Source: Thiomicrospira sp. WB1 (GTDB taxonomy: Bacteria; Pseudomonadota; Gammaproteobacteria; Thiomicrospirales; Thiomicrospiraceae). From it: DNA of 64,000 nt. Shown piece after piece: positions 1-64,000 of this stretch. Position numbers and translations under genes: made by a program. The first letter of the stretch is position 1. Each line of letters opens with the position of its first letter. The DNA lies in the NCBI RefSeq assembly GCF_001507535.1, contig NZ_LQBN01000003.1, forward strand, positions 186,001 to 250,000, in the 5' to 3' direction. The notes under the pieces were generated by a model. It did no database searches. It worked only from the letters and a program-made list of their open reading frames with translations, and had not been told where the DNA came from.

Positions 1-53
1 GTGCTGACGAGACGGGTAACCGGGCCGACCCCTCGGTCTGAGGGCGGTGAGGC

Positions 54-1343
54 TCACTGTTTGTTCGAGCGCTTGGGCTTCTTTGTCGTCTTTTTCTTGC
101 CTGATCGGGCGCTCTGTTTCTTCTTTTTGGTTTTTTTGGGTCGGCGATCAATGTCTTTGCGGCTAAAACGCGCCTCTAGGCCCTCGATGGTGGCCGTGGG
201 CAGGGTTTGCTGCAGATGGTATTCGATACGCTGAAGGTTTGGGATGTCGTGGCGCTCGATCAGGCTGAAAGCCACCCCGGCTTGATGGCCGCGACCGGTG
301 CGCCCGATCCGGTGGATGTACTGATCGCCACGAAACGGCATGTCGGCGTTGACCACATGCGTGATGTTGTCAACATCCAGACCGCGGGCCGCCACGTCCG
401 TTGCGACTAATACCGGCGGTTGCCCCTGACGGAAGCGCTTGAGAATCTGCAGGCGCTTGGCCTGAATCATATCGCCGTGCAGGATCAGGCTGTCAATGCC
501 TTGTGAGGTCAACCAGGCCTGCTCTTCCATGGCGCGGTCTTTTTTGTTGTAAAAAACCAATGCTCGCTGGCAGGTGGGGTCCTGCAAAATCGCAAGTAGG
601 AGCTGACGTTTGTGTTCCCGGCTGTCGGCCAGATACAGCGTCTGTTGCACCTGTTGTGATTGTTGGTTGGGGGCATCCAGTTGCAGCACTTCGGGGGCAT
701 CCAGAACCTGTCGGGCAAAGTCCTTTAACCCTTTACCGCCTAAGGTGGCCGAAAAACAACCGGCCTGAAAATCACGGGGAATGGCTTCGAGCAGCGCCAG
801 CACATCCGGTCCCTGTCCCATGTCCAGCATGCGATCGGCTTCGTCAATGATCACCAGTTCCAGATCCGATAGGTCAATGAAGGCATCGGCCATCAGTTTG
901 AGCAGGCGACCGGGCGTGGCCACCAGAATGTCCAGCGGCTGCTTGAGCTGGGCCAGTTGCCGGTCAGCGGCCAGGCCACCTGTGATGACCATGGATGGGC
1001 ATTCCATAAAATGCCCGAGTTGCTTGACCACTTTATGGGTTTGAAATGCCAGTTCGCGGGTGGGGGCAAGGATCAGCACCCTCGGATGTCGGGACGGACG
1101 AGGGACGTCAAGCAATCGCTGCAGCGCCGGTAACACAAACGCGGCGGTTTTGCCGGTCCCGGTGGCAGCCCCGGCGAGCAGGTCACGTTCTTCGAGCAGG
1201 AGGGGGATGGCCGCTGCCTGAATCGGCGTCGGTCGGTGAAAATGCTGTGCGTTCAAGGCGGAGAGCAGGCAGGGGTCCAGTCCGAGGTCCTCGAAGTGTT
1301 CGTTATCCTTCGGGTCAGCACTCTGTGTTGTCAGGTCAGTCAT
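54..1343 (-). CDS. DEAD-box ATP-dependent RNA helicase
   Basis: ATP-driven RNA-unwinding enzyme of the cytoplasm, acting in ribosome assembly or RNA turnover. The 429-residue product shows the family motifs in order: Q-motif region (F17 to Q42), Walker A AATGTGKT (59-66), PTREL (94-98), TPGR, DEAD (167-170), SAT (198-200), ARGLD and HRIGRTGR. A very Lys/Arg-rich tail of about 30 residues follows, as in SrmB/RhlE-type helicases, and probably binds RNA. The start overlaps the 3' end of ppnN by 8 bases, so the two are likely cotranscribed. SrmB-like is the best guess, but RhlB/RhlE/SrmB cannot be separated by eye. Confidence 0.92.
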   Translation of the reverse strand: MTDLTTQSADPKDNEHFEDLGLDPCLLSALNAQHFHRPTPIQAAAIPLLLEERDLLAGAATGTGKTAAFVLPALQRLLDVPRPSRHPRVLILAPTRELAFQTHKVVKQLGHFMECPSMVITGGLAADRQLAQLKQPLDILVATPGRLLKLMADAFIDLSDLELVIIDEADRMLDMGQGPDVLALLEAIPRDFQAGCFSATLGGKGLKDFARQVLDAPEVLQLDAPNQQSQQVQQTLYLADSREHKRQLLLAILQDPTCQRALVFYNKKDRAMEEQAWLTSQGIDSLILHGDMIQAKRLQILKRFRQGQPPVLVATDVAARGLDVDNITHVVNADMPFRGDQYIHRIGRTGRGHQAGVAFSLIERHDIPNLQRIEYHLQQTLPTATIEGLEARFSRKDIDRRPKKTKKKKQSARSGKKKTTKKPKRSNKQ

Positions 1344-2742
1344 GATGGGTGTCCGTCGATGAGTCGGAGGGATCGGTCACAATATGATAGCAAGGCACGT
1401 AATTTTCTGCCCCCAGCTTCATGCGGCGCTGAGCTACAAACGAGCGCAAGAGTTTGTCCATGCGTTGCATGATCTCCGGGTCGCCCTGGATGCGAAAGGG
1501 ACCATGGGCTTCAATCTGGGCCATGCCTTCGCGTTTGACGTTGCCAGCAACGATGGCGGAAAAGACCTTGCGCAGTTGTGCGGCCAGTTCATGCTCGGGT
1601 TGGTTCTTATCGATGCACAGCTTTTCGATGTTTTCATGCGTGGGTTCGAACGGTTTTTGCCGGTCATAAGGAATGTGCAGATTCCAGTTGTAGTAGTAGG
1701 CATCCGATGTGGCTTCCCGGTAAGCTTTGACATGCGCCACGCCTTTTTTCAGAAACAGTGCGGTTTCAACCGGTTCGTCGATGAGGACCGTTAAGCGTTC
1801 CCGCGCACGCGGACCGAGCGTGAATTCGATGAATTCCAGAACGGCATCAAAATAATCCCGGCTCGACTCGGGTGCAGTCAGCACCACTGGAAAGGGAATG
1901 TTGTTGTTCTGCGGATGCAACAGCACGCTGAGCAGATAGAGAATTTCTTCCATGGTGCCAGCCCCACCGGGGAAAATAATGATGCCGTGTCCCAAGCGCA
2001 GGAAGGCTTCCAGGCGTTTTTCAATGTCGGGCAAGATGGCCAGCTGATTGACAATGGCATTGGGCGCTTCGGCTGCAATAATGCCGGGTTCGGTCAGGCC
2101 GATAAAACGCCCATCCTGATAACGCTGTTTGCCGTGACCGACCACCGCGCCTTTCATCGGGCCTTTCATCGCTCCCGGCCCACAGCCAGTGCAGATGTCA
2201 AGCTGGCGCAGTCCCAAGTGGTAGCCCACTTGTTTGGTGTATTTGTATTCGGTGCGGCTGATACTGTGCCCGCCCCAGCAGATCACCACGTTTGGCTCGC
2301 GGTTGGGTTGCATCAGCTCGGCATTGCGTGCCAGATGAAACACAGCATTGGTGATGCCGAATGAATCGTTGAGGTCAAACTCATCGTTATCAACGATTTC
2401 GTTTTTGGCATAGATCAGGTCGCGGATCACCGCGGTCAGATGCTCCTGCAGACCGACGATCATGTCGTCTTCGAGAAAGGCGTTTTCGGGCGCATTTTCG
2501 ATCTCAATTTGCAGGCCTCGGCCCTTGACCTGTACTCGGATCTGAAAGTCCGGGTGGGCTTCGATCAGGGCCAGCCCATTGTCATCGACCATGCCGGTAT
2601 TCAGTACGGCCAGGGCACACTGGCGAAACAGGTCGTTGAGCCCTTCCTGTGTCTGGTCGCAAAGTTGTTTGGCTTCTTTGTAGGAGAGCACTTGCAGCGA
2701 TCCGGCCGGACGGAAAGAGGTGCGATGCGAAGGAGATGTCAT
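1336..2742 (-). CDS. ppnN: Nucleotide 5'-monophosphate nucleosidase PpnN (LOG family)
   Basis: Cleaves purine nucleoside monophosphates to base and ribose 5-phosphate; the E. coli homologue YgdH/PpnN is controlled by (p)ppGpp. The 468 residues match the family length (about 454). The signature PGGAGTMEE lies near residues 257-265, and an upstream GCGPGAMKG loop is present. The N-terminal extension and C-terminal region both look like the PpnN type rather than the short LOG proteins. It precedes and overlaps the helicase gene. Function is taken from family membership. Confidence 0.88.
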   Translation of the reverse strand: MTSPSHRTSFRPAGSLQVLSYKEAKQLCDQTQEGLNDLFRQCALAVLNTGMVDDNGLALIEAHPDFQIRVQVKGRGLQIEIENAPENAFLEDDMIVGLQEHLTAVIRDLIYAKNEIVDNDEFDLNDSFGITNAVFHLARNAELMQPNREPNVVICWGGHSISRTEYKYTKQVGYHLGLRQLDICTGCGPGAMKGPMKGAVVGHGKQRYQDGRFIGLTEPGIIAAEAPNAIVNQLAILPDIEKRLEAFLRLGHGIIIFPGGAGTMEEILYLLSVLLHPQNNNIPFPVVLTAPESSRDYFDAVLEFIEFTLGPRARERLTVLIDEPVETALFLKKGVAHVKAYREATSDAYYYNWNLHIPYDRQKPFEPTHENIEKLCIDKNQPEHELAAQLRKVFSAIVAGNVKREGMAQIEAHGPFRIQGDPEIMQRMDKLLRSFVAQRRMKLGAENYVPCYHIVTDPSDSSTDTHHD

Positions 2743-2816
2743 AATGGTCGGTCAATGCCTTGATGGTTGATTGAGATGTATAATGGGGCGTATTTTACAC
2801 AATCAGAGTTAGCCTT

Positions 2817-3920
2817 ATGCGATCGAATGCCCCTTATGAAGATGGTTTTTTAATGCTGCTGCTGCTGGTGGCCGTTGTCGGTTTATTCTGGCTGTTTGGT
2901 CCGTTTCTCGAAGCGCTGTTCTTTGCAGTGATTCTGGCCACGGCGACCTATGTTTATTATCACAAACTCTTGGGGCGTGTGAAGGGGCGCAAGGACGTGG
3001 CCGCCGGGTTGATGAGCGCGTTAGTGTTTGGTGTGGTCATTGCACCGGTGACGTATCTCCTGTTCGAAGTCGGGTTGCAGGTTGGTCAGATTTTCGGTCA
3101 GGCACAGACCTGGTTGGCTGAGCAAAATGCGGAAAGCTTTGCCCGAATGTCTAAAAACCTGATTGAAGCACTGCCATTTCCTGAAAGCACGCAAATGCAA
3201 GTGGCGCAACAGTTGGAACAAAATGCCGACAGCATCATTGCGTTTGCCAAGAATACCGCGGTGTTTCTGGTACAGGGGGTGTTTGGCAGTACCACCTCGT
3301 TTTTGACGTTTTTGCTGTTGGCGGTGTTTGCGCTGTATTTTTTCTATCGGGATGGCGACAAGATTGCGCATCACTTGAAAGTGCTCTCGCCCCTGGAAAA
3401 TTATTATGATCACATGATCATGAACCGCTTTTCCAACTTATCGACCATTCTGTTGCTGTCGGTGCTGGGCATTGCGTTGATGCAGGGGGTGGTGTTCGCG
3501 ATTTTGGCCTGGTCTTTAGGCTTGCCGGGACTGTTTATCGGGACGGCCATTGCCATCACCTCGTTTATCCCTATTGTGGGCGCAGCCCTGGTCTGGATTC
3601 CGCTGACGATCATCCTGGCGGCACAGGGAGCGTATGTCAGCGCCGGGCTGGTGGTGTTTGTGGGGGCGTTCGTCAACGGCTTTTTAATTGATAATCTGGC
3701 CCGTCCTTTGTTGATTCAAAAAATTGCCCGATCGATCGGCGGGGATGCGGATGACCTGGCGGTGGCCAATCATACCTTGATTACGGTGCTGTCTACCTTT
3801 GCCGGGCTAATCCATTTTGGGATGATCGGGTTGTTTTTCGGGCCAGTGATCGCGGCGATGGCGATCACGGTGTTTGACGTGTACGAGCACAAAAGTGGCG
3901 ACTGGCTGGATCGAACCTGA
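2817..3920 (+). CDS. AI-2E family transporter (PerM/YdiK-like membrane protein)
   Basis: Inner-membrane protein of 367 residues with seven to eight hydrophobic segments: a pair at the N-terminus (about 12-50), one near 65-85, then a cluster from about 155 to 355. A long soluble stretch near 90-150 separates the first and second groups, the topology of the AI-2E/PerM family. Family members have been linked to autoinducer-2 export and to Na+/H+ exchange, so the substrate here is open. It is divergent from ppnN across 74 bases. The ATG follows a short AT-rich leader with a weak ribosome site. Confidence 0.8.
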   Translation: MRSNAPYEDGFLMLLLLVAVVGLFWLFGPFLEALFFAVILATATYVYYHKLLGRVKGRKDVAAGLMSALVFGVVIAPVTYLLFEVGLQVGQIFGQAQTWLAEQNAESFARMSKNLIEALPFPESTQMQVAQQLEQNADSIIAFAKNTAVFLVQGVFGSTTSFLTFLLLAVFALYFFYRDGDKIAHHLKVLSPLENYYDHMIMNRFSNLSTILLLSVLGIALMQGVVFAILAWSLGLPGLFIGTAIAITSFIPIVGAALVWIPLTIILAAQGAYVSAGLVVFVGAFVNGFLIDNLARPLLIQKIARSIGGDADDLAVANHTLITVLSTFAGLIHFGMIGLFFGPVIAAMAITVFDVYEHKSGDWLDRT

Positions 3921-4052
3921 ACGCGGGCATTGATTCATTTGATGAATTGTATAAAAAAGTTTGAGTGATGCACAAAAACAACCTGCCTTAATCCGCGGTT
4001 GTTCCATGTTAGGATTGGTTTGTAAAAACTCGTATCAAACACGGAGGCATCG

Positions 4053-5156
4053 ATGAAACAGACAATGCGAATGGGAGCGCTGGTGGCGGCCATGATGGCC
4101 AGTTCCATGCAAGTGTCCGCCGCTGAAGATCCTTATGTGCAGGGCTTTAAAGCCTACGCCAATGAGTTGAAATCGCACGGTAGCTCCCACCTTGCGCCAG
4201 CGACTCAGGGGTATGCTCAGGATGTCAAAACCACGCTCAAAAAGGCGGGGTACATCGGGCCGGAACTGCCGTTGCCTCAGGCGGTTCAGGTCACCGATGG
4301 CGTCTATACCATCGTCGGTTCCCAAATCTGGCACAACCCTTCCAATTTCGGTTTGAACAACAACATTTCATTCATTGTGTTTGACGATGGCGTGTTTGTA
4401 TTCAATGCCGGTGCCAACACCGCGATTGCCTACAGTGTGCACCGACAGATTCAGCGCATCACGTCGAAGCCGGTCAAATGGGTGGCGGTGGAAAACAACC
4501 AGGGGCATGCGTACTTAGGGGCCAGCTACTGGGTGGATGTGGGTGTGAAAAATCTCTATTCCAGTGACATGGCCAATTTTCAGTTTGACCAGGCCTTTAA
4601 TGCGATCAAAGCCGAGTGGGCGATGCGGGTTGGCACCGCGATCACCGAACCGTCGCGTAATGTCAGTGGTCAATTTACGACGTTTGAAAGCCGTTTGAGC
4701 ATTGATGTGGGCGGGGGCGAAACGGTTGAGCTGATTGACTTCGGTCCCGGTCATACACCGGCTTCCACCAGCGCTTACGTGCCTTCGCGCAAGGTGTTGC
4801 TGACCGGGGATCTGGGCTTTAACGAGCGTATGCCGGTGATGTTCCCCTATACCAACAGTGCTGATTGGGTCACGTCCTTTAAGCGGATGCTGGATGAAAT
4901 TCCGGGCGATGCGCATGTGATTCCGGGGCATGGTACGCCGACAGATATGGAAACCGTGACCACACAGACACTGGATTATTTTGTCTACCTGCGCAATCAG
5001 GTCAAAAAAGTGATTGATCAGGGAGGCAACGAGGACGATGCCGAGCAGATCGATCAGTCCATGTACGAAGATCGGCCTGTGTTTGATCAGGCGGCCAAAA
5101 ACAACGCCCGTCGAATCTATCGTGAGATGACCGGTGGTGATTTCGACAGCTTTTAG
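4053..5156 (+). CDS. Periplasmic metallo-beta-lactamase-fold protein with a degenerate metal motif
   Basis: The 367-residue product begins with a clear signal peptide (MKQTMRMGALVAAMMASSMQ, cleavage near VSAA-ED), so it should be periplasmic. MBL-fold landmarks are present: GPGHTPAST with its His, LTGDLGF with its Asp, and IPGHGTP with its His. The usual first zinc motif HxHxDH is replaced by NNQGHAYLG, so most zinc ligands at that position are missing. A related protein with a comparable change is encoded at 13008-13943. It may be a catalytically altered or non-hydrolytic relative; substrate unknown. The gene is monocistronic, with an AT-rich upstream region, a gagg-like ribosome site and a strong terminator behind it. 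Confidence 0.8.
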   Translation: MKQTMRMGALVAAMMASSMQVSAAEDPYVQGFKAYANELKSHGSSHLAPATQGYAQDVKTTLKKAGYIGPELPLPQAVQVTDGVYTIVGSQIWHNPSNFGLNNNISFIVFDDGVFVFNAGANTAIAYSVHRQIQRITSKPVKWVAVENNQGHAYLGASYWVDVGVKNLYSSDMANFQFDQAFNAIKAEWAMRVGTAITEPSRNVSGQFTTFESRLSIDVGGGETVELIDFGPGHTPASTSAYVPSRKVLLTGDLGFNERMPVMFPYTNSADWVTSFKRMLDEIPGDAHVIPGHGTPTDMETVTTQTLDYFVYLRNQVKKVIDQGGNEDDAEQIDQSMYEDRPVFDQAAKNNARRIYREMTGGDFDSF

Positions 5157-5191
5157 TGTCGCGGCTTCTTACTAGGCCAAGCGTTCATAAG

Positions 5192-5225
5192 CGCCGTGCC
5201 GGGTTTCCGGCGCGGCGTTTTTTTT
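5192..5225 (+). terminator. Rho-independent terminator after the MBL gene
   Basis: Stem cgccgtgccgg / ccggcgcggcg (11 pairs, one G-T) with a GTTT loop, followed by eight or more T. It ends the plus-strand MBL gene and separates it from convergent leuA. Confidence 0.88.
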
Positions 5226-5238
5226 GCGGATGGGCGGG

Positions 5239-6897
5239 TTAATCGGTGCTGGCGTCGACCGCTTTTAATGTGGCGGCGATCATGGCACTGACCGTGTCTT
5301 CGGCAGTGGCAATGCCGATGCGGTTCTCCTGGTTGACCTGAACATAAACATAGGCGATGGCCTGCGCCCGTTTGCCGGCCAGCGGGGAATCCGTGCTGTG
5401 AAGCGCATGTTCGTGGTAGTCGATGATGTCGATCGCCTGGCCCGTGGTGGCTTGCCAGGCCTCACACAGAGCACTGAGCGTTCCCTCTCCCTGCCCTTTG
5501 AAATCACGGCCTTTCCAGCGCACTCGCAACGAGTCGCTGGTGGCTTCGCGTTCAATCTGGTAATCCAGGCGCTCATTGATGGGCTCGGACGGGACAAGTT
5601 GGTAATGGCGTTCAAACGCCTGATGCAGTTGCGCGTGTGAAACCACGCCGCCTCCGGACTCGGCCAGCTGTTGTGCCACGGGCGCAAAATCCTGCTGCAC
5701 CCATTTGGGCAGATTGAGACCATAGTGCTGCGTTAACAGAAATGCGGCGCCGGCTTTTCCCGATTGGCTGTTGACGCGAATGATGGCTTCGTAGTCACGT
5801 CCCAGGTCCTGAGGGTCGATTGGCAGATACGCCACCTGCCAGGGTTCATCCAGCTGCTGGTGTAGCAGGCATTTGCGAATCGCATCCTGATGGCTGCCGG
5901 AGTAGGCCGTATACACCGCCTCACCCACCCAGGGATGGCGCAGATGGGTGGGGATTTTGGTGACGTCTTCGAGCACCGGGACCCAATCGTCCGGACGCGA
6001 CAGATCCAGCTCGGGGTCAATGCCCTCGCTGTAGAGGTTCATGGCCAGGGTGACGATGTCCATATTGCCGGTGCGTTCACCATTGCCGAGCAAGGTGCCT
6101 TCGACCCGGTCGGCCCCGGCCAGTATCGCCAGTTCGGCCGCTGCCACGGCGCAGCCGCGATCATTGTGAGTGTGCACGGAAATAATCGCGCTCTCACGGT
6201 TGGGCAGATGACGGATAAAATATTCGATCTGATCGGCAAAACGGTTGGGCGAGGTGCTCTCCACCGTGGCCGGCAAATTGAGAATGCAGCGTTGCTCGGG
6301 CGTGGGTTGCCACACGGCCATCACGGCGGTGCAGACCTCAAGCGCATAATCGGTTTCGGTCTGTGAAAAGCTTTCGGGTGAATACTGGAACGTCCAGTCG
6401 GTATCGGGGTACAGTGCACCATAGTGCTTGACCCATTCCGCGCCCTGAACCGCCATGTCCAGAATTTCCTGTTGAGATTTTTCAAACACCCGTTCACGCT
6501 GCACCGTGGACGTGGTGTTGTACACATGCACCACGGCTCGTTTGACCCCTCGCAACGCTTCGAAGGTTTTTTGGATGAGGTGTTCGCGTGCCTGCACCAG
6601 CACTTGTACGTTCACATCATCAGGAATCAGGCCGTCATCAATCAGACGACGGGTGAATTCAAACTCGGGCTGACTGGCCGAGGGAAATCCGATTTCAATG
6701 GTTTTAAAGCCCATGTCGACCAGCACTTGCCATAACTGCAGTTTCTGGTCCACACTCATCGGGGTGGCCAAGGCCTGATTGCCATCGCGCAAATCAACAC
6801 TGGCCCAGATCGGCGCTCGGGTTAAGCGCTGATTCGGCCACTGGCGATCGGGTAAATCGGGCGTGGCCGTGGGACGGTATTTGCTCGGGTTCATCAT
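5239..6897 (-). CDS. leuA: 2-isopropylmalate synthase
   Basis: First committed enzyme of leucine synthesis: condenses acetyl-CoA with 2-oxoisovalerate. The 552-residue protein has the DLRDGNQA motif near residues 36-43, HxHxDRG-like residues (HTHNDRG) of the TIM-barrel metal site, GNGERTGN, and a C-terminal allosteric domain, matching the roughly 550-residue LeuA class. Two ATG codons lie together at the start (MMNP); a GAGG ribosome site precedes them. It stands alone and is divergent from an Lrp-type regulator that is a likely controller. A 28-base palindrome lies between the two genes. Confidence 0.95.
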
Positions 6898-6970
6898 GGC
6901 TTACCTCAAAGGCTGTTCAGCTCGGTTTGAATTAGGCACAGTGTAGCGGTTTGTGGGCGCAATCCGATTG

Positions 6971-6998
6971 CAAAAACCACCAGGCCTGGTGGTTTTTG
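6971..6998. repeat. 28-base perfect palindrome centred on ACCAGGCCTGGT, leuA/lrp intergenic
   Basis: Every base from 6971 to 6998 pairs with its mirror position, with no spacer. The core is the window-wide repeat ACCAGGCCTGGT, flanked by runs of A and T. It lies between divergent leuA and the Lrp-type gene, where it could act as an operator, but the same core occurs in unrelated places. Confidence 0.9.
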
Positions 6999-7065
6999 TG
7001 GTTGAATATTGCTTTTATTAGCTATTTATTAAAATAACCTGCTTAAAAATAAAGGAAGAGGTGTT

Positions 7066-7563
7066 GTGTCTGCAAAAAAAGAAGCTGATCCCATTCAGTT
7101 GGACCGCTATGACCGTGCTCTGTTGAGTGCGTTGCAAATCAATGCACGCCTGAGCAATCAGGAGCTGGCCGATCAGATTGGTTTGTCGCCGTCAGCGTGC
7201 CTGCGGCGTTTCAAGGCGCTGGAAACCTCCGGTCTGATTTTGGGGTATCGCACCTTGCTGGATGCCAAGCGGCTGGGGTTGGATTTAATGGCCCTGATTC
7301 ACATTGCCATGGATCGGCACACACCGGAACGCTTCGATGGGTTTGAGCAGGCCGTCAAAGCCTTACCGCAGGTGGTGGAGTGTTTGCTGGTCACCGGCCA
7401 GAACGCCGATTATCAGCTGAAAGTGGTTGTCGCGGACCTGGAAGCCTATCAAACGCTGCTACTGGAACACATTACCCAGATTCCCGGGGTCAGCGGGGTG
7501 CACACCAGTTTTGTCCTGCGCAAGGTCGTGGAAAAAACGGCGTTGCCGATGGAGGGCGTTTAA
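7066..7563 (+). CDS. Lrp/AsnC family transcriptional regulator
   Basis: Amino-acid-responsive DNA-binding protein of 165 residues. The N-terminal helix-turn-helix (LDRYDRALLSALQ ... SNQELADQIGLSPSACLRRF) and C-terminal RAM/ligand-binding domain (VVECLLVTGQNADYQLKVVV) are both evident. Start is GTG at 7066, preceded by a GGAAGAGG ribosome site. Its divergent neighbour is leuA, so control of leucine synthesis in response to leucine is a natural inference. Members of the family often repress their own promoter. Confidence 0.92.
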   Translation: MSAKKEADPIQLDRYDRALLSALQINARLSNQELADQIGLSPSACLRRFKALETSGLILGYRTLLDAKRLGLDLMALIHIAMDRHTPERFDGFEQAVKALPQVVECLLVTGQNADYQLKVVVADLEAYQTLLLEHITQIPGVSGVHTSFVLRKVVEKTALPMEGV

Positions 7564-7585
7564 AAGAAAGTGTTTAAGCGAAGTC

Positions 7586-8449
7586 TCAGCGTTCAAAGTG
7601 AGTCATAGTGCGCTCGACTTCACGGTAATGTTGCCCTTGATAGGGTCGGTAGCCTTGGGGGCTGAATAAAGACAGCGTTAATTCCTGTTCAAAGGTCGGG
7701 TTGAGCAGGGCAATTTGTAGCCTTTCCGTCAATGCATCCGGCAAATGGTGGTTGGCTGCTAACACAATGGGCGCAAGGGGTTTTGTGCTGTGAATGATTC
7801 TTAACGGATGCCCCTGTGAAATCATGCGCCGGGCGATGCCTTCTGTGGTCGCCGCCGCATCAAAATGGCGATAGACCACCGACATGACCGCACGATGATG
7901 GCGTTGTAGAAAACTATACAGAGATAAATCCGCTAATTGCATGCCAGCTTGGTTTAATGCTTCTCGAGCAGCAAAATGCCCAGCGTAGGAAAAGTAGGCT
8001 CCCAAGGCCAGACGTTTGTGCCGCAATTGTGACATCGTTTGAATGTCCGACTGTTCATGCACCACCACCACCCCGCGATAGGGCGGTTCGGTGACAATCG
8101 GCTTGAGTGGTCGCTGGGCCCGTTTTTGAATTTTTTGGGTTTTGACGTAAATGGTCGGTCCCATATAGACCAGATCGGCTTTGTTGCTGAGCACTTTTTG
8201 AATCTGGTCTTCATAGCTGGTCGCGATATAGAGCTTGACCGGGCGTTTAAGGACGTCGGAAAGATAGTCTTGCAGAGGGGCAAAATGCTGCTGCACACTG
8301 GAGGGCAGATCATACGGTTGGACCGCCAGTATCAGCGGATCAACTTGATTTGATTCGACCACCTTGTCCGGCTGGTCGGGACGCTCGCAGCCGCTGAGCA
8401 CTATCCAGCCAAACAGACCGGCCAGTAGCATTCGCTTGATTGGGCGCAC
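7586..8449 (-). CDS. PhnD-like phosphate/phosphonate ABC substrate-binding lipoprotein
   Basis: Likely periplasmic binding protein of the PhnD (Phosphonate-bd) family, about 287 residues. GTG at 8449 is preferred because an AGGAG site lies 7 bases upstream and it gives a short lipoprotein signal with lipobox LSGC. Later landmarks include DLVYMGPTIYVKTQ, YFSYAGHFAARE and FDAAATTEGIARRM, which fit the family. No ABC ATPase or permease lies next to it. Divergent neighbour is a porin, then a kinase/sigma-54 regulator pair, so it may serve as a sensor accessory instead of a transporter part. Ligand unknown. Confidence 0.78.
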   Translation of the reverse strand: MRPIKRMLLAGLFGWIVLSGCERPDQPDKVVESNQVDPLILAVQPYDLPSSVQQHFAPLQDYLSDVLKRPVKLYIATSYEDQIQKVLSNKADLVYMGPTIYVKTQKIQKRAQRPLKPIVTEPPYRGVVVVHEQSDIQTMSQLRHKRLALGAYFSYAGHFAAREALNQAGMQLADLSLYSFLQRHHRAVMSVVYRHFDAAATTEGIARRMISQGHPLRIIHSTKPLAPIVLAANHHLPDALTERLQIALLNPTFEQELTLSLFSPQGYRPYQGQHYREVERTMTHFER

Positions 8450-8724
8450 ACCTTCTCTCCTGCCATAAAAGAGGATCATTTTAGTGCTTTCTGGCCAAGC
8501 GTGGATAAAATCCAGTACTAAAATGGTTAAAAACACTTATATCATAAAGTTCTGAAATGCATTGCAGATTGCAAGGCGTTCGCAGTCTGCAAGAGCAGGT
8601 TTTTTCTAAATACCTTTTAAAACAATATCTTAGGGTTTGGCACGTTTATTCCTCTCTGTGGTTGGTCTTGTGGTGCGCTCAGCGTGACCGCGAAACGAAA
8701 ACAAAGAGGATAAGAGGAAACCTT

Positions 8725-9840
8725 ATGAAACACACCTTTGCAAAACTGACCCCCGTAGCACTTGCTTGTGGCCTGGCAATGAACCCTGTGATGGCCGAAG
8801 ACAAACTGTCTGTTCACGGTCAAATCAATGTGTCTGCCGATATGGTCGATATCACCCCTCTGGCAGGAAAGAATAATGTTTTGGGGCGTATGCAGGGCAC
8901 AGAACTCAGCAGTAATGCCTCGCGTTTTGGGTTTTCCGGCTCGCTTGACACCACGCTTGAAAACACAAAGCTGATTTATAAGGCGGATGTTCAGTACACG
9001 GCTGTTGGCAATAACTCGGATGGCGCTGGTGAAGGCGATACTGGCGATGGTGCATTGTACATGCGTGATGCCTATGCAGGCCTAAAACACAAAGATCTGG
9101 GGCGAGTGCGAATGGGGCGTTTTACCGTGGGGTATAAGTCCAGCTATACCAAGATCGATCCCTGGACGGATCACATTCTACAAGCGCGTGACAAAGGCCA
9201 GCAGGGCGCATCCAACCTGAACTCCAACTACTTTAACTATGCCGTGGATTACACCTCGCCTAAGATGAATGGCTTTCAGGTGAATGCGCACTACTCGGTT
9301 TTGGCTGATGAAAACATGGACAGTCTGCATAATTCCGGCAAATTGAAGGATATGGCAGGTGGTAGCGCGCATGGTTTTGGTGTGAAGTATTTTAATGGCG
9401 GGCTTCGTCTCACAGCAGATACGCTTACCATAGACAGTGAAAATGACCTGGGTGTGACAGGCGGAGCGGGTGTCAATAATGGCAAGGCTAAAAACGGCAC
9501 TGCAAACAAAGTGTCTGCACGTTATAAATTCAAGTCAACCGGTACCTCTATTGCGGGGATGTATGAAGATGTCACTGACCTCAATCTGGGGGAGAACATG
9601 TTTGCTGTGGTTACGCAGAAAGTCGGTAAATATGGTTTGTTGACTGCCAGTATTGGCACGAACAAGGCGAGTGATGACAATGCCTACAGTCAGGATGATG
9701 ACTCTCTACATTATGCGCTAGGTGCCAAGTATAAGTTGACGGATAAGTCAGCATTGATTGCAGGCTGGAATCAATATGAACGAGGTGATGCTGAAGCCAT
9801 GGCGTTCACCGTGGGGATTGACGCCAAATTTGGTTATTAA
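8725..9840 (+). CDS. Gram-negative outer-membrane porin
   Basis: General diffusion porin of 371 residues. ATG 8725 follows an AAGAGGAAA ribosome site and starts a signal peptide ending near VMAEDK. The mature part opens with KLSVHGQINVSADMV, contains YMRDAYAGLKHKDLGRVRMG (constriction loop region of the Porin_4 type) and ends in an aromatic residue after alternating beta-strand patterns (GIDAKFGY). Gly/Asn/Asp-rich loops are frequent. A 275-base region shared with the divergent PhnD-like gene holds its promoter. Terminator-like hairpins follow. Confidence 0.88.
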   Translation: MKHTFAKLTPVALACGLAMNPVMAEDKLSVHGQINVSADMVDITPLAGKNNVLGRMQGTELSSNASRFGFSGSLDTTLENTKLIYKADVQYTAVGNNSDGAGEGDTGDGALYMRDAYAGLKHKDLGRVRMGRFTVGYKSSYTKIDPWTDHILQARDKGQQGASNLNSNYFNYAVDYTSPKMNGFQVNAHYSVLADENMDSLHNSGKLKDMAGGSAHGFGVKYFNGGLRLTADTLTIDSENDLGVTGGAGVNNGKAKNGTANKVSARYKFKSTGTSIAGMYEDVTDLNLGENMFAVVTQKVGKYGLLTASIGTNKASDDNAYSQDDDSLHYALGAKYKLTDKSALIAGWNQYERGDAEAMAFTVGIDAKFGY

Positions 9841-9918
9841 TCCGAAAGTTTGACTCAAAGCGCCGTTGTTGTGAGCGGCGCTGACATGTATTCGTTCTCT
9901 ATATCGTTGTAAACTTTG

Positions 9919-9949
9919 AAAGCCAGTCTTGCACTGGCTTTTTTTTTTT
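9919..9949 (+). terminator. Terminator after the porin
   Basis: Stem aaagccagt / actggcttt with a short loop, followed by about ten T. A second hairpin (agcgccg / cggcgct) near 9859-9882 lacks a T run. Confidence 0.85.
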
Positions 9950-10043
9950 GACCGAATCCCTGTTGAGGTCTATTCTAAAGTTCGCTTGCTTTTGAGTGCG
10001 CTTTGGAATACGCCGACTGACTGACGGATAAGGGGAAGACAAC

Positions 10044-11540
10044 ATGGCAGTGGCCACTGAAAAAACCGGGTTCCCAAACTTTTTACGCCATGGAAGAGAG
10101 GGGGTTGAGCGCTTTCGTCCCAGAACGCTGGCCGGGCGGTTGAATCTGTATCTGGCTTCGGCGCTGGTGGGGATGATGCTGGCACTGAGCCTGGCCGGGT
10201 ATGCGTTTATCTCCCACACGCTGGAACAGGCGATGGAGCAGAAAGCCAAAGCGCTTGCCTCGCAGGTTGCGACCGTGGCCAAGGATGCGGTGATGTTGCA
10301 GGAGTACAGTGTGATTGACCGAATTACCAGTGATCTGCTGGCACAGACCCCGGATTTGCGTCATATTCAGGTCGTCAACGCAAAGGGTGAAATCTTGAGT
10401 GAGGCGCAATCGTCACATCAGCCAGGGTATGACGCTTTTAAAACTCATTTGCAATACACCGCGCCAATGGCGTTTTTCGGGCAGTCTTTGGGTCAGGTCA
10501 CCCTGGGGTTTTCCCGCCAATCGATTCGGACCACGTTTTTGCAGTTATTCGTGATCGGAATGATCCTGTTCGCCTTGTTGCTGATGCTGGTGTTTCTGAT
10601 TGTGCGTCGGTTGCTGGATCGGCATCTGCTGGCACCTGTGCGGGAGCTGTCTGAACGACTGAATGACATGCCCGCGCTGTTTCAACAGCCCGTACCCGTT
10701 CGGCAGAATTTGCCTCAGGAGCTGCAGGTGCTTAACTACGCTATTTTTGATTTGCAGGTGGCATTGCAGAACCACATTGATTCGTTGCAGGAGGCGCACC
10801 AATTCAGGCAGAAAGCGACGCAGAATCTGTGTCAGAACCAGCGCATGGTTGCGATCGGGCAATTGGCGGCCGGTCTAGCGCATAATCTGAATACCCCGCT
10901 GGCCAACATCATCGGCTATGCCCAGATGGCGACTCAGCAAACCCAGGACGATGCGATGCAAAAGCGTTTGCAGACCATCGAAAAGCAGGCCAAACAATGC
11001 GCCGCTTCGGTCAAGGATTTGCTTTCGGCGGCGCGGGAACCCAGGGTGGTGGCGCAGGCTGTGAATCTGAATCAATTGATCGACGGCATTCTGGCGATGA
11101 TTCGACCGGTGCTCAAACGCGATGCGCCGGTGGAGATTGTGTTTGACGCCGAGGCAACCGCCTGGGTCAAGGGCGATCCTTCCGCGCTGGAGCAGGTACT
11201 GTATAATCTGATCAGCAACAGTGCCGAGGCCGGTGCCAGCCGGGTGACACTCTCTCTGTCGCCAGCAAAAAATCACCAGGCCTGGTATTTGTGGGTCTGT
11301 GATAACGGCAAAGGCATCGAGGCCGAAAAGCGTGAGCAGGTGTTTGAACCCTTTTTCACCACCAAAGAAGCCGGCAGCTTTCGCAACGACAATGCCGGGA
11401 CCGGTCTGGGGTTGTATCTGACCCGCACTTTACTGGAAAAAATGCAGGCCCGGATCACGCTGGGTGAGAGCGTGACCGAAGGCACCCAATTTCGGATTGA
11501 ACTGAACGCTTATGAAAACACTGAATCTGCTGATCATTGA
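10044..11540 (+). CDS. Membrane sensor histidine kinase (NtrB-like core)
   Basis: 498 residues: transmembrane segment about 33-56, periplasmic sensor region about 57-165, second transmembrane segment about 170-192, HAMP-like linker, coiled segment, HisKA domain and ATPase domain. The phosphorylated His is H280 in GLAHNLNTPL; it is followed by Asn where most kinases have Glu, which may alter phosphatase activity. The ATP lid motifs DNGKGI, FEPFFTTK and GTGLGL are present. It overlaps the response-regulator gene by 29 bases, so the two form a pair. The upstream porin and PhnD-like gene suggest nutrient sensing, but the signal is unknown. Confidence 0.92.
   Translation: MAVATEKTGFPNFLRHGREGVERFRPRTLAGRLNLYLASALVGMMLALSLAGYAFISHTLEQAMEQKAKALASQVATVAKDAVMLQEYSVIDRITSDLLAQTPDLRHIQVVNAKGEILSEAQSSHQPGYDAFKTHLQYTAPMAFFGQSLGQVTLGFSRQSIRTTFLQLFVIGMILFALLLMLVFLIVRRLLDRHLLAPVRELSERLNDMPALFQQPVPVRQNLPQELQVLNYAIFDLQVALQNHIDSLQEAHQFRQKATQNLCQNQRMVAIGQLAAGLAHNLNTPLANIIGYAQMATQQTQDDAMQKRLQTIEKQAKQCAASVKDLLSAAREPRVVAQAVNLNQLIDGILAMIRPVLKRDAPVEIVFDAEATAWVKGDPSALEQVLYNLISNSAEAGASRVTLSLSPAKNHQAWYLWVCDNGKGIEAEKREQVFEPFFTTKEAGSFRNDNAGTGLGLYLTRTLLEKMQARITLGESVTEGTQFRIELNAYENTESADH
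11275..11286. repeat. ACCAGGCCTGGT palindrome inside the kinase gene
   Basis: Exact 12-base copy of the window-wide palindrome, inside the ATPase domain of the kinase (read there as His-Gln-Ala-Trp). Confidence 0.9.
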
Positions 11541-12879
11541 AGACGATGAGGATATGGCGGAGCTGCTGGGTGAACTGGCCAGAGCCGCCGGGTTTGATAC
11601 CCGGGTGAGCTTGACTGCCCAAGACGGCTTCAAAGAGTGTCAGTGCTTTATGCCCGAGGTTTTGCTGACCGATCTGCGACTGCCGGATGGATCAGGTCTG
11701 ACGCTTCTGGATCAGGTCAAAACCCTGAACGAAGACGTGCTGGTGGTCATGATTACCGGCTACGCGTCCATGGAAGACGCGATTGAAGGGTTTAAACTCG
11801 GGCTCTATGATCTCATCACCAAGCCCTTTGAAACCCGTCAGGTAGCCAATTTACTTGAACGGGTGCAGGAGCAATTGTCACAGAGATTTAAGCTTCAACA
11901 AATGGAAACCCGTCTGACCCAATTAGAAGCTGAATCTGTACCGGTGGAATCCCAGTCCAAAACCATGCAGGCGGTGTTGGCGGAAGTGGTACAGGCCGCG
12001 CCGTTGGACGTGCCGGTGTTGATCAACGGAGAAACCGGGGTAGGTAAGGGGGTGCTGGCCCGTCAGATTCATCAGATCAGTCACCGTGCACAGGGCCCGT
12101 TCTTTTCGCTCAACTGTGCGGCGGTGCCTGAAAACCTGATCGAATCGGAATTGTTTGGCTATGAAAAGGGGGCCTTTACCGGTGCAACCCAGCGTAAAGC
12201 CGGACTGCTTGAACTGGCCCATGGCGGCACCCTGTTATTGGATGAAATCAACTCGACTCAACCGGATGTTCAGGCCAAGCTGTTGCATTTTCTACAGGAT
12301 CAGACGTTGGTACGGGTCGGCGGCCAAAGTGCGATTCAGGTGGATGTCCGCTTATTGTTCGCGAGCAACCAGTCGCTGAAGGCGCTGGTGGAAAAAGGTC
12401 AATTCCGTTCGGATCTGTATTATCGTATTCATGTGTTTCCGGTGGAATTGCCCGCCTTGCGCCACCGTGAGGCCGACATTGAAGCGCTGGCGCGTGCGTT
12501 TGTGCATCAGTATGCCCAAAAATTCGGCAAATCGGTGCGGGAGTTGTCACCTCGGGTGGTTGAAGCGCTCAAACGTTATCACTGGCCAGGTAATATCCGG
12601 GAGTTGGAAAACATCGTTCAGCGCGCGGTGGTGCTGGCCAAGGGCTCGGAAATTGAAATGCACCATCTGCCCAAGGAGCTGTTGAGCATTCAGGTGCCAC
12701 AGTTGTTGACCGAATCCGGTGAACAGGCTTTGCCAGAAGACGCCACGCTGGCGGACATGGAGCGTTTCTGGATTGAGCATGTACTGGGCGTTTGCGAAGG
12801 TAATAAGCGTCTGGCAGCGGACAAACTGGGGATCGATGCGTCCACTTTGTATCGAAAGCTGCAAACCTATCAATCTTAG
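11512..12879 (+). CDS. NtrC-family sigma-54-dependent response regulator
   Basis: Activates sigma-54 promoters when phosphorylated. 455 residues in three parts: receiver domain with phospho-acceptor D54 (LLTDLRLPDG), AAA+ domain with Walker A GETGVGKG and the sigma-54 contact loop GAFTGA, Walker B LLLDEI, and a C-terminal Fis-type helix-turn-helix (KRLAADKLGIDASTLYRKL). The GAFTGA loop is intact, so it should work as a true activator. It is translationally coupled to the kinase. Targets are unknown; the nearby porin or PhnD-like gene are candidates. Confidence 0.94.
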   Translation: MKTLNLLIIEDDEDMAELLGELARAAGFDTRVSLTAQDGFKECQCFMPEVLLTDLRLPDGSGLTLLDQVKTLNEDVLVVMITGYASMEDAIEGFKLGLYDLITKPFETRQVANLLERVQEQLSQRFKLQQMETRLTQLEAESVPVESQSKTMQAVLAEVVQAAPLDVPVLINGETGVGKGVLARQIHQISHRAQGPFFSLNCAAVPENLIESELFGYEKGAFTGATQRKAGLLELAHGGTLLLDEINSTQPDVQAKLLHFLQDQTLVRVGGQSAIQVDVRLLFASNQSLKALVEKGQFRSDLYYRIHVFPVELPALRHREADIEALARAFVHQYAQKFGKSVRELSPRVVEALKRYHWPGNIRELENIVQRAVVLAKGSEIEMHHLPKELLSIQVPQLLTESGEQALPEDATLADMERFWIEHVLGVCEGNKRLAADKLGIDASTLYRKLQTYQS

Positions 12880-12901
12880 ACGTCTGTCAAACCTGATTTT
12901 G

Positions 12902-12913
12902 ACCAGGCCTGGT
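12902..12913. repeat. ACCAGGCCTGGT palindrome, intergenic
   Basis: Exact copy of the iterated palindrome, 22 bases beyond the response-regulator stop codon and ahead of a bidirectional terminator. Confidence 0.9.
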
Positions 12914-12954
12914 GATGATGTTTGCAGGTGGTTAACTTGGCATCAGGCAGAAAC

Positions 12955-12981
12955 AAAAAAAGCCTTAGATAGGCTTTTTTT
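12955..12981. terminator. Bidirectional terminator
   Basis: A-run, stem aagcct / aggctt and T-run. It can end both the plus-strand regulator and the minus-strand MBL gene that converge here. Confidence 0.82.
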
Positions 12982-13007
12982 GGATTCAATCAGCGGATCG
13001 GATGGTT

Positions 13008-13943
13008 TTACATGCTTGATTCTAGCTTCAGGTAAGTTCGGTTCAAATTAGTCGAATGCCAGGAATCGTAATGTTTCAGGTGCTGGAATTCCGGCCAGTC
13101 CTTGTTGTCACTGACGGCGGCCCCCACACCCATAAAGGCATCGGCGGCGTCGTACATGGTTTGCGTCAGCTTTTTCAGGTAATTGCCCGTATCACGGTCC
13201 ACTCGATCCCAGCCTTCGGCCACTTGCCCGTGCCCCGGTACAATATAGGACGCTGGCAGGTTGCGCATGGCTTGATAGGCTTCATGCCAGGCCATGGGGT
13301 CAGACCAGGGGTGAACGCCCAGCATTCTGTCCAGATAGACAATGTCGCCAGTGAACAGCACTTTTTGGTCCGGCAGCCACAAGACTGCATCGCCCGGGAA
13401 ATGGGCATCCCCATAGAAATTCAGCCGCATTGCCACACCGCCAATGGTCAGGGTATTTTTGTTCCCTTGCAACACTTTGTCTGCGGTTTTCTGCTTGGCA
13501 CCTTTGTTGGCTGGAACCGCTGAAAACATGCGGTTCGTGACATTGTCATACATGCGCTTTTGCGTTTTGACGGTGCCTTCGAAAGCGTAAATGGTCGCGC
13601 CCTGGCGAGCAAAGTAGTCATTACCCAGCCAGCGGTGGTCCTGTGAGCCAATGTTGATCACGGCGGTAATGGGCTGGTCCTTGATCGCTTTGGCCATGGC
13701 CTCGATTTTTCTGGCGGCAGCGTCTCCGCCGCCGGAATCCACCAACACCCAACCCTCAGAGGTATCGATAAAACCGATGTTGTTGTTCAGCCCCAGATTT
13801 TCGGGCGAACGGTCATCAATCGGCCCCACATAGGCGTAAACGCCGTCGGTGACTTTTTCAGCGGCAAACAGATCCTTGCCCTGGCCTGCCCAGGCTTGAA
13901 CGCTCAAGCTCAGTGTGAAGAGGAGGAGTAAGACTGACTTCAT
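13008..13943 (-). CDS. Second periplasmic MBL-fold protein with a degenerate metal motif
   Basis: ATG 13943 with an AAGGAA ribosome site gives a 311-residue protein with a signal peptide (MKSVLLLLFTLSLSVQAWAG). The MBL landmarks GDAHFPGDAVLW, LFTGDIVYLDR and IVPGHGQV keep their His and Asp residues. The usual HxHxDH is replaced by GSQDHRWLG at the matching place, so the main zinc ligands are absent. It lies downstream of a periplasmic rhodanese but has its own promoter and a probable ArsR operator. A role in sulfur or persulfide handling is possible from context only. Confidence 0.8.
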   Translation of the reverse strand: MKSVLLLLFTLSLSVQAWAGQGKDLFAAEKVTDGVYAYVGPIDDRSPENLGLNNNIGFIDTSEGWVLVDSGGGDAAARKIEAMAKAIKDQPITAVINIGSQDHRWLGNDYFARQGATIYAFEGTVKTQKRMYDNVTNRMFSAVPANKGAKQKTADKVLQGNKNTLTIGGVAMRLNFYGDAHFPGDAVLWLPDQKVLFTGDIVYLDRMLGVHPWSDPMAWHEAYQAMRNLPASYIVPGHGQVAEGWDRVDRDTGNYLKKLTQTMYDAADAFMGVGAAVSDNKDWPEFQHLKHYDSWHSTNLNRTYLKLESSM

Positions 13944-13964
13944 ATGTGTTCCTTGTTTATAGTG

Positions 13965-13982
13965 TATCCGCTTATGCGGATA
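13965..13982 (-). promoter_or_regulatory. Probable ArsR-type operator upstream of the MBL gene
   Basis: Inverted repeat which on the minus strand reads tatccgcataagcggata. It matches 16 of 18 positions of the element between the -35 and -10 boxes of the arsP-like promoter (18195-18212). It sits 22 bases ahead of the MBL start codon. Confidence 0.6.
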
Positions 13983-14038
13983 TAAGTATATACCGATCCG
14001 TTCTAGGAGATCAAGCAAAAACTGTGTCATAAACGTGC

Positions 14039-14066
14039 AAAAATGCCTGACCGTATGGTCAGGCAT
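14039..14066 (-). terminator. Terminator after the rhodanese gene
   Basis: Perfect 10-pair stem (atgcctgacc / ggtcaggcat, loop of 4) followed on the minus strand by five T. It ends the rhodanese transcript before the separate MBL promoter. Confidence 0.82.
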
Positions 14067-14077
14067 GATTGGTCAAT

Positions 14078-14992
14078 TTAGAGGTTGAAATCACCGGAAT
14101 AGGGGGTTTTGCCATCAATAACGGGGAGCGTTAGAGAATTGCCCCAATGGGACCAACCACCGTTGTAAAGGCGAACATCGTCATAGCCAAGGCTTTTAAG
14201 TTGCATGTAAGCGAGACTCATGCGAAACCCATCGTGACAATACACATACACCGTGTCGTTCTTGGGGATGTCGGCATACATCGCTGCCAGTTCATCGCTC
14301 GATTTCCAGTTCTGGCCGGTAATGCCATTCAGGCTGACCACATTGACGGCACCTGGAATGTGTCCGCCCATTATGGAGTGTTTGATGACCTCTCCGGTGT
14401 ACATATCGGTCGGTCGTGCATCCAGTAAGGTCACGTTATCTTGACGCTGACTGACCACGTCGTTGTAGATGGCCGTCCACTCCACGGACAGCCTTGGGTC
14501 GGGGTCGTTGAGGACGATTTGACTGGGCGTCGTTTGAGTCGCGGTTTGGGTGGTTTCTTCAAACACGCTCCATTCACGAATACCGCCATCCAGCAATTTC
14601 ACATTGTTCATGTCAAAGCCGTAATAATCCAACAGAAAATACACTCGGGAAGCCAGTGCGGTGGCCGAATCGTCATAAATGACGATGGTGTCGTCATATT
14701 CAATGCCCCACTGACGAAGGGTTTTCTGAAACTGTGCCTTGGGCGGAAGGCGCATCAATGGATTGGATTGGTTGTCACCCAGGTCCAAAAAGCGTTTGAC
14801 CTGTATCGCACCGGGGATGTGACCGACCGTCAGATAGCGGTGTGGATGATACCGTACTTCCAGGACCTTAACGTCGTCCATGTTTTGGGCCAGCCAATCA
14901 GAATTGACCAGAAAATCCCGTCCCTGGGCGTGGGCCTGGAGACTGAATGCGATTAATACCAGCGTAAAAAACCCTTTGAAGCATGTTTTCAT
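14078..14992 (-). CDS. Periplasmic two-domain rhodanese (thiosulfate sulfurtransferase family)
   Basis: 304 residues with an N-terminal signal peptide (ends near AHAQGRDF). Two rhodanese domains follow: an inactive N-terminal one (VGHIPGAIQVKRF ... IVIYDDS) and a catalytic C-terminal one with the active-site loop CHDGFRMS after VYVYC. Such enzymes move sulfane sulfur between thiosulfate or persulfides and an acceptor. A periplasmic site suits a sulfur oxidiser. The loop differs from the classical CRKGVT and CGSGVT types, so donor preference is open. Confidence 0.88.
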   Translation of the reverse strand: MKTCFKGFFTLVLIAFSLQAHAQGRDFLVNSDWLAQNMDDVKVLEVRYHPHRYLTVGHIPGAIQVKRFLDLGDNQSNPLMRLPPKAQFQKTLRQWGIEYDDTIVIYDDSATALASRVYFLLDYYGFDMNNVKLLDGGIREWSVFEETTQTATQTTPSQIVLNDPDPRLSVEWTAIYNDVVSQRQDNVTLLDARPTDMYTGEVIKHSIMGGHIPGAVNVVSLNGITGQNWKSSDELAAMYADIPKNDTVYVYCHDGFRMSLAYMQLKSLGYDDVRLYNGGWSHWGNSLTLPVIDGKTPYSGDFNL

Positions 14993-15154
14993 GGCGTATC
15001 CTTTTGATTGGCGTTTTTCGTTGCTGCAAAAAACGCGGTTTCCTTAATCCTCATGGAGGCTTAGGAAGATATGTGCCAAAGACATTGCCTTTCAAGTCAC
15101 TGAAAAATCAGTGAAAAAAAATAAAGGATCGGAATGGTTGCAGGATGAGCTGTT

Positions 15155-15182
15155 GGAAATTGCAAAAGGCATTGCAATTTCC
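15155..15182. other. Perfect 11-pair hairpin between folE2 and rhodanese gene
   Basis: ggaaattgcaa / ttgcaatttcc with a 6-base loop, about 30 bases past the folE2 stop codon. There is no T run on either side, so it is a weak terminator or an operator for the rhodanese promoter region (14993-15211). Confidence 0.6.
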
Positions 15183-15211
15183 GGCAGTGAAACTGGGCGG
15201 TTTAGAACCGA

Positions 15212-16162
15212 TCAGTATTCGAAACGATCCATGAAGTTGGGTTCGTCTGAGTAGCCGTTTTCGATGCCTTTGGTGACAATGGCAACGGCGTCATGCGGGT
15301 GCAGGCTTTCCAGATGATTGACCCGTACCCAGAAGTCCTCGTATTCGCTTTGACTGTCCAGGGTTTTTTGCAGACGGCGCGCGGCGTCTTCGCAGAACAT
15401 CAGGTTGCTGGCGTTTAGCCGGGCAAATTCCTGTTCGTCGGCACGTTTCACCGTGGATTGGACCGGGGTTTTCAGGCTGTCTTCGATCTGGTTGATGACC
15501 TCGGACAGACTGAGGGTATGCTCGGCACTGACTTTGAGTTTGACCTGCGCGTATGAGCGTTGGCTGTGAGGGGTGGCATTGATGCCTTCCGGTGTGCCCA
15601 GCCAATTGTAGACCGAATCAAAATCGAGCTCACCTGCTTGAAACTGCTTTTCAAACGCTTCCTGAATCAACTGACGAGACAGCGCAGCCGAACAGGGGCA
15701 GGTGGAGGAGTAGGGCACGGTGAGGCTGACTTCGCACTCAAACTGGCCCTGGCGCATCTCGCCGCGAAGCGTGCAGGGGTAATGCTTCCAACCGGCGTTA
15801 TCGGATTTGAGTGAGCGCCGACGCTCGTAATAGTCAAAGCGAAATTCCAGGAATGCATTCCGGCTCAAGCCTTCGTGTGATTCGATGAATCTTTCCAGCA
15901 AATGTTGCAGACGTTTGGGCGATAAAGGTTCCTGTGCCCCCTGCTCATCCAGGATCAGATACAGGCGGGACATGTGAATCCCTTTGCTCAAAGGGTCTTC
16001 CAGGCTGACGTAGGCCTGCACCTGAGAGGAGACGGTGAGGGTCTGATCCTGGGTCTGGCGGATCTGGATGGGCAATTCGATGCCACTCATTCCAACCCAG
16101 TTGAGTTTGCCTTGCGGGTTTTTGTGGGGTTGGCAGGCGATATCGGGCATGTGCTTGGTCAT
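15212..16162 (-). CDS. folE2: GTP cyclohydrolase FolE2 (type IB)
   Basis: Converts GTP to dihydroneopterin triphosphate, the first step of folate (and queuosine) synthesis, with a metal choice broader than zinc-dependent FolE. 316 residues, family-typical. The metal-site Cys lies in TCPCSAALS, and the conserved VQSTVKRADEQEF and LHPHDAVAI regions are present. Start ATG 16162 has an AAGGAA site. In other bacteria folE2 is often Zur-regulated; I do not see a clear Zur box in 16163-16335. Confidence 0.94.
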   Translation of the reverse strand: MTKHMPDIACQPHKNPQGKLNWVGMSGIELPIQIRQTQDQTLTVSSQVQAYVSLEDPLSKGIHMSRLYLILDEQGAQEPLSPKRLQHLLERFIESHEGLSRNAFLEFRFDYYERRRSLKSDNAGWKHYPCTLRGEMRQGQFECEVSLTVPYSSTCPCSAALSRQLIQEAFEKQFQAGELDFDSVYNWLGTPEGINATPHSQRSYAQVKLKVSAEHTLSLSEVINQIEDSLKTPVQSTVKRADEQEFARLNASNLMFCEDAARRLQKTLDSQSEYEDFWVRVNHLESLHPHDAVAIVTKGIENGYSDEPNFMDRFEY

Positions 16163-16335
16163 GCAATTTCCTTCGACTTTTTGAGTGCCTTTGGTTCTTT
16201 CAAAGGGACTGTGTGAGCTTGGGTGTCAAACGCGGTGCGTTCTTCTCACCGTAGAGTAAGGTCGCATTTTAGCACACCCGCATGGGGCGGGCGTGATTTC
16301 TGACTGAATTGAATGGTTATTGATTGTTGGTCTGA

Positions 16336-17679
16336 TTAGGACAGGTCTTCGCCATCAAGCAGATCACGGATCAACTCGTCCCGCTTGAGTTCCATGCCCA
16401 GACGCTCACAGATGATCTGTGCGTCGCGGTAGGCATTGCCCAGGCAGGTGGTCGCGCCGGGCGACGGGGTCATATTGAAGATCACATTGTCGTTTTCCGG
16501 CACAATGCTGGCTTCGCCCAGTTTCAGTTTGCGTTCGGTTTTGTCAATGACCTGAGGGCGCACGCCACCATAGCCTTGGGCATAGGTCAGTTCATCGGTG
16601 GTCAGGCCGGGCAGAATTTTGCGGGCGTCTTTGACAAAGAGTTTTTTATTGAGCCAGGGGATTTCAAACAGCATGTTACGCAAAATGTAATTGCGGATGG
16701 TACCGTCTTTCATCAGGTCCCAGAATACTTTCAGCACACGACGGTCGAGCTTGAGGGTGCGCCAGAAATCCAGGTAGGTACCACCGGTGTAGCGCTCCAG
16801 TTTGGGCAGCGCCAAGGCCGTCGGCCCCAGGCGGGTTTTGCCGGGCTCGGTCAGGTCCGGGTCTCCGTGCAGGGCGGCAAAGGGCAGTTTGTCGTTCTGC
16901 ATGGTGTAGACTTTGCCGTTGAGCATCTGTGGGGCAAAGTAGAAGCTGCCGGCCATGGGCAGGGTGGAAAGATTCAGGCCGTGCCCCATCTGGTGGGCCA
17001 GCAGCAAACTGTGCGCGCCGGCGGCAACGACCACGAATTTGGCCATGTAGGTGCCATGCGCGGTCTGGAGTTCGTAGTGGTCGTCAAATTTCAGGATGCG
17101 ATCCACTTTGGAGCTCAACGAGACGCGCAGGTCCTTGCCGGTTTTGCGGGCCGAGTCGATGAACGATTTGCACAGCGTGCCGTAGTTGACCGCGGAATAT
17201 TCATCGGTGCAGCCACTGGCCAGGATTTTTTCAGGGCGCATTTGGCCGTCTTTATAGGCCACATTGGGTTCGACTTCGGCGATTTTATCGGCGTCCCAGA
17301 GCTCCATGTAAGGAAACGCTTCGGCAAATTCCTGGTGGCGCTTTTCCAGCCGTTCGCATTCGTCTTCGCCCACGGCCAGAATCATTTTGGGGTACTTGTA
17401 GAGAAAATCATTGCGCCCGGTCTGTTCAGCGTAGCGTACCAGCATGTTAGCGGTGTGCTTGACTGACTTGGCTTTCTCCAGGGTGTAGTTGGTTTCGATG
17501 TCACCGCAGTGCAACGTCTGGCTGTTGCTGCGCGCATTGGAGTTCAGCGGCGCCAGCGAACCATACTTTTCCAGAATGGCGGTCGATTTGATGTTGGTGT
17601 ATTTGGCCAGAGTGTAAGCGAGCGCGGTGCCGGTGACGCCGCCGCCCACGATGACCACATCAAAGACGCGATTTTCCAT
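16336..17679 (-). CDS. FAD-dependent malate:quinone oxidoreductase-like protein
   Basis: 447 residues. The N-terminus VVIVGGGVTGTALAYTLAKY is a dinucleotide-binding Rossmann motif of the DAO/Mqo group. LAPLNSNARSNSQTLHCGDIETN near residues 43-65 and the C-terminal TPSPGATTCLGNAYRDA resemble Mqo sequences of the epsilonproteobacterial/Thiomicrospira type. Expected reaction is malate to oxaloacetate with electrons to quinone on the inner membrane. A general 2-hydroxyacid oxidase cannot be excluded. It stands alone between folE2 and arsR. Confidence 0.72.
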   Translation of the reverse strand: MENRVFDVVIVGGGVTGTALAYTLAKYTNIKSTAILEKYGSLAPLNSNARSNSQTLHCGDIETNYTLEKAKSVKHTANMLVRYAEQTGRNDFLYKYPKMILAVGEDECERLEKRHQEFAEAFPYMELWDADKIAEVEPNVAYKDGQMRPEKILASGCTDEYSAVNYGTLCKSFIDSARKTGKDLRVSLSSKVDRILKFDDHYELQTAHGTYMAKFVVVAAGAHSLLLAHQMGHGLNLSTLPMAGSFYFAPQMLNGKVYTMQNDKLPFAALHGDPDLTEPGKTRLGPTALALPKLERYTGGTYLDFWRTLKLDRRVLKVFWDLMKDGTIRNYILRNMLFEIPWLNKKLFVKDARKILPGLTTDELTYAQGYGGVRPQVIDKTERKLKLGEASIVPENDNVIFNMTPSPGATTCLGNAYRDAQIICERLGMELKRDELIRDLLDGEDLS

Positions 17680-17752
17680 GAGAGTTTGCCCTGCAATTCA
17701 AAAAATATAAGCGATCTATTATACGATTTTTTTTGATAAAAGTCTTGTGCGC

Positions 17753-18112
17753 TTAAGCGGAAGCAGTTCGACCGCACTGACGGGGCGTTGATTCGTACGC
17801 GGCCAGTGCTTCTTGATCCGCTGCCAGTTCTGGCAGTTGCTGCAAACACTGCTGCAATGCCCCGGCCTGCAGCGGAACCAGCGCCTCAGGAACCAACGCA
17901 TAATGCATCCAGGTGCCTTCGCGCCAGTGATGAACCAGTCCGGCCTGTTTCAGGTAATTCAGGTGACGGGAGATGGTGCTCTGCCCCTGGTCCAGAATGC
18001 TCATCAGGTCACACACGCACAGACTGTTGCGTTGCATCAGCAGATGCACAATGCGCAGTCGAAGCGGTTCGGAAAGGGCTTTGAACGTTTGGGCCAGAGC
18101 ATCCAGTGACAT
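17753..18112 (-). CDS. arsR: ArsR-family metalloid-responsive repressor
   Basis: 119-residue winged-helix repressor. The segment SLCVCDL places C32 and C34 where ArsR proteins bind As(III); a third cysteine, C113, lies near the C-terminus. The recognition helix region is QSTISRHLNYLKQAGLV. Binding of arsenite or antimonite should release it from DNA. It is divergent from the arsenic operon starting at 18265, and the intergenic region holds a fitting inverted repeat. A matching repeat at the MBL gene implies a second target. Confidence 0.92.
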   Translation of the reverse strand: MSLDALAQTFKALSEPLRLRIVHLLMQRNSLCVCDLMSILDQGQSTISRHLNYLKQAGLVHHWREGTWMHYALVPEALVPLQAGALQQCLQQLPELAADQEALAAYESTPRQCGRTASA

Positions 18113-18187
18113 AAACGAAACCAGTGATTAAAAATTCCATTTTACCGTAAACCGGGCATGAAAAAAGATGGTCAGGTCAAAAAAACT

Positions 18188-18216
18188 TTGTTAGTATCCG
18201 TATAAGCAGATATAAA
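18188..18216 (+). promoter_or_regulatory. Promoter and ArsR operator of the arsenic operon
   Basis: -35 TTGTTA (18188-18193) and -10 TATAAA (18211-18216) with 17-base spacing. The inverted repeat tatccgtataagcagata (18195-18212) fills the spacer, the position expected for a repressor that blocks RNA polymerase. Confidence 0.65.
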
Positions 18217-18264
18217 GATGTAAGAAAGGCCTCGCTCGAAGCGAATGGCCACAGGGAGCCGTGA

Positions 18265-19236
18265 ATGTTTTCAGTGTTTGATGCGTTGGGTCATTGGGTG
18301 GCCTTCACGCTTTTGGGATTGTCCCCCGATACACAGCTGGGGGCAGCGGTGCAATTTTTTGTGATGGATGTGACCAAAATTTTTGCGTTGCTGGTGATCG
18401 TGATTTATCTGATGGGGCTGTTGCGTGCGTTTGTGTCCACCGAACGAGTCCGTCAGGTGGTGGCGGGGCGGCCCAAATGGCAGGCACGGTCGCTGGCGAT
18501 TACGCTGGGCTCGGTGACGCCGTTTTGTTCCTGTTCGTCCGTGCCGTTGTTTATCGGCTTTGTGGAAGCGCGGATTCCGGTGGGCATTACCTTTGCGTTT
18601 CTGATCGCCAGCCCCATGATCAATGAAGTGGCCGTGGTGCTGTTGATTGGCATTCTGGGCTGGGAAATCGCATTGTTGTATGTGCTGGCCGGGCTGGTGG
18701 TCGCTTACGTCGGCTCAATGGTGATCGAGTGGTTCAAGCCCGAACGCTGGGTTGAAGCCTATGTGTGGGACATCAAGCGACGTCAGCAGGCCGAAATGCA
18801 GGCACAAAGCGGTGGCTTCAAAGTGCGCCATGCCTTTGCCTGGCAGGAAGTGAGGGTGATCGTTCAACGCATCTGGCACTGGGTGTTGATCGGGATCGGT
18901 TTGGGGGCGGCCTTTCACGGGTTTGTGCCCGAGGCCTGGGTCAGCACCTATCTGGCGGATGCGGCCAACTGGTGGAGTGTGCCGGTGGCGGTGCTGTTGG
19001 GTGTGCCTTTGTATTCCAATGCCGTGGGCGTGATCCCGGTGATCGAAGCGATGCTGGCCAAAGGCGTGCCCATCGGCACCAGTCTCGCTTTGATGATGAG
19101 CATTGCGGCCTTGTCCTTGCCGGAACTGCTGATTCTGCGCAAAGTGATTCGCTGGCCGGCGCTGGCGTTGTTTGTGGGTGTGCTGAGCGTGGCATTTGTG
19201 CTCGTAGGCTATGGGTTTAACGTTTTGGCGATATAA
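18265..19236 (+). CDS. arsP: ArsP-like permease (COG0701 family)
   Basis: 323-residue inner-membrane permease with about eight to nine hydrophobic segments. The motif TPFCSCSSVPLFIGF (CxC in a membrane region) is the signature of the COG0701/DUF318 permeases that include ArsP, the exporter of trivalent organoarsenicals. A soluble loop near residues 155-195 carries charged residues. Position as the first gene behind an ArsR operator supports the arsenic role; the exact substrate is an inference. ATG 18265 follows an AGGGAG site. Confidence 0.8.
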   Translation: MFSVFDALGHWVAFTLLGLSPDTQLGAAVQFFVMDVTKIFALLVIVIYLMGLLRAFVSTERVRQVVAGRPKWQARSLAITLGSVTPFCSCSSVPLFIGFVEARIPVGITFAFLIASPMINEVAVVLLIGILGWEIALLYVLAGLVVAYVGSMVIEWFKPERWVEAYVWDIKRRQQAEMQAQSGGFKVRHAFAWQEVRVIVQRIWHWVLIGIGLGAAFHGFVPEAWVSTYLADAANWWSVPVAVLLGVPLYSNAVGVIPVIEAMLAKGVPIGTSLALMMSIAALSLPELLILRKVIRWPALALFVGVLSVAFVLVGYGFNVLAI

Positions 19237-19246
19237 GGAGGCGTCT

Positions 19247-19552
19247 ATGGATCAGATTGGGGTGAAGGGCAACCGGCCCTTGCGGTTTTTTGCCATGGCC
19301 ATGCTGGCACTGTTGCTGGTGTCGCATGGTATGGGGCAGGTGGATTTAACCCAACTCAGTTTTTTGTGGTTGATGATTGCGATGGCGCTCAATGCAATCC
19401 AAGCCACCTTTACCGGGTTTTGCCCGATGTTTAAAAACGCACGGGGCGAGTGCGCGGCCTGCGGTGTGGTGTGCGACAGCGAGGCGTGTGATTCGACCCG
19501 GATGACGCAGGAAAAAACAGACAATGACCGCTCAAAGGAGAAAGCATCATGA
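19247..19552 (+). CDS. DUF2892-type small membrane protein with Cys-rich tail
   Basis: ATG 19247 is chosen for the AAGGAGG site just ahead; it gives 101 residues. Two hydrophobic helices (about 15-33 and 40-58) and the TFTGFCPMFKNA motif fit the DUF2892 (YgaP membrane part) family. Cysteines follow in GECAACGVVCDSEAC. Role unknown; such proteins often sit beside rhodanese or thioredoxin-like proteins. It overlaps the next gene by four bases (ATGA), so translation is coupled. Confidence 0.78.
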   Translation: MDQIGVKGNRPLRFFAMAMLALLLVSHGMGQVDLTQLSFLWLMIAMALNAIQATFTGFCPMFKNARGECAACGVVCDSEACDSTRMTQEKTDNDRSKEKAS

Positions 19553-20220
19553 AAGGCAATTTAATGGTTCGTCTGATGACAGGGCTGATTCTGATTGGCA
19601 TTGCCCTGGCACAGGTCACGGGACAGACGGATTTGCTCTCGGCAAACTGGTTGTGGCTCGCGATTTTGCCGGCGGTGATGGGCTTTCAGGCCACGTTCAC
19701 CGGCTGGTGTCCGGCCGAACTGATTGGCAAACTGTCCAAAAGCGGTGAGTGCTGTCCCGGGGGCAGCTGCGGGACAGCTTCGGTGTCGCAAAAGACGACA
19801 AAATCGCAAGCAAAAAATGATGGAAGTACCGATGAAAATGCCACCACCTGTTGCGGTGATGGCGAAGAAGAACAGGATGAATGGTCTGGCTGTTGTTCTG
19901 AATCGGCCCCGTCCAGAGCCGACGCTGGTGGTCATGACAGTCAAAACTTACCAGGCCTGGTCATTCAGGTGCTCGGGACCGGGTGCAAGACCTGTCACAA
20001 TACGGTCACACGGATTGAAGAAACGGCTGGCAAAATGGGCGTTCAGGTCACAGTGCAGAAAGTCGAAGACGTGGCCGAAATTGCCAGCTACGGCGTGACC
20101 GCGACACCGGGTGTGGTCATTGGTGAGACCCTGGTGCATTCCGGCGGCCTGCCCAGTGTGAGCCAGATCAAACAATGGCTGGCGGAAGCGACCGATCAGT
20201 CGGGGAAACAGGAGCGTTAA
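19549..20220 (+). CDS. DUF2892 - Cys-rich linker - thioredoxin-like fusion protein
   Basis: 223 residues in three parts. Residues 1-65 form a two-helix DUF2892 membrane unit ending in [15 protein letters not shown]. Residues about 65-135 are a polar linker with several Cys pairs (ECC, SCG, TCCG, GCCS). The C-terminal 85 residues are a small thioredoxin-like domain with C146-K-T-C149 and the cis-Pro-type loop VTATPGVV. The layout suggests a membrane-anchored thiol-disulfide or metalloid-binding protein in arsenic handling. No known name; the fusion is unusual to me. Confidence 0.75.
19950..19961. repeat. ACCAGGCCTGGT palindrome at a domain junction
   Basis: Exact copy of the iterated palindrome. 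In frame it encodes part of LPGLV, at the border between the Cys-rich linker and the thioredoxin-like domain. Confidence 0.9.
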
Positions 20221-20221
20221 C

Positions 20222-21232
20222 ATGACAATCAAGGTGGCCATTAACGGGTTTGGACGTATGGGGCGGTTGGCCCTGCGTGAAGCGTTTGACCGGCCCGAAT
20301 TCGAGTTTGTTCACATCAACGAAGTCGCGACCGACGCGGCGGGGTCGGCGCATCTGCTGCATTTTGACTCAGCGCACGGACGCTGGCACCACGAAACCGG
20401 TACCGATGGTCGTAATATCGTGATCAATGACACGTTGATCCCGTATACGACCAATCAGGCCATTGCCGACACCGACTGGTCGGGCGCGGATTTGGTGATC
20501 GAAGCCACCGGCGAATTCCGCACACGAGCCGCACTGCAGCCTTATCTGGATCAGGGCGTGGCGCAGGTTGTGGTCGCGGCCCCGGTCAAGGAAGGCGTCA
20601 AAAATGTGATCATGGGGGTGAACGACCACATCCTCACGCCGGGCGAAGACCCGATTCTGTCGGCGGCCTCCTGCACGACTAATTGCATTGCCCCGGTGAT
20701 CAAGGTGCTGCATGAAAATCTCGGCATCCGGCATGGCAGCATCACCACCCTGCATGATCGCACCAATACCCAGAAGGTGGTCGATCACGGTCACAAGGAT
20801 TGGCGTCGGGCCCGCGCCAGTTTTGAGTCGCTGATTCCGACCACCACCGGTTCGGCCAAAGCGATTGCCGACATCTTTCCGGAGCTGCGTGGGCGGCTAG
20901 ACGGACTGGCGGTGCGGGTGCCGTTGATGAATGCCTCTCTGACCGATTTGGTGATGGAAGTTGAGCGTCCGACCACGGTGAGTGAGGTCAATGCCCTGTT
21001 CAAAGACGCCGCGGAAGGCCCTCTTGCTGGGATTCTGGGGTATGAAACGCGTCCACTGGTGTCCGTGGATTTTGAAGGCGAACGCCGCTCCAGCGTGATC
21101 GATGCCCTGTCCACCCGTGTGATCCATGACACCCAGGTCAAGGTCTATGCCTGGTACGACAATGAAATCGGTTATGTGCGTCAGATGATGGATCTGGCGC
21201 TGAAAGCCGCAAAAGGTCATACCGCGAACTGA
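20222..21232 (+). CDS. Glyceraldehyde-3-phosphate dehydrogenase, ArsJ-associated
   Basis: 336-residue type I GAPDH: NAD-binding [10 protein letters not shown] at the start, catalytic C151 in SAASCTTNC, and the substrate region TTTGSAKAI. Next to arsJ it most likely uses arsenate in place of phosphate to form 1-arseno-3-phosphoglycerate, which ArsJ exports; this pair is a known arsenate-resistance route. It starts one base after the previous stop codon, so it belongs to the same operon. A housekeeping glycolytic role is less likely given the context. Confidence 0.9.
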
Positions 21233-21262
21233 ACGTGGTGGGTGCCACCCAAAGGAACGCTG

Positions 21263-22462
21263 ATGAATCCGTTGAAACAGTATGGTCTGGTCACATTCAA
21301 TTACTGGTCGTTTACCATCACCGATGGTGCGATTCGGATGCTGGTGCTGCTGCATTTTCACCAGTTAGGGTATTCGCCGCTGGAAATCGCGATGCTGTTT
21401 CTGTTTTATGAATTTTTCGGCATCGTCACCAATCTGGTCGGTGGCTATCTGGGCGCCCGTCTGGGGCTGAATGTGACCATGAACATCGGACTCGGTCTTC
21501 AGGTGGTTGCGCTGATGATGCTGACCGTGCCCGCCGACATGCTGAGTGTGGCTTATGTGATGGCGGCACAGGCGTTGTCTGGCATCGCCAAGGACCTGAA
21601 CAAAATGTCGGCTAAAAGCGCGATCAAGTCGCTGGCCGATGAAGCCTCCGGTCAGCTTTATCGCTGGGTGGCGCTGCTGACCGGTTCCAAAAACGCGCTC
21701 AAGGGCGTGGGGTTTTTTGTGGGGGCGGCGTTGTTGGCCTGGCTTGGGTTTGTCGGCGCTTTGTACGTGCTGGTGGCGATCATTGTGGTGCCGCTGATTC
21801 TGTCGCTGTTTCTGCTGGACGGAACCATGGGCCGGGCCAAAACCAAACCCAAATTTCAGGCGATGTTTGCCAAGTCGGCGGCGATCAACTGGCTGTCGGC
21901 GGCCCGGTTTTTTCTGTTCGGCGCGCGTGATGTCTGGTTTGTGGTGGCTCTGCCGGTGTTTCTGCAGGCCGTATTGGACTGGTCGCACACCCAGGTAGGC
22001 GCGTTTATGGCGCTCTGGGTGATCGGTTATGGTGTGGTGCAGGCCGCCGCGCCCAAACTGACCGGGATACGAAACCCGAATAAAACCATGCCGACACGGC
22101 ATACGGCGATGAAACTGGCGCTACCATTGGCACTGGTGCCGATGGTCATGGCCTGGTGGCTGGATGCGTCCCCGCAGACGGTGCTGATGGCAGGCCTGGT
22201 GATTTTTGGCATTGTGTTTGCGCTCAACTCGGCGGTGCATTCGTATCTGATTGTGTCCTATGCCGACGCGGACGGTACCTCCAAGGATGTTGGCTTTTAT
22301 TATATGGCCAATGCGGGTGGTCGTCTGGTCGGCACCCTGCTCTCGGGCTGGGTCTATCAGACGGCGGGCATGGAAGCAACCCTACTGGTGTCGGCGCTGT
22401 TTGTCGCGTTGGCCGCGTTGCTGGTGCTCAAGGCCGAGCCCCAGACGATGAGCCCGGCCTGA
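21263..22462 (+). CDS. arsJ: Organoarsenical efflux MFS transporter ArsJ
   Basis: 399-residue membrane protein with about eleven to twelve hydrophobic helices. The opening MNPLKQYGLVTFNYWSFTIT and FLFYEFFGIVTNLVGGYLGA regions are characteristic of ArsJ. ATG 21263 is preferred (AAAGGAACG ribosome site) over an upstream GTG. It would export 1-arseno-3-phosphoglycerate made by the preceding GAPDH, which breaks down outside to arsenate. Last gene of the arsenic operon; a convergent GTPase gene follows after 18 bases with no strong terminator. Confidence 0.9.
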   Translation: MNPLKQYGLVTFNYWSFTITDGAIRMLVLLHFHQLGYSPLEIAMLFLFYEFFGIVTNLVGGYLGARLGLNVTMNIGLGLQVVALMMLTVPADMLSVAYVMAAQALSGIAKDLNKMSAKSAIKSLADEASGQLYRWVALLTGSKNALKGVGFFVGAALLAWLGFVGALYVLVAIIVVPLILSLFLLDGTMGRAKTKPKFQAMFAKSAAINWLSAARFFLFGARDVWFVVALPVFLQAVLDWSHTQVGAFMALWVIGYGVVQAAAPKLTGIRNPNKTMPTRHTAMKLALPLALVPMVMAWWLDASPQTVLMAGLVIFGIVFALNSAVHSYLIVSYADADGTSKDVGFYYMANAGGRLVGTLLSGWVYQTAGMEATLLVSALFVALAALLVLKAEPQTMSPA

Positions 22463-22480
22463 AATCGGGATGGACGTGGG

Positions 22481-23518
22481 TCAGGAAGCGGTTATGGCGG
22501 CCTGCAGAGATTGCTCCAGTTGGGTGGCAAAGGCCGCATCCACGTGGGTGAGTAACAGCTCCAGACGCGAGTCTTTGCGGTAGGCAATCAGTTCGCGCGA
22601 CACCTCGCCATGCACCAGTTGAAACAACATCCGCGAGCTGGCACCCACGCCAAACACGCCTTTGGCTCGTTTGACGTGCGCCTTGGTGGCCAAATGTTCA
22701 AACAGGGAGCGCAGCGCCTGCCAATCGAACGCCACGTCCGGTTCAAACACCCAGCCAATTGCCACGGTGTCGCCCTGATGCTTGCCTTCACGCGCGACCA
22801 GGCCTGGCAGAGTCTGCACAGGGGGGAATTCGACCGCAGTGGGCGCGTGAAGGTGGGATTTGACCAGGCCTGGTGTCAGGGAGGGCGTCTCACTCTGAAC
22901 GAAACTGAATGCGGGCGAGGTAAAATGCGCACGCCGGATGGCTTCAAGCGGCAGGCGTCCCTGTGTGGTTTCAATCACCACTTCCTTGGGCGGAAAGCAG
23001 GCCTGGCAAAGGTCTTGCAGCGCGTCGATCCGGGCCGGTTCTGCCAGATCGGTTTTATTCAATACCACCACATCGGCCATGTTCAACAGACTCTGATAAA
23101 TGGTCATTCGCTCTATGTCGGCAATGTCGGTGTGGGCGCTGTCCAGCACCGTGACCACCGCCTGAATATCGATCCGGTCTTTGAAATCGGCAAAGCGAAT
23201 CAGGTCCACCAGATTGTCGGGTTCGCCCAGGCCGGTGGGCTCCAGCAGGATGCGATCCGGTTGCTGCTCGTCAAGCAGACGTTTCAGGGTGGCTTCGACT
23301 TCCCCTTTGGCCGTACAGCAGATGCAGCCGCCGGGGATCTGCGCGACACGGGTTTGTCCCTGGCTTTGCAGAATGGCGCCATCAATGCCCACCGCACCGA
23401 ATTCATTGACCACCACTAACCAGTGTTCCGCTTTCGGTTTTTGCGTGAGGAGATGCCGGATCAGGGTGGTTTTGCCTGACCCCAATGGGCCGCAGATCAG
23501 ATTGAGGGCGGCGCTCAC
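22481..23518 (-). CDS. COG0523 (CobW/ZNG1-type) metal-chaperone GTPase
   Basis: 345 residues. GTPase motifs: Walker A GPLGSGKTT near residue 10, metal-binding CxCC in GGCICCTAKGE, ELTG-like EPTGLGEP and NKTDLAE. A C-terminal CobW_C domain follows. Members deliver zinc or other metals to client enzymes. Which metal is not shown; no Zur box was seen. The gene overlaps the upstream diguanylate cyclase gene by four bases, hence shared transcript. Two copies or near-copies of the ACCAGGCCTGGT palindrome lie inside. Confidence 0.88.
   Translation of the reverse strand: MSAALNLICGPLGSGKTTLIRHLLTQKPKAEHWLVVVNEFGAVGIDGAILQSQGQTRVAQIPGGCICCTAKGEVEATLKRLLDEQQPDRILLEPTGLGEPDNLVDLIRFADFKDRIDIQAVVTVLDSAHTDIADIERMTIYQSLLNMADVVVLNKTDLAEPARIDALQDLCQACFPPKEVVIETTQGRLPLEAIRRAHFTSPAFSFVQSETPSLTPGLVKSHLHAPTAVEFPPVQTLPGLVAREGKHQGDTVAIGWVFEPDVAFDWQALRSLFEHLATKAHVKRAKGVFGVGASSRMLFQLVHGEVSRELIAYRKDSRLELLLTHVDAAFATQLEQSLQAAITAS
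22863..22874. repeat. ACCAGGCCTGGT palindrome inside the COG0523 gene
   Basis: Exact copy; a near-copy (ACCAGGCCTGGC) lies 66 bases away at 22797-22808. On the coding strand both read as PGLV (TPGLV and LPGLV). Confidence 0.9.
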
Positions 23519-24549
23519 AGGTCGGTTTCTCCTTTGACCCGGTTACGACCGCTGTTTTTGGCCAGATACAAGCTCTGGTCGGCGCGATCAAACAAAGCGT
23601 CAAACGGCTCGCTTAACTGAAACATGGCCACGCCAATGGAGAGGGTGAGTTGAATGGGGCGGTGGTTTTTTCGCATTTGCAGGGAGCGGGCCGCCACTTG
23701 CTTGCGTATGGTTTCGGCCACACTCAGTGCGCCACTGTATTGCGTGTCGGGCAAAAGAATGACGAACTCTTCACCGCCGATGCGGGCCACATGGTCCTGC
23801 CCCTTGGTCTGATTGTGCAAAAGTTTTGCCAGATAGCGCAGGATCGCATCGCCGATCAGGTGACCGTATTCGTCGTTGATCTGTTTGAAGTGGTCAATGT
23901 CGAGAATCAGCATCGCAAAGCTGCGCTCAGTCTCAACGGCTTTGTCCATGACCTGTTGCACGGTCTCACGAAAGCCGCGTCGATTGGGCAGGTTGGTCAG
24001 CTCATCGGTTTTGGCAATGGTGGTGGCCTCGGCCAGCTTTTTGCGCAGCGCTTTCATTTCCTGACTGGACTGCTGGATGCGCTCGTGCAGTAGCTCGCTG
24101 TTTTGCTGGTAGTTTTGCAGTGTGGGTAAGATGTCTTCCTTGAGCTGGGCCAGCAACGTTTCCGGTGGCGTGTCCAGTGACAGGCCCTGTACTTTGTGGG
24201 TCAGGGTGTCGGCTTGCACTTTGGATTCCTGCATCCAGCTTTCAATGAAATGCACCAGGGTGTTGATGGCCTCGGTGAATTGTTTGGATTCCAGACTGTC
24301 GCTGATCATTTGCGCCCAGAGGTGGCGAAACAGCTGATGCGCCGTGTGCTCATCGTAGGTTTTGGTGGTCAGCGCGGTGTCGATTTCTTCGGCCATGGAC
24401 GGGTCGAGGCGCCCCAGCCATTCATAAAACAGTGTGAAGTGAATGGGGTCGGCATGAAACCCAGCCGTTTCCAGCTCTTCCAGCACCTGTTGGGCCAGTT
24501 TTCTGGCTTCCTGATCGGGGATTTGGTAGCGGTTGATGGCTTCGTTCAT
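23515..24549 (-). CDS. Diguanylate cyclase (GGDEF), soluble
   Basis: About 344 residues from ATG 24549; GTG 24555 is an alternative two codons earlier. The N-terminal 170 residues are helical with coiled-coil character and no membrane segment. The C-terminal GGDEF domain has an intact catalytic motif GGEEF (RIGGEEFVILLPDT) and should make cyclic di-GMP from GTP. The inhibitory I-site position reads KGQD instead of RxxD, so product inhibition may be weak. Overlaps the downstream GTPase gene. Confidence 0.9.
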   Translation of the reverse strand: MNEAINRYQIPDQEARKLAQQVLEELETAGFHADPIHFTLFYEWLGRLDPSMAEEIDTALTTKTYDEHTAHQLFRHLWAQMISDSLESKQFTEAINTLVHFIESWMQESKVQADTLTHKVQGLSLDTPPETLLAQLKEDILPTLQNYQQNSELLHERIQQSSQEMKALRKKLAEATTIAKTDELTNLPNRRGFRETVQQVMDKAVETERSFAMLILDIDHFKQINDEYGHLIGDAILRYLAKLLHNQTKGQDHVARIGGEEFVILLPDTQYSGALSVAETIRKQVAARSLQMRKNHRPIQLTLSIGVAMFQLSEPFDALFDRADQSLYLAKNSGRNRVKGETDL

Positions 24550-24714
24550 GGGCACGTCTTTGTGTTTTTGTTCATTTTGTCGTTTGCGTGAAGCAATTGC
24601 AATGCCCTTTTGAGGTTTGTGGCTTTCATCGTTTTGTCATACAGGCGTCACAGAGCTGTTACATCGGGTTTTTAAAATAATCCCTGTTTTTAATGACCAC
24701 TGAAGGATTAACCC

Positions 24715-25278
24715 ATGAAAAAATTGATAATGGCTCTTTTAGCAACCGGTGTCTTGGCGGGCTGTGCCAGTGAGACCAAAATGGAAACCGCTTCGCCAGC
24801 GGCAGCGACTGCTCAAGCGGCCAATGATGATTTGTATGTGGCCTTTCATGATGGGCGCATGAACGTGTTTTACGACGCTGGCTTGTACAAGGAATTCATG
24901 GAGCGCGGTGAAACCGCCTATCGTCGCACGTTTATCGGTGAGGGGCCGAATGGTGAAACCGTGGTTTACGGCCTGACCGGCGATGACAAAAAGAAAACCA
25001 CGCCGTCCATTGGTGAACAAATGATGGCTGGGAATTTGAAAGCGGCTGAAGATTTTTATGGTGAAGTCTATCGGGGTGAAGAGAACCGGATTTATGTTTT
25101 CTCTAACTGGGATGATTTCAAAGGCTACGTGGACCTGGGCATTGATAACCTGCGTTACACAGACATTGGCGCGGGTCCGAACGGTGAAACCGTGGTCTAT
25201 GTGCTGAATGCGTCCAACAAAAAGAAAAAGCCGGTGAAAACCATCGCAAAATTTAAAGCGTTTCACGGAATTCAATAA
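24715..25278 (+). CDS. Lipoprotein with an internal duplication, function unknown
   Basis: 187 residues. A short signal with lipobox LAGC (MKKLIMALLATGVLAGC) predicts a lipid-anchored protein. After a low-complexity Ala/Thr linker come two copies of a roughly 50-residue unit: DDLYVAFHDGRMNVFYD ... GPNGETVVYGL and NRIYVFSNWDDFKGYVD ... GPNGETVVYVL, each followed by a Lys-rich turn (KKK). I do not recognise a named family. It is single, with a good terminator downstream. Confidence 0.75.
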   Translation: MKKLIMALLATGVLAGCASETKMETASPAAATAQAANDDLYVAFHDGRMNVFYDAGLYKEFMERGETAYRRTFIGEGPNGETVVYGLTGDDKKKTTPSIGEQMMAGNLKAAEDFYGEVYRGEENRIYVFSNWDDFKGYVDLGIDNLRYTDIGAGPNGETVVYVLNASNKKKKPVKTIAKFKAFHGIQ

Positions 25279-25328
25279 AACATTGAAACGCTGTGTTTAG
25301 AGCTTAAGCCTGATAAAGGCTTTTGTTG

Positions 25329-25365
25329 AAACCGGTGGGGGCAGTCTGTCCTCACCGGTTTTTTT
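25329..25365 (+). terminator. Terminator after the lipoprotein gene
   Basis: Stem aaaccggtg / caccggttt with a 15-base loop and T-run. Confidence 0.82.
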
Positions 25366-25392
25366 GTTGGGGGCTCTGGCGGCCCCGGCATG

Positions 25393-25593
25393 TCAGGTTT
25401 CGCTGGTGTTGGTTTTGGGGGTGGTCTGAATGCCAAGCAGGCTGTAAACCGGGCACCAGCGAATCAAGCCAGTGGCCAGCGGGATGATGCCGATGTACGC
25501 CCAAAGTCCCAGCACGTTGGTGGCAGCGGCCACAATCAACACTATGCCCAGTGTAATACGAAGCCAGCGATCCACTTGTCCGACGTTGTTCAT
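25393..25593 (-). CDS. DUF2892 family small membrane protein
   Basis: 66 residues starting MNNVGQVDRWLRITLG, with an AGGAGG site ahead of ATG 25593. Two hydrophobic helices separated by a turn and the RWCPVYSLLGI motif (Cys-Pro) match DUF2892. Function unknown; these proteins are often tied to sulfur transfer. It is divergent from the ModE-like gene. Confidence 0.8.
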   Translation of the reverse strand: MNNVGQVDRWLRITLGIVLIVAAATNVLGLWAYIGIIPLATGLIRWCPVYSLLGIQTTPKTNTSET

Positions 25594-25742
25594 GTTTGTG
25601 CCTCCTTTTTGGCGGGCAGGCACCTCAGCGTTCGTGTCACGCTCAGCGCACCTGTTTATACGTGAGTTGCATCTTTGTTTATAATGCAAGGCAAGCATAA
25701 AATCAATCGCTATTGGTTTTCGTTTTTTTGTACGAGGTTTGC

Positions 25743-26180
25743 GTGGCTGAATCCAAATCCAATTCGACTCAAAAGTTGCCCGGCGGGGCATTGGCGCCGC
25801 ACTTGCGCGCCCGATTCTGGATCACGGGAACCGACGAGACGGACGCAGGCGGTTATGTCGGTGTCGGGCGTATCACGTTGTTGGAACAGATTGAACACAC
25901 CGGGTCCATGAATCAGGCGGCCAAGGCAATGGGGATGTCTTACAAAAAGGCCTGGAAGCTGGTGGATGAAATGAATGCAATGTTTTCACAGCCGTTGGTA
26001 CAGAAAGCACAGGGTGGGAAAGACGGGGGTGGTACACAGTTGACGCAGATGGGGCAGCAGATCATTCAGTCCTATCGTCGGCTGGAGCAGGCGTTGGCCG
26101 TCTTTATGGCCGAACAAAGCCGCCAGCTCCAGAAAGACATTCCCGATCTGGTCGACCCCATGCAAAAAGACGGCGGTTAA
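25743..26180 (+). CDS. ModE N-terminal-like winged-helix regulator (LysR-type HTH only)
   Basis: 145 residues from GTG 25743 (CGAGG site upstream). The core GRITLLEQIEHTGSMNQAAKAMGMSYKKAWKLVDEMN is the ModE/MopB DNA-binding domain, followed by VQKAQGGKDGGGTQLTQMG. There is no C-terminal molybdate-binding TOBE domain, so it may sense molybdate through a partner or not at all. No mod transport genes are in view. It precedes the rplM promoter. Confidence 0.85.
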   Translation: MAESKSNSTQKLPGGALAPHLRARFWITGTDETDAGGYVGVGRITLLEQIEHTGSMNQAAKAMGMSYKKAWKLVDEMNAMFSQPLVQKAQGGKDGGGTQLTQMGQQIIQSYRRLEQALAVFMAEQSRQLQKDIPDLVDPMQKDGG

Positions 26181-26193
26181 GTGCATTAAGTGC

Positions 26194-26221
26194 TTGACTT
26201 GTTTTTACAAATCACTAAAAT
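26194..26221 (+). promoter_or_regulatory. Sigma-70 promoter of rplM-rpsI
   Basis: TTGACT (26194-26199), 16-base spacer, TAAAAT (26216-26221). This leaves a leader of about 135 bases before rplM, in which I recognise no named riboregulator. Confidence 0.7.
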
Positions 26222-26364
26222 TCACGCTTTAAATCCTTATCCCCCTTATTGCCCGTTAAACAGTAAGTGCGCGTGAACGTCGTTCAGATCGACGTCACCG
26301 ATTGGATTGGATCGTCAGGATCGGGCGCCAACAAGGCCCGGTCTTGCCAAATAAGGACAAAGTT

Positions 26365-26793
26365 ATGAAAACATTTGTTGCAAAACCCGAAGAAGTCAAA
26401 CGTGACTGGTTTGTGGTGAATGCCGAAGGCAAAACCCTGGGGCGCATGGCAGCGGAAATCGCTTACCGTTTGCGTGGGAAGCACAAACCGGAATTTACGC
26501 CGCATGTTGATTGCGGCGATTACATTGTGGTCATCAATGCTGACAAAATTGCGGTCACTGGTCGCAAGCGTCAGGACAAGATGTATCACCACGTAACCGG
26601 TTATGTCGGGAACCTGAAGTCCAGTAACTTTGAAACGCTGATGCGTAACAAGCCGACTCGCCCGGTTGAACTGGCTGTGAAAGGCATGATGCCTCGTGGC
26701 CCGTTGGGACGTGCGATGATGAAAAAGCTGAAAGTCTATGCCGGTGAAGAGCACCCGCATACCGCTCAGCAGCCGAAAGAACTGGAATTGTAA
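26365..26793 (+). CDS. rplM: 50S ribosomal protein L13
   Basis: 142 residues, the usual length. [32 protein letters not shown] and [12 protein letters not shown] are diagnostic. ATG 26365 follows an AAGGAC site. It forms the standard two-gene operon with rpsI, 12 bases downstream. Confidence 0.98.
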
Positions 26794-26805
26794 GGGGAAA
26801 GTAAC

Positions 26806-27198
26806 ATGGCAGTAGAACAACACTACGGAACCGGTCGTCGTAAAAATTCCGTCGCACGTGTCTTTCTTCGTGCAGGCTCCGGTAGCATTACCGTGAACGG
26901 TCGCGATGTAAAAGATTATTTTGCACGTGAAACCGATTTGATGGTGATCAACCAGCCACTGGAAGCCACGGAAAGCGTTGAACAGTTTGATATCAACATC
27001 ACTGTTCAGGGTGGTGGCACTACCGGTCAGGCCGGTGCGGTGCGTCACGGTATTTCGCGAGCGCTGGTGGCATTCAACGAAGAAAACCGTTCTGCATTGC
27101 GTGCCAAAGGTCTGTTGACCCGTGATGCGCGTGCGGTTGAACGTAAGAAAATCGGTTTGCGCAAAGCGCGTCGCCGTCCACAGTTCTCCAAGCGTTAA
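26806..27198 (+). CDS. rpsI: 30S ribosomal protein S9
   Basis: 130 residues; opens with [15 protein letters not shown] and ends in the conserved basic tail [17 protein letters not shown] that reaches the P-site tRNA. Preceded by a GGGGAAAG site. Second gene of the rplM-rpsI operon and followed by a terminator. Confidence 0.98.
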
Positions 27199-27248
27199 GT
27201 CGTTTTGGCAACCTGCCAGGGGAAACCCGACAGGTTGGCGAACTGTCA

Positions 27249-27283
27249 AACCCGCTCAGGCTTCGGCCTCAGCGGGTTTTTTT
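27249..27283 (+). terminator. Terminator of rplM-rpsI
   Basis: Stem aacccgctcagg / cctcagcgggtt (one mismatch), CTTCGG loop, then seven T. Confidence 0.88.
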
Positions 27284-27320
27284 GTACCCGGTTTTTGGGT
27301 GATGAGGTTTTGGCGGGATG

Positions 27321-27346
27321 AAAAATGACCAGGCCTGGTCATTTTT
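27321..27346. repeat. 26-base perfect palindrome with ACCAGGCCTGGT core, intergenic
   Basis: Extended form of the iterated repeat (core TGACCAGGCCTGGTCA with A/T flanks), between the rpsI terminator and the convergent 27375 gene. The terminal A and T runs could make it act as a terminator in either direction if it folds. Confidence 0.9.
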
Positions 27347-27374
27347 TATGAAAGGGCATCTGTTTTTTGCGGTC

Positions 27375-27761
27375 TCAGTCGTCGTTGGCCGCTTTGTTAA
27401 CGTCCTTCAGGGCCGCATTGAGGCGAAGGCGCAGAATCATGATTTCGGTGGGATCGGACAGACTGAGCGCTTTTTCTTCCAGGTAGGATTCGATCAGTGG
27501 CAGGTCCATCTCCAAAAAAGACTCCACACCCTGATTGAATTCTTCCAAGTACTCAGCCAGCTGGTCAATGTCGGCTTCCACATCTTCCTGAACCTGTTGC
27601 CATTGTTTCTGCGACAGTGCTTGTAGGTGAGAGCCTTCGCGTTCAAATTCCCAAACCGCTTTTTTCAATGCGTCCCAGCTTTTGAACTCGGCCTTCCAGA
27701 TCGATTCTTTGGCCTGCTCCAGCAGGTGTCGGTAGGCGGTCAGCATCTTGTTATCGCTCAT
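27375..27761 (-). CDS. YbeL/DUF1451-like helical protein lacking the zinc ribbon
   Basis: 128 residues from ATG 27761, almost all helical and acidic (LTAYRHLLEQAKESIWKAE ... QEDVEADIDQLAEYLEEF). The N-terminal part resembles YbeL (DUF1451), which in E. coli also neighbours leuS. The C-terminal four-Cys zinc ribbon of YbeL is absent: there is no cysteine. Divergent from leuS across 65 bases. Family placement is tentative; cytoplasmic. Confidence 0.62.
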   Translation of the reverse strand: MSDNKMLTAYRHLLEQAKESIWKAEFKSWDALKKAVWEFEREGSHLQALSQKQWQQVQEDVEADIDQLAEYLEEFNQGVESFLEMDLPLIESYLEEKALSLSDPTEIMILRLRLNAALKDVNKAANDD

Positions 27762-27763
27762 AA

Positions 27764-30466
<2,703 letters not shown>

Positions 30467-30468
30467 GC

Positions 30469-31200
30469 ATGGCCAGGCTTGCCAATGCCATTCTGATTAC
30501 CGGTGCGGCCCAGCGCATCGGACTTGATCTGGCCAAGCGTTTTTTGGCGCAGGGCGAAGCGGTTTTATTTACCTATCGAACGCACAAACCCGGTGTGGAA
30601 CAGTTGCTGAACGCCGGGGCGATCGGTTATCAAGTGGATTTTACCGATGCTGAGGCGGTCACGGTCTTTACCCGATGGCTGGCATCTCAGGTTACCAGTC
30701 TGCGTGCGGTGATTCACAATGCTTCGCTCTGGAAAAAGGAATCAAGCCTCACGGGTGTGGCGGATCTGGAGGCGCTCTGGGCTGTGCATGTGCGAGCGCC
30801 TTACCAAATTAATCAGGCCTGCCTGCCTCTGCTGCGACAGTGTTCACAGCGCGCCGATGTGATTGCGATCAGTGACGCCAAAGCCAGCCGGGGGCACCCG
30901 GATTACACCGCTTACCTCGCCTCCAAGGCCGGACTGGAGTCCATGATCCGATCTTTGGCGCGCGACTGGGCACCGCAGATCAAATGCAATACGCTGGCGC
31001 CTGGCCTGGTGATCTTTAACCAGGGCGACAGCGAATCACTCAAGCAGACACGACTGGCGGAAAATGCGATTCCCGAGCCCATTGGGTTGGCGCAAATCTG
31101 GCAGAGTGTGAGTTATCTGATGCAAAGTCCGGCCGTCACCGGTACGCGATTGGAAGTGGGGCAGCTGCAGCGGGAGTGTTTTTCCTCACAGAGCGATTGA
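30469..31200 (+). CDS. folM: SDR-family dihydromonapterin/pteridine reductase (FolM-like)
   Basis: 243 residues. The NADP-binding motif TGAAQRIG (TGxxxRIG) marks the pteridine-reductase branch of the short-chain dehydrogenases. The catalytic YxxxK is Y-L-A-S-K in YTAYLASKAGLE. Expected reaction is NADPH reduction of dihydromonapterin or dihydrofolate. It links logically with folE2 in the same window, and is cotranscribed with leuS. A general SDR is the alternative. Confidence 0.78.
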   Translation: MARLANAILITGAAQRIGLDLAKRFLAQGEAVLFTYRTHKPGVEQLLNAGAIGYQVDFTDAEAVTVFTRWLASQVTSLRAVIHNASLWKKESSLTGVADLEALWAVHVRAPYQINQACLPLLRQCSQRADVIAISDAKASRGHPDYTAYLASKAGLESMIRSLARDWAPQIKCNTLAPGLVIFNQGDSESLKQTRLAENAIPEPIGLAQIWQSVSYLMQSPAVTGTRLEVGQLQRECFSSQSD

Positions 31201-31209
31201 GGGGAGTAA

Positions 31210-31240
31210 GCCGGTCGAAGAGGTCGGGGCCTCGACCGGC
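31210..31240. terminator. Hairpin between convergent folM-like gene and hemH
   Basis: gccggtcga / tcgaccggc with an inner gagg / cctc helix. No T run, so termination strength is uncertain. Confidence 0.5.
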
Positions 31241-31252
31241 GTTGAGACAAGA

Positions 31253-32425
31253 TCAGCCCAGGTGCTTTTTGCCCTGAGGGTAGATGATTTCTTCTCCGAA
31301 TTCATCCAGTAGGCTTTGTTCCACTTCTTGCGCACGGCGGGCCTGGGTTGCCCGTTCTGCTTTCGCCGCCTCGGCATCAAAACCATCCCGTTCTGGCCAG
31401 CCCTGAGTGTGTTGCAGCACCAGTTCGGCGAGCATGTCGGTGTGATCCTCGCGGAAATTCAGTGCGGGGATGTAACTGTATTGCTCACCCCCCGCTTCCT
31501 CGAAGTATTCACGGTTTTCCTGATCAATCTCTTCAATGGTTTCCAGGCAGTCGGCGGAAAAACCGGGGCAGATCACCTGTACATGCTTGATCCCTTTTTC
31601 CGGCAACCCTTTGAGGGTGGCATCGGTGTAGGGCTTGATCCATTCTTCCTTGCCAAACAGCGACTGGAAACTGACCAGATAATCGTCTTCGCTCAGCCCC
31701 AGTTCTTCGGCCACCAGTCGGGACGTCGCCCGGCATTCGCAGGCATAAGGGTCGCCGTTATTGTAGTAGCGCTGAGGGATGCCATGGTAGGACATGACCA
31801 GCAGGTCAGGCTGGCCGTGTTCGGCCTGATGTTCCCGAATGCTATTGGCCAACGCTTTGATGTAACCTGGATGCTTGTGATAGCTTTTAATAAAGCGAAA
31901 TTCCGGTACCCAGCGCCATTGGCGCAGTTCGTCCGTGACCGCATCAAAGGTGGAGGCGGTGGTGGCACCGGCATACTGTGGGTACATGGGCAAGACCACC
32001 AGTTTCTGGACGTGACGTTCCTGCAGGGATTTCAAGGCATCGGGAATCGAAGGATTGCCGTAGCGCATGCCCAGCGCGAATTCGACGCGTCCCTGAAAGT
32101 GCTGGGACACGGATGTCTTGACCGCTTCAAGCTGTTTGTTGCCAATGTCGAGCAGCGGGGACCCATCACCATAATGGCCCCACACTTCCTGATAGGCCTC
32201 GGCGGATTTGGCCGGGCGGGTATTGAGAATGATGGCGTTGAGGATCAGTTTCCACAGCCAGCGCGCCGGCGGCGGCTCCACTACCCGCGGGTCTTCCAGA
32301 AACTCTTTGAGGTAAGGTTTTAATGCGGCCTTGGTGGGGGCGTCAGGGGTGCCCAGATTGGTGAGCAGAACCCCGACGGCGGGCTCGGTACCATGCTGGT
32401 AAGCGGTAAAGTTTTTGTAATGCAT
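31253..32425 (-). CDS. hemH: Ferrochelatase
   Basis: Inserts Fe2+ into protoporphyrin IX, the last step of heme synthesis. 390 residues. GVLLTNLGTPDAPT at the start, FALGMRYGNPSI, VLPMYPQYAGATT, SYHGIPQRYYNNGDPYACEC (active-site His) and CPGFSADCLETIEEI are all family signatures. A C-terminal extension of about 40 residues rich in Glu/Ala/Arg goes beyond the usual end; no iron-sulfur cysteines are seen in it. Divergent from the DUF523 gene. Confidence 0.96.
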   Translation of the reverse strand: MHYKNFTAYQHGTEPAVGVLLTNLGTPDAPTKAALKPYLKEFLEDPRVVEPPPARWLWKLILNAIILNTRPAKSAEAYQEVWGHYGDGSPLLDIGNKQLEAVKTSVSQHFQGRVEFALGMRYGNPSIPDALKSLQERHVQKLVVLPMYPQYAGATTASTFDAVTDELRQWRWVPEFRFIKSYHKHPGYIKALANSIREHQAEHGQPDLLVMSYHGIPQRYYNNGDPYACECRATSRLVAEELGLSEDDYLVSFQSLFGKEEWIKPYTDATLKGLPEKGIKHVQVICPGFSADCLETIEEIDQENREYFEEAGGEQYSYIPALNFREDHTDMLAELVLQHTQGWPERDGFDAEAAKAERATQARRAQEVEQSLLDEFGEEIIYPQGKKHLG

Positions 32426-32492
32426 TGCAACTCTCTCTGTTGATCACTGTGGCCATGTGGATTTATGCTAAAAGCATTGTAACGGAATTCGA

Positions 32493-32509
32493 TGTACAAT
32501 TGTTATACA
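32493..32509. promoter_or_regulatory. Imperfect inverted repeat TGTACAATTGTTATACA
   Basis: TGTA/TACA ends surround an AT-rich centre, 44 bases upstream of the DUF523/DUF1722 start and 68 upstream of hemH. The form is like operators of light-responsive MerR proteins (LitR/CarH). A partly similar TTGTACA element lies upstream of the photolyase-like operon (51888-51912). No LitR gene is in the window. Confidence 0.35.
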
Positions 32510-32524
32510 ACCTGTGTCGTCATC

Positions 32525-32540
32525 TGACCAGGCCTGGTCA
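32525..32540. repeat. TGACCAGGCCTGGTCA palindrome just upstream of a start codon
   Basis: 16-base perfect copy of the iterated repeat, directly ahead of the AAAAAAGGAG ribosome site of the next gene; in mRNA it would form a short hairpin or act as an operator. Confidence 0.9.
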
Positions 32541-32553
32541 AAAAAGGAGTGTT

Positions 32554-33540
32554 ATGTCGAGCCCATCCGAATTTCCACAGGTGCGTTTGGCCGTATCCGA
32601 TTGTCTGCGCGGTACTGAATGCCGTTACAACGGCGGCCATGCTCAGGATGATTTTCTTAATCATGGCTTGGCCCCTTATGCCAAGTTTTATCCGTTCTGT
32701 CCGGAAGCGCCGGTATTGGGCACGCCTCGTGAGACCATTCGGATTGTTAATTTCGATGGGGAGATCAGGGTGCGCGGTACGCGCACGGACACGGACGTGA
32801 CGCAAGGCATCGAAGACTACAACCGAAAAATGATCCCGAAACTGCTCAGCCAGGGGGTCGATGGGGCGGTGGTCAAGTCGCGTTCGCCCACCTGTGGCAT
32901 GGAACGAATCAAATTTTATCGCCCGACTGGGGAATGGTTTGGTTCGCAAGACAAAATGGGGCAAGGTCTTTTTACGGCGCGGTTGCAAAGGGAGGCGCCC
33001 TGGCTGGCTGTTGAAGAAGAAGGCCGGCTCAAGGACGCCTGGCTCCGAGAAAATTTTGTGATGCACGTCTTTACCCAGGCCCGTTGGCGCGAGTTTGTCG
33101 AGGCCAAGCCCGATGTCAAAGCCTTGCAGACTTTTCATCGGCAACACAAGTTTCTGTTGCAATCCAAGTCCGAGGCCATTTTTCGGGAAATGGGGCCTGT
33201 GGTGGCACAAGCAACCCCACAAACGCTGGCGCACGCTCTGACGACCTACGAATCGCTGCTGCATGAGGCCTTGAGTCAGCATAGCAAACGGGGAGCCGTC
33301 ATTAATGTGTTGGATCATATGTTTGGTTTTTTCAAGGCGTCATTGAATGCAGAAGAGAAAGCGCATTATCTGGAAACCCGAGAGGAATTTCGTCAAGGCA
33401 TCGTGCCGATGATTGCGGTCATCAAGGTCTTGCAACAGTTTGTTCGTCATTACGGTTCTGACTATTTGTCGGAGCAGGTGTTCTTGCATCCCTATCCTGC
33501 GGAGTTGGCGCTACGTTCGAAAGTCGAGGCGTACCGTTGA
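32554..33540 (+). CDS. DUF523 - DUF1722 two-domain protein (YbgA-like)
   Basis: ATG 32554 with AAGGAG site gives 328 residues. The N-terminal half is DUF523 (VRLAVSDCLRGTECRYNGGH, SPTCGMERIKFY), with conserved Cys; the C-terminal half is DUF1722 (HRQHKFLLQSKSEAIFREMG, LQQFVRHYGSDYL). In many proteobacteria this fusion is coregulated with DNA photolyase and LitR. A desulfhydrase-like activity is suggested for DUF523 in other work, but the role of the fusion is unknown. Confidence 0.85.
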   Translation: MSSPSEFPQVRLAVSDCLRGTECRYNGGHAQDDFLNHGLAPYAKFYPFCPEAPVLGTPRETIRIVNFDGEIRVRGTRTDTDVTQGIEDYNRKMIPKLLSQGVDGAVVKSRSPTCGMERIKFYRPTGEWFGSQDKMGQGLFTARLQREAPWLAVEEEGRLKDAWLRENFVMHVFTQARWREFVEAKPDVKALQTFHRQHKFLLQSKSEAIFREMGPVVAQATPQTLAHALTTYESLLHEALSQHSKRGAVINVLDHMFGFFKASLNAEEKAHYLETREEFRQGIVPMIAVIKVLQQFVRHYGSDYLSEQVFLHPYPAELALRSKVEAYR

Positions 33541-33611
33541 TGTTGAAGCATGGGTGGCGGGCGATTTGGGCGCTAACTGCTTGTCATATCGAAAAAAATA
33601 CAAAGATAATC

Positions 33612-33638
33612 TTTACAGACGCGAAAAGTAAGTATAAT
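33612..33638 (+). promoter_or_regulatory. Likely promoter of the cold-shock gene
   Basis: TTTACA (33612-33617) and TATAAT (33633-33638), spacing 15. A leader of about 85 bases before the coding region is typical for cold-shock genes. Confidence 0.5.
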
Positions 33639-33730
33639 GAATTCACCTGCTTTTGAATGGCGCAGAAGTCTTGTGGGCTTTTAGCCGGTCAGAGTCAGGG
33701 GTATTTATTATGTAGGTATAAGGAAAAAGC

Positions 33731-33940
33731 ATGTCTGATTTAACTCAAGGTACCGTCAAGTGGTTTAACGATGAGAAAGGCTTCGGTTTCATCGAGCAGG
33801 AAGGCGGCAAAGACGTCTTCGTTCATTTCTCAGCGATTAACGGTACTGGCCGTAAAACCCTTTTGGAAGGGCAAACGGTCACTATGGAAGTGACACAAGG
33901 TCAAAAAGGCCCACAAGCAGAAAACGTGTCAGTTGTTTAA
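33731..33940 (+). CDS. Cold-shock domain protein
   Basis: 69-residue single CSD protein that binds single-stranded RNA/DNA and melts RNA structure. RNP1 is KGFGFIEQ and RNP2 is VFVHFSAI; opening [12 protein letters not shown] is canonical. Preceded by an AAGGAAAAAGC site and a leader, followed by a strong terminator. Confidence 0.95.
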
Positions 33941-33977
33941 ACACTGATTCGCGCAAGCGAAGCACCTAATGCATTAA

Positions 33978-34010
33978 GCCCGCTCTTGGTTTGCAAGAGC
34001 GGGTTTTTTT
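33978..34010 (+). terminator. Terminator of the cold-shock gene
   Basis: cccgctcttg-gttt-gcaagagcggg followed by seven T. Confidence 0.9.
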
Positions 34011-34035
34011 ATGGGTGAAGCACGCCCGAGGCCGT

Positions 34036-34400
34036 TTATTCAACCTCGGACAGGCTGAAGAAGCCGCCCTGAATCGACTGGGATCTGTCCAGGGCGCTCA
34101 GCCCTTTGACATTGCGTATAATCAGCCAGACCAACCACCATAAAAACACCAGCCAGCCAATCATAATGGGCATCAGAAGCGTGCCGATCAATAAATAGAC
34201 CAAGCCATACCAGAAGGTCGCGATTTGAAAGCGGTAGTGCGACGTCAGCCATGCAGGGGTATCGGCGTCACCTTTTTTACATAAGCCATAACCAGGCCGA
34301 TCAGGGCTGTGATGCCGGTGAAAAAACCGGCGAAATAAAGCACATAAATGACTTTGGCCAGGGTGGTATCGGGCGCCGTTGCCGTTTCAGGTGGATGCAT
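34036..34400 (-). pseudogene. COG3671-type small membrane protein, frameshifted (or recoded) at an A-run
   Basis: ATG 34400 (TGGAG site) begins MHPPETATAPDTTLAKVIYV, then AGFFTGITALIGLVMAYVKK; the zero frame soon ends at HG. From 34272 the -1 frame continues GDADTPAWLTSHYRFQIATF ... with two more membrane helices and stops at 34036. Together the parts match the COG3671 family pattern (AYV-[KN]-xG...PxWLxSHYRFQIxTFW). The junction is A AAA AAG (34278-34272), in frame as a -1 slippery heptamer. A one-base deletion in the A-run, a sequencing error or true recoding would all look like this. Confidence 0.75.
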
Positions 34401-34760
34401 TGATTTCTCCATTTGGTGTGTGGAAAATTTAAATGTAGTGCGTATATCTACGATTCTAGCTTTTGTGTCGGCAAAAAGGGAATGAAAACAAAAATGCACG
34501 GAATTTGACGGTTGAATGAAATCTAAGAAATCTTGCATTTCATTTCTTTTTTTAGGTTAAAGTAGTGGGCCTACGGCAAATTATGACCGTCGAAATTTGA
34601 CTCAATCCCCACGGGGCAGGGCTTTTTGATGTGTTGCAGTGAAACCATAGGTAATGCTCTATCTTTTTAATCAAGACTTTCAATTAGTCACGATGGGTGA
34701 CATTCCCTATGATAGCGCTGTAATTCAACACGACCCTTTTAACCATAAAGGAGCAACATT
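34401..34760 (+). promoter_or_regulatory. Upstream region of the cbb/cso operon
   Basis: 360 AT-rich bases without a gene. A -10-like TATGAT (34709-34714) and an inverted repeat GTCAC-N5-GTGAC (34687-34701) lie 50-75 bases before cbbL. T-N11-A-type CbbR sites are possible but cannot be singled out by eye. The ribosome site of cbbL is AAAGGAG at 34748-34754. The CbbR gene at 44572 is the likely controller. Confidence 0.45.
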
Positions 34761-36173
34761 ATGGCAAATCAAACCTTTGATGCGGGTGTAAAAGACTATC
34801 AACTCACTTACTGGGTGCCAGATTACGTGCCTTTGGACACGGATCTGCTGGCCTGTTTTAAAGTCGTTCCACAGGAAGGTGTTCCTCGTGAAGAAGCTGC
34901 AGCAGCTGTTGCCGCGGAATCTTCTACCGGTACCTGGACCACGGTCTGGACTGACCTGTTGACTGACATGGAATATTACAAAGGCCGTGCGTATCGAATT
35001 GAAGACGTACCGGGTGATAAAGAAGCGTTCTACGCGTTCATCGCTTACCCGCTGGACCTGTTTGAAGAAGGGTCGGTTGTAAACGTTCTGACTTCATTGG
35101 TTGGTAACGTATTCGGCTTTAAGGCCGTTCGTTCTCTGCGTCTGGAAGACTTGCGTTTCCCAGTTGCCTTTATCAAGACATGCATGGGGCCACCAAGTGG
35201 TATCCAGGTTGAGCGTGATAAGCTGAACAAGTACGGCCGTCCAATGTTGGGTGCAACCATCAAGCCAAAACTGGGTCTGTCTGCGAAAAACTATGGCCGT
35301 GCGGTTTATGAGTGTTTGCGCGGTGGTTTGGACTTGACCAAAGATGATGAGAACGTGAACTCTCAGCCATTCATGCGCTGGCAGAACCGTTTTGAATTTG
35401 TCGCGGAAGCTGTGCATAAAGCGACCGATGAGACTGGTGAGCGTAAAGGTCACTATCTTAACGTAACAGCGGCGGATTCTGAGCAAATGATCGAGCGTGC
35501 TGAATTTGCGAAAGAGCTGGGCATGCCAATCATCATGCACGATTTCTTGACAGCTGGTTTCACTGCCAACACGTCACTGGCAAAGTGGTGTCGTAACAAC
35601 GGCGTACTGCTGCACATTCACCGTGCCATGCACGCGGTAATTGACCGTAACCCACGTCACGGTATCCACTTCCGTGTACTGGCAAAATGTCTGCGTCTGT
35701 CAGGCGGTGATCACCTGCACACTGGTACCGTTGTAGGTAAGCTGGAAGGTGACCGTGCGTCAACGCTTGGTTTTGTTGACCAGTTGCGTGAAGCGTTTGT
35801 ACCAGAAGATCGTTCACGTGGTGTTTTCTTCGATCAGGACTGGGGTTCAATGCCTGGTGTGTTCGCAGTTGCATCCGGTGGTATCCACGTATGGCACATG
35901 CCTGCGCTGGTAAACATTTTTGGTGACGATTCCGTTCTGCAGTTTGGTGGCGGTACTCAGGGTCACCCAGGTGGTAACGCGGCAGGTGCTGCGGCAAACC
36001 GTGTTGCGCTGGAAGCGTGTGTGAAAGCACGTAACGAAGGGCGTGACCTGGAGCGTGAAGGTGGTGACATTCTGCGTGATGCCGCACGTCACAGCAAGGA
36101 ACTGGCAACAGCGCTGGAAACTTGGAAAGAAATCAAGTTTGAATTCGACACTGTTGACAAGTTGGATGCTTAA
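34761..36173 (+). CDS. cbbL: RuBisCO large subunit, form IA
   Basis: Fixes CO2 onto ribulose 1,5-bisphosphate. 470 residues of the carboxysome-associated form IA type. Active-site lysine loop [13 protein letters not shown], carbamylated K194 in [28 protein letters not shown] and loop 6 [11 protein letters not shown] are all present. First gene of the cso operon, followed after 45 bases by cbbS. Codon use is strongly biased, as in a highly expressed gene. CsoS2 N-terminal repeats are expected to capture the holoenzyme. Confidence 0.99.
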
Positions 36174-36218
36174 TCCCTTGCTAAGCCTAAATTGATTGAA
36201 TTTTAAAGGAGCAGAATT

Positions 36219-36563
36219 ATGTCAGCGTTACACACCGATGATTATCGTACTCAGTACACTCTGGAAACTTTCTCGTTTTTGCCAGATCTGACAGCCGATG
36301 AAATCTTTGACCAGGTTGTTTACATCATCAACCAGGGATGGACACCATCCATTGAGCATGATAAGCCTGAGAACGCCGCGGCGCACTACTGGGGTATGTG
36401 GAAATTGCCTTTCTTTGGCATGCGCGACCCAATGGAAGTATTGGCTGAAATTGAAGCCTGTCGTCAAGCTTACCCAGACCACTTGATTCGTCTGGTTGGT
36501 TATGACAACTACACTCAGTCTCAAGGTCATAACTTTGTGGTATATCGCCCACGAGGCATGTAA
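36219..36563 (+). CDS. cbbS: RuBisCO small subunit, form IA
   Basis: 114 residues, typical of form IA Cbb[23 protein letters not shown], the [14 protein letters not shown] segment and the C-terminal [23 protein letters not shown] are diagnostic. Preceded by an AAAGGAG site. It joins eight large subunits in the L8S8 enzyme and lies directly upstream of csoS2. Confidence 0.99.
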
Positions 36564-36603
36564 GCGACCTTTCAGGCCAATTTAATGAATACAGGAGGCC
36601 AAT

Positions 36604-38730
36604 ATGAGTGAACAGGCAATTGTCTCCAGTGGTCGGGAAAAGGCGCTGGCACGTCGCAAAGCCTTGATTCAGGGGAAAGCTGGTGCGGCATCACGTCCGT
36701 CACAAGCGGCCCCGGCTCAAGCTTCAACCAGCGATGTGTCGCCTTCCAAAGTGCAAGCGACACGACCAAAAGCCAGCGTGGCACCGTCATCGGTTCAGCC
36801 AAATGGCAGTGGTCGTGAAGCCTCCAAGGCACGCCGTGATGCATTGATCAAGGGGAAATCCCGCGGTCAGGCGTCACAAAGCGGCCAAGAACTGGAAGTA
36901 GATAACATGCAAGCAACCTGGCACCCAAAAGCCAAAGCGAAGGCCATGGCCAAGCAAGCTGAACAAACGCTTCAGACGAAGCAGGTCGAGGCATCGGATG
37001 ATGCCGGGACTGCCAAGCCGGATTTGGGCGCAATGCGTCCAAGTGCCAGCAAGGATTCTCGTCAGAAGCGGGTGGCGCAGAAGGCGGAAGCCTCTCAACA
37101 GCCACAAGGCCGTTTGATGTCGAAAGCGTATCGTCAGGCTCGCTCAAATGGCAAGAGCGCGGAGCAGGCATTCCGTAATAAAAGTGGTCATTCTGCTGCC
37201 AAGGCACGTATGGCCAACCCGGATGCCAGCAGTCGTGAGATTGCCAAGCAAGTGCGAGCTGAACGTTGCTCAAAAGGTAAGACAGCTTGTAAGGCCAGTC
37301 CCAGGCCTCGCTCAGAGCAGCCAATGAAAAGCAAGGAAGCTCCGAGTAAGGTTGGCGAATCCAAGACCGGTGGTGGGCAGACCATGACCGGCTCTCAGAC
37401 TGGTCGGTCTGACTCGGTAACCGGCGTTGAGTCAGGTTACTGTCAGAAAGTCAGTGGCACGGAATACCTCGGAACCGAGGAGTTCGGTCAGTACTGTCAG
37501 ACAGAATACAGCTCGGCACCTGCAAAAGTCAGTCGCTCACAGACCACGCGTGGTCAGAGCGTGAGCGGTAGCTCCATCGGTTTCGGCCAGGGAGTGACCG
37601 GTAATGAATCAGGCGTTTGTGCTGGGGTAACCGGTACCGATTATCTGCCTGCGGATCAGAGCGATCTGTTCTGCAACACAGGATCGGCGGCAAAACCTCA
37701 GGCCCCGCAGAAGGTGACACAGTCGACGACTGCCAAAGGCACGTCGTTGACTGGCGTAAATGTTTCAGCGGTAAAGCCACGAGACGAAGACCGAGCGCGT
37801 CCAACTGTAACCGGTGAGGAAACGGGTTACTGTGCCAATGTAACGGGCACGGGTTATCAGGACTCCGGCAGTGTGCGTGAAGTCTGTCAGATGGAACCGC
37901 CTGCCGCCGCCAACAAAGTCATGTATGGCCAGACCAGTAAAGGTCAGTCAGTCAGTGGTGATCGTGCCGGTGGCAGTTCAGACATGACGGGAGCGGAAGC
38001 AGGTCATTGTTCAGCTGTGACTGGAACGCCCTACATGGACGCTCTGGAAACACGCAAAACCTGCTCGACCGATGATCAAGCTCAGATGGCTCAGCGCCAA
38101 CCTCAGCGTTCCGCGTTCGGCGGGCATGCTGTGAGTGGTGTGCAGCCAGGACCTGCCGGTGTAACAGGTGGCCAGAAAGGCGCTTGTCAGACCGTTTCAG
38201 GTACGGCATATCAGGGCCATGACCAAACGGTTGCACAGTGTGATGTCACAGCCGTTGCCGAGCCGGGTGATCCTGACTTTCCAACTGTGATGCAAGGCAA
38301 TGCCGTTGCGGTTGGTCAGTCTGAATCGGCACCAAGCCAGATTACGGGTGCGTTTTCGAGTGCTCAGGGTAAAGTGACCGGTGATAATGAGAACACGACG
38401 TCGCGGACCATTCGTCCAAACCGATCGCCTTCTCAGTCACCCGCGGCGCGTAACGCGGTTGCTTCCTCCGTTACTGGCGAAGGCAGCGATCAGGGATCAT
38501 CCATTACCGGAGATTCCTGGGGCCGAGGTCCTCGCGTATCGGGCACGGAAGGTCCATGGGCTAACAACCGTAACGCATCCATTCGGGGCGATCAGTCGCA
38601 GGCATTTAACCATGCTGCCGATTATCGCAAAACCATGGGGCCGGAAGTGGACAACAGTCCGATTACCGGATCCAGCGGTAATACTGAAACCGGTGCGACC
38701 GTCACCCTGTCTGGTGGGGCGAGAGCTTAA
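36604..38730 (+). CDS. csoS2: Carboxysome scaffold protein CsoS2
   Basis: 708-residue, mostly disordered scaffold linking RuBisCO to the shell. N-terminal region: basic helical repeats of the type REKALARRKALIQGK and SKARRDALIKGK, plus SKAYRQARSNGKSAEQ, which bind RuBisCO. Middle region (about 255-560): at least five units of the type VTG-x3-G-x-C-x2-VTGTxY, alternating with SxTxxGQSVSG units. C-terminal region: shell-anchoring ITGDSWGRGPRVSGTEG and a Gly-rich end. In Halothiobacillus a short form arises by frameshifting; I found no canonical slippery heptamer in the matching part here. Confidence 0.97.
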   Translation: MSEQAIVSSGREKALARRKALIQGKAGAASRPSQAAPAQASTSDVSPSKVQATRPKASVAPSSVQPNGSGREASKARRDALIKGKSRGQASQSGQELEVDNMQATWHPKAKAKAMAKQAEQTLQTKQVEASDDAGTAKPDLGAMRPSASKDSRQKRVAQKAEASQQPQGRLMSKAYRQARSNGKSAEQAFRNKSGHSAAKARMANPDASSREIAKQVRAERCSKGKTACKASPRPRSEQPMKSKEAPSKVGESKTGGGQTMTGSQTGRSDSVTGVESGYCQKVSGTEYLGTEEFGQYCQTEYSSAPAKVSRSQTTRGQSVSGSSIGFGQGVTGNESGVCAGVTGTDYLPADQSDLFCNTGSAAKPQAPQKVTQSTTAKGTSLTGVNVSAVKPRDEDRARPTVTGEETGYCANVTGTGYQDSGSVREVCQMEPPAAANKVMYGQTSKGQSVSGDRAGGSSDMTGAEAGHCSAVTGTPYMDALETRKTCSTDDQAQMAQRQPQRSAFGGHAVSGVQPGPAGVTGGQKGACQTVSGTAYQGHDQTVAQCDVTAVAEPGDPDFPTVMQGNAVAVGQSESAPSQITGAFSSAQGKVTGDNENTTSRTIRPNRSPSQSPAARNAVASSVTGEGSDQGSSITGDSWGRGPRVSGTEGPWANNRNASIRGDQSQAFNHAADYRKTMGPEVDNSPITGSSGNTETGATVTLSGGARA

Positions 38731-38761
38731 CCAGTAAGGAACGTATGGGAGTTAAGTCAGT

Positions 38762-40306
38762 ATGAATCCGGCCAGAGTCAGACAGAAATCAATGTTTTGG
38801 CGCAAGGTGGCAGCGCCGGTAAAAACCGGCGCAACACCGGGTCAGATGCAGAAATCGTCCGTAACCTCTGTGCATTCAGCACCGATGGGGCGGAGTGATC
38901 ATGCTTTGGTAAATACTCGTCGTAATCAGCTATTAAGAGATTACGAGCTAAATACCAAGGCAGGTTTTGATGACCTGGAAGGGATTCTGAAGCGTGTGGC
39001 CAGCTGGCAGAATGAAGAGGATTTTGTGGTCAAAGCGCAGGCTTTGGTCCAGTCCGAATTTGGCTGGCAGTGGCCGGAATCGTTATTGACTGATGCTTGG
39101 AAAACAGGCCTCAACGTGAAAGCGTTGTATGCCTACGGGATCTTTAAACAATTTGAACGTCTTTCGCAGGATTTTTATCAGCTGAATCCATTGCAGGACG
39201 AGCAGGAAGCGGTGGCCAAGCAAGCGTTTATGGCGGCCGGTTTTCATGCCGTCGGGGTTGCACCGTGTGCAGATGGACGCCTGGCACATACCGTTAGTTA
39301 TGTGTTGCGTCTGCCTCACAACATGGTTCGCCGCAAGGCGCATGCGGGTGTGATGTTTGATGTGAGTGAAAGTGTCCGTCACTGGGTATTTGTTGAGCAC
39401 GATCGTTTCCGGGAGGGAATTCCCAATCCGGCGACCGAGTCAACACGTTACTTGAAGATTGCTGTTTATCACTACTCAGACAAAGACCCTAACCACCAAG
39501 GTTGTGCAGCGCATGGCAGTGATGAGAAGAAAGCGGCGGCCGCGGCGCTTCAAAGGCTAGAAGATTTTCAGCAAGCCATTGAAAACCGCTTCGGTTGTGG
39601 TTCTCGAGTGGAACCGATGTTGCTCGGGTTGAACACCGATAATGACAGCCTGAAAGTGCATTTGCCGAATCAGGAAGGTCAGTTGTGTTTGGCTCGCTAC
39701 ATCAAAACAGAGACATTGTTTGATCAAACCGCAGGCTGGCCAGCGGATCAAGCCAGAGCCTATTTAAAAGAAGCCATGCAACAACTTGCGGAGCAGGCTG
39801 GAAGTTCTGCTCCAAATGATTCCATGCAGGATTTGTTGGCTTGGTTGATAGAGCAGAATTTTTCTCAGATTGCGTACGTTCGACAGTATGAGAAAGGGTT
39901 GTATGCCGACATCGGCCATGCAGAACGCTTTATCGGGCTGGGTAATGGTTTCGAAGAGGTTCAGCTCAGAAATCTGAGTTATTACGGGTTTCTGGATACA
40001 TTGGAAGAAGGCGCACCGGATGTTGACGTTGGGATCAAGATTTTTAAAGGTCTGAACGTTCATCGCGGGTTGCCTGCTCCTGTGATTATCCGTTGTGATT
40101 ATGACGGACGCGTCCCGGGATCCCGTACACGGGCATTGGAAAAAGCTCGCCGGATTGAACAGGCGCTGCATCAACGATACAGCGAATTGTCCGAAAAAGG
40201 TGAGTTGACCAGTTTATGCACGTTACGGGATCATCAACGGGCGGTCCCTTGTGAAATGGTTTCCATGCGGCTCTCACCCACTTGGGCAGAGCAGTACGAG
40301 GTGTGA
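38762..40306 (+). CDS. csoSCA: Carboxysomal carbonic anhydrase CsoSCA (CsoS3)
   Basis: 514 residues. Dehydrates bicarbonate to CO2 inside the carboxysome. The zinc ligands expected for the epsilon class appear in APCADGRLAHTV (Cys) and in HYSDKDPNHQGCAAHG (His and Cys). A disordered N-terminus of about 50 residues probably binds RuBisCO or CsoS2, as in H. neapolitanus. It starts 31 bases after csoS2 and is followed by csoS4A after one base. Confidence 0.97.
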   Translation: MNPARVRQKSMFWRKVAAPVKTGATPGQMQKSSVTSVHSAPMGRSDHALVNTRRNQLLRDYELNTKAGFDDLEGILKRVASWQNEEDFVVKAQALVQSEFGWQWPESLLTDAWKTGLNVKALYAYGIFKQFERLSQDFYQLNPLQDEQEAVAKQAFMAAGFHAVGVAPCADGRLAHTVSYVLRLPHNMVRRKAHAGVMFDVSESVRHWVFVEHDRFREGIPNPATESTRYLKIAVYHYSDKDPNHQGCAAHGSDEKKAAAAALQRLEDFQQAIENRFGCGSRVEPMLLGLNTDNDSLKVHLPNQEGQLCLARYIKTETLFDQTAGWPADQARAYLKEAMQQLAEQAGSSAPNDSMQDLLAWLIEQNFSQIAYVRQYEKGLYADIGHAERFIGLGNGFEEVQLRNLSYYGFLDTLEEGAPDVDVGIKIFKGLNVHRGLPAPVIIRCDYDGRVPGSRTRALEKARRIEQALHQRYSELSEKGELTSLCTLRDHQRAVPCEMVSMRLSPTWAEQYEV

Positions 40307-40307
40307 C

Positions 40308-40562
40308 ATGAAGATATTTAAAGTGATCAAAACTTTGGTCTCAACCAACCGGATTGCCACACTGGAACACAAACCACTGCTGGTGGTCACCGACAAGGAA
40401 GGGGGGACGCCTCAAGTCGCCGTTGACCCTGTCGGTTGCACACCAGGGGACTGGGTATTGTGTGTCGGTTCTTCTGCCGCTCGAGATGCCAGTGGGGTTA
40501 AAGGTTACCCCAGTGATCTGACGATTGTGGGCATTATCGATAAATGGGAGCCAGAAGCATGA
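40308..40562 (+). CDS. csoS4A: Carboxysome shell vertex protein CsoS4A
   Basis: 84-residue BMV/EutN-CcmL family pentamer that closes shell vertices. MKIFKVIKTLVSTNRIATLEHKPLLVV at the start and GCTPGDWVLCVGSSAARDA are family signatures. The stop codon overlaps the csoS4B start (ATGA), giving coupled translation. Confidence 0.96.
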   Translation: MKIFKVIKTLVSTNRIATLEHKPLLVVTDKEGGTPQVAVDPVGCTPGDWVLCVGSSAARDASGVKGYPSDLTIVGIIDKWEPEA

Positions 40563-40819
40563 TGATTCATCAGGTTAAGCAGACCTTGGTGATGACCCGG
40601 CGACTGGAAGGGCTGGGGCAACTGTCCATCAAGGTGTTGCACAGCTTAAACGGCGAAACGGTTGTGGCGATGGACCCGATTGGGGTCAAGCCTGGAGACT
40701 GGATTTTTACCATCGCCAATTCGGCTGCCAGAACGGCAGCGGGCGATGACAAATTATTAACAGATTTAACGATTGCCGGCATTATTGACCGGACATCGTG
40801 CGATTTTTTAAGTGCCTAG
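40559..40819 (+). CDS. csoS4B: Carboxysome shell vertex protein CsoS4B
   Basis: 86-residue second pentamer of the EutN/CcmL family, paralogous to CsoS4A: MMIHQVKQTLVMTRRLEGLG, MDPIGVKPGDWIFTIANSAARTAAG. ATG 40559 overlaps the csoS4A stop codon. In other alpha-carboxysomes 4A and 4B share vertex capping with unequal abundance. Confidence 0.95.
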   Translation: MMIHQVKQTLVMTRRLEGLGQLSIKVLHSLNGETVVAMDPIGVKPGDWIFTIANSAARTAAGDDKLLTDLTIAGIIDRTSCDFLSA

Positions 40820-40860
40820 ACAGGTTTTTGTAAGAGTGTAAAGAGTAGTAGGAGGTATTT

Positions 40861-41157
40861 ATGTCTGATAACTACGGTATTGCGTTGGGAATGATTGAAA
40901 CACGTGGTCTGGTGCCTGCCATCGAAGCAGCGGATGCCATGACCAAAGCGTCTGAAGTACGTTTGGTGAGTCGTGATTTCGTCGGCGGCGGTTATGTTAC
41001 TGTGATGGTTCGCGGTGAAACCGGTGCCGTTAACGCAGCGGTTCGTGCCGGTGCAGACGCATGTGAGCGTGTAGGTGACGGTCTGGTAGCCGCACACATC
41101 ATCGCGCGTCCTCACAAAGAAGTTGAGCCAGTCTTGGCGACGATTGAAAACAAATAA
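40861..41157 (+). CDS. csoS1: Carboxysome shell hexamer CsoS1 (copy 1)
   Basis: 98-residue single BMC-domain protein forming hexameric shell facets. GIALGMIETRGLVPAIEAAD and the pore region VSRDFVGGGYVTV are present. Strong AGGAGG site. It differs from copies 2 and 3 by S31 for A31 and a few end residues, yet the DNA differs at many synonymous positions. A/B/C labels cannot be assigned with certainty; the order suggests the csoS1C position. Confidence 0.97.
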   Translation: MSDNYGIALGMIETRGLVPAIEAADAMTKASEVRLVSRDFVGGGYVTVMVRGETGAVNAAVRAGADACERVGDGLVAAHIIARPHKEVEPVLATIENK

Positions 41158-41168
41158 TTCATTATTTT

Positions 41169-41190
41169 GCCGTCGTTAAGACGGCTTTTA
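41169..41190 (+). terminator. Hairpin between csoS1 copies 1 and 2
   Basis: gccgtc-gttaa-gacggc followed by TTTT. A weak attenuator or an mRNA stability element that may set the ratio of shell proteins. Confidence 0.5.
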
Positions 41191-41204
41191 CAGGAGAAAT
41201 GACA

Positions 41205-41498
41205 ATGAGTACTGAATATGGAATTGCCCTGGGCATGATTGAAACACGTGGTTTGGTTCCAGCGATCGAAGCCGCTGATGCGATGACCAAGGCCGCTGAA
41301 GTTCGCTTGGTAAGCCGTGACTTCGTTGGTGGTGGCTATGTAACAGTCATGGTTCGTGGTGAGACAGGGGCTGTCAACGCTGCGGTTCGTGCTGGTGCGG
41401 ACGCTTGTGAACGTGTCGGTGACGGTCTGGTTGCTGCGCACATCATCGCACGCCCACATAAAGAAGTTGAGCCAGTACTGGCGACCATCGAAAAGTAA
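41205..41498 (+). CDS. csoS1: Carboxysome shell hexamer CsoS1 (copy 2)
   Basis: 97 residues from ATG 41205, chosen because the AGGAGA site is 7 bases ahead; ATG 41199 would leave only one base. Same BMC domain as copy 1, identical from residue 5 to 91 except at position 31. Central gene of the three-gene array, probably the csoS1A position. Confidence 0.97.
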   Translation: MSTEYGIALGMIETRGLVPAIEAADAMTKAAEVRLVSRDFVGGGYVTVMVRGETGAVNAAVRAGADACERVGDGLVAAHIIARPHKEVEPVLATIEK

Positions 41499-41548
41499 TT
41501 GATTCATAGGTAATGAAGGGCGACAGCCATTAAATTAGGAGAAACACC

Positions 41549-41836
41549 ATGAGCACGGAATATGGAATTGCTTTGGGCATGATTGAAACGCGTGGTCTGG
41601 TACCAGCGATTGAAGCGGCCGATGCCATGACTAAGGCGGCGGAAGTTCGCCTGGTCAGCCGCGATTTTGTTGGCGGTGGCTATGTCACCGTGATGGTTCG
41701 CGGCGAAACCGGTGCAGTGAACGCTGCAGTTCGCGCCGGCGCAGACGCTTGCGAACGCGTTGGTGATGGTTTAGTGGCGGCCCACATTATCGCGCGTCCA
41801 CACAAAGAGGTGGAGCCGGTATTGACCACCAAGTGA
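41549..41836 (+). CDS. csoS1: Carboxysome shell hexamer CsoS1 (copy 3)
   Basis: 95 residues with the same BMC core as copy 2 and a shorter tail (VLTTK instead of VLATIEK). AGGAGA site present. Probably the csoS1B position of the array, though the extended C-terminus seen on some CsoS1B proteins is absent. Confidence 0.97.
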   Translation: MSTEYGIALGMIETRGLVPAIEAADAMTKAAEVRLVSRDFVGGGYVTVMVRGETGAVNAAVRAGADACERVGDGLVAAHIIARPHKEVEPVLTTK

Positions 41837-41859
41837 TCAATCTCAGTAATCAATCGGGT

Positions 41860-41874
41860 CGCTCTTTCAGAGCG
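41860..41874 (+). other. Hairpin after the csoS1 array
   Basis: cgctct-ttc-agagcg, between copy 3 and the ferritin-like gene, with no T run. Possible mRNA processing or stability element. Confidence 0.4.
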
Positions 41875-41897
41875 GCTCAAGTGATGGAGACCCAATT

Positions 41898-42452
41898 ATG
41901 AGAGCGTTCAGTCGAACCCCCGGTAGCGTTATGCCCGGGATCGGACAGCATCCGAGATATCGGCAGAATCAGTCAATGGATCCACGTATCCTAGGGTTTC
42001 TGGGTCGGGCCATGAGTCTGGAGTTCAGTGCAGGGCAGCATTATATGGCGCAGTCTTCACTTGCCAAGCAACGTCAGGAATCACAGTTCGCTGATGACTT
42101 CCTGGCCTTGGCGAATGAAGAGTTTCGTCATGCTTCCATGCTAACGGATCGTTTGGTTGCGCACGGCGCGCTTCCGTCCGGTTCGGTTCTCCAGCCTGCC
42201 ATGCCGGCTGTGGATGTGGTGGAATCATTGCAAACTTGTGCTGAGCACGAGGCAGGCCTGATTGATCTGTATGCACAGGCACAGGCTTGGTGCGCCAATG
42301 TAGGGGCTCAGGATGATCTGGCTTTGTTTACTCAACTGTTACAGGAAGAGCAGGCTCAGCTTCAGCGCATTCAGCAATGGTTGGCGGCCTATCAGCCTCC
42401 CATGCAACAGCCCATGCAAGCCATGAACCAGAACCCCAGGAGCTTTGTATGA
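41898..42452 (+). CDS. Carboxysome-operon ferritin-like (bacterioferritin domain) protein
   Basis: 184 residues. After a disordered start of about 25 residues comes a four-helix ferritin-like domain: LGRAMSLEFSAGQHYMAQSSLAKQ, ANEEFRHASMLTDRLVAHGALP (ExxH iron ligands), CAEHEAGLIDLYAQAQ. The Gln/Met/Pro-rich tail QPPMQQPMQAM is disordered. Such genes sit in many cso operons; whether the protein stores iron or protects against oxygen is not known. Its stop overlaps the acRAF start. Confidence 0.85.
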   Translation: MRAFSRTPGSVMPGIGQHPRYRQNQSMDPRILGFLGRAMSLEFSAGQHYMAQSSLAKQRQESQFADDFLALANEEFRHASMLTDRLVAHGALPSGSVLQPAMPAVDVVESLQTCAEHEAGLIDLYAQAQAWCANVGAQDDLALFTQLLQEEQAQLQRIQQWLAAYQPPMQQPMQAMNQNPRSFV

Positions 42453-42718
42453 CCCTTTCCGACAACAGCCCATGGAAAGTAAAGCAACGTCCCGCGAGTA
42501 TGGAAGCCAAGTTTATTTTTGACTCCTATGAGCAGTTGCGCACTTTCCTGGATGATGTCGCGGAACAGGCCGAAGCCCTGTCGCATCATCCCAATGTCAG
42601 TTTTGGCCGGGATTATGCGTCTCTGGTGATCTATTCACAGGACGGCGAGTTGACTGACCTGGATTACCAATTGGCGGAGCGTATCGAAGCCGGTTTTCAA
42701 AAAGTCCAACAAGGATAA
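42449..42718 (+). CDS. acRAF, RuBisCO assembly factor (pterin dehydratase-like fold)
   Basis: 89 residues from ATG 42449, overlapping the previous stop codon (ATGA). The fold is that of pterin-4a-carbinolamine dehydratase (KFIFDSYEQLRTFLDDVAEQAEALSHHP ... ELTDLDYQLAERIEAGF), keeping HHP but in the acRAF context. Alpha-carboxysomal RuBisCO assembly factor assists holoenzyme formation. Enzymatic dehydratase activity is not expected in this branch. Confidence 0.88.
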   Translation: MTLSDNSPWKVKQRPASMEAKFIFDSYEQLRTFLDDVAEQAEALSHHPNVSFGRDYASLVIYSQDGELTDLDYQLAERIEAGFQKVQQG

Positions 42719-42729
42719 GGAGAACGAGG

Positions 42730-42990
42730 ATGGCGCAGGCAAACAAAACAGATGCGACGAATCAGAAACCATCTCAGCCGCAAAAAACGCCGAATCAATC
42801 GACGGCTTCCAAGGCAGTAAAGGCGTCAAGCACGCCCAAGCCGACAACCAGAAAAGCACCTGCCAAAAGCAGTCGCTCAAGCGTGGGATCAGCTTCTAAA
42901 GAAGCTTCGAAGTCCACTACGGCCCAGCAGCCTGAATCGGCGGCAACGGCCACAGTGATGACCACACAACCACGTGTCTGGCCAGATTAA
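42730..42990 (+). CDS. Small disordered carboxysome-operon protein, McdB-like candidate
   Basis: 86 residues, almost wholly Lys, Ser, Thr, Ala, Gln and Pro (NQKPSQPQKTPNQSTASKA ... KAPAKSSRSSVGSAS), with no hydrophobic core. The only aromatic residue is the Trp of the C-terminal RVWPD. Alpha-type McdB carboxysome-positioning proteins are small, disordered and end with an invariant Trp; in Halothiobacillus McdA-McdB follow acRAF. The place, size and end fit, but no ParA-like McdA lies in the window. AAGGAGAAC site upstream. Last gene before the operon terminator. Confidence 0.6.
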   Translation: MAQANKTDATNQKPSQPQKTPNQSTASKAVKASSTPKPTTRKAPAKSSRSSVGSASKEASKSTTAQQPESAATATVMTTQPRVWPD

Positions 42991-43016
42991 GATTTTTTAT
43001 TTAAGTCTTAGCGATT

Positions 43017-43045
43017 GGCGCTGATTTAATCAGCGCCTTTTTTTT
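43017..43045 (+). terminator. Terminator of the carboxysome operon
   Basis: Stem ggcgctga / tcagcgcc followed by eight T; ends the transcript that starts at cbbL. Confidence 0.9.
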
Positions 43046-43143
43046 ATCTGAAAGAAATGCTCGATTAATAAGAGCTTGAATGTTAGTGTTTCTTGTTATT
43101 GGTAATTTGCTATGAGTTCCAGTTGCAATATCAATTTTATTTC

Positions 43144-43195
43144 TTGACACGGGCGCTCTAAGATTAAACGCAGTCAATTGTAATGGAGAGACGTC
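43144..43195 (+). promoter_or_regulatory. Probable sbtA promoter region
   Basis: A consensus -35 TTGACA (43144-43149); the matching -10 is not clear. The ribosome site GGAGAG lies close to ATG 43196. The AT-rich 100 bases upstream could carry CbbR sites. Confidence 0.4.
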
Positions 43196-44212
43196 ATGGG
43201 CTTAGATAGTTTGTTAATACCGGCAGTCTTGTTCTTTCTGCTGGGGGTTATCGCTCAGCTAGTTAATTCGGATTTGAAGTTTCCAGAAGGCATGTCAAAG
43301 GGGATGTCCCTTTATCTGCTGATGGCCATTGGTCTTAAAGGCGGGGCGGAATTAGCTAACTCCGATCTGTTTGTGGCCATGAATGCAATTTTCTGGGCCA
43401 TCGTGCTCGGTTTTGTGATTCCGATCATTGGTTATGCGTTGTTGCGATTCCGCAACAAAATTGACCCGATGAACGCGGCTGCGATCACCGCTCATTACGG
43501 CTCGGTCAGTGCCGGGACATTTTTGACGGCGATTGCCTTTCTTGAAGCGTCCGGTGTGACCCATGAAAGTTATCCAATCATTATGATGGTAATGATGGAA
43601 TCTCCGGCGATTATCATTGGTCTGGTGTTGGCCGCTATGGCTCGTAAACGCTTGGCTGCTGACAAAATCGGTGCAGATGGTACCGCCGCGATGGGGCAGG
43701 CTGAAGCGCCCAAGACTGATTGGGGCCCCTTGCTCAAAGATGCCTTTACCAACGGCAGTGTACTTTTGTTGCTTGGGGCTTTGATCATCGGTGCCATTGT
43801 GCCGCCTGAGGCCATGAAAACCCTGTACCCATTTACCAAAGAAATTTTCATGGGTGTGTTGTGTCTGTTCCTGCTTGAAATGGGGATGGTTGCAGCCAAA
43901 CGTCTGGACAGCTTCAAGAAAGTCGGCGGAACCCTCATTGCCTTTGGTATTATTATGCCTTTGATTGGCGGTTTCATCGGTGTGTTTGTCGGTCACAGCA
44001 TGTTGGGCTTCAGTGTCGGTGGTACCTTATTGGTTGCGATACTCAGTGCCAGTGCGTCCTACATCGCTGTGCCACCAGTGATGCGTTTTGGCGTACCAGA
44101 GGCGAACCCGTCTTATTACTTGGCGTTGTCGCTTGGGATTACCTTTCCCTTCAACGTTGTGGTCGGGATTCCGCTCTTTTATCAAGTCAGTCAATGGTAT
44201 GTCGGGGGTTAA
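43196..44212 (+). CDS. sbtA: SbtA-type sodium-dependent bicarbonate permease
   Basis: 338-residue inner-membrane protein with ten hydrophobic segments in two inverted halves. The opening LIPAVLFFLLGVIAQLVNSDLKFPEGMSKGMSLYLLMAIGLKGG and the central ITAHYGSVSAGTF motif are SbtA signatures, repeated in the second half as SASASYIAVPPVMR. It supplies cytoplasmic bicarbonate for CsoSCA. It has its own terminator-separated transcript with the SbtB-like gene 9 bases downstream and cbbR. Confidence 0.93.
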   Translation: MGLDSLLIPAVLFFLLGVIAQLVNSDLKFPEGMSKGMSLYLLMAIGLKGGAELANSDLFVAMNAIFWAIVLGFVIPIIGYALLRFRNKIDPMNAAAITAHYGSVSAGTFLTAIAFLEASGVTHESYPIIMMVMMESPAIIIGLVLAAMARKRLAADKIGADGTAAMGQAEAPKTDWGPLLKDAFTNGSVLLLLGALIIGAIVPPEAMKTLYPFTKEIFMGVLCLFLLEMGMVAAKRLDSFKKVGGTLIAFGIIMPLIGGFIGVFVGHSMLGFSVGGTLLVAILSASASYIAVPPVMRFGVPEANPSYYLALSLGITFPFNVVVGIPLFYQVSQWYVGG

Positions 44213-44221
44213 GGGGGTAAT

Positions 44222-44533
44222 ATGACGATTCCAACCTGTTCTGAAAAAATGTTGCAAGTGATTGCGTCCACCGGCCTGGAAAGACGGATTAAACGAATCC
44301 TGAGCGAAACCGGGGTCAGTGGGTATACCCTGTTTGATGTCCGTGGGGATGGGGAAACCGGCTTTCACAGCTCTGAAATTGAAGGCGATGGCAATGTCAT
44401 GTTTATGATTATCCTGCCGGAGTCAAAAATTGAGCCAGTCTTTGAAAAGCTTGAAGTGTTTGAAAAGCAGGGCCATCACCTGATGGTGTTTGCTTCGGAT
44501 GTGTCAGTCATGACTCGCTCAAAATTTGCCTGA
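44222..44533 (+). CDS. SbtB-like PII-family regulator
   Basis: 103-residue PII-like protein: MLQVIASTGLERRIKRILSETGVSGYTLFDVRGDGE (T-loop region) and VMFMIILPESKIEPVFEKLEVF. SbtB proteins gate SbtA in response to adenine nucleotides. The C-terminal redox CGPxxC segment of many SbtB proteins is absent. Gene order sbtA-sbtB supports the function. Confidence 0.85.
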   Translation: MTIPTCSEKMLQVIASTGLERRIKRILSETGVSGYTLFDVRGDGETGFHSSEIEGDGNVMFMIILPESKIEPVFEKLEVFEKQGHHLMVFASDVSVMTRSKFA

Positions 44534-44571
44534 AGCCATTGCAGCAGGCTAAATGATTCAGGGAGGCCGTT

Positions 44572-45528
44572 ATGGCTCAAGAAGTACCCGATTATGCCCA
44601 GCATCATCGTTTGATGAGGCATACATCGCTAAGGCAGCTACAGATTTTTGAGTCCGTCGCGCGCAACCTGAGTTTTACCAAGGCAGCAGAAGAGCTGCAT
44701 TTAACTCAGCCGACGGTTTCCGCTCAGATAAAAGGCCTGTCAGAAGCGGTCGAAATGCCGCTTTATGAACAGATCGGGCGAAGCATTTATTTGACCGATG
44801 TGGGACGAGAGGTTGCTCTGAGTTGTCGTGCCATTCTCAATACGTTTGCCAATCTGGAAATGACGCTGGACGACTTTCGAGGCAAAACTCGGGGTCGCCT
44901 GCGGGTAGCAGTGGTCACCACGGCCAAATATTTTGCCCCCCTTGCTTTGGGTGAATTTTGTAAGGATTACCCGGAAATTGACATCGAGCTGTCGGTGGCA
45001 AACCGGGAAAACCTCTACAAGCGCATTGAAAATAACCTTGATGACCTCTACATCGTCGGACAGGTGCCGACCACTCATCTGGATCTGGAAATTTATCCGT
45101 TTGCCCCCAACCCTTTGGTGCCCATCGCGCATCGGGAGCATCCGTTGGTGGGGAAAAGCCGCATTTCCTTGAAACGTCTGGCCAAAGAACCCTTTATCAT
45201 GCGTGAACCGGGGTCTGGGATCCGGTCGGCGATTGAAGGGCGTTTTTCACAGCAGAAGCTCAGCTTGAACGAACGTTTGGTGCTGGACAGTAATGAGGCG
45301 CTCAAGCACGCCGTAGCCGGCGGACTGGGGGTCTCAGTGGTGTCTCAGCATGCCCTCAATCTTGAAAGTGAGGATGGGCCGCTGGCGATACTGGATGTAG
45401 AAGGCTTTCCAATTGAGAAAGAATGGAACCTTGTCTACCCGCGGGGCAAGTCCATGTCGATCATCAGTGAAGCGTTTTTTGACTTTCTGCGTCAGAAAGG
45501 CACCAGTTATCTGAGATTGAAGCCTTAA
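44572..45528 (+). CDS. cbbR: LysR-type regulator, CbbR-like
   Basis: 318 residues. N-terminal helix-turn-helix (LQIFESVARNLSFTKAAEELHLTQPTVSAQIKGLSE) and a C-terminal substrate-binding domain (ELSVANRENLYKRIENNLDDLYIVGQ). Placed directly after sbtA-sbtB and 10 kb from cbbL, it is the obvious candidate controller of both operons. Metabolite effectors such as RuBP or 2-phosphoglycolate are known for the family. GGGAGG ribosome site ahead of ATG 44572. Confidence 0.88.
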   Translation: MAQEVPDYAQHHRLMRHTSLRQLQIFESVARNLSFTKAAEELHLTQPTVSAQIKGLSEAVEMPLYEQIGRSIYLTDVGREVALSCRAILNTFANLEMTLDDFRGKTRGRLRVAVVTTAKYFAPLALGEFCKDYPEIDIELSVANRENLYKRIENNLDDLYIVGQVPTTHLDLEIYPFAPNPLVPIAHREHPLVGKSRISLKRLAKEPFIMREPGSGIRSAIEGRFSQQKLSLNERLVLDSNEALKHAVAGGLGVSVVSQHALNLESEDGPLAILDVEGFPIEKEWNLVYPRGKSMSIISEAFFDFLRQKGTSYLRLKP

Positions 45529-45545
45529 ACCTGAAGGATGAATAA

Positions 45546-45573
45546 AAAAAAACCGGCCTTAGCCGGTTTTTTT
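45546..45573. terminator. Bidirectional terminator between cbbR and csoS1D
   Basis: A-run, stem accggc-ctta-gccggt, T-run; serves both converging genes. Confidence 0.88.
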
Positions 45574-45608
45574 ATTGGCATATTGATTGCGCCGAGACGG
45601 TAAAACGT

Positions 45609-46241
45609 TTATCGGGGGCGTACGCGTGCTTCGGCATTGATTTGATTGAGCGCGCGTTCGGCGGCCTGAACGGCTTCGTTGATGTCCCCGTCGCGACCGG
45701 CCATCAGCAGGCGACCATAAGCCCCCACGGCTCTGGCTTCCACCAGCGTCACATTGGCGGCTTTCTCAGCTTCATTCGCAGCGTGAACTATGTAGCCGGC
45801 CGGCTCGCATTCCATAATCAGCATGCTCTGGCCAGGCAGGATCATGGACCCTCTGCGATTATCGCGATTGATCAACGTTGCATGGTCCGGGGTCACGCCT
45901 CGGATCACTTCTTTCCACATGATTTGGCAGGCCTGGCGTGTGGTGTGTTCCGTCTGCAGATATTGCAAAACCTGATCACCGGACGTCAGCACGTCACTCT
46001 GATTGCGATGGTGAATCACCATGGACCCATAAGCGCGTTCCACAATCTGCTGGCCCAGATGCACATTGGAGGCTTTCAACGCAATGTCGGACAACCGATG
46101 CACGGCCATGCCAGGCGCGACTTCCATCCAAAGACAGGTGTCGCCTGGCACGGGCAGAAAGCCCAGCGAGGCCGTGCCCATATAGGCGGCCAGCTGCGGC
46201 TGCAGCGAATCCAGAAAAACGTAGGTGCGTAATTCGATCAT
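45609..46241 (-). CDS. csoS1D: Carboxysome tandem-BMC shell protein CsoS1D
   Basis: 210 residues with two BMC domains. [47 protein letters not shown] and [13 protein letters not shown] are typical of CsoS1D/CcmP; the second domain runs from about 105 to 205 ([39 protein letters not shown], split here by family pattern). It forms pseudohexameric trimers with gated pores for larger metabolites. It is transcribed opposite to the cso operon and behind rdgB, with the iterated palindrome in place of a clear ribosome site. Confidence 0.92.
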
Positions 46242-46247
46242 AAAGTT

Positions 46248-46259
46248 ACCAGGCCTGGT
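46248..46259. repeat. ACCAGGCCTGGT palindrome in the rdgB-csoS1D gap
   Basis: Exact copy, touching the rdgB stop codon and ending 6 bases before the csoS1D start codon, so it covers the ribosome-binding zone. Confidence 0.9.
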
Positions 46260-46861
46260 TAAAACAGACTCATTAATTGTTCAAACGCTTTGGCTCTCTG
46301 ATCCAGTCGATGTTTTTCGTTCAAGGTCATCTCCGAGGGCGTTTTCAAGTGCTGTGGCAGCCAGAAAATCGGGTCATAACCGACGCCGTCCCGGGTGCGC
46401 GTTTGCATTAGGATTTCTCCATGCCAGCGACAGGTCACTACTTTGGGTTCTGAATCTTCCGGCGAGTGAATCCAGACCAGCGTTGTGGTCATGTAAGCAT
46501 CTCGTTGACCAAATGGCAAGCCTGCCATCTGCTCCAATACGGCTTGACGATTCGTTTCATCATCGCTGGGCTGTCCATTGAATTGACTGGCGTAACGTGC
46601 CGAAAATAATCCCGGCGCACCGTTCAGTGCCGGTATGACCAGGCCTGAATCATCTGCCAGGGCGGGCAGGCCACTGACTTTGCTGGCCAGCCGGGCTTTT
46701 TTGAGTGCGTTTTCAACAAACGTCAATCCATCTTCTTCCACTGATTGCAGGGAAAACTGTGACTGGGGCAAAAGTGTCAGCCCCCAGCGATCCGCCAATG
46801 CGTGGAACGCGGCGTGTTTATGCGGATTGTGACCGGCCAAAACCCACGGTTGCCCTGACAT
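46259..46861 (-). CDS. rdgB: XTP/dITP pyrophosphatase (RdgB/HAM1)
   Basis: Removes deaminated purine triphosphates (XTP, dITP) from the nucleotide pool. 200 residues, family-typical. [38 protein letters not shown] and the end region YDPIFWLP with [16 protein letters not shown] are signatures. csoS1D follows after 17 bases on the same strand. Confidence 0.94.
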
Positions 46862-47066
46862 ACGAACTCACTTGGTCTAAAAATATAACGCTACTCTACT
46901 GGCTTTGCCTGCAAAGTGGAAATTGAATTTTATGTACTGACATATAGTGAATATTCTATGCATAAAATTGAGACATGTTGAGAGAAATAAAGTTTTACAT
47001 TATGTATAAGATCTGTATCATCAATGGTGAAGCTTTGTTTCAACCGCTCAATTATAAGGAGGGCGT

Positions 47067-47171
47067 ATGCGACCTCATGACTTGATCGTTAATGGCGTTT
47101 ATTTCGGTGCTCAAGCGGTGTTGGTTCTGACTTCCATTGTGATGTTGGCGTTATCCATGCGAGCACTTTGA
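47067..47171 (+). CDS. Small single-span membrane peptide, unknown
   Basis: 34 residues: MRPHDLIVNGVYFGAQAVLV then LTSIVMLALSMRAL. A strong AAGGAGG ribosome site sits 6 bases ahead of ATG 47067. About 20 consecutive hydrophobic residues predict one transmembrane helix. It lies alone in a 629-base gap between rdgB and the hydrolase, whose upstream part (46862-47066) is AT-rich and likely holds a promoter. Too short for automatic gene calling; function unknown. Confidence 0.6.
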   Translation: MRPHDLIVNGVYFGAQAVLVLTSIVMLALSMRAL

Positions 47172-47490
47172 CTATAAGTAAGGCTTTTGTACCGGTCATT
47201 GTTGTTGACGCTTTTTTCATCACAGGTGGTGAAATGAAGTGCTCACACTGACTTAGGGTTCTTTTACCCGAATCATGCACCGGTTTATCCACAGTCTCTG
47301 TGTAAAACCACGACTTGACCGAAACGCAGAGGTCATGGCTTGTGAGGTTATTGGCTGTCAGACGCTGAGTCTTTTGGTCGTGCCTTATGATTTTCCAGAT
47401 CCATGGATGGCTTATGTTTTTTAACGGGTTTGGATTCAGGTCGTTGTTTCTGGCAATGGGATTAACCGGCAACTTGTTAACTGGAATCCA
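47172..47490. other. Gap of 319 bases without a supported gene
   Basis: Between the small membrane peptide and the hydrolase. I see no convincing gene, tRNA or terminator; several frames are interrupted and the one long opposite-strand frame has unusual composition and no ribosome site. Confidence 0.6.
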
Positions 47491-48360
47491 ATGTTATTGA
47501 GCATCACCGGGGCCACACTACTGCTGATTGTGGTTTTTCTCTTGGCCGTCCATATTGGCTTCCGGGCGCCTCGTGTGCCCAATGTGCAGTCTCCCAAAGA
47601 CTTTGGTATGACTTATGATGATAAGACGGTAGAGGGAGAGAATGGCTGTCGCCTTTCTGCCTGGTGGATACCCGCCAATGAGCCGTCCAAGGTGACAGTG
47701 ATGCTCATGCATGGCTGGGGCGCGAATAAAAGTTTTATGCTGCCCTTAGCGAAGCTTTTGCATCAAAGAGGCATGCATAGTTTTTTGGTTGATGCGCACA
47801 ACCACGGTGACAGTGATCGACGTGGTGTGTCCACCATGCCAAAATTCGCTGAAGACTTGACCTCGTCCGTGGCATGGTTGCGTGCAGAAAAGCCTGATGC
47901 CAGTGAGCAATTAATTCTGCTTGGGCATTCAGTGGGCGCGGCGGCCGCTTTATTGGCGGCGTCAAATGATGAACGGGTTAATGCTGTGATCAGTCTGGCC
48001 AGCTTTGCGCATCCCAAGTGGGTCATGCAGCGACAGCTAAGACGGATAGACTGGGTGCCAGGGCTTGTCTGGTTTGTAACTCGTTACGTGCAATGGGTCA
48101 TTGGCCATCAACTGGATGACATCGCGCCTTTGAGCAGCCTAAAGCGTCTTCGATGCCCGGCCTTGCTCGTTCACGGCGATCGGGACCAAGTGGTTCCCAT
48201 AACCGATCATAAACAATTATGTCAGGCCGCTGGGGGCGACCAGTTTATTCAGTGTGCGGCCTTAGCGGAGACTGACCATGCCAGTATTGAAAAAATTGAA
48301 TACCATTTTGAAGAAATCGACTGGTTTATCCAAGCGATTAAACTTAAGCTTCCTCAATGA
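47491..48360 (+). CDS. Membrane-anchored alpha/beta hydrolase
   Basis: 289 residues: an N-terminal transmembrane helix (about 4-24) and an alpha/beta-hydrolase domain. Nucleophile elbow GHSVG (Ser in LLGHSVGAAAAL), oxyanion loop MHGWGANKS, acid region VHGDRDQVVP and late His in ETDHASIEK complete the triad pattern. Substrate unknown; related proteins are called COG1073 hydrolases. The start at 47491 has only a weak ribosome site. Convergent with the next lipoprotein gene. Confidence 0.8.
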   Translation: MLLSITGATLLLIVVFLLAVHIGFRAPRVPNVQSPKDFGMTYDDKTVEGENGCRLSAWWIPANEPSKVTVMLMHGWGANKSFMLPLAKLLHQRGMHSFLVDAHNHGDSDRRGVSTMPKFAEDLTSSVAWLRAEKPDASEQLILLGHSVGAAAALLAASNDERVNAVISLASFAHPKWVMQRQLRRIDWVPGLVWFVTRYVQWVIGHQLDDIAPLSSLKRLRCPALLVHGDRDQVVPITDHKQLCQAAGGDQFIQCAALAETDHASIEKIEYHFEEIDWFIQAIKLKLPQ

Positions 48361-48382
48361 AGGCGAGTGATTTGTTTTGGCC

Positions 48383-49249
48383 TTATTCGGACGATTGCTT
48401 GGCAAGGGCAAGAAAATCCGATCGATATTCACCGAGTCTGCTAGAAAGGTGTGCCTGCTGTTCCGGCGTTAGTGACGCAACAATCAGAGCGAGGTGCTGA
48501 GCAAGCAGTGACCGGTTGCTCTCAAATTGCTGGTTGAGACGCTGGGTCCAAAATCGTTTTCGATCATCAAACAAAGCCACCAGCTGTTGATCCTGATCCG
48601 AGTTAAGTGTTTTGAGGGTGCTTGCCATCGCCTCAGTCCATTGCTGTTTTGCGCGAAGCAGTTCTGGCGACATCCAATCCGTAGACTGAGTAAAATCTTC
48701 AATCATTGCTTCTTGGTCTTGGGTGACGTCGCCCAACCATTCATCATACATTTCCGTCATCTTTTCAGCGCCCATGCTGCGAGCAGCCGCCTCACCAATA
48801 TTGACGTACTCTTCGCCATAGTCGATGTTTCTTTGAGTGAGATTTTGAATGAAGTCGTCTTTCTGCTCATGACTAAGGGTTGTCAATAACGGTGCCAAAT
48901 GTTCCCCAATGCCCAAATAAATTGCATCGATCAGTGCATCCAGTTCGTTTAAAAGGGATTCAATTTGCTCGGGAGAGGTCGGGTCGTGTATTTGGTGGTT
49001 CAGCTTTTTGACAAGCGACGCGTAGAGAGGGAGTTGTTGCGTACGGTGCCATGTTATCAGCCGCTCGATTCGATGATCCAGCTGATCTTGCTGATGCGTC
49101 TCGATGCTGACATAGTCGTCAATGTACCAGGGCAGAAGCCAGTCGAGTTGATTGTACATAAACCGAGTTGAACAACTGGTGATCATCACGCTCAATCCTA
49201 AAAGGACGATCAGTTTAACGAAACGTTTTGTTGGTTGGATTCGAAGCAT
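48383..49249 (-). CDS. DUF6279 family lipoprotein
   Basis: About 288 residues from ATG 49249 (AAGGTG site; an in-frame ATG at 49273 is less likely). Lipobox ITSC after a hydrophobic stretch (KLIVLLGLSVMITSC), then STRFMYNQLDWLLPWYIDDYVSI, the family hallmark, and long amphipathic helices. Probably outer-membrane anchored. Function unknown. Confidence 0.82.
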   Translation of the reverse strand: MLRIQPTKRFVKLIVLLGLSVMITSCSTRFMYNQLDWLLPWYIDDYVSIETHQQDQLDHRIERLITWHRTQQLPLYASLVKKLNHQIHDPTSPEQIESLLNELDALIDAIYLGIGEHLAPLLTTLSHEQKDDFIQNLTQRNIDYGEEYVNIGEAAARSMGAEKMTEMYDEWLGDVTQDQEAMIEDFTQSTDWMSPELLRAKQQWTEAMASTLKTLNSDQDQQLVALFDDRKRFWTQRLNQQFESNRSLLAQHLALIVASLTPEQQAHLSSRLGEYRSDFLALAKQSSE

Positions 49250-49295
49250 AAGCACCTTAGGTTGAATGATCACCCGACCCCATTGAGCGGCCGTT

Positions 49296-49718
49296 TTAAT
49301 GACCGATTGTTTGATCCAGCCGTTTTAAGTGTCGACACCCGTCCGAGCATCGATTGCTGCAGGCCATACGATACCAGTTTCGGGCCGTTTCCGTATTGGC
49401 TTGGACACCCAGGCCCTGCTCATACATTTCGCCCAAATGTGACATAGCGACCGCGTAGTTTTGTTGGGCCGCTTTTTGATACCACTTTAAAGCTTTGGAA
49501 AAATCGGTGGGCATGCCGAGCCCTTGGCGATACATTTTGGCAAGACCGAATTGCGCGATGGCGTCACCCTGTAAGGATCGGTGTTTAAAGATCTTAAAGG
49601 CTTGTGCATAGTCTTTGTCAGCAAATGCATCGACACCCGCTTGCAGTGACGAGGCGCGGGTTTGCAGTGGCAGCGCCAACATCACTAAACTCCATACTAT
49701 CAGCATTTTTATACGCAC
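49296..49718 (-). CDS. Secreted Sel1-repeat protein
   Basis: 140 residues. GTG 49718 is 4 bases after an AGGAGG site; ATG 49706 is the other choice. Signal peptide (cleavage near TRASS), then Sel1-like repeats: AIAQFGLAKMYRQGLGMPTDFSKALKWYQKAA and AMSHLGEMYEQGLGVQANTETARNWYRMA. A Cys-rich tail (CSNRCSDGC) suggests disulfides. Likely a periplasmic scaffold for protein contacts; partner unknown. Confidence 0.85.
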   Translation of the reverse strand: MRIKMLIVWSLVMLALPLQTRASSLQAGVDAFADKDYAQAFKIFKHRSLQGDAIAQFGLAKMYRQGLGMPTDFSKALKWYQKAAQQNYAVAMSHLGEMYEQGLGVQANTETARNWYRMACSNRCSDGCRHLKRLDQTIGH

Positions 49719-49787
49719 AGGTCCTCCTGGACTCAGATTAAGGTGATCGGCGTGATGGCTGCTTAGTGAGGCACACGCTTATTTAAG

Positions 49788-50162
49788 CTATTGCACATAG
49801 TGTCGCTGCAATATCTCCAGTTCTATGAATTTTAACGCTTTCTCATGAGTCGATTCGGGATACACGGGTGGGGCAACCCCAGCTTCATAGGCCTCACGCC
49901 AGCGCAAAGCACACAGACACCATCGATCGCCGGGTTTGAGGCCTGGAAAATCAAATTCGGCTCTGGGTGTGCTCAAATCATTGCCACGGGATTGGGTAAA
50001 AGCCAGAAAATCCTGCGTCATTTGCGCACAAACGACATGCGAGCCTTGATCCAGAGAATTGGTTTTGCAAAACCCGTCTCGAAAAAAACCGGTGACGGGT
50101 TCGGCACAACAAAGTGCCAAAGGTTGGCCCAGCAGGTTAATTGGTGGTTTATCCGGATTCAT
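49788..50162 (-). CDS. DUF2237 family protein
   Basis: 124 residues, cytoplasmic. NLLGQPLALCCAEPVTGFFRDGFCKTN, GNDLSTPRAEFDFPGLKPGDRWCLCALRW and the C-terminal THEKALKFIELEIL match DUF2237. Conserved Cys and Asp residues are kept. Function unknown. It follows the DCC protein gene by 18 bases in what appears to be the photolyase-like operon. Confidence 0.85.
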   Translation of the reverse strand: MNPDKPPINLLGQPLALCCAEPVTGFFRDGFCKTNSLDQGSHVVCAQMTQDFLAFTQSRGNDLSTPRAEFDFPGLKPGDRWCLCALRWREAYEAGVAPPVYPESTHEKALKFIELEILQRHYVQ

Positions 50163-50180
50163 TATGACGCCTTAAAACAT

Positions 50181-50567
50181 TTAGGTGTGGTGACAATTGT
50201 TTGCTTTAACAGCCATTTGGCAATGGCTCAAACGGTGAAAACGCCACCGGGCAAAAAGTCGGTATATGCGTTTCGTCAAAGCATAAATGCCTGGCAGACG
50301 GATAATTTTTGCGAATAATCGCCATCGCGCCAATTCCTGCCAGATCAATAAAAAAGCATCCACCCCGGTCAGCATTTGACCTGCTTCGTCTTTGGCATGC
50401 AGATGTTTTAGCCCCTCAACCCGGTCCAGGCCTTCGTCATCAAGTCGACGTAAAGACAAGGTGGTGATGTCGACCCAGTCAAAAACGCCACCGGGTGCGA
50501 CGGCCTGGTAGTGGCGTATCTCTTTTGAACACATGCCACACTTTCCATCGTAGAACACTTTGATCAT
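50181..50567 (-). CDS. DCC (DUF393) thiol-disulfide oxidoreductase-like protein
   Basis: 128 residues. The N-terminal FYDGKCGMCSKEI has the D-x-x-C-x-x-C motif of the DCC family, followed by FDWVDITTLS and the DAFLLIWQELARWRLFAKIIRLPGIYAL segment. A redox role is presumed from the motif. It sits between the antenna-like and DUF2237 genes on one strand; such genes recur in light-induced photolyase clusters. Confidence 0.88.
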   Translation of the reverse strand: MIKVFYDGKCGMCSKEIRHYQAVAPGGVFDWVDITTLSLRRLDDEGLDRVEGLKHLHAKDEAGQMLTGVDAFLLIWQELARWRLFAKIIRLPGIYALTKRIYRLFARWRFHRLSHCQMAVKANNCHHT

Positions 50568-50612
50568 GGTCTGTGATTCCTTGTTTTAAGGGTTGGCCTA
50601 TGCATGGTCCGG

Positions 50613-51056
50613 TTACTTGACACGCCGGTATGTACGAGGGTTCTGGCGACCGGTCAGCATTTTCTCAACCCGTTTCCAGTAGTAAAAAAACCGTTTGACT
50701 GGTGGTTTTATCTGCAAGTCCACCAGAGGCGCGTTCGGTCGAACCTGCAGTTTCGGGTGCCTGCGCTGAGTGGCTTGAATAAGATGACTCAATGTCGGGT
50801 CCTGCGCCTGCCAGGTCACAATGGTGGATATGTCAGACTGGGTACTCAGTTCATCTATGGCTTGTACGGTACTGGCCTGAAAAATCTCACATTCCAGGCT
50901 ACACAGCGTTTCATACACAAATGCCAGGCGCTTAAATGACCAGGCCTGGGTGTCAAAGTAGGTGTCATCCCAGATGTACACCAAACGGTCGCCTTCTTCG
51001 ATCTCATCAGGCGGAGCGAGATGCTCGTCGTGAAGCCAGTAAAGGGTTTGATTCAC
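50613..51056 (-). CDS. Stand-alone photolyase N-terminal (antenna-type) domain-like protein
   Basis: 147 residues with an alpha/beta pattern like the photolyase N-terminal domain: TLYWLHDEHLAPPDE, RLVYIWDDTYFDTQAWSFKRLAFVYETL, IVTWQAQDPTLSHLI, and the end PVKRFFYYWKRVEKML. Its start overlaps the flavin-domain gene by four bases (ATGA). The pair looks like a photolyase split into two polypeptides with the order reversed. Whether it binds an antenna cofactor or partners the other protein is untested. Confidence 0.6.
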   Translation of the reverse strand: MNQTLYWLHDEHLAPPDEIEEGDRLVYIWDDTYFDTQAWSFKRLAFVYETLCSLECEIFQASTVQAIDELSTQSDISTIVTWQAQDPTLSHLIQATQRRHPKLQVRPNAPLVDLQIKPPVKRFFYYWKRVEKMLTGRQNPRTYRRVK

Positions 51057-51850
51057 GGTTTTGTTCCTCGCGCTTGATAAGGGAACAATTTAGCCTGTAA
51101 TTGATCATAAGTGGCCTCAAAGCAGGCGTTGGATGCGTGTTCGCAGTCAAGTGCGTCGCCCGCAAAGGTACGTGCGTTTTCCAGATTGAAGATGTAGGGT
51201 TTGTTGCTGAAGGTCGAAGCGACCCATTGCCAGGAATAGTTATTCGAGGCAATGTCACCATCCAGCAGATGCTGCAAAAACCACCTGGCTCCGGCTTGCC
51301 AAGCCACTCGTCGCCAATGCACGACGTAGGCGGCCAAATAGAGGCGGCCTCGATTGTGCAGGTATCCTTGTTTGAGAAGTGATCGAATCAGTTGGTCAAT
51401 CAAGCGAATGCCGGTTTGGCCCTGGGCAATGTCGTCGGGCAAGGTCGGATCATAATCGTGGGCTTGCCAGCCTGTCTTGTAGGGTTCAGCGTCCTGCCAG
51501 ATGTGTTCGGGTTGCGCGGCATGGACTTGATGGAAATAACTGCGCCAGGTTAACTGCTGGATCAGCCGCGTGGCTTGGTCTGCATCGGTGGCTTGGTTTA
51601 GGTATGCCAACAAATCCTGCTCTGTCAAGATTCCATGACGAAAATAGGGAGAAAGTTGAGTTACGGCTCCGGTGAGCGCATTGCGCGTTTTGGCATAGCG
51701 AGTTGCGTCAATCTCAGCCAGCCGACTGCGCATGGGTTTGCATCCACCTTTGATGGCGCTGACGGCTTCATGTTTTTGGTGTGACCGTCGTTGGCGCAAA
51801 TAAGCGATTAATGCCTCTCTGGTCTCAAAATCTGTTTTTAGCTTAATCAT
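51053..51850 (-). CDS. FAD-binding photolyase/cryptochrome C-terminal domain protein
   Basis: 265 residues from ATG 51850 (weak ribosome site). It covers only the helical FAD domain: VTQLSPYFRHGILTEQDLL, LTWRSYFHQV, GYLHNRGRLYLAAYVVHW and the flavin-contact stretch DGDIASNNYSWQWVASTFS ... KPYIFNLEN. No N-terminal antenna domain is present; the next gene supplies a similar one. Probable light-driven DNA repair or photoreceptor. Family called 'FAD-binding domain-containing protein' in related genomes. Confidence 0.82.
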   Translation of the reverse strand: MIKLKTDFETREALIAYLRQRRSHQKHEAVSAIKGGCKPMRSRLAEIDATRYAKTRNALTGAVTQLSPYFRHGILTEQDLLAYLNQATDADQATRLIQQLTWRSYFHQVHAAQPEHIWQDAEPYKTGWQAHDYDPTLPDDIAQGQTGIRLIDQLIRSLLKQGYLHNRGRLYLAAYVVHWRRVAWQAGARWFLQHLLDGDIASNNYSWQWVASTFSNKPYIFNLENARTFAGDALDCEHASNACFEATYDQLQAKLFPYQARGTKP

Positions 51851-52065
51851 GGCGCAGGCACCCAAATTGAATCTAAAGGTTATTTTACAATATTTATGCA
51901 TTCATTGTACAAGTGCAGGCGTGAAAACGACTTTTGTCCGATGTGGACCTAGACGGCATTGGCCAGAAGGTCTGGTGAAAATGATTGGATATTGCCAATA
52001 GCTTTTGATTGGAGCCAATGGGAAAAGAACAAAGCCCTGTTGCCAATTCTAATCCGAACGAAAAT

Positions 52066-52572
52066 TTAGTGATGAATGGCCAGCTGAAAAATTAACATGC
52101 TCATGAACGCAAGCAGAACAATCACACCAATGTTAGAGGGTTTGAGCTTGTCATGTGCGACTGGTAACAACTCAGCGAACACCATCCAAATCATCGCCCC
52201 CGCAGCCAAACCAAGTCTAAAGGGTAGGATGGGCTCAAATGCTGTCACAAACAAAAAAGCCGGAACCGCCATAATAGGCTGAGGAAGGCTGCTAAAAATA
52301 CTCCAACCAGCGGCTTTGAGAACGGACATTCCCCTTGTAACCAGAATCAATGCTATGGCAAGTCCCTTTGAAATATTGTGAACGGCGATCGCAGCGGTGA
52401 TGAATGTTCCCAGATCTTCGCCCCGCCATAAGAGACGCCAACACCGATTCTTTCCGCCATTGAGTGAATGATCATGACCCCCACTGATTTCACTGACATC
52501 CGGGGCCTTCCTTTGTTCAATCCAGCGATTAGAAAAATACACCAGAATCAGTCCGCTTAGCATGCCAAACAA
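52066..52572 (-). pseudogene. 5'-truncated ZIP-family metal transporter, degenerate
   Basis: About 168 residues with five hydrophobic segments, equal to the C-terminal part of ZIP transporters; the first helices are missing and a stop codon lies 16 codons upstream in frame. The metal motif usually HNxPEG is HNISKG here, with Glu replaced by Lys; the later FAELLPVAHD is kept. Only TTG 52572 or ATG 52563 could start it, without good ribosome sites. It is AT-richer than neighbouring genes. Probably a decayed gene. Confidence 0.6.
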
Positions 52573-52807
52573 TGTCAGCCATTCTTGTTTCGCCAGGCCC
52601 TCCTATTAAAAACCTATGCCCAGAAATAACCATTATTTTGGGTTCTACCTGGTGATCACAATTTGAGGGCCCTCAGACGTAACTGGATGCATCGGTAAAG
52701 CCAAGGAGGTTTGGGCTGTAAATTAATTGTCATAATGATAATTGAATGAAAAAGTTACGCTTTTGGAATATTAATTCATACAGCACGTTTTCAATTTCAG
52801 GGGCAAA

Positions 52808-55084
52808 ATGGCACATTTGAAGCAAAATTTATGGCGCTTATTTGTCTTAATCGCTTCTGTTAGCTTGGTTTTATTATTGGTTTCAATGCACCAGCTGAAC
52901 AAGACGGTTTGGGATAAAGCCGAAATGAAGATGTTAGCCTACGCAAAAATAATTTCTTCGGCAGGCCATGAAATCTTTATTGGAAATGAAGCCCTCTTGG
53001 ATATTCTGGGATCCAGATTAATCGAAAACCAATATTATAAGAATATAGATTACGCCCGTTCGATATTGAGAAGGACCTTAGAGAATCAACCCTATGTTTT
53101 AGCTTTTGGGTTACTTAACCCTGAAGGCGAGTACATTGCGGTGAGCTCAAATTTAGAAAATCAGCCACTTCCAAACCTTGCAAGACAGCCGCAAACTGCA
53201 AAAAACTTCGAGTTAACGCTTAATTCAGATCGAATGATAATTGGCGATGCGTACATTTTTAAGCCTTTACAGCAATGGATTGTGCCTATTCGAAAAGCGT
53301 TAAGGAATAAAGAAGGTGAAGTCATTGCCGTGATGGCAGCTGCTTTGAGGCTTGATGATCAAGCACTGCTGAACAAAGTCGCCATCAGCCAAGACCAGCT
53401 TAATGCCATTATCATTAATGAGCGTTCTGGTCGTCGTTTAATGATGAGCGGGATCAGCTTAAGTGAAGGAACTCATTTTTATGGGTATACCTATTTAACC
53501 GCTGAAAAGAAGCGCTTTTTTGATACTCAGGTGCAAGAAAAATACAATCAAAGCTTAGCGCAAAAACTTCAATCGGAGGATCCATTTGTTGTCACTGGCA
53601 TTTCTGAAAAGATGGGGGAAGAAATCATTGTTGGTGCACAATATGATAAAGATTTTGATCTTATCTATGCCATGTACGAACCCCTTAAAACCTATCAGAA
53701 CGAAATTACCTATGGAGCCCTGAAAAATTTTTTAATTTATCTGGTCTTGATGATGGCCCTTTGGGTGATATTTCGAACAATAGAAAAACAAGAAACAAAT
53801 ATCCGCAAAAAACTCACCTTTCAAGCTATGCAAGATTCAGTTGCTGACTTGCCGAACAGAAATTATGTTGACTCAGTACTAAAAAAGGAATTCGAAGATA
53901 ACGCTCGTCAAATCAGTGTCATTTATATCGATTTGGATAATTTTAAAAACATCAATGACACGTTTGGCCACGCGATGGGAGATCGCTTCATCGCGTCAAT
54001 CGCTCAGGTGCTCAAAAACAATACTGGAAAGCTTGATCATGTCGTGAGGTTTGGAGCAGATGAGTTTTTGGTTTTTACGAATCAACAAGATGCTTTGCGA
54101 TTGGCGCATTTTCTTCAAAACTGCGTTAGTCATCCCATAGACATTGATGGGAATGTCTTTGCGGTCACGGCTAGCATTGGATTGGCAGAATATCCACAGC
54201 AGGCTAGCAGCTTGAATGAATTAATAGGTTGTGCTGACATCGCAATGCAAGCAGCCAAAAAAACCAAAGACGCTGTTATTAAATTTCACCCGTCAATGCA
54301 AGATGAGGTCCTCAATAATGCCTTGATCGAGTTAAATATGCGAAAAGGGTTAGAAAAGGATGAATTTTTTATTCAATTCCAGCCTCAATTTAAACAAAAT
54401 GGTAGTCTCTGTGGATTTGAGGCCCTTGCTCGATGGAAAAATGATGAACTGGGACTTGTTCCACCTGATAGGTTTATCAGGATTGCCGAAGAGTCTGGAT
54501 TTATGCCTACTCTTGGAGAGCACTTGCTCCACAAAACTTTGCAAGGTATTTCAAAAATTCAAGCTCATTTTCAAAGCTCACTTATGTTTTCGATTAACCT
54601 CTCCGTTCGCCAATTAATGGTTGATGGTTTTAATCAACGATTAATGAGAGAGGTCATTGCAAGGGGAATTAATCCGGCACAGCTGATGTTAGAAGTAACC
54701 GAATCTATTTTTATCCAAGACAAATCGTTTGTTCATCGGACTCTATCAGAATTAAAAGAAGCCAGTTTTAAGCTTTCTGTTGATGATTTTGGAACCGGTT
54801 ACTCTTCCTTAAGTATGCTGAGTGAATTTCCAATCGATGAGTTGAAAATTGATCGAAGCTTCGTAGTTAATTTGAAAAAACAGCAAAACAAAGAGTTGGT
54901 TAGCTCTATTATCATGCTTGGAAAACACCTTGGCTTGCATGTCATTTCAGAAGGGGTAGAGCAACGAAGTGAAATCGATGTGCTTAATACATTGGGCTGT
55001 GACTGTTATCAGGGATACTATTATTCAAAGCCATTGTCGCTTTCTGAGATCCTTGCTTCTAACTTTGCAACCAAGAACGATTAG
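52808..55084 (+). CDS. GGDEF-EAL membrane protein, probable c-di-GMP phosphodiesterase
   Basis: 758 residues. Transmembrane helices near 8-27 and 307-323 enclose a periplasmic Cache-like sensor domain. The GGDEF domain has GADEF at about 416-420, so cyclase activity is doubtful, though it may bind GTP. The EAL domain looks complete: EAL at 538-540 (GFEALARW), LEVTES, DDFGTGYSSL, LKIDRSFV and ISEGVEQ. Expected activity is hydrolysis of cyclic di-GMP. The gene is clearly AT-richer than its surroundings, suggesting transfer, and ends 260 bases before tRNA-Asn. Confidence 0.9.
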   Translation: MAHLKQNLWRLFVLIASVSLVLLLVSMHQLNKTVWDKAEMKMLAYAKIISSAGHEIFIGNEALLDILGSRLIENQYYKNIDYARSILRRTLENQPYVLAFGLLNPEGEYIAVSSNLENQPLPNLARQPQTAKNFELTLNSDRMIIGDAYIFKPLQQWIVPIRKALRNKEGEVIAVMAAALRLDDQALLNKVAISQDQLNAIIINERSGRRLMMSGISLSEGTHFYGYTYLTAEKKRFFDTQVQEKYNQSLAQKLQSEDPFVVTGISEKMGEEIIVGAQYDKDFDLIYAMYEPLKTYQNEITYGALKNFLIYLVLMMALWVIFRTIEKQETNIRKKLTFQAMQDSVADLPNRNYVDSVLKKEFEDNARQISVIYIDLDNFKNINDTFGHAMGDRFIASIAQVLKNNTGKLDHVVRFGADEFLVFTNQQDALRLAHFLQNCVSHPIDIDGNVFAVTASIGLAEYPQQASSLNELIGCADIAMQAAKKTKDAVIKFHPSMQDEVLNNALIELNMRKGLEKDEFFIQFQPQFKQNGSLCGFEALARWKNDELGLVPPDRFIRIAEESGFMPTLGEHLLHKTLQGISKIQAHFQSSLMFSINLSVRQLMVDGFNQRLMREVIARGINPAQLMLEVTESIFIQDKSFVHRTLSELKEASFKLSVDDFGTGYSSLSMLSEFPIDELKIDRSFVVNLKKQQNKELVSSIIMLGKHLGLHVISEGVEQRSEIDVLNTLGCDCYQGYYYSKPLSLSEILASNFATKND

Positions 55085-55274
55085 CGTCGAATTGAACAAT
55101 TCTAGTTCAAAGTCTATGGGATCTGTCCGTAAATCTGAGTAGATCCCGTGGGCACGGTTTGGGCACAGAGGAGATTTGAGAAATTTCTGAAACTGAGCCC
55201 AGCGTTCAAGCTACCTTCAGTAAACCCAATGAGGTAAAAAATTAAACAGAGCAGGAAAAGTTGCTGGTAGGGGG

Positions 55275-55302
55275 TTGTCAGGGGGAAAATTATCTCTATA
55301 AT
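55275..55302 (+). promoter_or_regulatory. Sigma-70 promoter of tRNA-Asn
   Basis: TTGTCA (55275-55280), 16-base spacer, TATAAT (55297-55302), 42 bases ahead of the tRNA. Confidence 0.72.
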
Positions 55303-55344
55303 ACACACCCATCAAGCGAGTCATCGCCTGATTAGGAACACTTT

Positions 55345-55420
55345 TCCCCAGTAGTTCAGTTGGTAGAACACCGGACTGTTAATCCGTATGTCGCTGGTTC
55401 GAGTCCAGCCTGGGGAGCCA
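55345..55420 (+). tRNA. tRNA-Asn (anticodon GTT)
   Basis: 76 bases. Acceptor TCCCCAG pairs with CTGGGGA; D-arm GTTCAGTTGGTAGAAC, anticodon loop with GTT at 55378-55380, T-arm CTGGTTCGAGTCCAG, discriminator G and encoded CCA. Closely follows the E. coli tRNA-Asn pattern. Confidence 0.97.
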
Positions 55421-55432
55421 GATTTTAAAAAG

Positions 55433-55455
55433 AAGCCGCTCGAGCGGCTTTTTTT
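55433..55455 (+). terminator. Terminator after tRNA-Asn
   Basis: aagccgctcgagcggctt followed by T-run. Confidence 0.88.
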
Positions 55456-55482
55456 CTTTGTGCTCCGAGTGTTTTTCAATAT

Positions 55483-55591
55483 GGTGACCCTGTTCGTCCC
55501 TCGCGACGGTAGGTTGGAAACCCCGCCAGGCCCGGAAGGGAGCAACGGTACCAACTGATTCGTGCGCCGAGACCAGGCGGGCGGGGTTGCC
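55483..55591 (+). ncRNA. ffs: Signal recognition particle 4.5S RNA
   Basis: The conserved Ffh-binding tip appears as GCCAGGCCCGGAAGGGAGCA (55523-55545 region, with the GGAA tetraloop). The ends GGTGACCC and GGGTTGCC close the long helix with one or two G-U pairs; length about 109. Position just upstream of dnaX is a common arrangement. A T-rich stretch (about 55609-55616) follows. Ends are estimated from pairing. Confidence 0.88.
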
Positions 55592-55738
55592 TCCATCTAC
55601 TCTTTCACGTTTTTTGATCGATGGCTTTTCTAATGCTGTGGTGCCTGCCGCGCGGATTGGATCCAAGCGTGAAAAAGACACCGAATACCCAATTTTCACG
55701 TTAAAATAAGCCTACTTTTATGATCTTATGAGGCTGGT

Positions 55739-57880
55739 GTGAACGCGACCGCTTTGGCCAGAAAATGGCGTCCCAAACAGTTTTCCGAATTGGTCGGTCA
55801 GGCGCATGTGATGCAGGCGCTGAGCAATGCACTGGATCAGCAGCGTTTGCACCATGCCTACCTGTTTACCGGCACGCGCGGCGTGGGCAAGACCACTATT
55901 GCGCGCATTTTTGCCAAAGCGCTTAACTGTGAGCAGGGCATCGGCTCTCAACCCTGTGGGCAATGTTCGGTCTGCCAATCGGTGGACCAGGGGCGTTTTG
56001 TCGATCTGATCGAGGTGGATGCCGCTTCCAAAACCAAAGTCGAAGACACGCGTGAACTGCTTGATAATGTGCAATATGCGCCGGTTCAAGGGCGCTACAA
56101 AGTGTATCTCGTGGATGAGGTGCACATGCTTTCCAAAAGCAGTTTCAATGCCTTGTTGAAAACATTGGAAGAACCGCCCGAACACGTTAAGTTTCTGCTC
56201 GCCACCACCGATCCCCATAAATTGCCGGCGACGGTTTTGTCACGATGTCTGCAGTTTAATCTGATGCGTCTGACGCCCACACAGATTACCCAGCATCTGG
56301 CGCAGATTCTGGCGCAGGAAACGGTGCCGTTCGAAGAGGCTGCGTTGCAGATGCTTGCCAAAAGCGCGGACGGGTCTGCACGGGACAGTTTGAGTTTGCT
56401 CGATCAGGCGATTGCCTATGGAGCTGGCGAGGTGAAGGCCGATGCGGTGAAAGCCATGTTGGGCCTGGTGGATCAGCAGTTTACGCAGCGATTGTTGCAG
56501 GCGTTGGCCGATGAGTCCGTGGAGGCGATCAAAACCCTGATGCAGGAACTGGCGCAGATGGGAATTGATTACGAAGCCTTGATGGGGCAGCTGATCGAGG
56601 CCTTGCACCAATTGAGCCTGTGGCAGATTTTGAACAGTGCCCACGAAGCTTCGGTGCTGGATGAGGCCTTCATGGCAACGCTGGCGCAGACGCTTGCGAT
56701 TGAGCAGGTACAGGCGTGGTATCAGATTGCGTTGATGGGTCAGCAGGACATGCAGCTGGCACCGGATGTGCGCATTGGGTTTGAAATGGCATTGCTGCGC
56801 ATGCTGGCCTTTGAGCCAGGTCTGTCCGTCAGTGCTTCACAGTCAATCCAGGCAGCCCAGGCAACGGAAAGGGTGCCAGCAAAAAAGCCTTCCGCCCCTG
56901 AGCGGGGCGAGTCATCCCCAGCCACAACGACCCAACCGACCAATGAGGCAGTCGAGCCAGCCGCGGTTAGCACGACGTCGACCTCCCAATCGTCTGGGGC
57001 GGTAACGGATGCGGGCGCTAAGGCCGCGGCGAGCCTGGGCCAGGATAAAAACGCCTTGCTGGCTTTGATGGAATCGGGCGATGACATGGCTTCGGCGTCC
57101 CCGGAGCAGACGTCTGACGCGCCTGCTTCGGGTTCAATGCAAGAGCCCGTTGAAGCGCCCGTGAAGGCAGTTCAGCCAGCGGCCCCCTCTCAGCAACCAT
57201 CGCCCAATGAGTGGGATCAACTGGCCGATCAATTTGCCGCAATGGATGAGAGCGGCATTGACGCAAGGGATTCGGAGCCCAGGCAGGACCTGGGCGTGCA
57301 AGGTTTCGCCCGGACATCGTCTTCTCAGTCTTCGCTCGAAGGTGCGGTTCAAGCCGAGCCGCATCTGCCCGAGGCAGGCAATCACGCTTCGGCCAGTCCG
57401 CTATCCGAACCAGTGGTGCAACAGGTTGCGCCATCCCCGGTTGAAGAAGCGCCCTTACCTGCCGCAACCGATGCCGGCGCATCGTCGACTCAGACTCCCT
57501 GGTCGGTGACGGAGTGGGAGGCGCTGATGCAACAACTGGATCTGACCGGGCTTTCAGCAGAGCTGGCACGTCATTGCGTGTGCCTGGGGCAGGATGGTCG
57601 GGAACTGCGATTGAGTCTGGATCCGGCCCAGCCTCAGGCGCGCTCGGAAATGGCCTGGATGCAACTGGAAGAGCAGGTTAAAGCCATGCTGGGCGTTAAA
57701 TTGACCTTTGAGTCGTATGGCGGTGTGCATGAGACGCCAGCCAGCGCCAAAAAGCAGCGCCGGGCCGACCGGGAAGCGGCGGCCAAGGCCAGTATTGAAC
57801 AAGACCCAATGGTGTCGCTGTTGAAAGAGCGCCTGCAGATGACCGTGCTTGATCATACGGTGCGCCCCAAAGAGTCCTGA
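55739..57880 (+). CDS. dnaX: DNA polymerase III subunits tau and gamma
   Basis: Clamp-loader ATPase of the replication machine; 713 residues as full-length tau. Start GTG 55739. [21 protein letters not shown], Walker [10 protein letters not shown], the zinc module C-x8-C-x2-C ([16 protein letters not shown]), DEVHML and SRC are present. A Pro/Ala/Ser-rich linker (about 365-580) leads to the tau C-terminal domain that contacts the polymerase. At residue 383 a -1 frameshift cassette would give a 387-residue gamma form. Confidence 0.96.
56869..56909 (+). promoter_or_regulatory. Programmed -1 frameshift cassette in dnaX
   Basis: Shine-Dalgarno-like AAGGG (56869-56873), slippery A AAA AAG in frame (56881-56887), then after 5 bases a hairpin CGCCCC-TGAGC-GGGGCG (56893-56909). 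In the -1 frame translation continues Ala-Phe-Arg-Pro and stops at TGA (56899-56901) in the hairpin loop. Parts and spacing resemble E. coli dnaX. Confidence 0.85.
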
Positions 57881-57921
57881 GCAGATATAAAATCGAATCA
57901 TTATTAAACCAAGGAGCAATC

Positions 57922-58251
57922 ATGTTTGGTGGAAAAGGTGGCATTGGGAATCTGATGAAACAGGCCCAGGAAATGCAGAAAAACGTGCAGGAAGCACAGG
58001 AAGAAATTGCCAAAATGGAAGTGCCGGGCGAAGCCGGTGGCGGTCTGGTCAAGGTGACCATGACTGGAAAGCATGAATTGGTCAAAGTCGAGATCGACGA
58101 CAGCTTGATGGATGACAAGGAAATGCTGGAAGACTTGTTCGCTGCAGCCGTCAACTCGGCCGCACGTGCGGTGGAAGATATGACCAAAGAGCGTATGGGC
58201 GGTCTGACGCAGGGCATGGACTTGCCCGGCGGCATGAAGATGCCATTTTAA
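57922..58251 (+). CDS. ybaB: YbaB/EbfC family nucleoid-associated protein
   Basis: 109-residue DNA-binding dimer. [47 protein letters not shown], read in pieces, is the family start; the Gly/Met-rich end [16 protein letters not shown] is typical. AAGGAG site ahead of ATG 57922. Sits between dnaX and recR as in most bacteria. Confidence 0.96.
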
Positions 58252-58340
58252 TCAGGCCTGGTAATAACAAGCGGTGTTGACGTCTGCTCATTCCATGGTG
58301 GGCCAGACAATGATTGAATCTCATCGAACAAGGAACGTCT

Positions 58341-58937
58341 GTGCAAAGTCCGGTGATTGAGGAATTGATGGCGGCATTGAAACAACTGCCGACCATCGGT
58401 CCCAAGTCAGCCCAGCGGTTGGCTTATTATCTGTTGCAACAGCCATCGCACACGGGTGAACGTCTGGCTCAAGCGATTGAGCAGGCGTTAACCAAGGTGG
58501 GGCGCTGTGAACGTTGTCGCACACTGACCGAATGGCCGGTGTGTGAAATCTGCCAGGACACGCGGCGTGATCCCAGTCAGTTGTGTGTGGTGGAGTCTCC
58601 CACCGACATCGTAGTGATCGAGCAGTCAGGGATTTTCCATGGTTACTATTTTGTTCTGATGGGGCACTTGTCGCCGATTGACGGCATCGGGCCGGAAGAC
58701 ATTGGTCTGCCACAGTTGCAAGCGCGTCTGCAGGCGGGCGAGATTCAGGAAGTGATTCTGGCGACCAATCCAACGGTGGAAGGCGAGGCCACAGCGCATT
58801 ACATTCAACAGCTTTCCGATCGTTTGAACGTGTCCGTGACTCGGCTGGCTCAAGGCATCCCTTTTGGAGGGGAGCTGGAGTACATCGACAGTGGCACCTT
58901 GGGTCAGGCCTTTCTGGGTCGAAAGGCCCTCGATTAG
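58341..58937 (+). CDS. recR: Recombination protein RecR
   Basis: 198 residues from GTG 58341 (AAGGAA site). Acts with RecF and RecO in loading RecA at gaps. Helix-hairpin-helix LPTIGPKSAQRLAYYLL, zinc finger C-x2-C-x11-C-x2-C (CERCRTLTEWPVCEIC) and Toprim domain (LCVVESPTDIVVIEQSG) are complete. Convergent with argF. Confidence 0.96.
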   Translation: MQSPVIEELMAALKQLPTIGPKSAQRLAYYLLQQPSHTGERLAQAIEQALTKVGRCERCRTLTEWPVCEICQDTRRDPSQLCVVESPTDIVVIEQSGIFHGYYFVLMGHLSPIDGIGPEDIGLPQLQARLQAGEIQEVILATNPTVEGEATAHYIQQLSDRLNVSVTRLAQGIPFGGELEYIDSGTLGQAFLGRKALD

Positions 58938-58947
58938 AATTGGCCGC

Positions 58948-59853
58948 TCAGCTTGGGTTGGCCATCAGCAATTCAAGCAACGCTTTCTGGGCATGCAGGC
59001 GATTTTCCGCTTCGTCCCAAACGACACTGTCGGCGGCATCAATGACCTCTGCAGTGACTTCTTCGCCGCGATGGGCCGGCAGGCAGTGCATAAACAACGC
59101 CTCTGAGTCCGCCTGCGCCATCAGCGCGGCATTAACTTGATAGTTGGCAAACGCCAATTCGCGTTTTTTCTGCTCTTCTTCCTGGCCCATGCTGGCCCAG
59201 ACATCGGTCACCACCAGATCGACGCCCTCGGCGGCAGCCATGGGGTCGCGAATGATCTCCACGCGTTCGGCGTGGGGCGCAAGAATGGCCGGGTCCGGGT
59301 CGTAGCCTTCGGGACAGGCAATGCGCAGTTTGAAACCATATTGCGCCGTGGCATTGATGTAGGAATGACACATATTGTTACCATCGCCCACCCAAAGCAC
59401 GGTTTTGCCCGCGATGTCGCCCCGGTGTTCATAATACGTTTGCATGTCGGCCAGCAACTGGCAGGGATGAAAGTCATCCGTCAAAGCGTTGATGACCGGC
59501 ACGGAGGCGTGTTTTGCCATGGTTTCGACGATGTCGTGCCCGAAGGTTCGGATCATAATGCCATCGACCATGCTGGCGATGACGCGTGCGGAATCTTCAA
59601 TCGGTTCGCCGCGCCCCAGTTGGGTGTCTTTGGGGGATAGGAATAGTGCGTGTCCGCCCAGTTGCGCCATGCCGCTTTCAAATGAAATGCGGGTACGCGT
59701 GGATGATTTCTCAAAAATCATGGCCAGCGTTTTGTTCTTAAGGGGTTCAAAAACCTCGCCGCGACGCTGCAGAGCTTTGAGTTCAATCCCCCGCTGAATC
59801 AATTGTTTCAGTGTCGCGGGTGAAAGGTCGTTTAAGGTTAGAAAGTGTTGCAT
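58948..59853 (-). CDS. argF: Ornithine carbamoyltransferase
   Basis: Makes citrulline from ornithine and carbamoyl phosphate in arginine synthesis. 301 residues. Carbamoyl-phosphate motif STRTRISFE, ornithine-side [12 protein letters not shown] and [11 protein letters not shown] are conserved. It begins 12 bases after the argD stop on the same strand, forming an argD-argF operon. Confidence 0.97.
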
Positions 59854-59865
59854 AACCGGCTCCTG

Positions 59866-61056
59866 TTAAGGGTTGGCCTTGCGTTTGAGAAAATCTCGGA
59901 TTAATCGACAGACGGTATCAATCAGGGTTTGTGACTGTTCTGTGCTCATCACGAACGGGGGCAGAAGGCGAACGGTGTTGCCCTGGGTAACATTGATCAG
60001 CAGGGCGTTGTCCAGGGCCTGTTTGACCAGTTCGCCACAGGGCCGGTCGAGTTCGATGCCGATCATGTAACCGCGTCCGCGCACCTCTGTCACGCCGTCA
60101 AGGTCCTGGAGCTGGGTTTGAAAAGCCTCCAGCAGGCGTTGCCCGTGCTCGGCGACCTTTTTGGGATAATTGTGAAAACGCAGGGTTTTCATCACCGACA
60201 AACCCGCCGCACAGGCCAGAGGGTTGCCGCCAAAGGTCGTGCCGTGATTGCCCGGTGCAAGGATGTCGGCGGCTTTTTCACCTGCCAGACAGGCGCCGAT
60301 GGGCACGCCGTTGGCCAGTGCTTTGGCCAGCGTCATCACATCCGGGGTAATGGCATCGGCTTGATGTGCAAACCAATGGCCGGTCCGGCCCATGCCGGTC
60401 TGGATTTCATCGACCATCAGCAACCAGTCATGTTGGTCACACAGATCGCGCAATTGTTTGAGATAGCCAGCTTGAGGGACGCGCACACCGCCTTCGCCCT
60501 GAATGGGTTCCACCAAAATGGCGACGATATCCGGGTCAGAAGACAGGGCGGCCACTGCATCCACGTCGTCGTAGGGGACGCGTTCAAACCCAGCAAGCAT
60601 AGGGCCGAAGCCTTCCTGGGCCTTGGGGTTGCCCGTGGCGCTCAAGGCTGCCATGGTGCGGCCATGAAAGGCGTTTTCCATCACAATGATTTTGGGTGAT
60701 TCAATGCCGCGGTCATGGCCGTATTTGCGGGCTAGCTTGATTGCGGTTTCATTGGCTTCGGCCCCCGAGTTGCAGAAAAACGCTTTCTGCATCGTGGCCT
60801 GAGTGAGCAGTTGTTGCGCCAGCTCGGTCTGTTGATCGATTTCATACAGATTCGAGGTGTGGATCAGCTTGTGACTCTGCTGGCAGATCGCCTCGCCGAC
60901 TTCCGGGTGGGCGTGGCCAAGGTTGCACACAGCGATGCCGCTGAGTGCATCCAGATAAGCGATGCCCTGTTGATCATACAGTGTGGCGCCCTTGCCGGAT
61001 GCAAAATGCACCGGCAGGCGGGCGTAAGTGTTCATCAGTGGTTGGTTGGTTGACAT
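59866..61056 (-). CDS. argD: Acetylornithine aminotransferase
   Basis: PLP enzyme of arginine (and lysine) synthesis; 396 residues from ATG 61056. An upstream TTG at 61080 is less likely. Landmarks: GSGAEANETAIKLARKYG-type segment (here CNSGAEANETAIKLAR), VDEIQTGMGRTG, PLP lysine in TLAKALANGVPIGA, HGTTFGGNPLACAAG. A perfect terminator-like hairpin lies directly ahead of the start codon. Confidence 0.96.
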   Translation of the reverse strand: MSTNQPLMNTYARLPVHFASGKGATLYDQQGIAYLDALSGIAVCNLGHAHPEVGEAICQQSHKLIHTSNLYEIDQQTELAQQLLTQATMQKAFFCNSGAEANETAIKLARKYGHDRGIESPKIIVMENAFHGRTMAALSATGNPKAQEGFGPMLAGFERVPYDDVDAVAALSSDPDIVAILVEPIQGEGGVRVPQAGYLKQLRDLCDQHDWLLMVDEIQTGMGRTGHWFAHQADAITPDVMTLAKALANGVPIGACLAGEKAADILAPGNHGTTFGGNPLACAAGLSVMKTLRFHNYPKKVAEHGQRLLEAFQTQLQDLDGVTEVRGRGYMIGIELDRPCGELVKQALDNALLINVTQGNTVRLLPPFVMSTEQSQTLIDTVCRLIRDFLKRKANP

Positions 61057-61072
61057 AGTTTTTACATCGAAT

Positions 61073-61115
61073 GAAAACAAAAAAGCAATCGCAAGCCGAC
61101 CTTGCGATTGCTTTT
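61073..61115 (-). terminator. Terminator/attenuator in the argD leader
   Basis: Perfect 15-pair stem (61101-61115 with 61081-61095, loop 61096-61100), followed on the minus strand by six T. It ends about 17-20 bases before the argD start, downstream of the likely promoter, so transcription would have to pass it. Confidence 0.75.
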
Positions 61116-61148
61116 TCCGTAGACGATCGTTTTAAAAATAAAAAAATG

Positions 61149-61176
61149 ATTTTACCCAACCCGGGCAAAAAATCAA
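61149..61176 (-). promoter_or_regulatory. Likely argD-argF promoter
   Basis: On the minus strand TTGATT (61176-61171), 16-base spacer, TAAAAT (61154-61149). Expected start near 61142, giving a leader of about 27 bases before the hairpin. No clear leader peptide or ArgR box. Confidence 0.5.
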
Positions 61177-61291
61177 GCATGAGGGTTAACCCCGATGGGG
61201 ATCGGGCAACCGGAATGAAAAACCCTGACTGAAAACGCTTTTTTGAGCTAAAATATTGCGATTTATCGACGCAGTAACAAGGACAATGGTA

Positions 61292-62215
61292 ATGCAGACG
61301 ATGAGTGATCGCGACGGCCTGATTTGGCTGGATGGAGAAATGGTCAACTGGCGGGATGCGAAGGTGCATGTGCTCACCCATACCTTGCATTATGGCATGG
61401 GCGTGTTTGAAGGGGTGCGTGCCTATCACACCGAGCAGGGACCGGCGATTTTCCGTCTGGATGCGCACACACGGCGCCTGTTCAACTCCGCCAAGATCAT
61501 GAACATGGCCATGCCTTATTCAGAAGACGAGCTGAATGAGGCGCAAAAAGCCGCGGTACGCGACAACGGTCTTAAGTCAGCCTACATTCGTCCGATGGTG
61601 TTTTACGGCTCGGAAGGCATGGGGCTGCGCGCCGACAATCTGCGTGTCCATGTCATGGTGGCTGCCTGGGAATGGGGCGCCTACATGGGCGAAGAAAATC
61701 TGCAGAAAGGCATCAAGATCGCCACCTCGTCGTTTACCCGTCACCATGTCAACGTCACCATGACCAAGGCCAAATCCAACGGTGCCTACATGAATTCCAT
61801 GCTGGCGTTGCAGGAAGCCAACCGCCATGGCTGCGATGAGGCCTTGTTGCTGGATACCGAAGGGTATGTTTCAGAAGGGTCTGGTGAGAATTTCTTTATG
61901 GTCAAAGACGGGGTGCTTTATACTCCAGAACTGACTTCTGCGCTGGATGGCATTACCCGTAAGACGATCATGACGCTTGCGAAAGAACAGGGCATCGAGG
62001 TCCGTGAAAAGCGCATCACTCGTGATGAGGTTTATATCTGTGATGAGGCGTTCTTTACCGGGACAGCGGCCGAAGTGACGCCGATTCGTGAACTCGACGG
62101 TCGTCAGATCGGTGCCGGTCGTCGCGGCCCCATCACCGAAACCCTACAGTCGCTTTATTTTGATGTGGTAGAAGGGCGCTCCCGGGCCCATCAGGATTGG
62201 CTGGCGTTTGTTTGA
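61292..62215 (+). CDS. ilvE: Branched-chain amino acid aminotransferase
   Basis: 307 residues from ATG 61292 (AAGGA site 8 bases ahead). Fold-type IV PLP enzyme making Leu, Ile and Val. LHYGMGVFEGVRAYH, KAKSNGAYMNSMLAL (catalytic Lys region), EGYVSEGSGENFF and FFTGTAAEVTPI are signatures. Divergent from argD; followed by a zinc-finger gene. Confidence 0.96.
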   Translation: MQTMSDRDGLIWLDGEMVNWRDAKVHVLTHTLHYGMGVFEGVRAYHTEQGPAIFRLDAHTRRLFNSAKIMNMAMPYSEDELNEAQKAAVRDNGLKSAYIRPMVFYGSEGMGLRADNLRVHVMVAAWEWGAYMGEENLQKGIKIATSSFTRHHVNVTMTKAKSNGAYMNSMLALQEANRHGCDEALLLDTEGYVSEGSGENFFMVKDGVLYTPELTSALDGITRKTIMTLAKEQGIEVREKRITRDEVYICDEAFFTGTAAEVTPIRELDGRQIGAGRRGPITETLQSLYFDVVEGRSRAHQDWLAFV

Positions 62216-62242
62216 TGATGGTAATTGTGGAAAAGGTGTTTT

Positions 62243-62434
62243 ATGACTAAGCAGACCAAAATTGAAGTGACTTACGATGACTTGCCCCTGTCCTGTCCCA
62301 TGCGCGGTCAGACCAACTGGAATTCACACCCCAAGGTGATGTTGCCGATCGAGGCGACGGGTGAAGCCAAATGTCCTTATTGCGGGGCAGAGTATGTGTT
62401 GAAGGATTTTGATCCGAAACGCGCCAAGCACTGA
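62243..62434 (+). CDS. CHCC zinc-finger domain protein
   Basis: 63 residues from ATG 62243 (AAAGGTG site). The zf-CHCC pattern is complete: Cys in LSCPMRGQTNW, His in SHPKVML, and CPYC in EAKCPYCGAEYVL. Related to a small respiratory complex I-associated subunit family and often next to ilvE in gammaproteobacteria. Probable zinc protein; function unknown. Confidence 0.88.
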   Translation: MTKQTKIEVTYDDLPLSCPMRGQTNWNSHPKVMLPIEATGEAKCPYCGAEYVLKDFDPKRAKH

Positions 62435-62454
62435 CGGCTTGAGGCGAGGCGTTC

Positions 62455-62468
62455 GACCAGGCCTGGTC
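62455..62468. repeat. GACCAGGCCTGGTC palindrome, intergenic
   Basis: 14-base perfect copy of the iterated repeat, between the zinc-finger gene and the bidirectional terminator. Confidence 0.9.
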
Positions 62469-62510
62469 AAACGTACCGTACGGTTTGCCCTGCACAGAAC
62501 GAGCAGGCAC

Positions 62511-62538
62511 AAAAAAACCCGCGAAAGCGGGTTTTTTT
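62511..62538. terminator. Bidirectional terminator between zinc-finger gene and glnA
   Basis: A-run, stem acccgc-gaaa-gcgggt, T-run. Confidence 0.9.
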
Positions 62539-62557
62539 GTGGTCGAATGCGACGCGC

Positions 62558-63964
62558 TTACGAAGAGTAATACATGTCGAACTCGATTGGGTGCGTGGTC
62601 GCACGCATGCGGGTGACTTCTTCCATTTTCAGATCAATGTAAGAGTCAATCGCGTCGTCAGTGAACACGCCACCGGCCTTCAAGAATTCACGGTCCTCAT
62701 CCAGCGCGGCCAGCGCTTCTTCCAAAGACGCACACACGGTGTTGTAGGTCGCTTCTTCTTCCGGTGGCAGATCATACAGATCTTTTTCAGCCGGATCGCC
62801 CGGGTCAATTTGGTTCATGATGCCGTCCAAGCCGGCCATCAGTGACGCAGAGAAGGCCAGGTAAGGGTTGGCCACTGCATCGGGGAAGCGCAACTCGACC
62901 CGACGAGATTTTTCAGACGGTGCGTAAGGGATACGGATCGATGCCGAACGGTTTTTACCGGAGTATGCGATCAGAATCGGCGCTTCAAAACCTGGGACCA
63001 GACGCTTGTAGGAGTTGGTGGCCGGGTTGGTGAAGGCGTTCAGAGCGCGGGCGTGTTTCATCAGGCCGCCAATGTACCAAAGCGCTTCCTGTGACAGACC
63101 GGAATAAACATCACCGGCGAAAATGTTTTTGCCGTTTTTGGACAGCGACTGGTTGATGTGCATCCCGGAACCGTTGTCGCCAAAAATTGGCTTCGGCATA
63201 AAGGTCGCTGTTTTGCCTAGGGCGTGACAGGTGTTGTGCACCGCATACTTGAGGATCTGTACTTCATCTGACTTAGCGGTCAGGGTGTTACCGGCAACCG
63301 CCAGCTCACACTGGCCACCGGCAGCGACTTCGTGGTGATGAGCTTCTAGTTTCAGGCCCATGGATTCGGCCATGGCGCAGATGTCGGCACGCACTTCGTG
63401 CAACTGGTCAACAGGCGGGACCGGGAAGTAACCGCCTTTGACTTTCGGGCGGTGACCGATGTTGCCGTCTTCGTAGACTTTTTCAGAATCCCATGCCGCT
63501 TCACGTGCACCGATTTTGACGAAACTGCCGGACATATCTGAGCCCCAGCGTACGTCGTCAAAAATAAAGAATTCGGGTTCAGGACCAAAGAACGCGGTGT
63601 CGGCGATGCCGGTGGACGCCAGGTAGGCTTCGGCTTTTTTGGCGATGCCGCGCGGGTCTTTTTCATAGGGTTCCATGGTTGACGGCTCGACGATCATGCA
63701 ACGGATGATGATGGTCGGGTCGTTGGTGAACGGGTCCATGTAGTAACCGTCTGTCTGCGGCATCAGTAGCATGTCGGAATCATGGATGCCTTTCCAGCCT
63801 GCAATGGAGGACCCGTCAAAGGTTTCACCGTCGGTGAAGAAATCTTCGTCCAGCGCCGAAGCCGGCACGGTGACGTGCTGCTCTTTACCGTGGGTATCGG
63901 TGAAACGGAGATCTGCCCATTTAACGTCGTTGTCTTTAATGAGGTCAAAAATTTCCTGTGACAT
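62558..63964 (-). CDS. glnA: Glutamine synthetase type I
   Basis: Makes glutamine from glutamate, ammonia and ATP; 468 residues, dodecameric GSI-beta type. [19 protein letters not shown]-like start, [34 protein letters not shown] and [14 protein letters not shown] are conserved. The adenylylation Tyr is in DLYDLPPEE near residue 395, so GlnE control is expected. An AAAAAGGAC site precedes the start; the promoter is cut off by the window edge. Confidence 0.98.
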
Positions 63965-64000
63965 AGTGAAAGTGTCCTTTTTGCTAGATTTTGCTTGGTG

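Follow-up and report, generated by a model that had tools for sequence, protein, structure and literature searches.

The cso operon of Thiomicrospira sp. WB1 raises the question of what an McdB does at the end of a carboxysome operon when no McdA is encoded beside it. The gene in question, here called mcdB2, lies in a stretch of 64,000 nucleotides (the window, G000:C3:186001-250000), and its product has 86 residues, a single tryptophan and the C-terminal residues MTTQPRVWPD (Table 1). A sequence-only reading had described the product as an orphan McdB-like protein directly behind acRAF, and the open reading frame (ORF) was recovered as described, with 11 bp between the acRAF stop and the mcdB2 start. 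The McdB-like identity is supported, in that the C-terminus conforms to the consensus published for alpha-McdB, R(V/I)WPD with an invariant WPD (PMC11321042). The reported lack of a ParA or McdA in the window was likewise confirmed, with no match to the ParA/MinD family (PF13614, PF01656) inside the window and all of those in the genome outside of it. The orphan status held for the window and failed for the genome, which carries an mcdA-mcdB1 pair at L007.

Table 1. Features of the cso operon and its 3' end (positions in the window) and the basis of each assignment
Feature	Position	Strand	Basis
cso operon core: cbbL, cbbS, csoS2, csoSCA, csoS4A/B, three csoS1 copies	34761..41836	+	ORFs
ferritin/bacterioferritin-like gene, cso operon	41898..42452	+	ORF and profile match
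acRAF (Rubisco assembly factor, pterin dehydratase-like)	42449..42718	+	ORF; Pterin_4a match, 5.9e-11
Shine-Dalgarno-like AGGAG upstream of mcdB2	42718..42722	+	read from sequence
mcdB2 (probable alpha-McdB type 2, 86 aa, predicted disordered, C-terminal RVWPD)	42730..42990	+	ORF, tail, position, AlphaFold2 model
RVWPD tail codons (described in the literature as the motif by which alpha-McdB docks on carboxysomes)	42973..42987	+	sequence; motif from PMC11321042
terminator-like hairpin (9-bp stem) and T8 run directly 3' of mcdB2	43017..43045	+	read from sequence; similar hairpin behind the H. halophilus gene

From gene order and the terminator-like site, mcdB2 looks like the final gene of the cso operon, because it follows closely on acRAF and is itself followed by a terminator-like site (43017-43037) and then by sbtA, which starts at 43196. 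Within the operon core, csoSCA and csoS2 were identified by profile matches, and the names cbbL, cbbS, csoS4A/B and csoS1 are assumed from sequence and gene order. The three csoS1 genes (40861-41836) are arranged in tandem and are almost identical. Immediately past the terminator-like site, an SbtA-type bicarbonate transporter and a PII-like protein are encoded (43196-45528), and the next gene is presumably of the LysR type.

The identification of McdB2 rests on the five-residue tail, the position and the composition, because no Pfam or NCBIfam model recognizes the protein. The sequence-only reading had held that a lack of similarity in profile searches would speak against an McdB; this is literally the outcome, but it is a weak test for disordered McdBs, which share an average identity of 14.8% (PMC11321042). 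The composition of McdB2 is biased (ILMFVWY account for 8%) and its net charge is +9 overall. An AlphaFold2 model built from an alignment of 12 rows has neither helix nor strand listed (pTM 0.13, mean pLDDT 64), which is consistent with a protein that is almost wholly disordered and without a coiled coil, the low confidence and shallow alignment being agreement and no proof. The counterpart at the same place in Hydrogenovibrio halophilus (G006) is identical at 32 of 86 aligned residues with one frame-keeping gap of two residues, and it keeps RVWPD and a similar hairpin and T-run behind the gene. Between the same genomes acRAF is 82% and CsoSCA 84% identical, a comparison suggesting that the body of McdB2 drifts fast while the tail does not.

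The genome-wide search for McdA and ParA genes that the sequence-only reading had proposed located mcdA (KGGTGKTT) at L007:5681-6313, overlapping by 4 bp with mcdB1 (L007:6310-6600), the product of which has 96 residues and an RVWPD end. Positioning by a distant ParA or some different mechanism had been offered as alternatives; a distant McdA does exist, but it has an McdB of its own, and that McdB, unlike the window protein, carries a KLxxSxRRAK element near its N-terminus. Over the first 25 residues, McdB1 has a net charge of +5 and McdB2, which has no arginine there, one of +2, such that the charge is reduced, not absent. The pattern R-[VIM]-W-P-D-stop matched the 2.28-Mb genome twice, at the window ORF and directly behind the ParA-type gene (C1:825582, the mcdB1 locus), and the reversed pattern matched nowhere; the RVWPD-stop of the window is not a chance match. 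A broader pattern gave a third match, at C3:25488, that ends in TGG and not in a stop. Over 62 genomes the broader pattern does have some chance matches, so the pattern alone is insufficient and the argument is carried by position.

This arrangement is not new and is already in print as alpha-McdB type 2. The class originates from MacCready et al. 2021 (Mol Microbiol) and, as reviewed in PMC8262871, comprises an additional alpha-mcdB within the cso operon that has no neighboring mcdA and no charged N-terminus, with mcdAB located at a distance. A 2026 review (PMC12918739) words the location otherwise, as removed from the cso locus, and describes the function of type 2 as a topic of ongoing study, and an McdA-independent role has been suggested for the orphan McdBs of numerous species (PMC8406218). 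The defining features of an alpha-McdB, an R(V/I)WPD tail with an invariant tryptophan and a place in or near the cso operon, are present in the window ORF, as are those of type 2, the absence of an adjacent mcdA and an mcdA-mcdB pair elsewhere in the genome. The window protein also shares with type 2 the place as second alpha-mcdB in the cso operon, the predicted disorder and the C-terminal WPD, its N-terminus is weakly charged where type 2 is described as lacking the charge, and no difference was found that would remove it from the class. With type 1 (H. neapolitanus McdB and the protein encoded at L007:6310-6600) it shares the RVWPD tail, a similar length and a Lys/Ala/Thr/Ser/Pro-rich composition, but it lies behind acRAF and not directly downstream of an overlapping mcdA, and it lacks KLxxSxRRAK and with it the putative McdA-contact N-terminus of that type. 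Beta-McdB of Synechococcus elongatus likewise has a C-terminal tryptophan and a disordered, biased sequence (PMC8262871, PMC11321042), but the window protein is modeled without a folded or coiled-coil core, and the C-terminal motif of beta-McdB is degenerate, with Asp enrichment and a Trp, not WPD (PMC11321042). In the collection of papers searched, none on McdB in Thiomicrospira or Hydrogenovibrio was found.

The distribution of such genes was surveyed in 62 genomes of the order, in which CsoS2 was present in 47, CsoSCA in 37 and an McdA match (E<=1e-20) in 34. The broader RVWPD pattern matched 50 of the 62 genomes, or 48 once matches ending in TGG (G000, G006, G017, G019, G022 and G026) were removed, and a stop-ending match occurred in 46 of the 47 genomes with CsoS2 versus 2 of the 15 without (Fisher p 2e-10). 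As for these two, the match in G036 has only 5 open codons in front of it and is no mcdB as assembled, and that in G044 shares its contig with further cso genes (a cso fragment). The sole CsoS2 genome lacking a match, G017, has a fetched cso contig that stops shortly past acRAF. Stop-ending matches preceded by only 5-11 open codons were dropped (G036; G023 at C1:1227403, with Ser in place of Arg; G040 on C44). ORFs ending in RxWPD were then taken from the stretches around the matches and sorted by their upstream neighbor, which yielded 37 McdA-linked copies in 37 genomes and 37 acRAF/cso-linked copies in 35 genomes, with both types seen in 25. In the comparison of the VWPD end among related cso operons, also proposed from the sequence, an RVWPD ORF recurs behind acRAF in these 35 genomes.

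Several entries in the survey should be read with their circumstances. McdA-linked copies in G029, G030, G041 and G048 end in RRWPD or RTWPD and escape the RVWPD pattern, so a genome without a further RVWPD match may still encode an McdB1 elsewhere. The mcdB1 of G033 is broken by a run of N and stands outside the 37, the McdA of G028 (C11) was not fetched, and that of G039 lies at a contig end. The cso-linked ORF of G029 was placed by position, its acRAF having no score, and that of G039, with no ATG in place, is represented by its final 40 residues, so that the length and charge given for it are affected. In G015 the McdA match is only 29% identical and RVWPD is absent. G028 (L155/L156) and G030 (L159/L160) each have two cso ends, with identical or almost identical mcdB2 genes at both, and one close McdA match elsewhere.

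The two groups of copies differ at both termini. KLxxSxR[RQ]AK occurs near the N-terminus of 28 of the 37 McdA-linked copies and of none of the 37 cso-linked copies. The nine McdA-linked copies without the exact element belong to genus g6 (eight, starting MVT[R/K]R) and to G001 (a related variant), and the absence of the element alone therefore does not rule out contact with McdA. The median net charge of the first 25 residues is +4 in McdA-linked and +1 in cso-linked copies (Mann-Whitney p 4e-6, uncorrected for relatedness), with overlapping ranges of 0 to +8 and -6 to +6, respectively. Four type 2 McdBs, those of L124 (G025), L125 (G031), L146 (G023) and L188 (G049), differ from the others in an acidic N-terminus that contains a further Trp (E...E[ST]W). 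At the other end, HIA[D/E] occurs in the last 22 residues of 33 of the 37 cso-linked copies versus none of the McdA-linked copies, and by eye these form a C-terminal block, HIA[D/E]x[IVM]xx[FLM]xxxRVWPD (e.g., L123, L124, L125, L128, L131 and L135). This block is possibly a second contact beside the docking tail. The literature passages covered here make no mention of this segment. The cso-linked copies without it are those of the window, G006, G016 and G057, and the window McdB2 (and that of G006) may behave unlike the others.

The placement of mcdAB bears on where a second copy is found. Seven genomes in which mcdAB lies beside the cso genes (G001, G020, G054, G055, G056, G058 and G059) have no second copy behind acRAF, as expected from the published type 2 rule. 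A greater distance is not in itself sufficient for a second copy, as three g6 genomes (G052, G053 and G060) have mcdAB ~38-60 kb from CsoS2 and a single RVWPD match; conversely, G033 has mcdAB ~3 kb from the operon end and a second copy nonetheless. In the g6 genomes G052-G056 and G058-G060 (L111-L118), CsoS2 is present without a CsoSCA match, and another carbonic anhydrase may serve there. The g6 pair itself is divergent, with an McdA only ~30% identical to that of Thiomicrospira sp. WB1 and an McdB starting MVT[R/K]R. The idea that the CsoSCA-less g6 genomes, G001 and G020 carry McdAB without carboxysomes was ruled out, with CsoS2 present in 10 of 10 and cso genes within the fetched mcdAB region in 7 of these 10.

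Three genomes that are 99-100% complete (G022, G025 and G031) keep the cso-linked copy and have no recognizable McdA. Their best McdA-like matches (E<=0.01) are to parts of ParA-family proteins of 258-264 aa at 39-46 bits, whereas the McdA of their relatives scores at least 320 bits. McdA identity within the order falls to 30%, and a very divergent McdA could have been missed by the search. In G022 and, in rearranged form, in G031, longer loci show the surroundings that mcdAB has in a relative but no McdA among them; mcdAB was likely, though not provenly, lost rather than never gained. In a tree built on CsoSCA from 36 genomes, to which G038 and the CsoSCA-less genomes do not belong, the three require three changes, all of them forced by well-supported branches. 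That tree may differ from the species tree, in view of the contrast between G031 and G049, in which cso DNA is ~93% identical over 6.8 kb and the shared pieces around mcdAB only 74-82% (L188 versus L125), suggesting either stronger constraint or operon transfer. Two further candidates for McdA-free genomes, G016 and G061, were withdrawn because each has an unpaired ParA of 206-208 aa that is 29-36% identical to the g6 McdAs, which is as close as those are to the McdA of Thiomicrospira sp. WB1 (30%). These ParAs (G061, L196:3801-4421; G016, L197:3701-4327) are 62% identical to each other, adjoin a gene for a 393- or 454-aa protein that is not McdB, and could each be a distant McdA. The fragmented genomes G044 (93% complete, 210 contigs) and G057 (83%) were left out of the McdA-free count.

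On balance, it is probable that the window ORF is a type 2 alpha-McdB that docks on the carboxysome via RVWPD and acts as an McdA-independent adaptor in condensation, spacing or the tuning of McdB1. Docking of McdB2 is predicted from the shared tail; in H. neapolitanus McdB, the last 10 residues suffice for carboxysome association (PMC11321042). From the missing N-terminal element, no or weak direct contact with McdA is predicted, since in H. neapolitanus the N-terminal 20 residues of McdB are reported to be both necessary and sufficient for that interaction (PMC12204374). Without the basic element of McdB1, McdB2 would not drive the McdA ratchet itself, and positioning would be done by McdB1 with the distant McdA. 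McdB2 would instead coat carboxysomes and aid their condensation or spacing or, alternatively, adjust the number of docking sites left free for McdB1. Condensate formation by McdB2 is a plausible mechanism, and condensation or spacing on the surface or the sharing of docking sites with McdB1 would be the most economical readings. The retention of mcdB2 without a recognizable McdA in G022, G025 and G031 argues for such an McdA-independent job. The same three genomes weigh against a second proposal, in which a distant McdA drives McdB2 through a cryptic N-terminal contact and both McdBs, redundant or specialized, position carboxysomes, as does the absence of the N-terminal element from all cso-linked copies. 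This proposal, which we consider quite unlikely, draws on the existence of a distant McdA and of 25 genomes with both types, on the g6 McdBs that adjoin mcdA without KL..RRAK, and on G016 and G061, where mcdB2 occurs with an unpaired ParA that is possibly a distant McdA. In H. neapolitanus, N-terminal residues other than the basic ones also help to contact McdA (PMC12204374), and weak contact by McdB2 is possible given its overall charge (+9), its N-terminal +2 and the overlapping charge ranges.

The tuning of McdB1 can also be stated as a narrower form of the preferred reading that overlaps with it, in which McdB2, made together with the shell, fills RVWPD-docking sites and titrates the pull of McdB1 and McdA on carboxysomes. 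The identical tail on both McdBs of one genome, the position of mcdB2 at the operon end and the separation of positioning from partitioning by interaction strength in H. neapolitanus (PMC12204374) are in its favor, but the three genomes without a recognizable McdA would have nothing to tune and still keep mcdB2, and it is only tentatively entertained. That the ORF is functionless, of low complexity and ends in RVWPD by accident could draw on the poorly conserved body, the lack of a family model and the chance matches of the DNA pattern in other genomes, but it is very improbable for an ORF that recurs 37 times behind acRAF in 35 genomes and that has a ribosome-binding-like sequence and a terminator-like site.

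Finally, type 2 McdB may be a component of assembly or of the surface coat that belongs to the cso operon, works without McdA and has no role in positioning, although this seems unlikely. If true, the RVWPD tail would be a general carboxysome-docking peptide, and McdB1 would combine this tail with a distinct N-terminus that activates McdA. The comparative set, with two McdBs per cell that differ at the N-terminus and share the docking tail, and with three genomes in which the cso-linked copy alone is recognizable, makes the McdA-independent action of McdB on carboxysomes directly testable.
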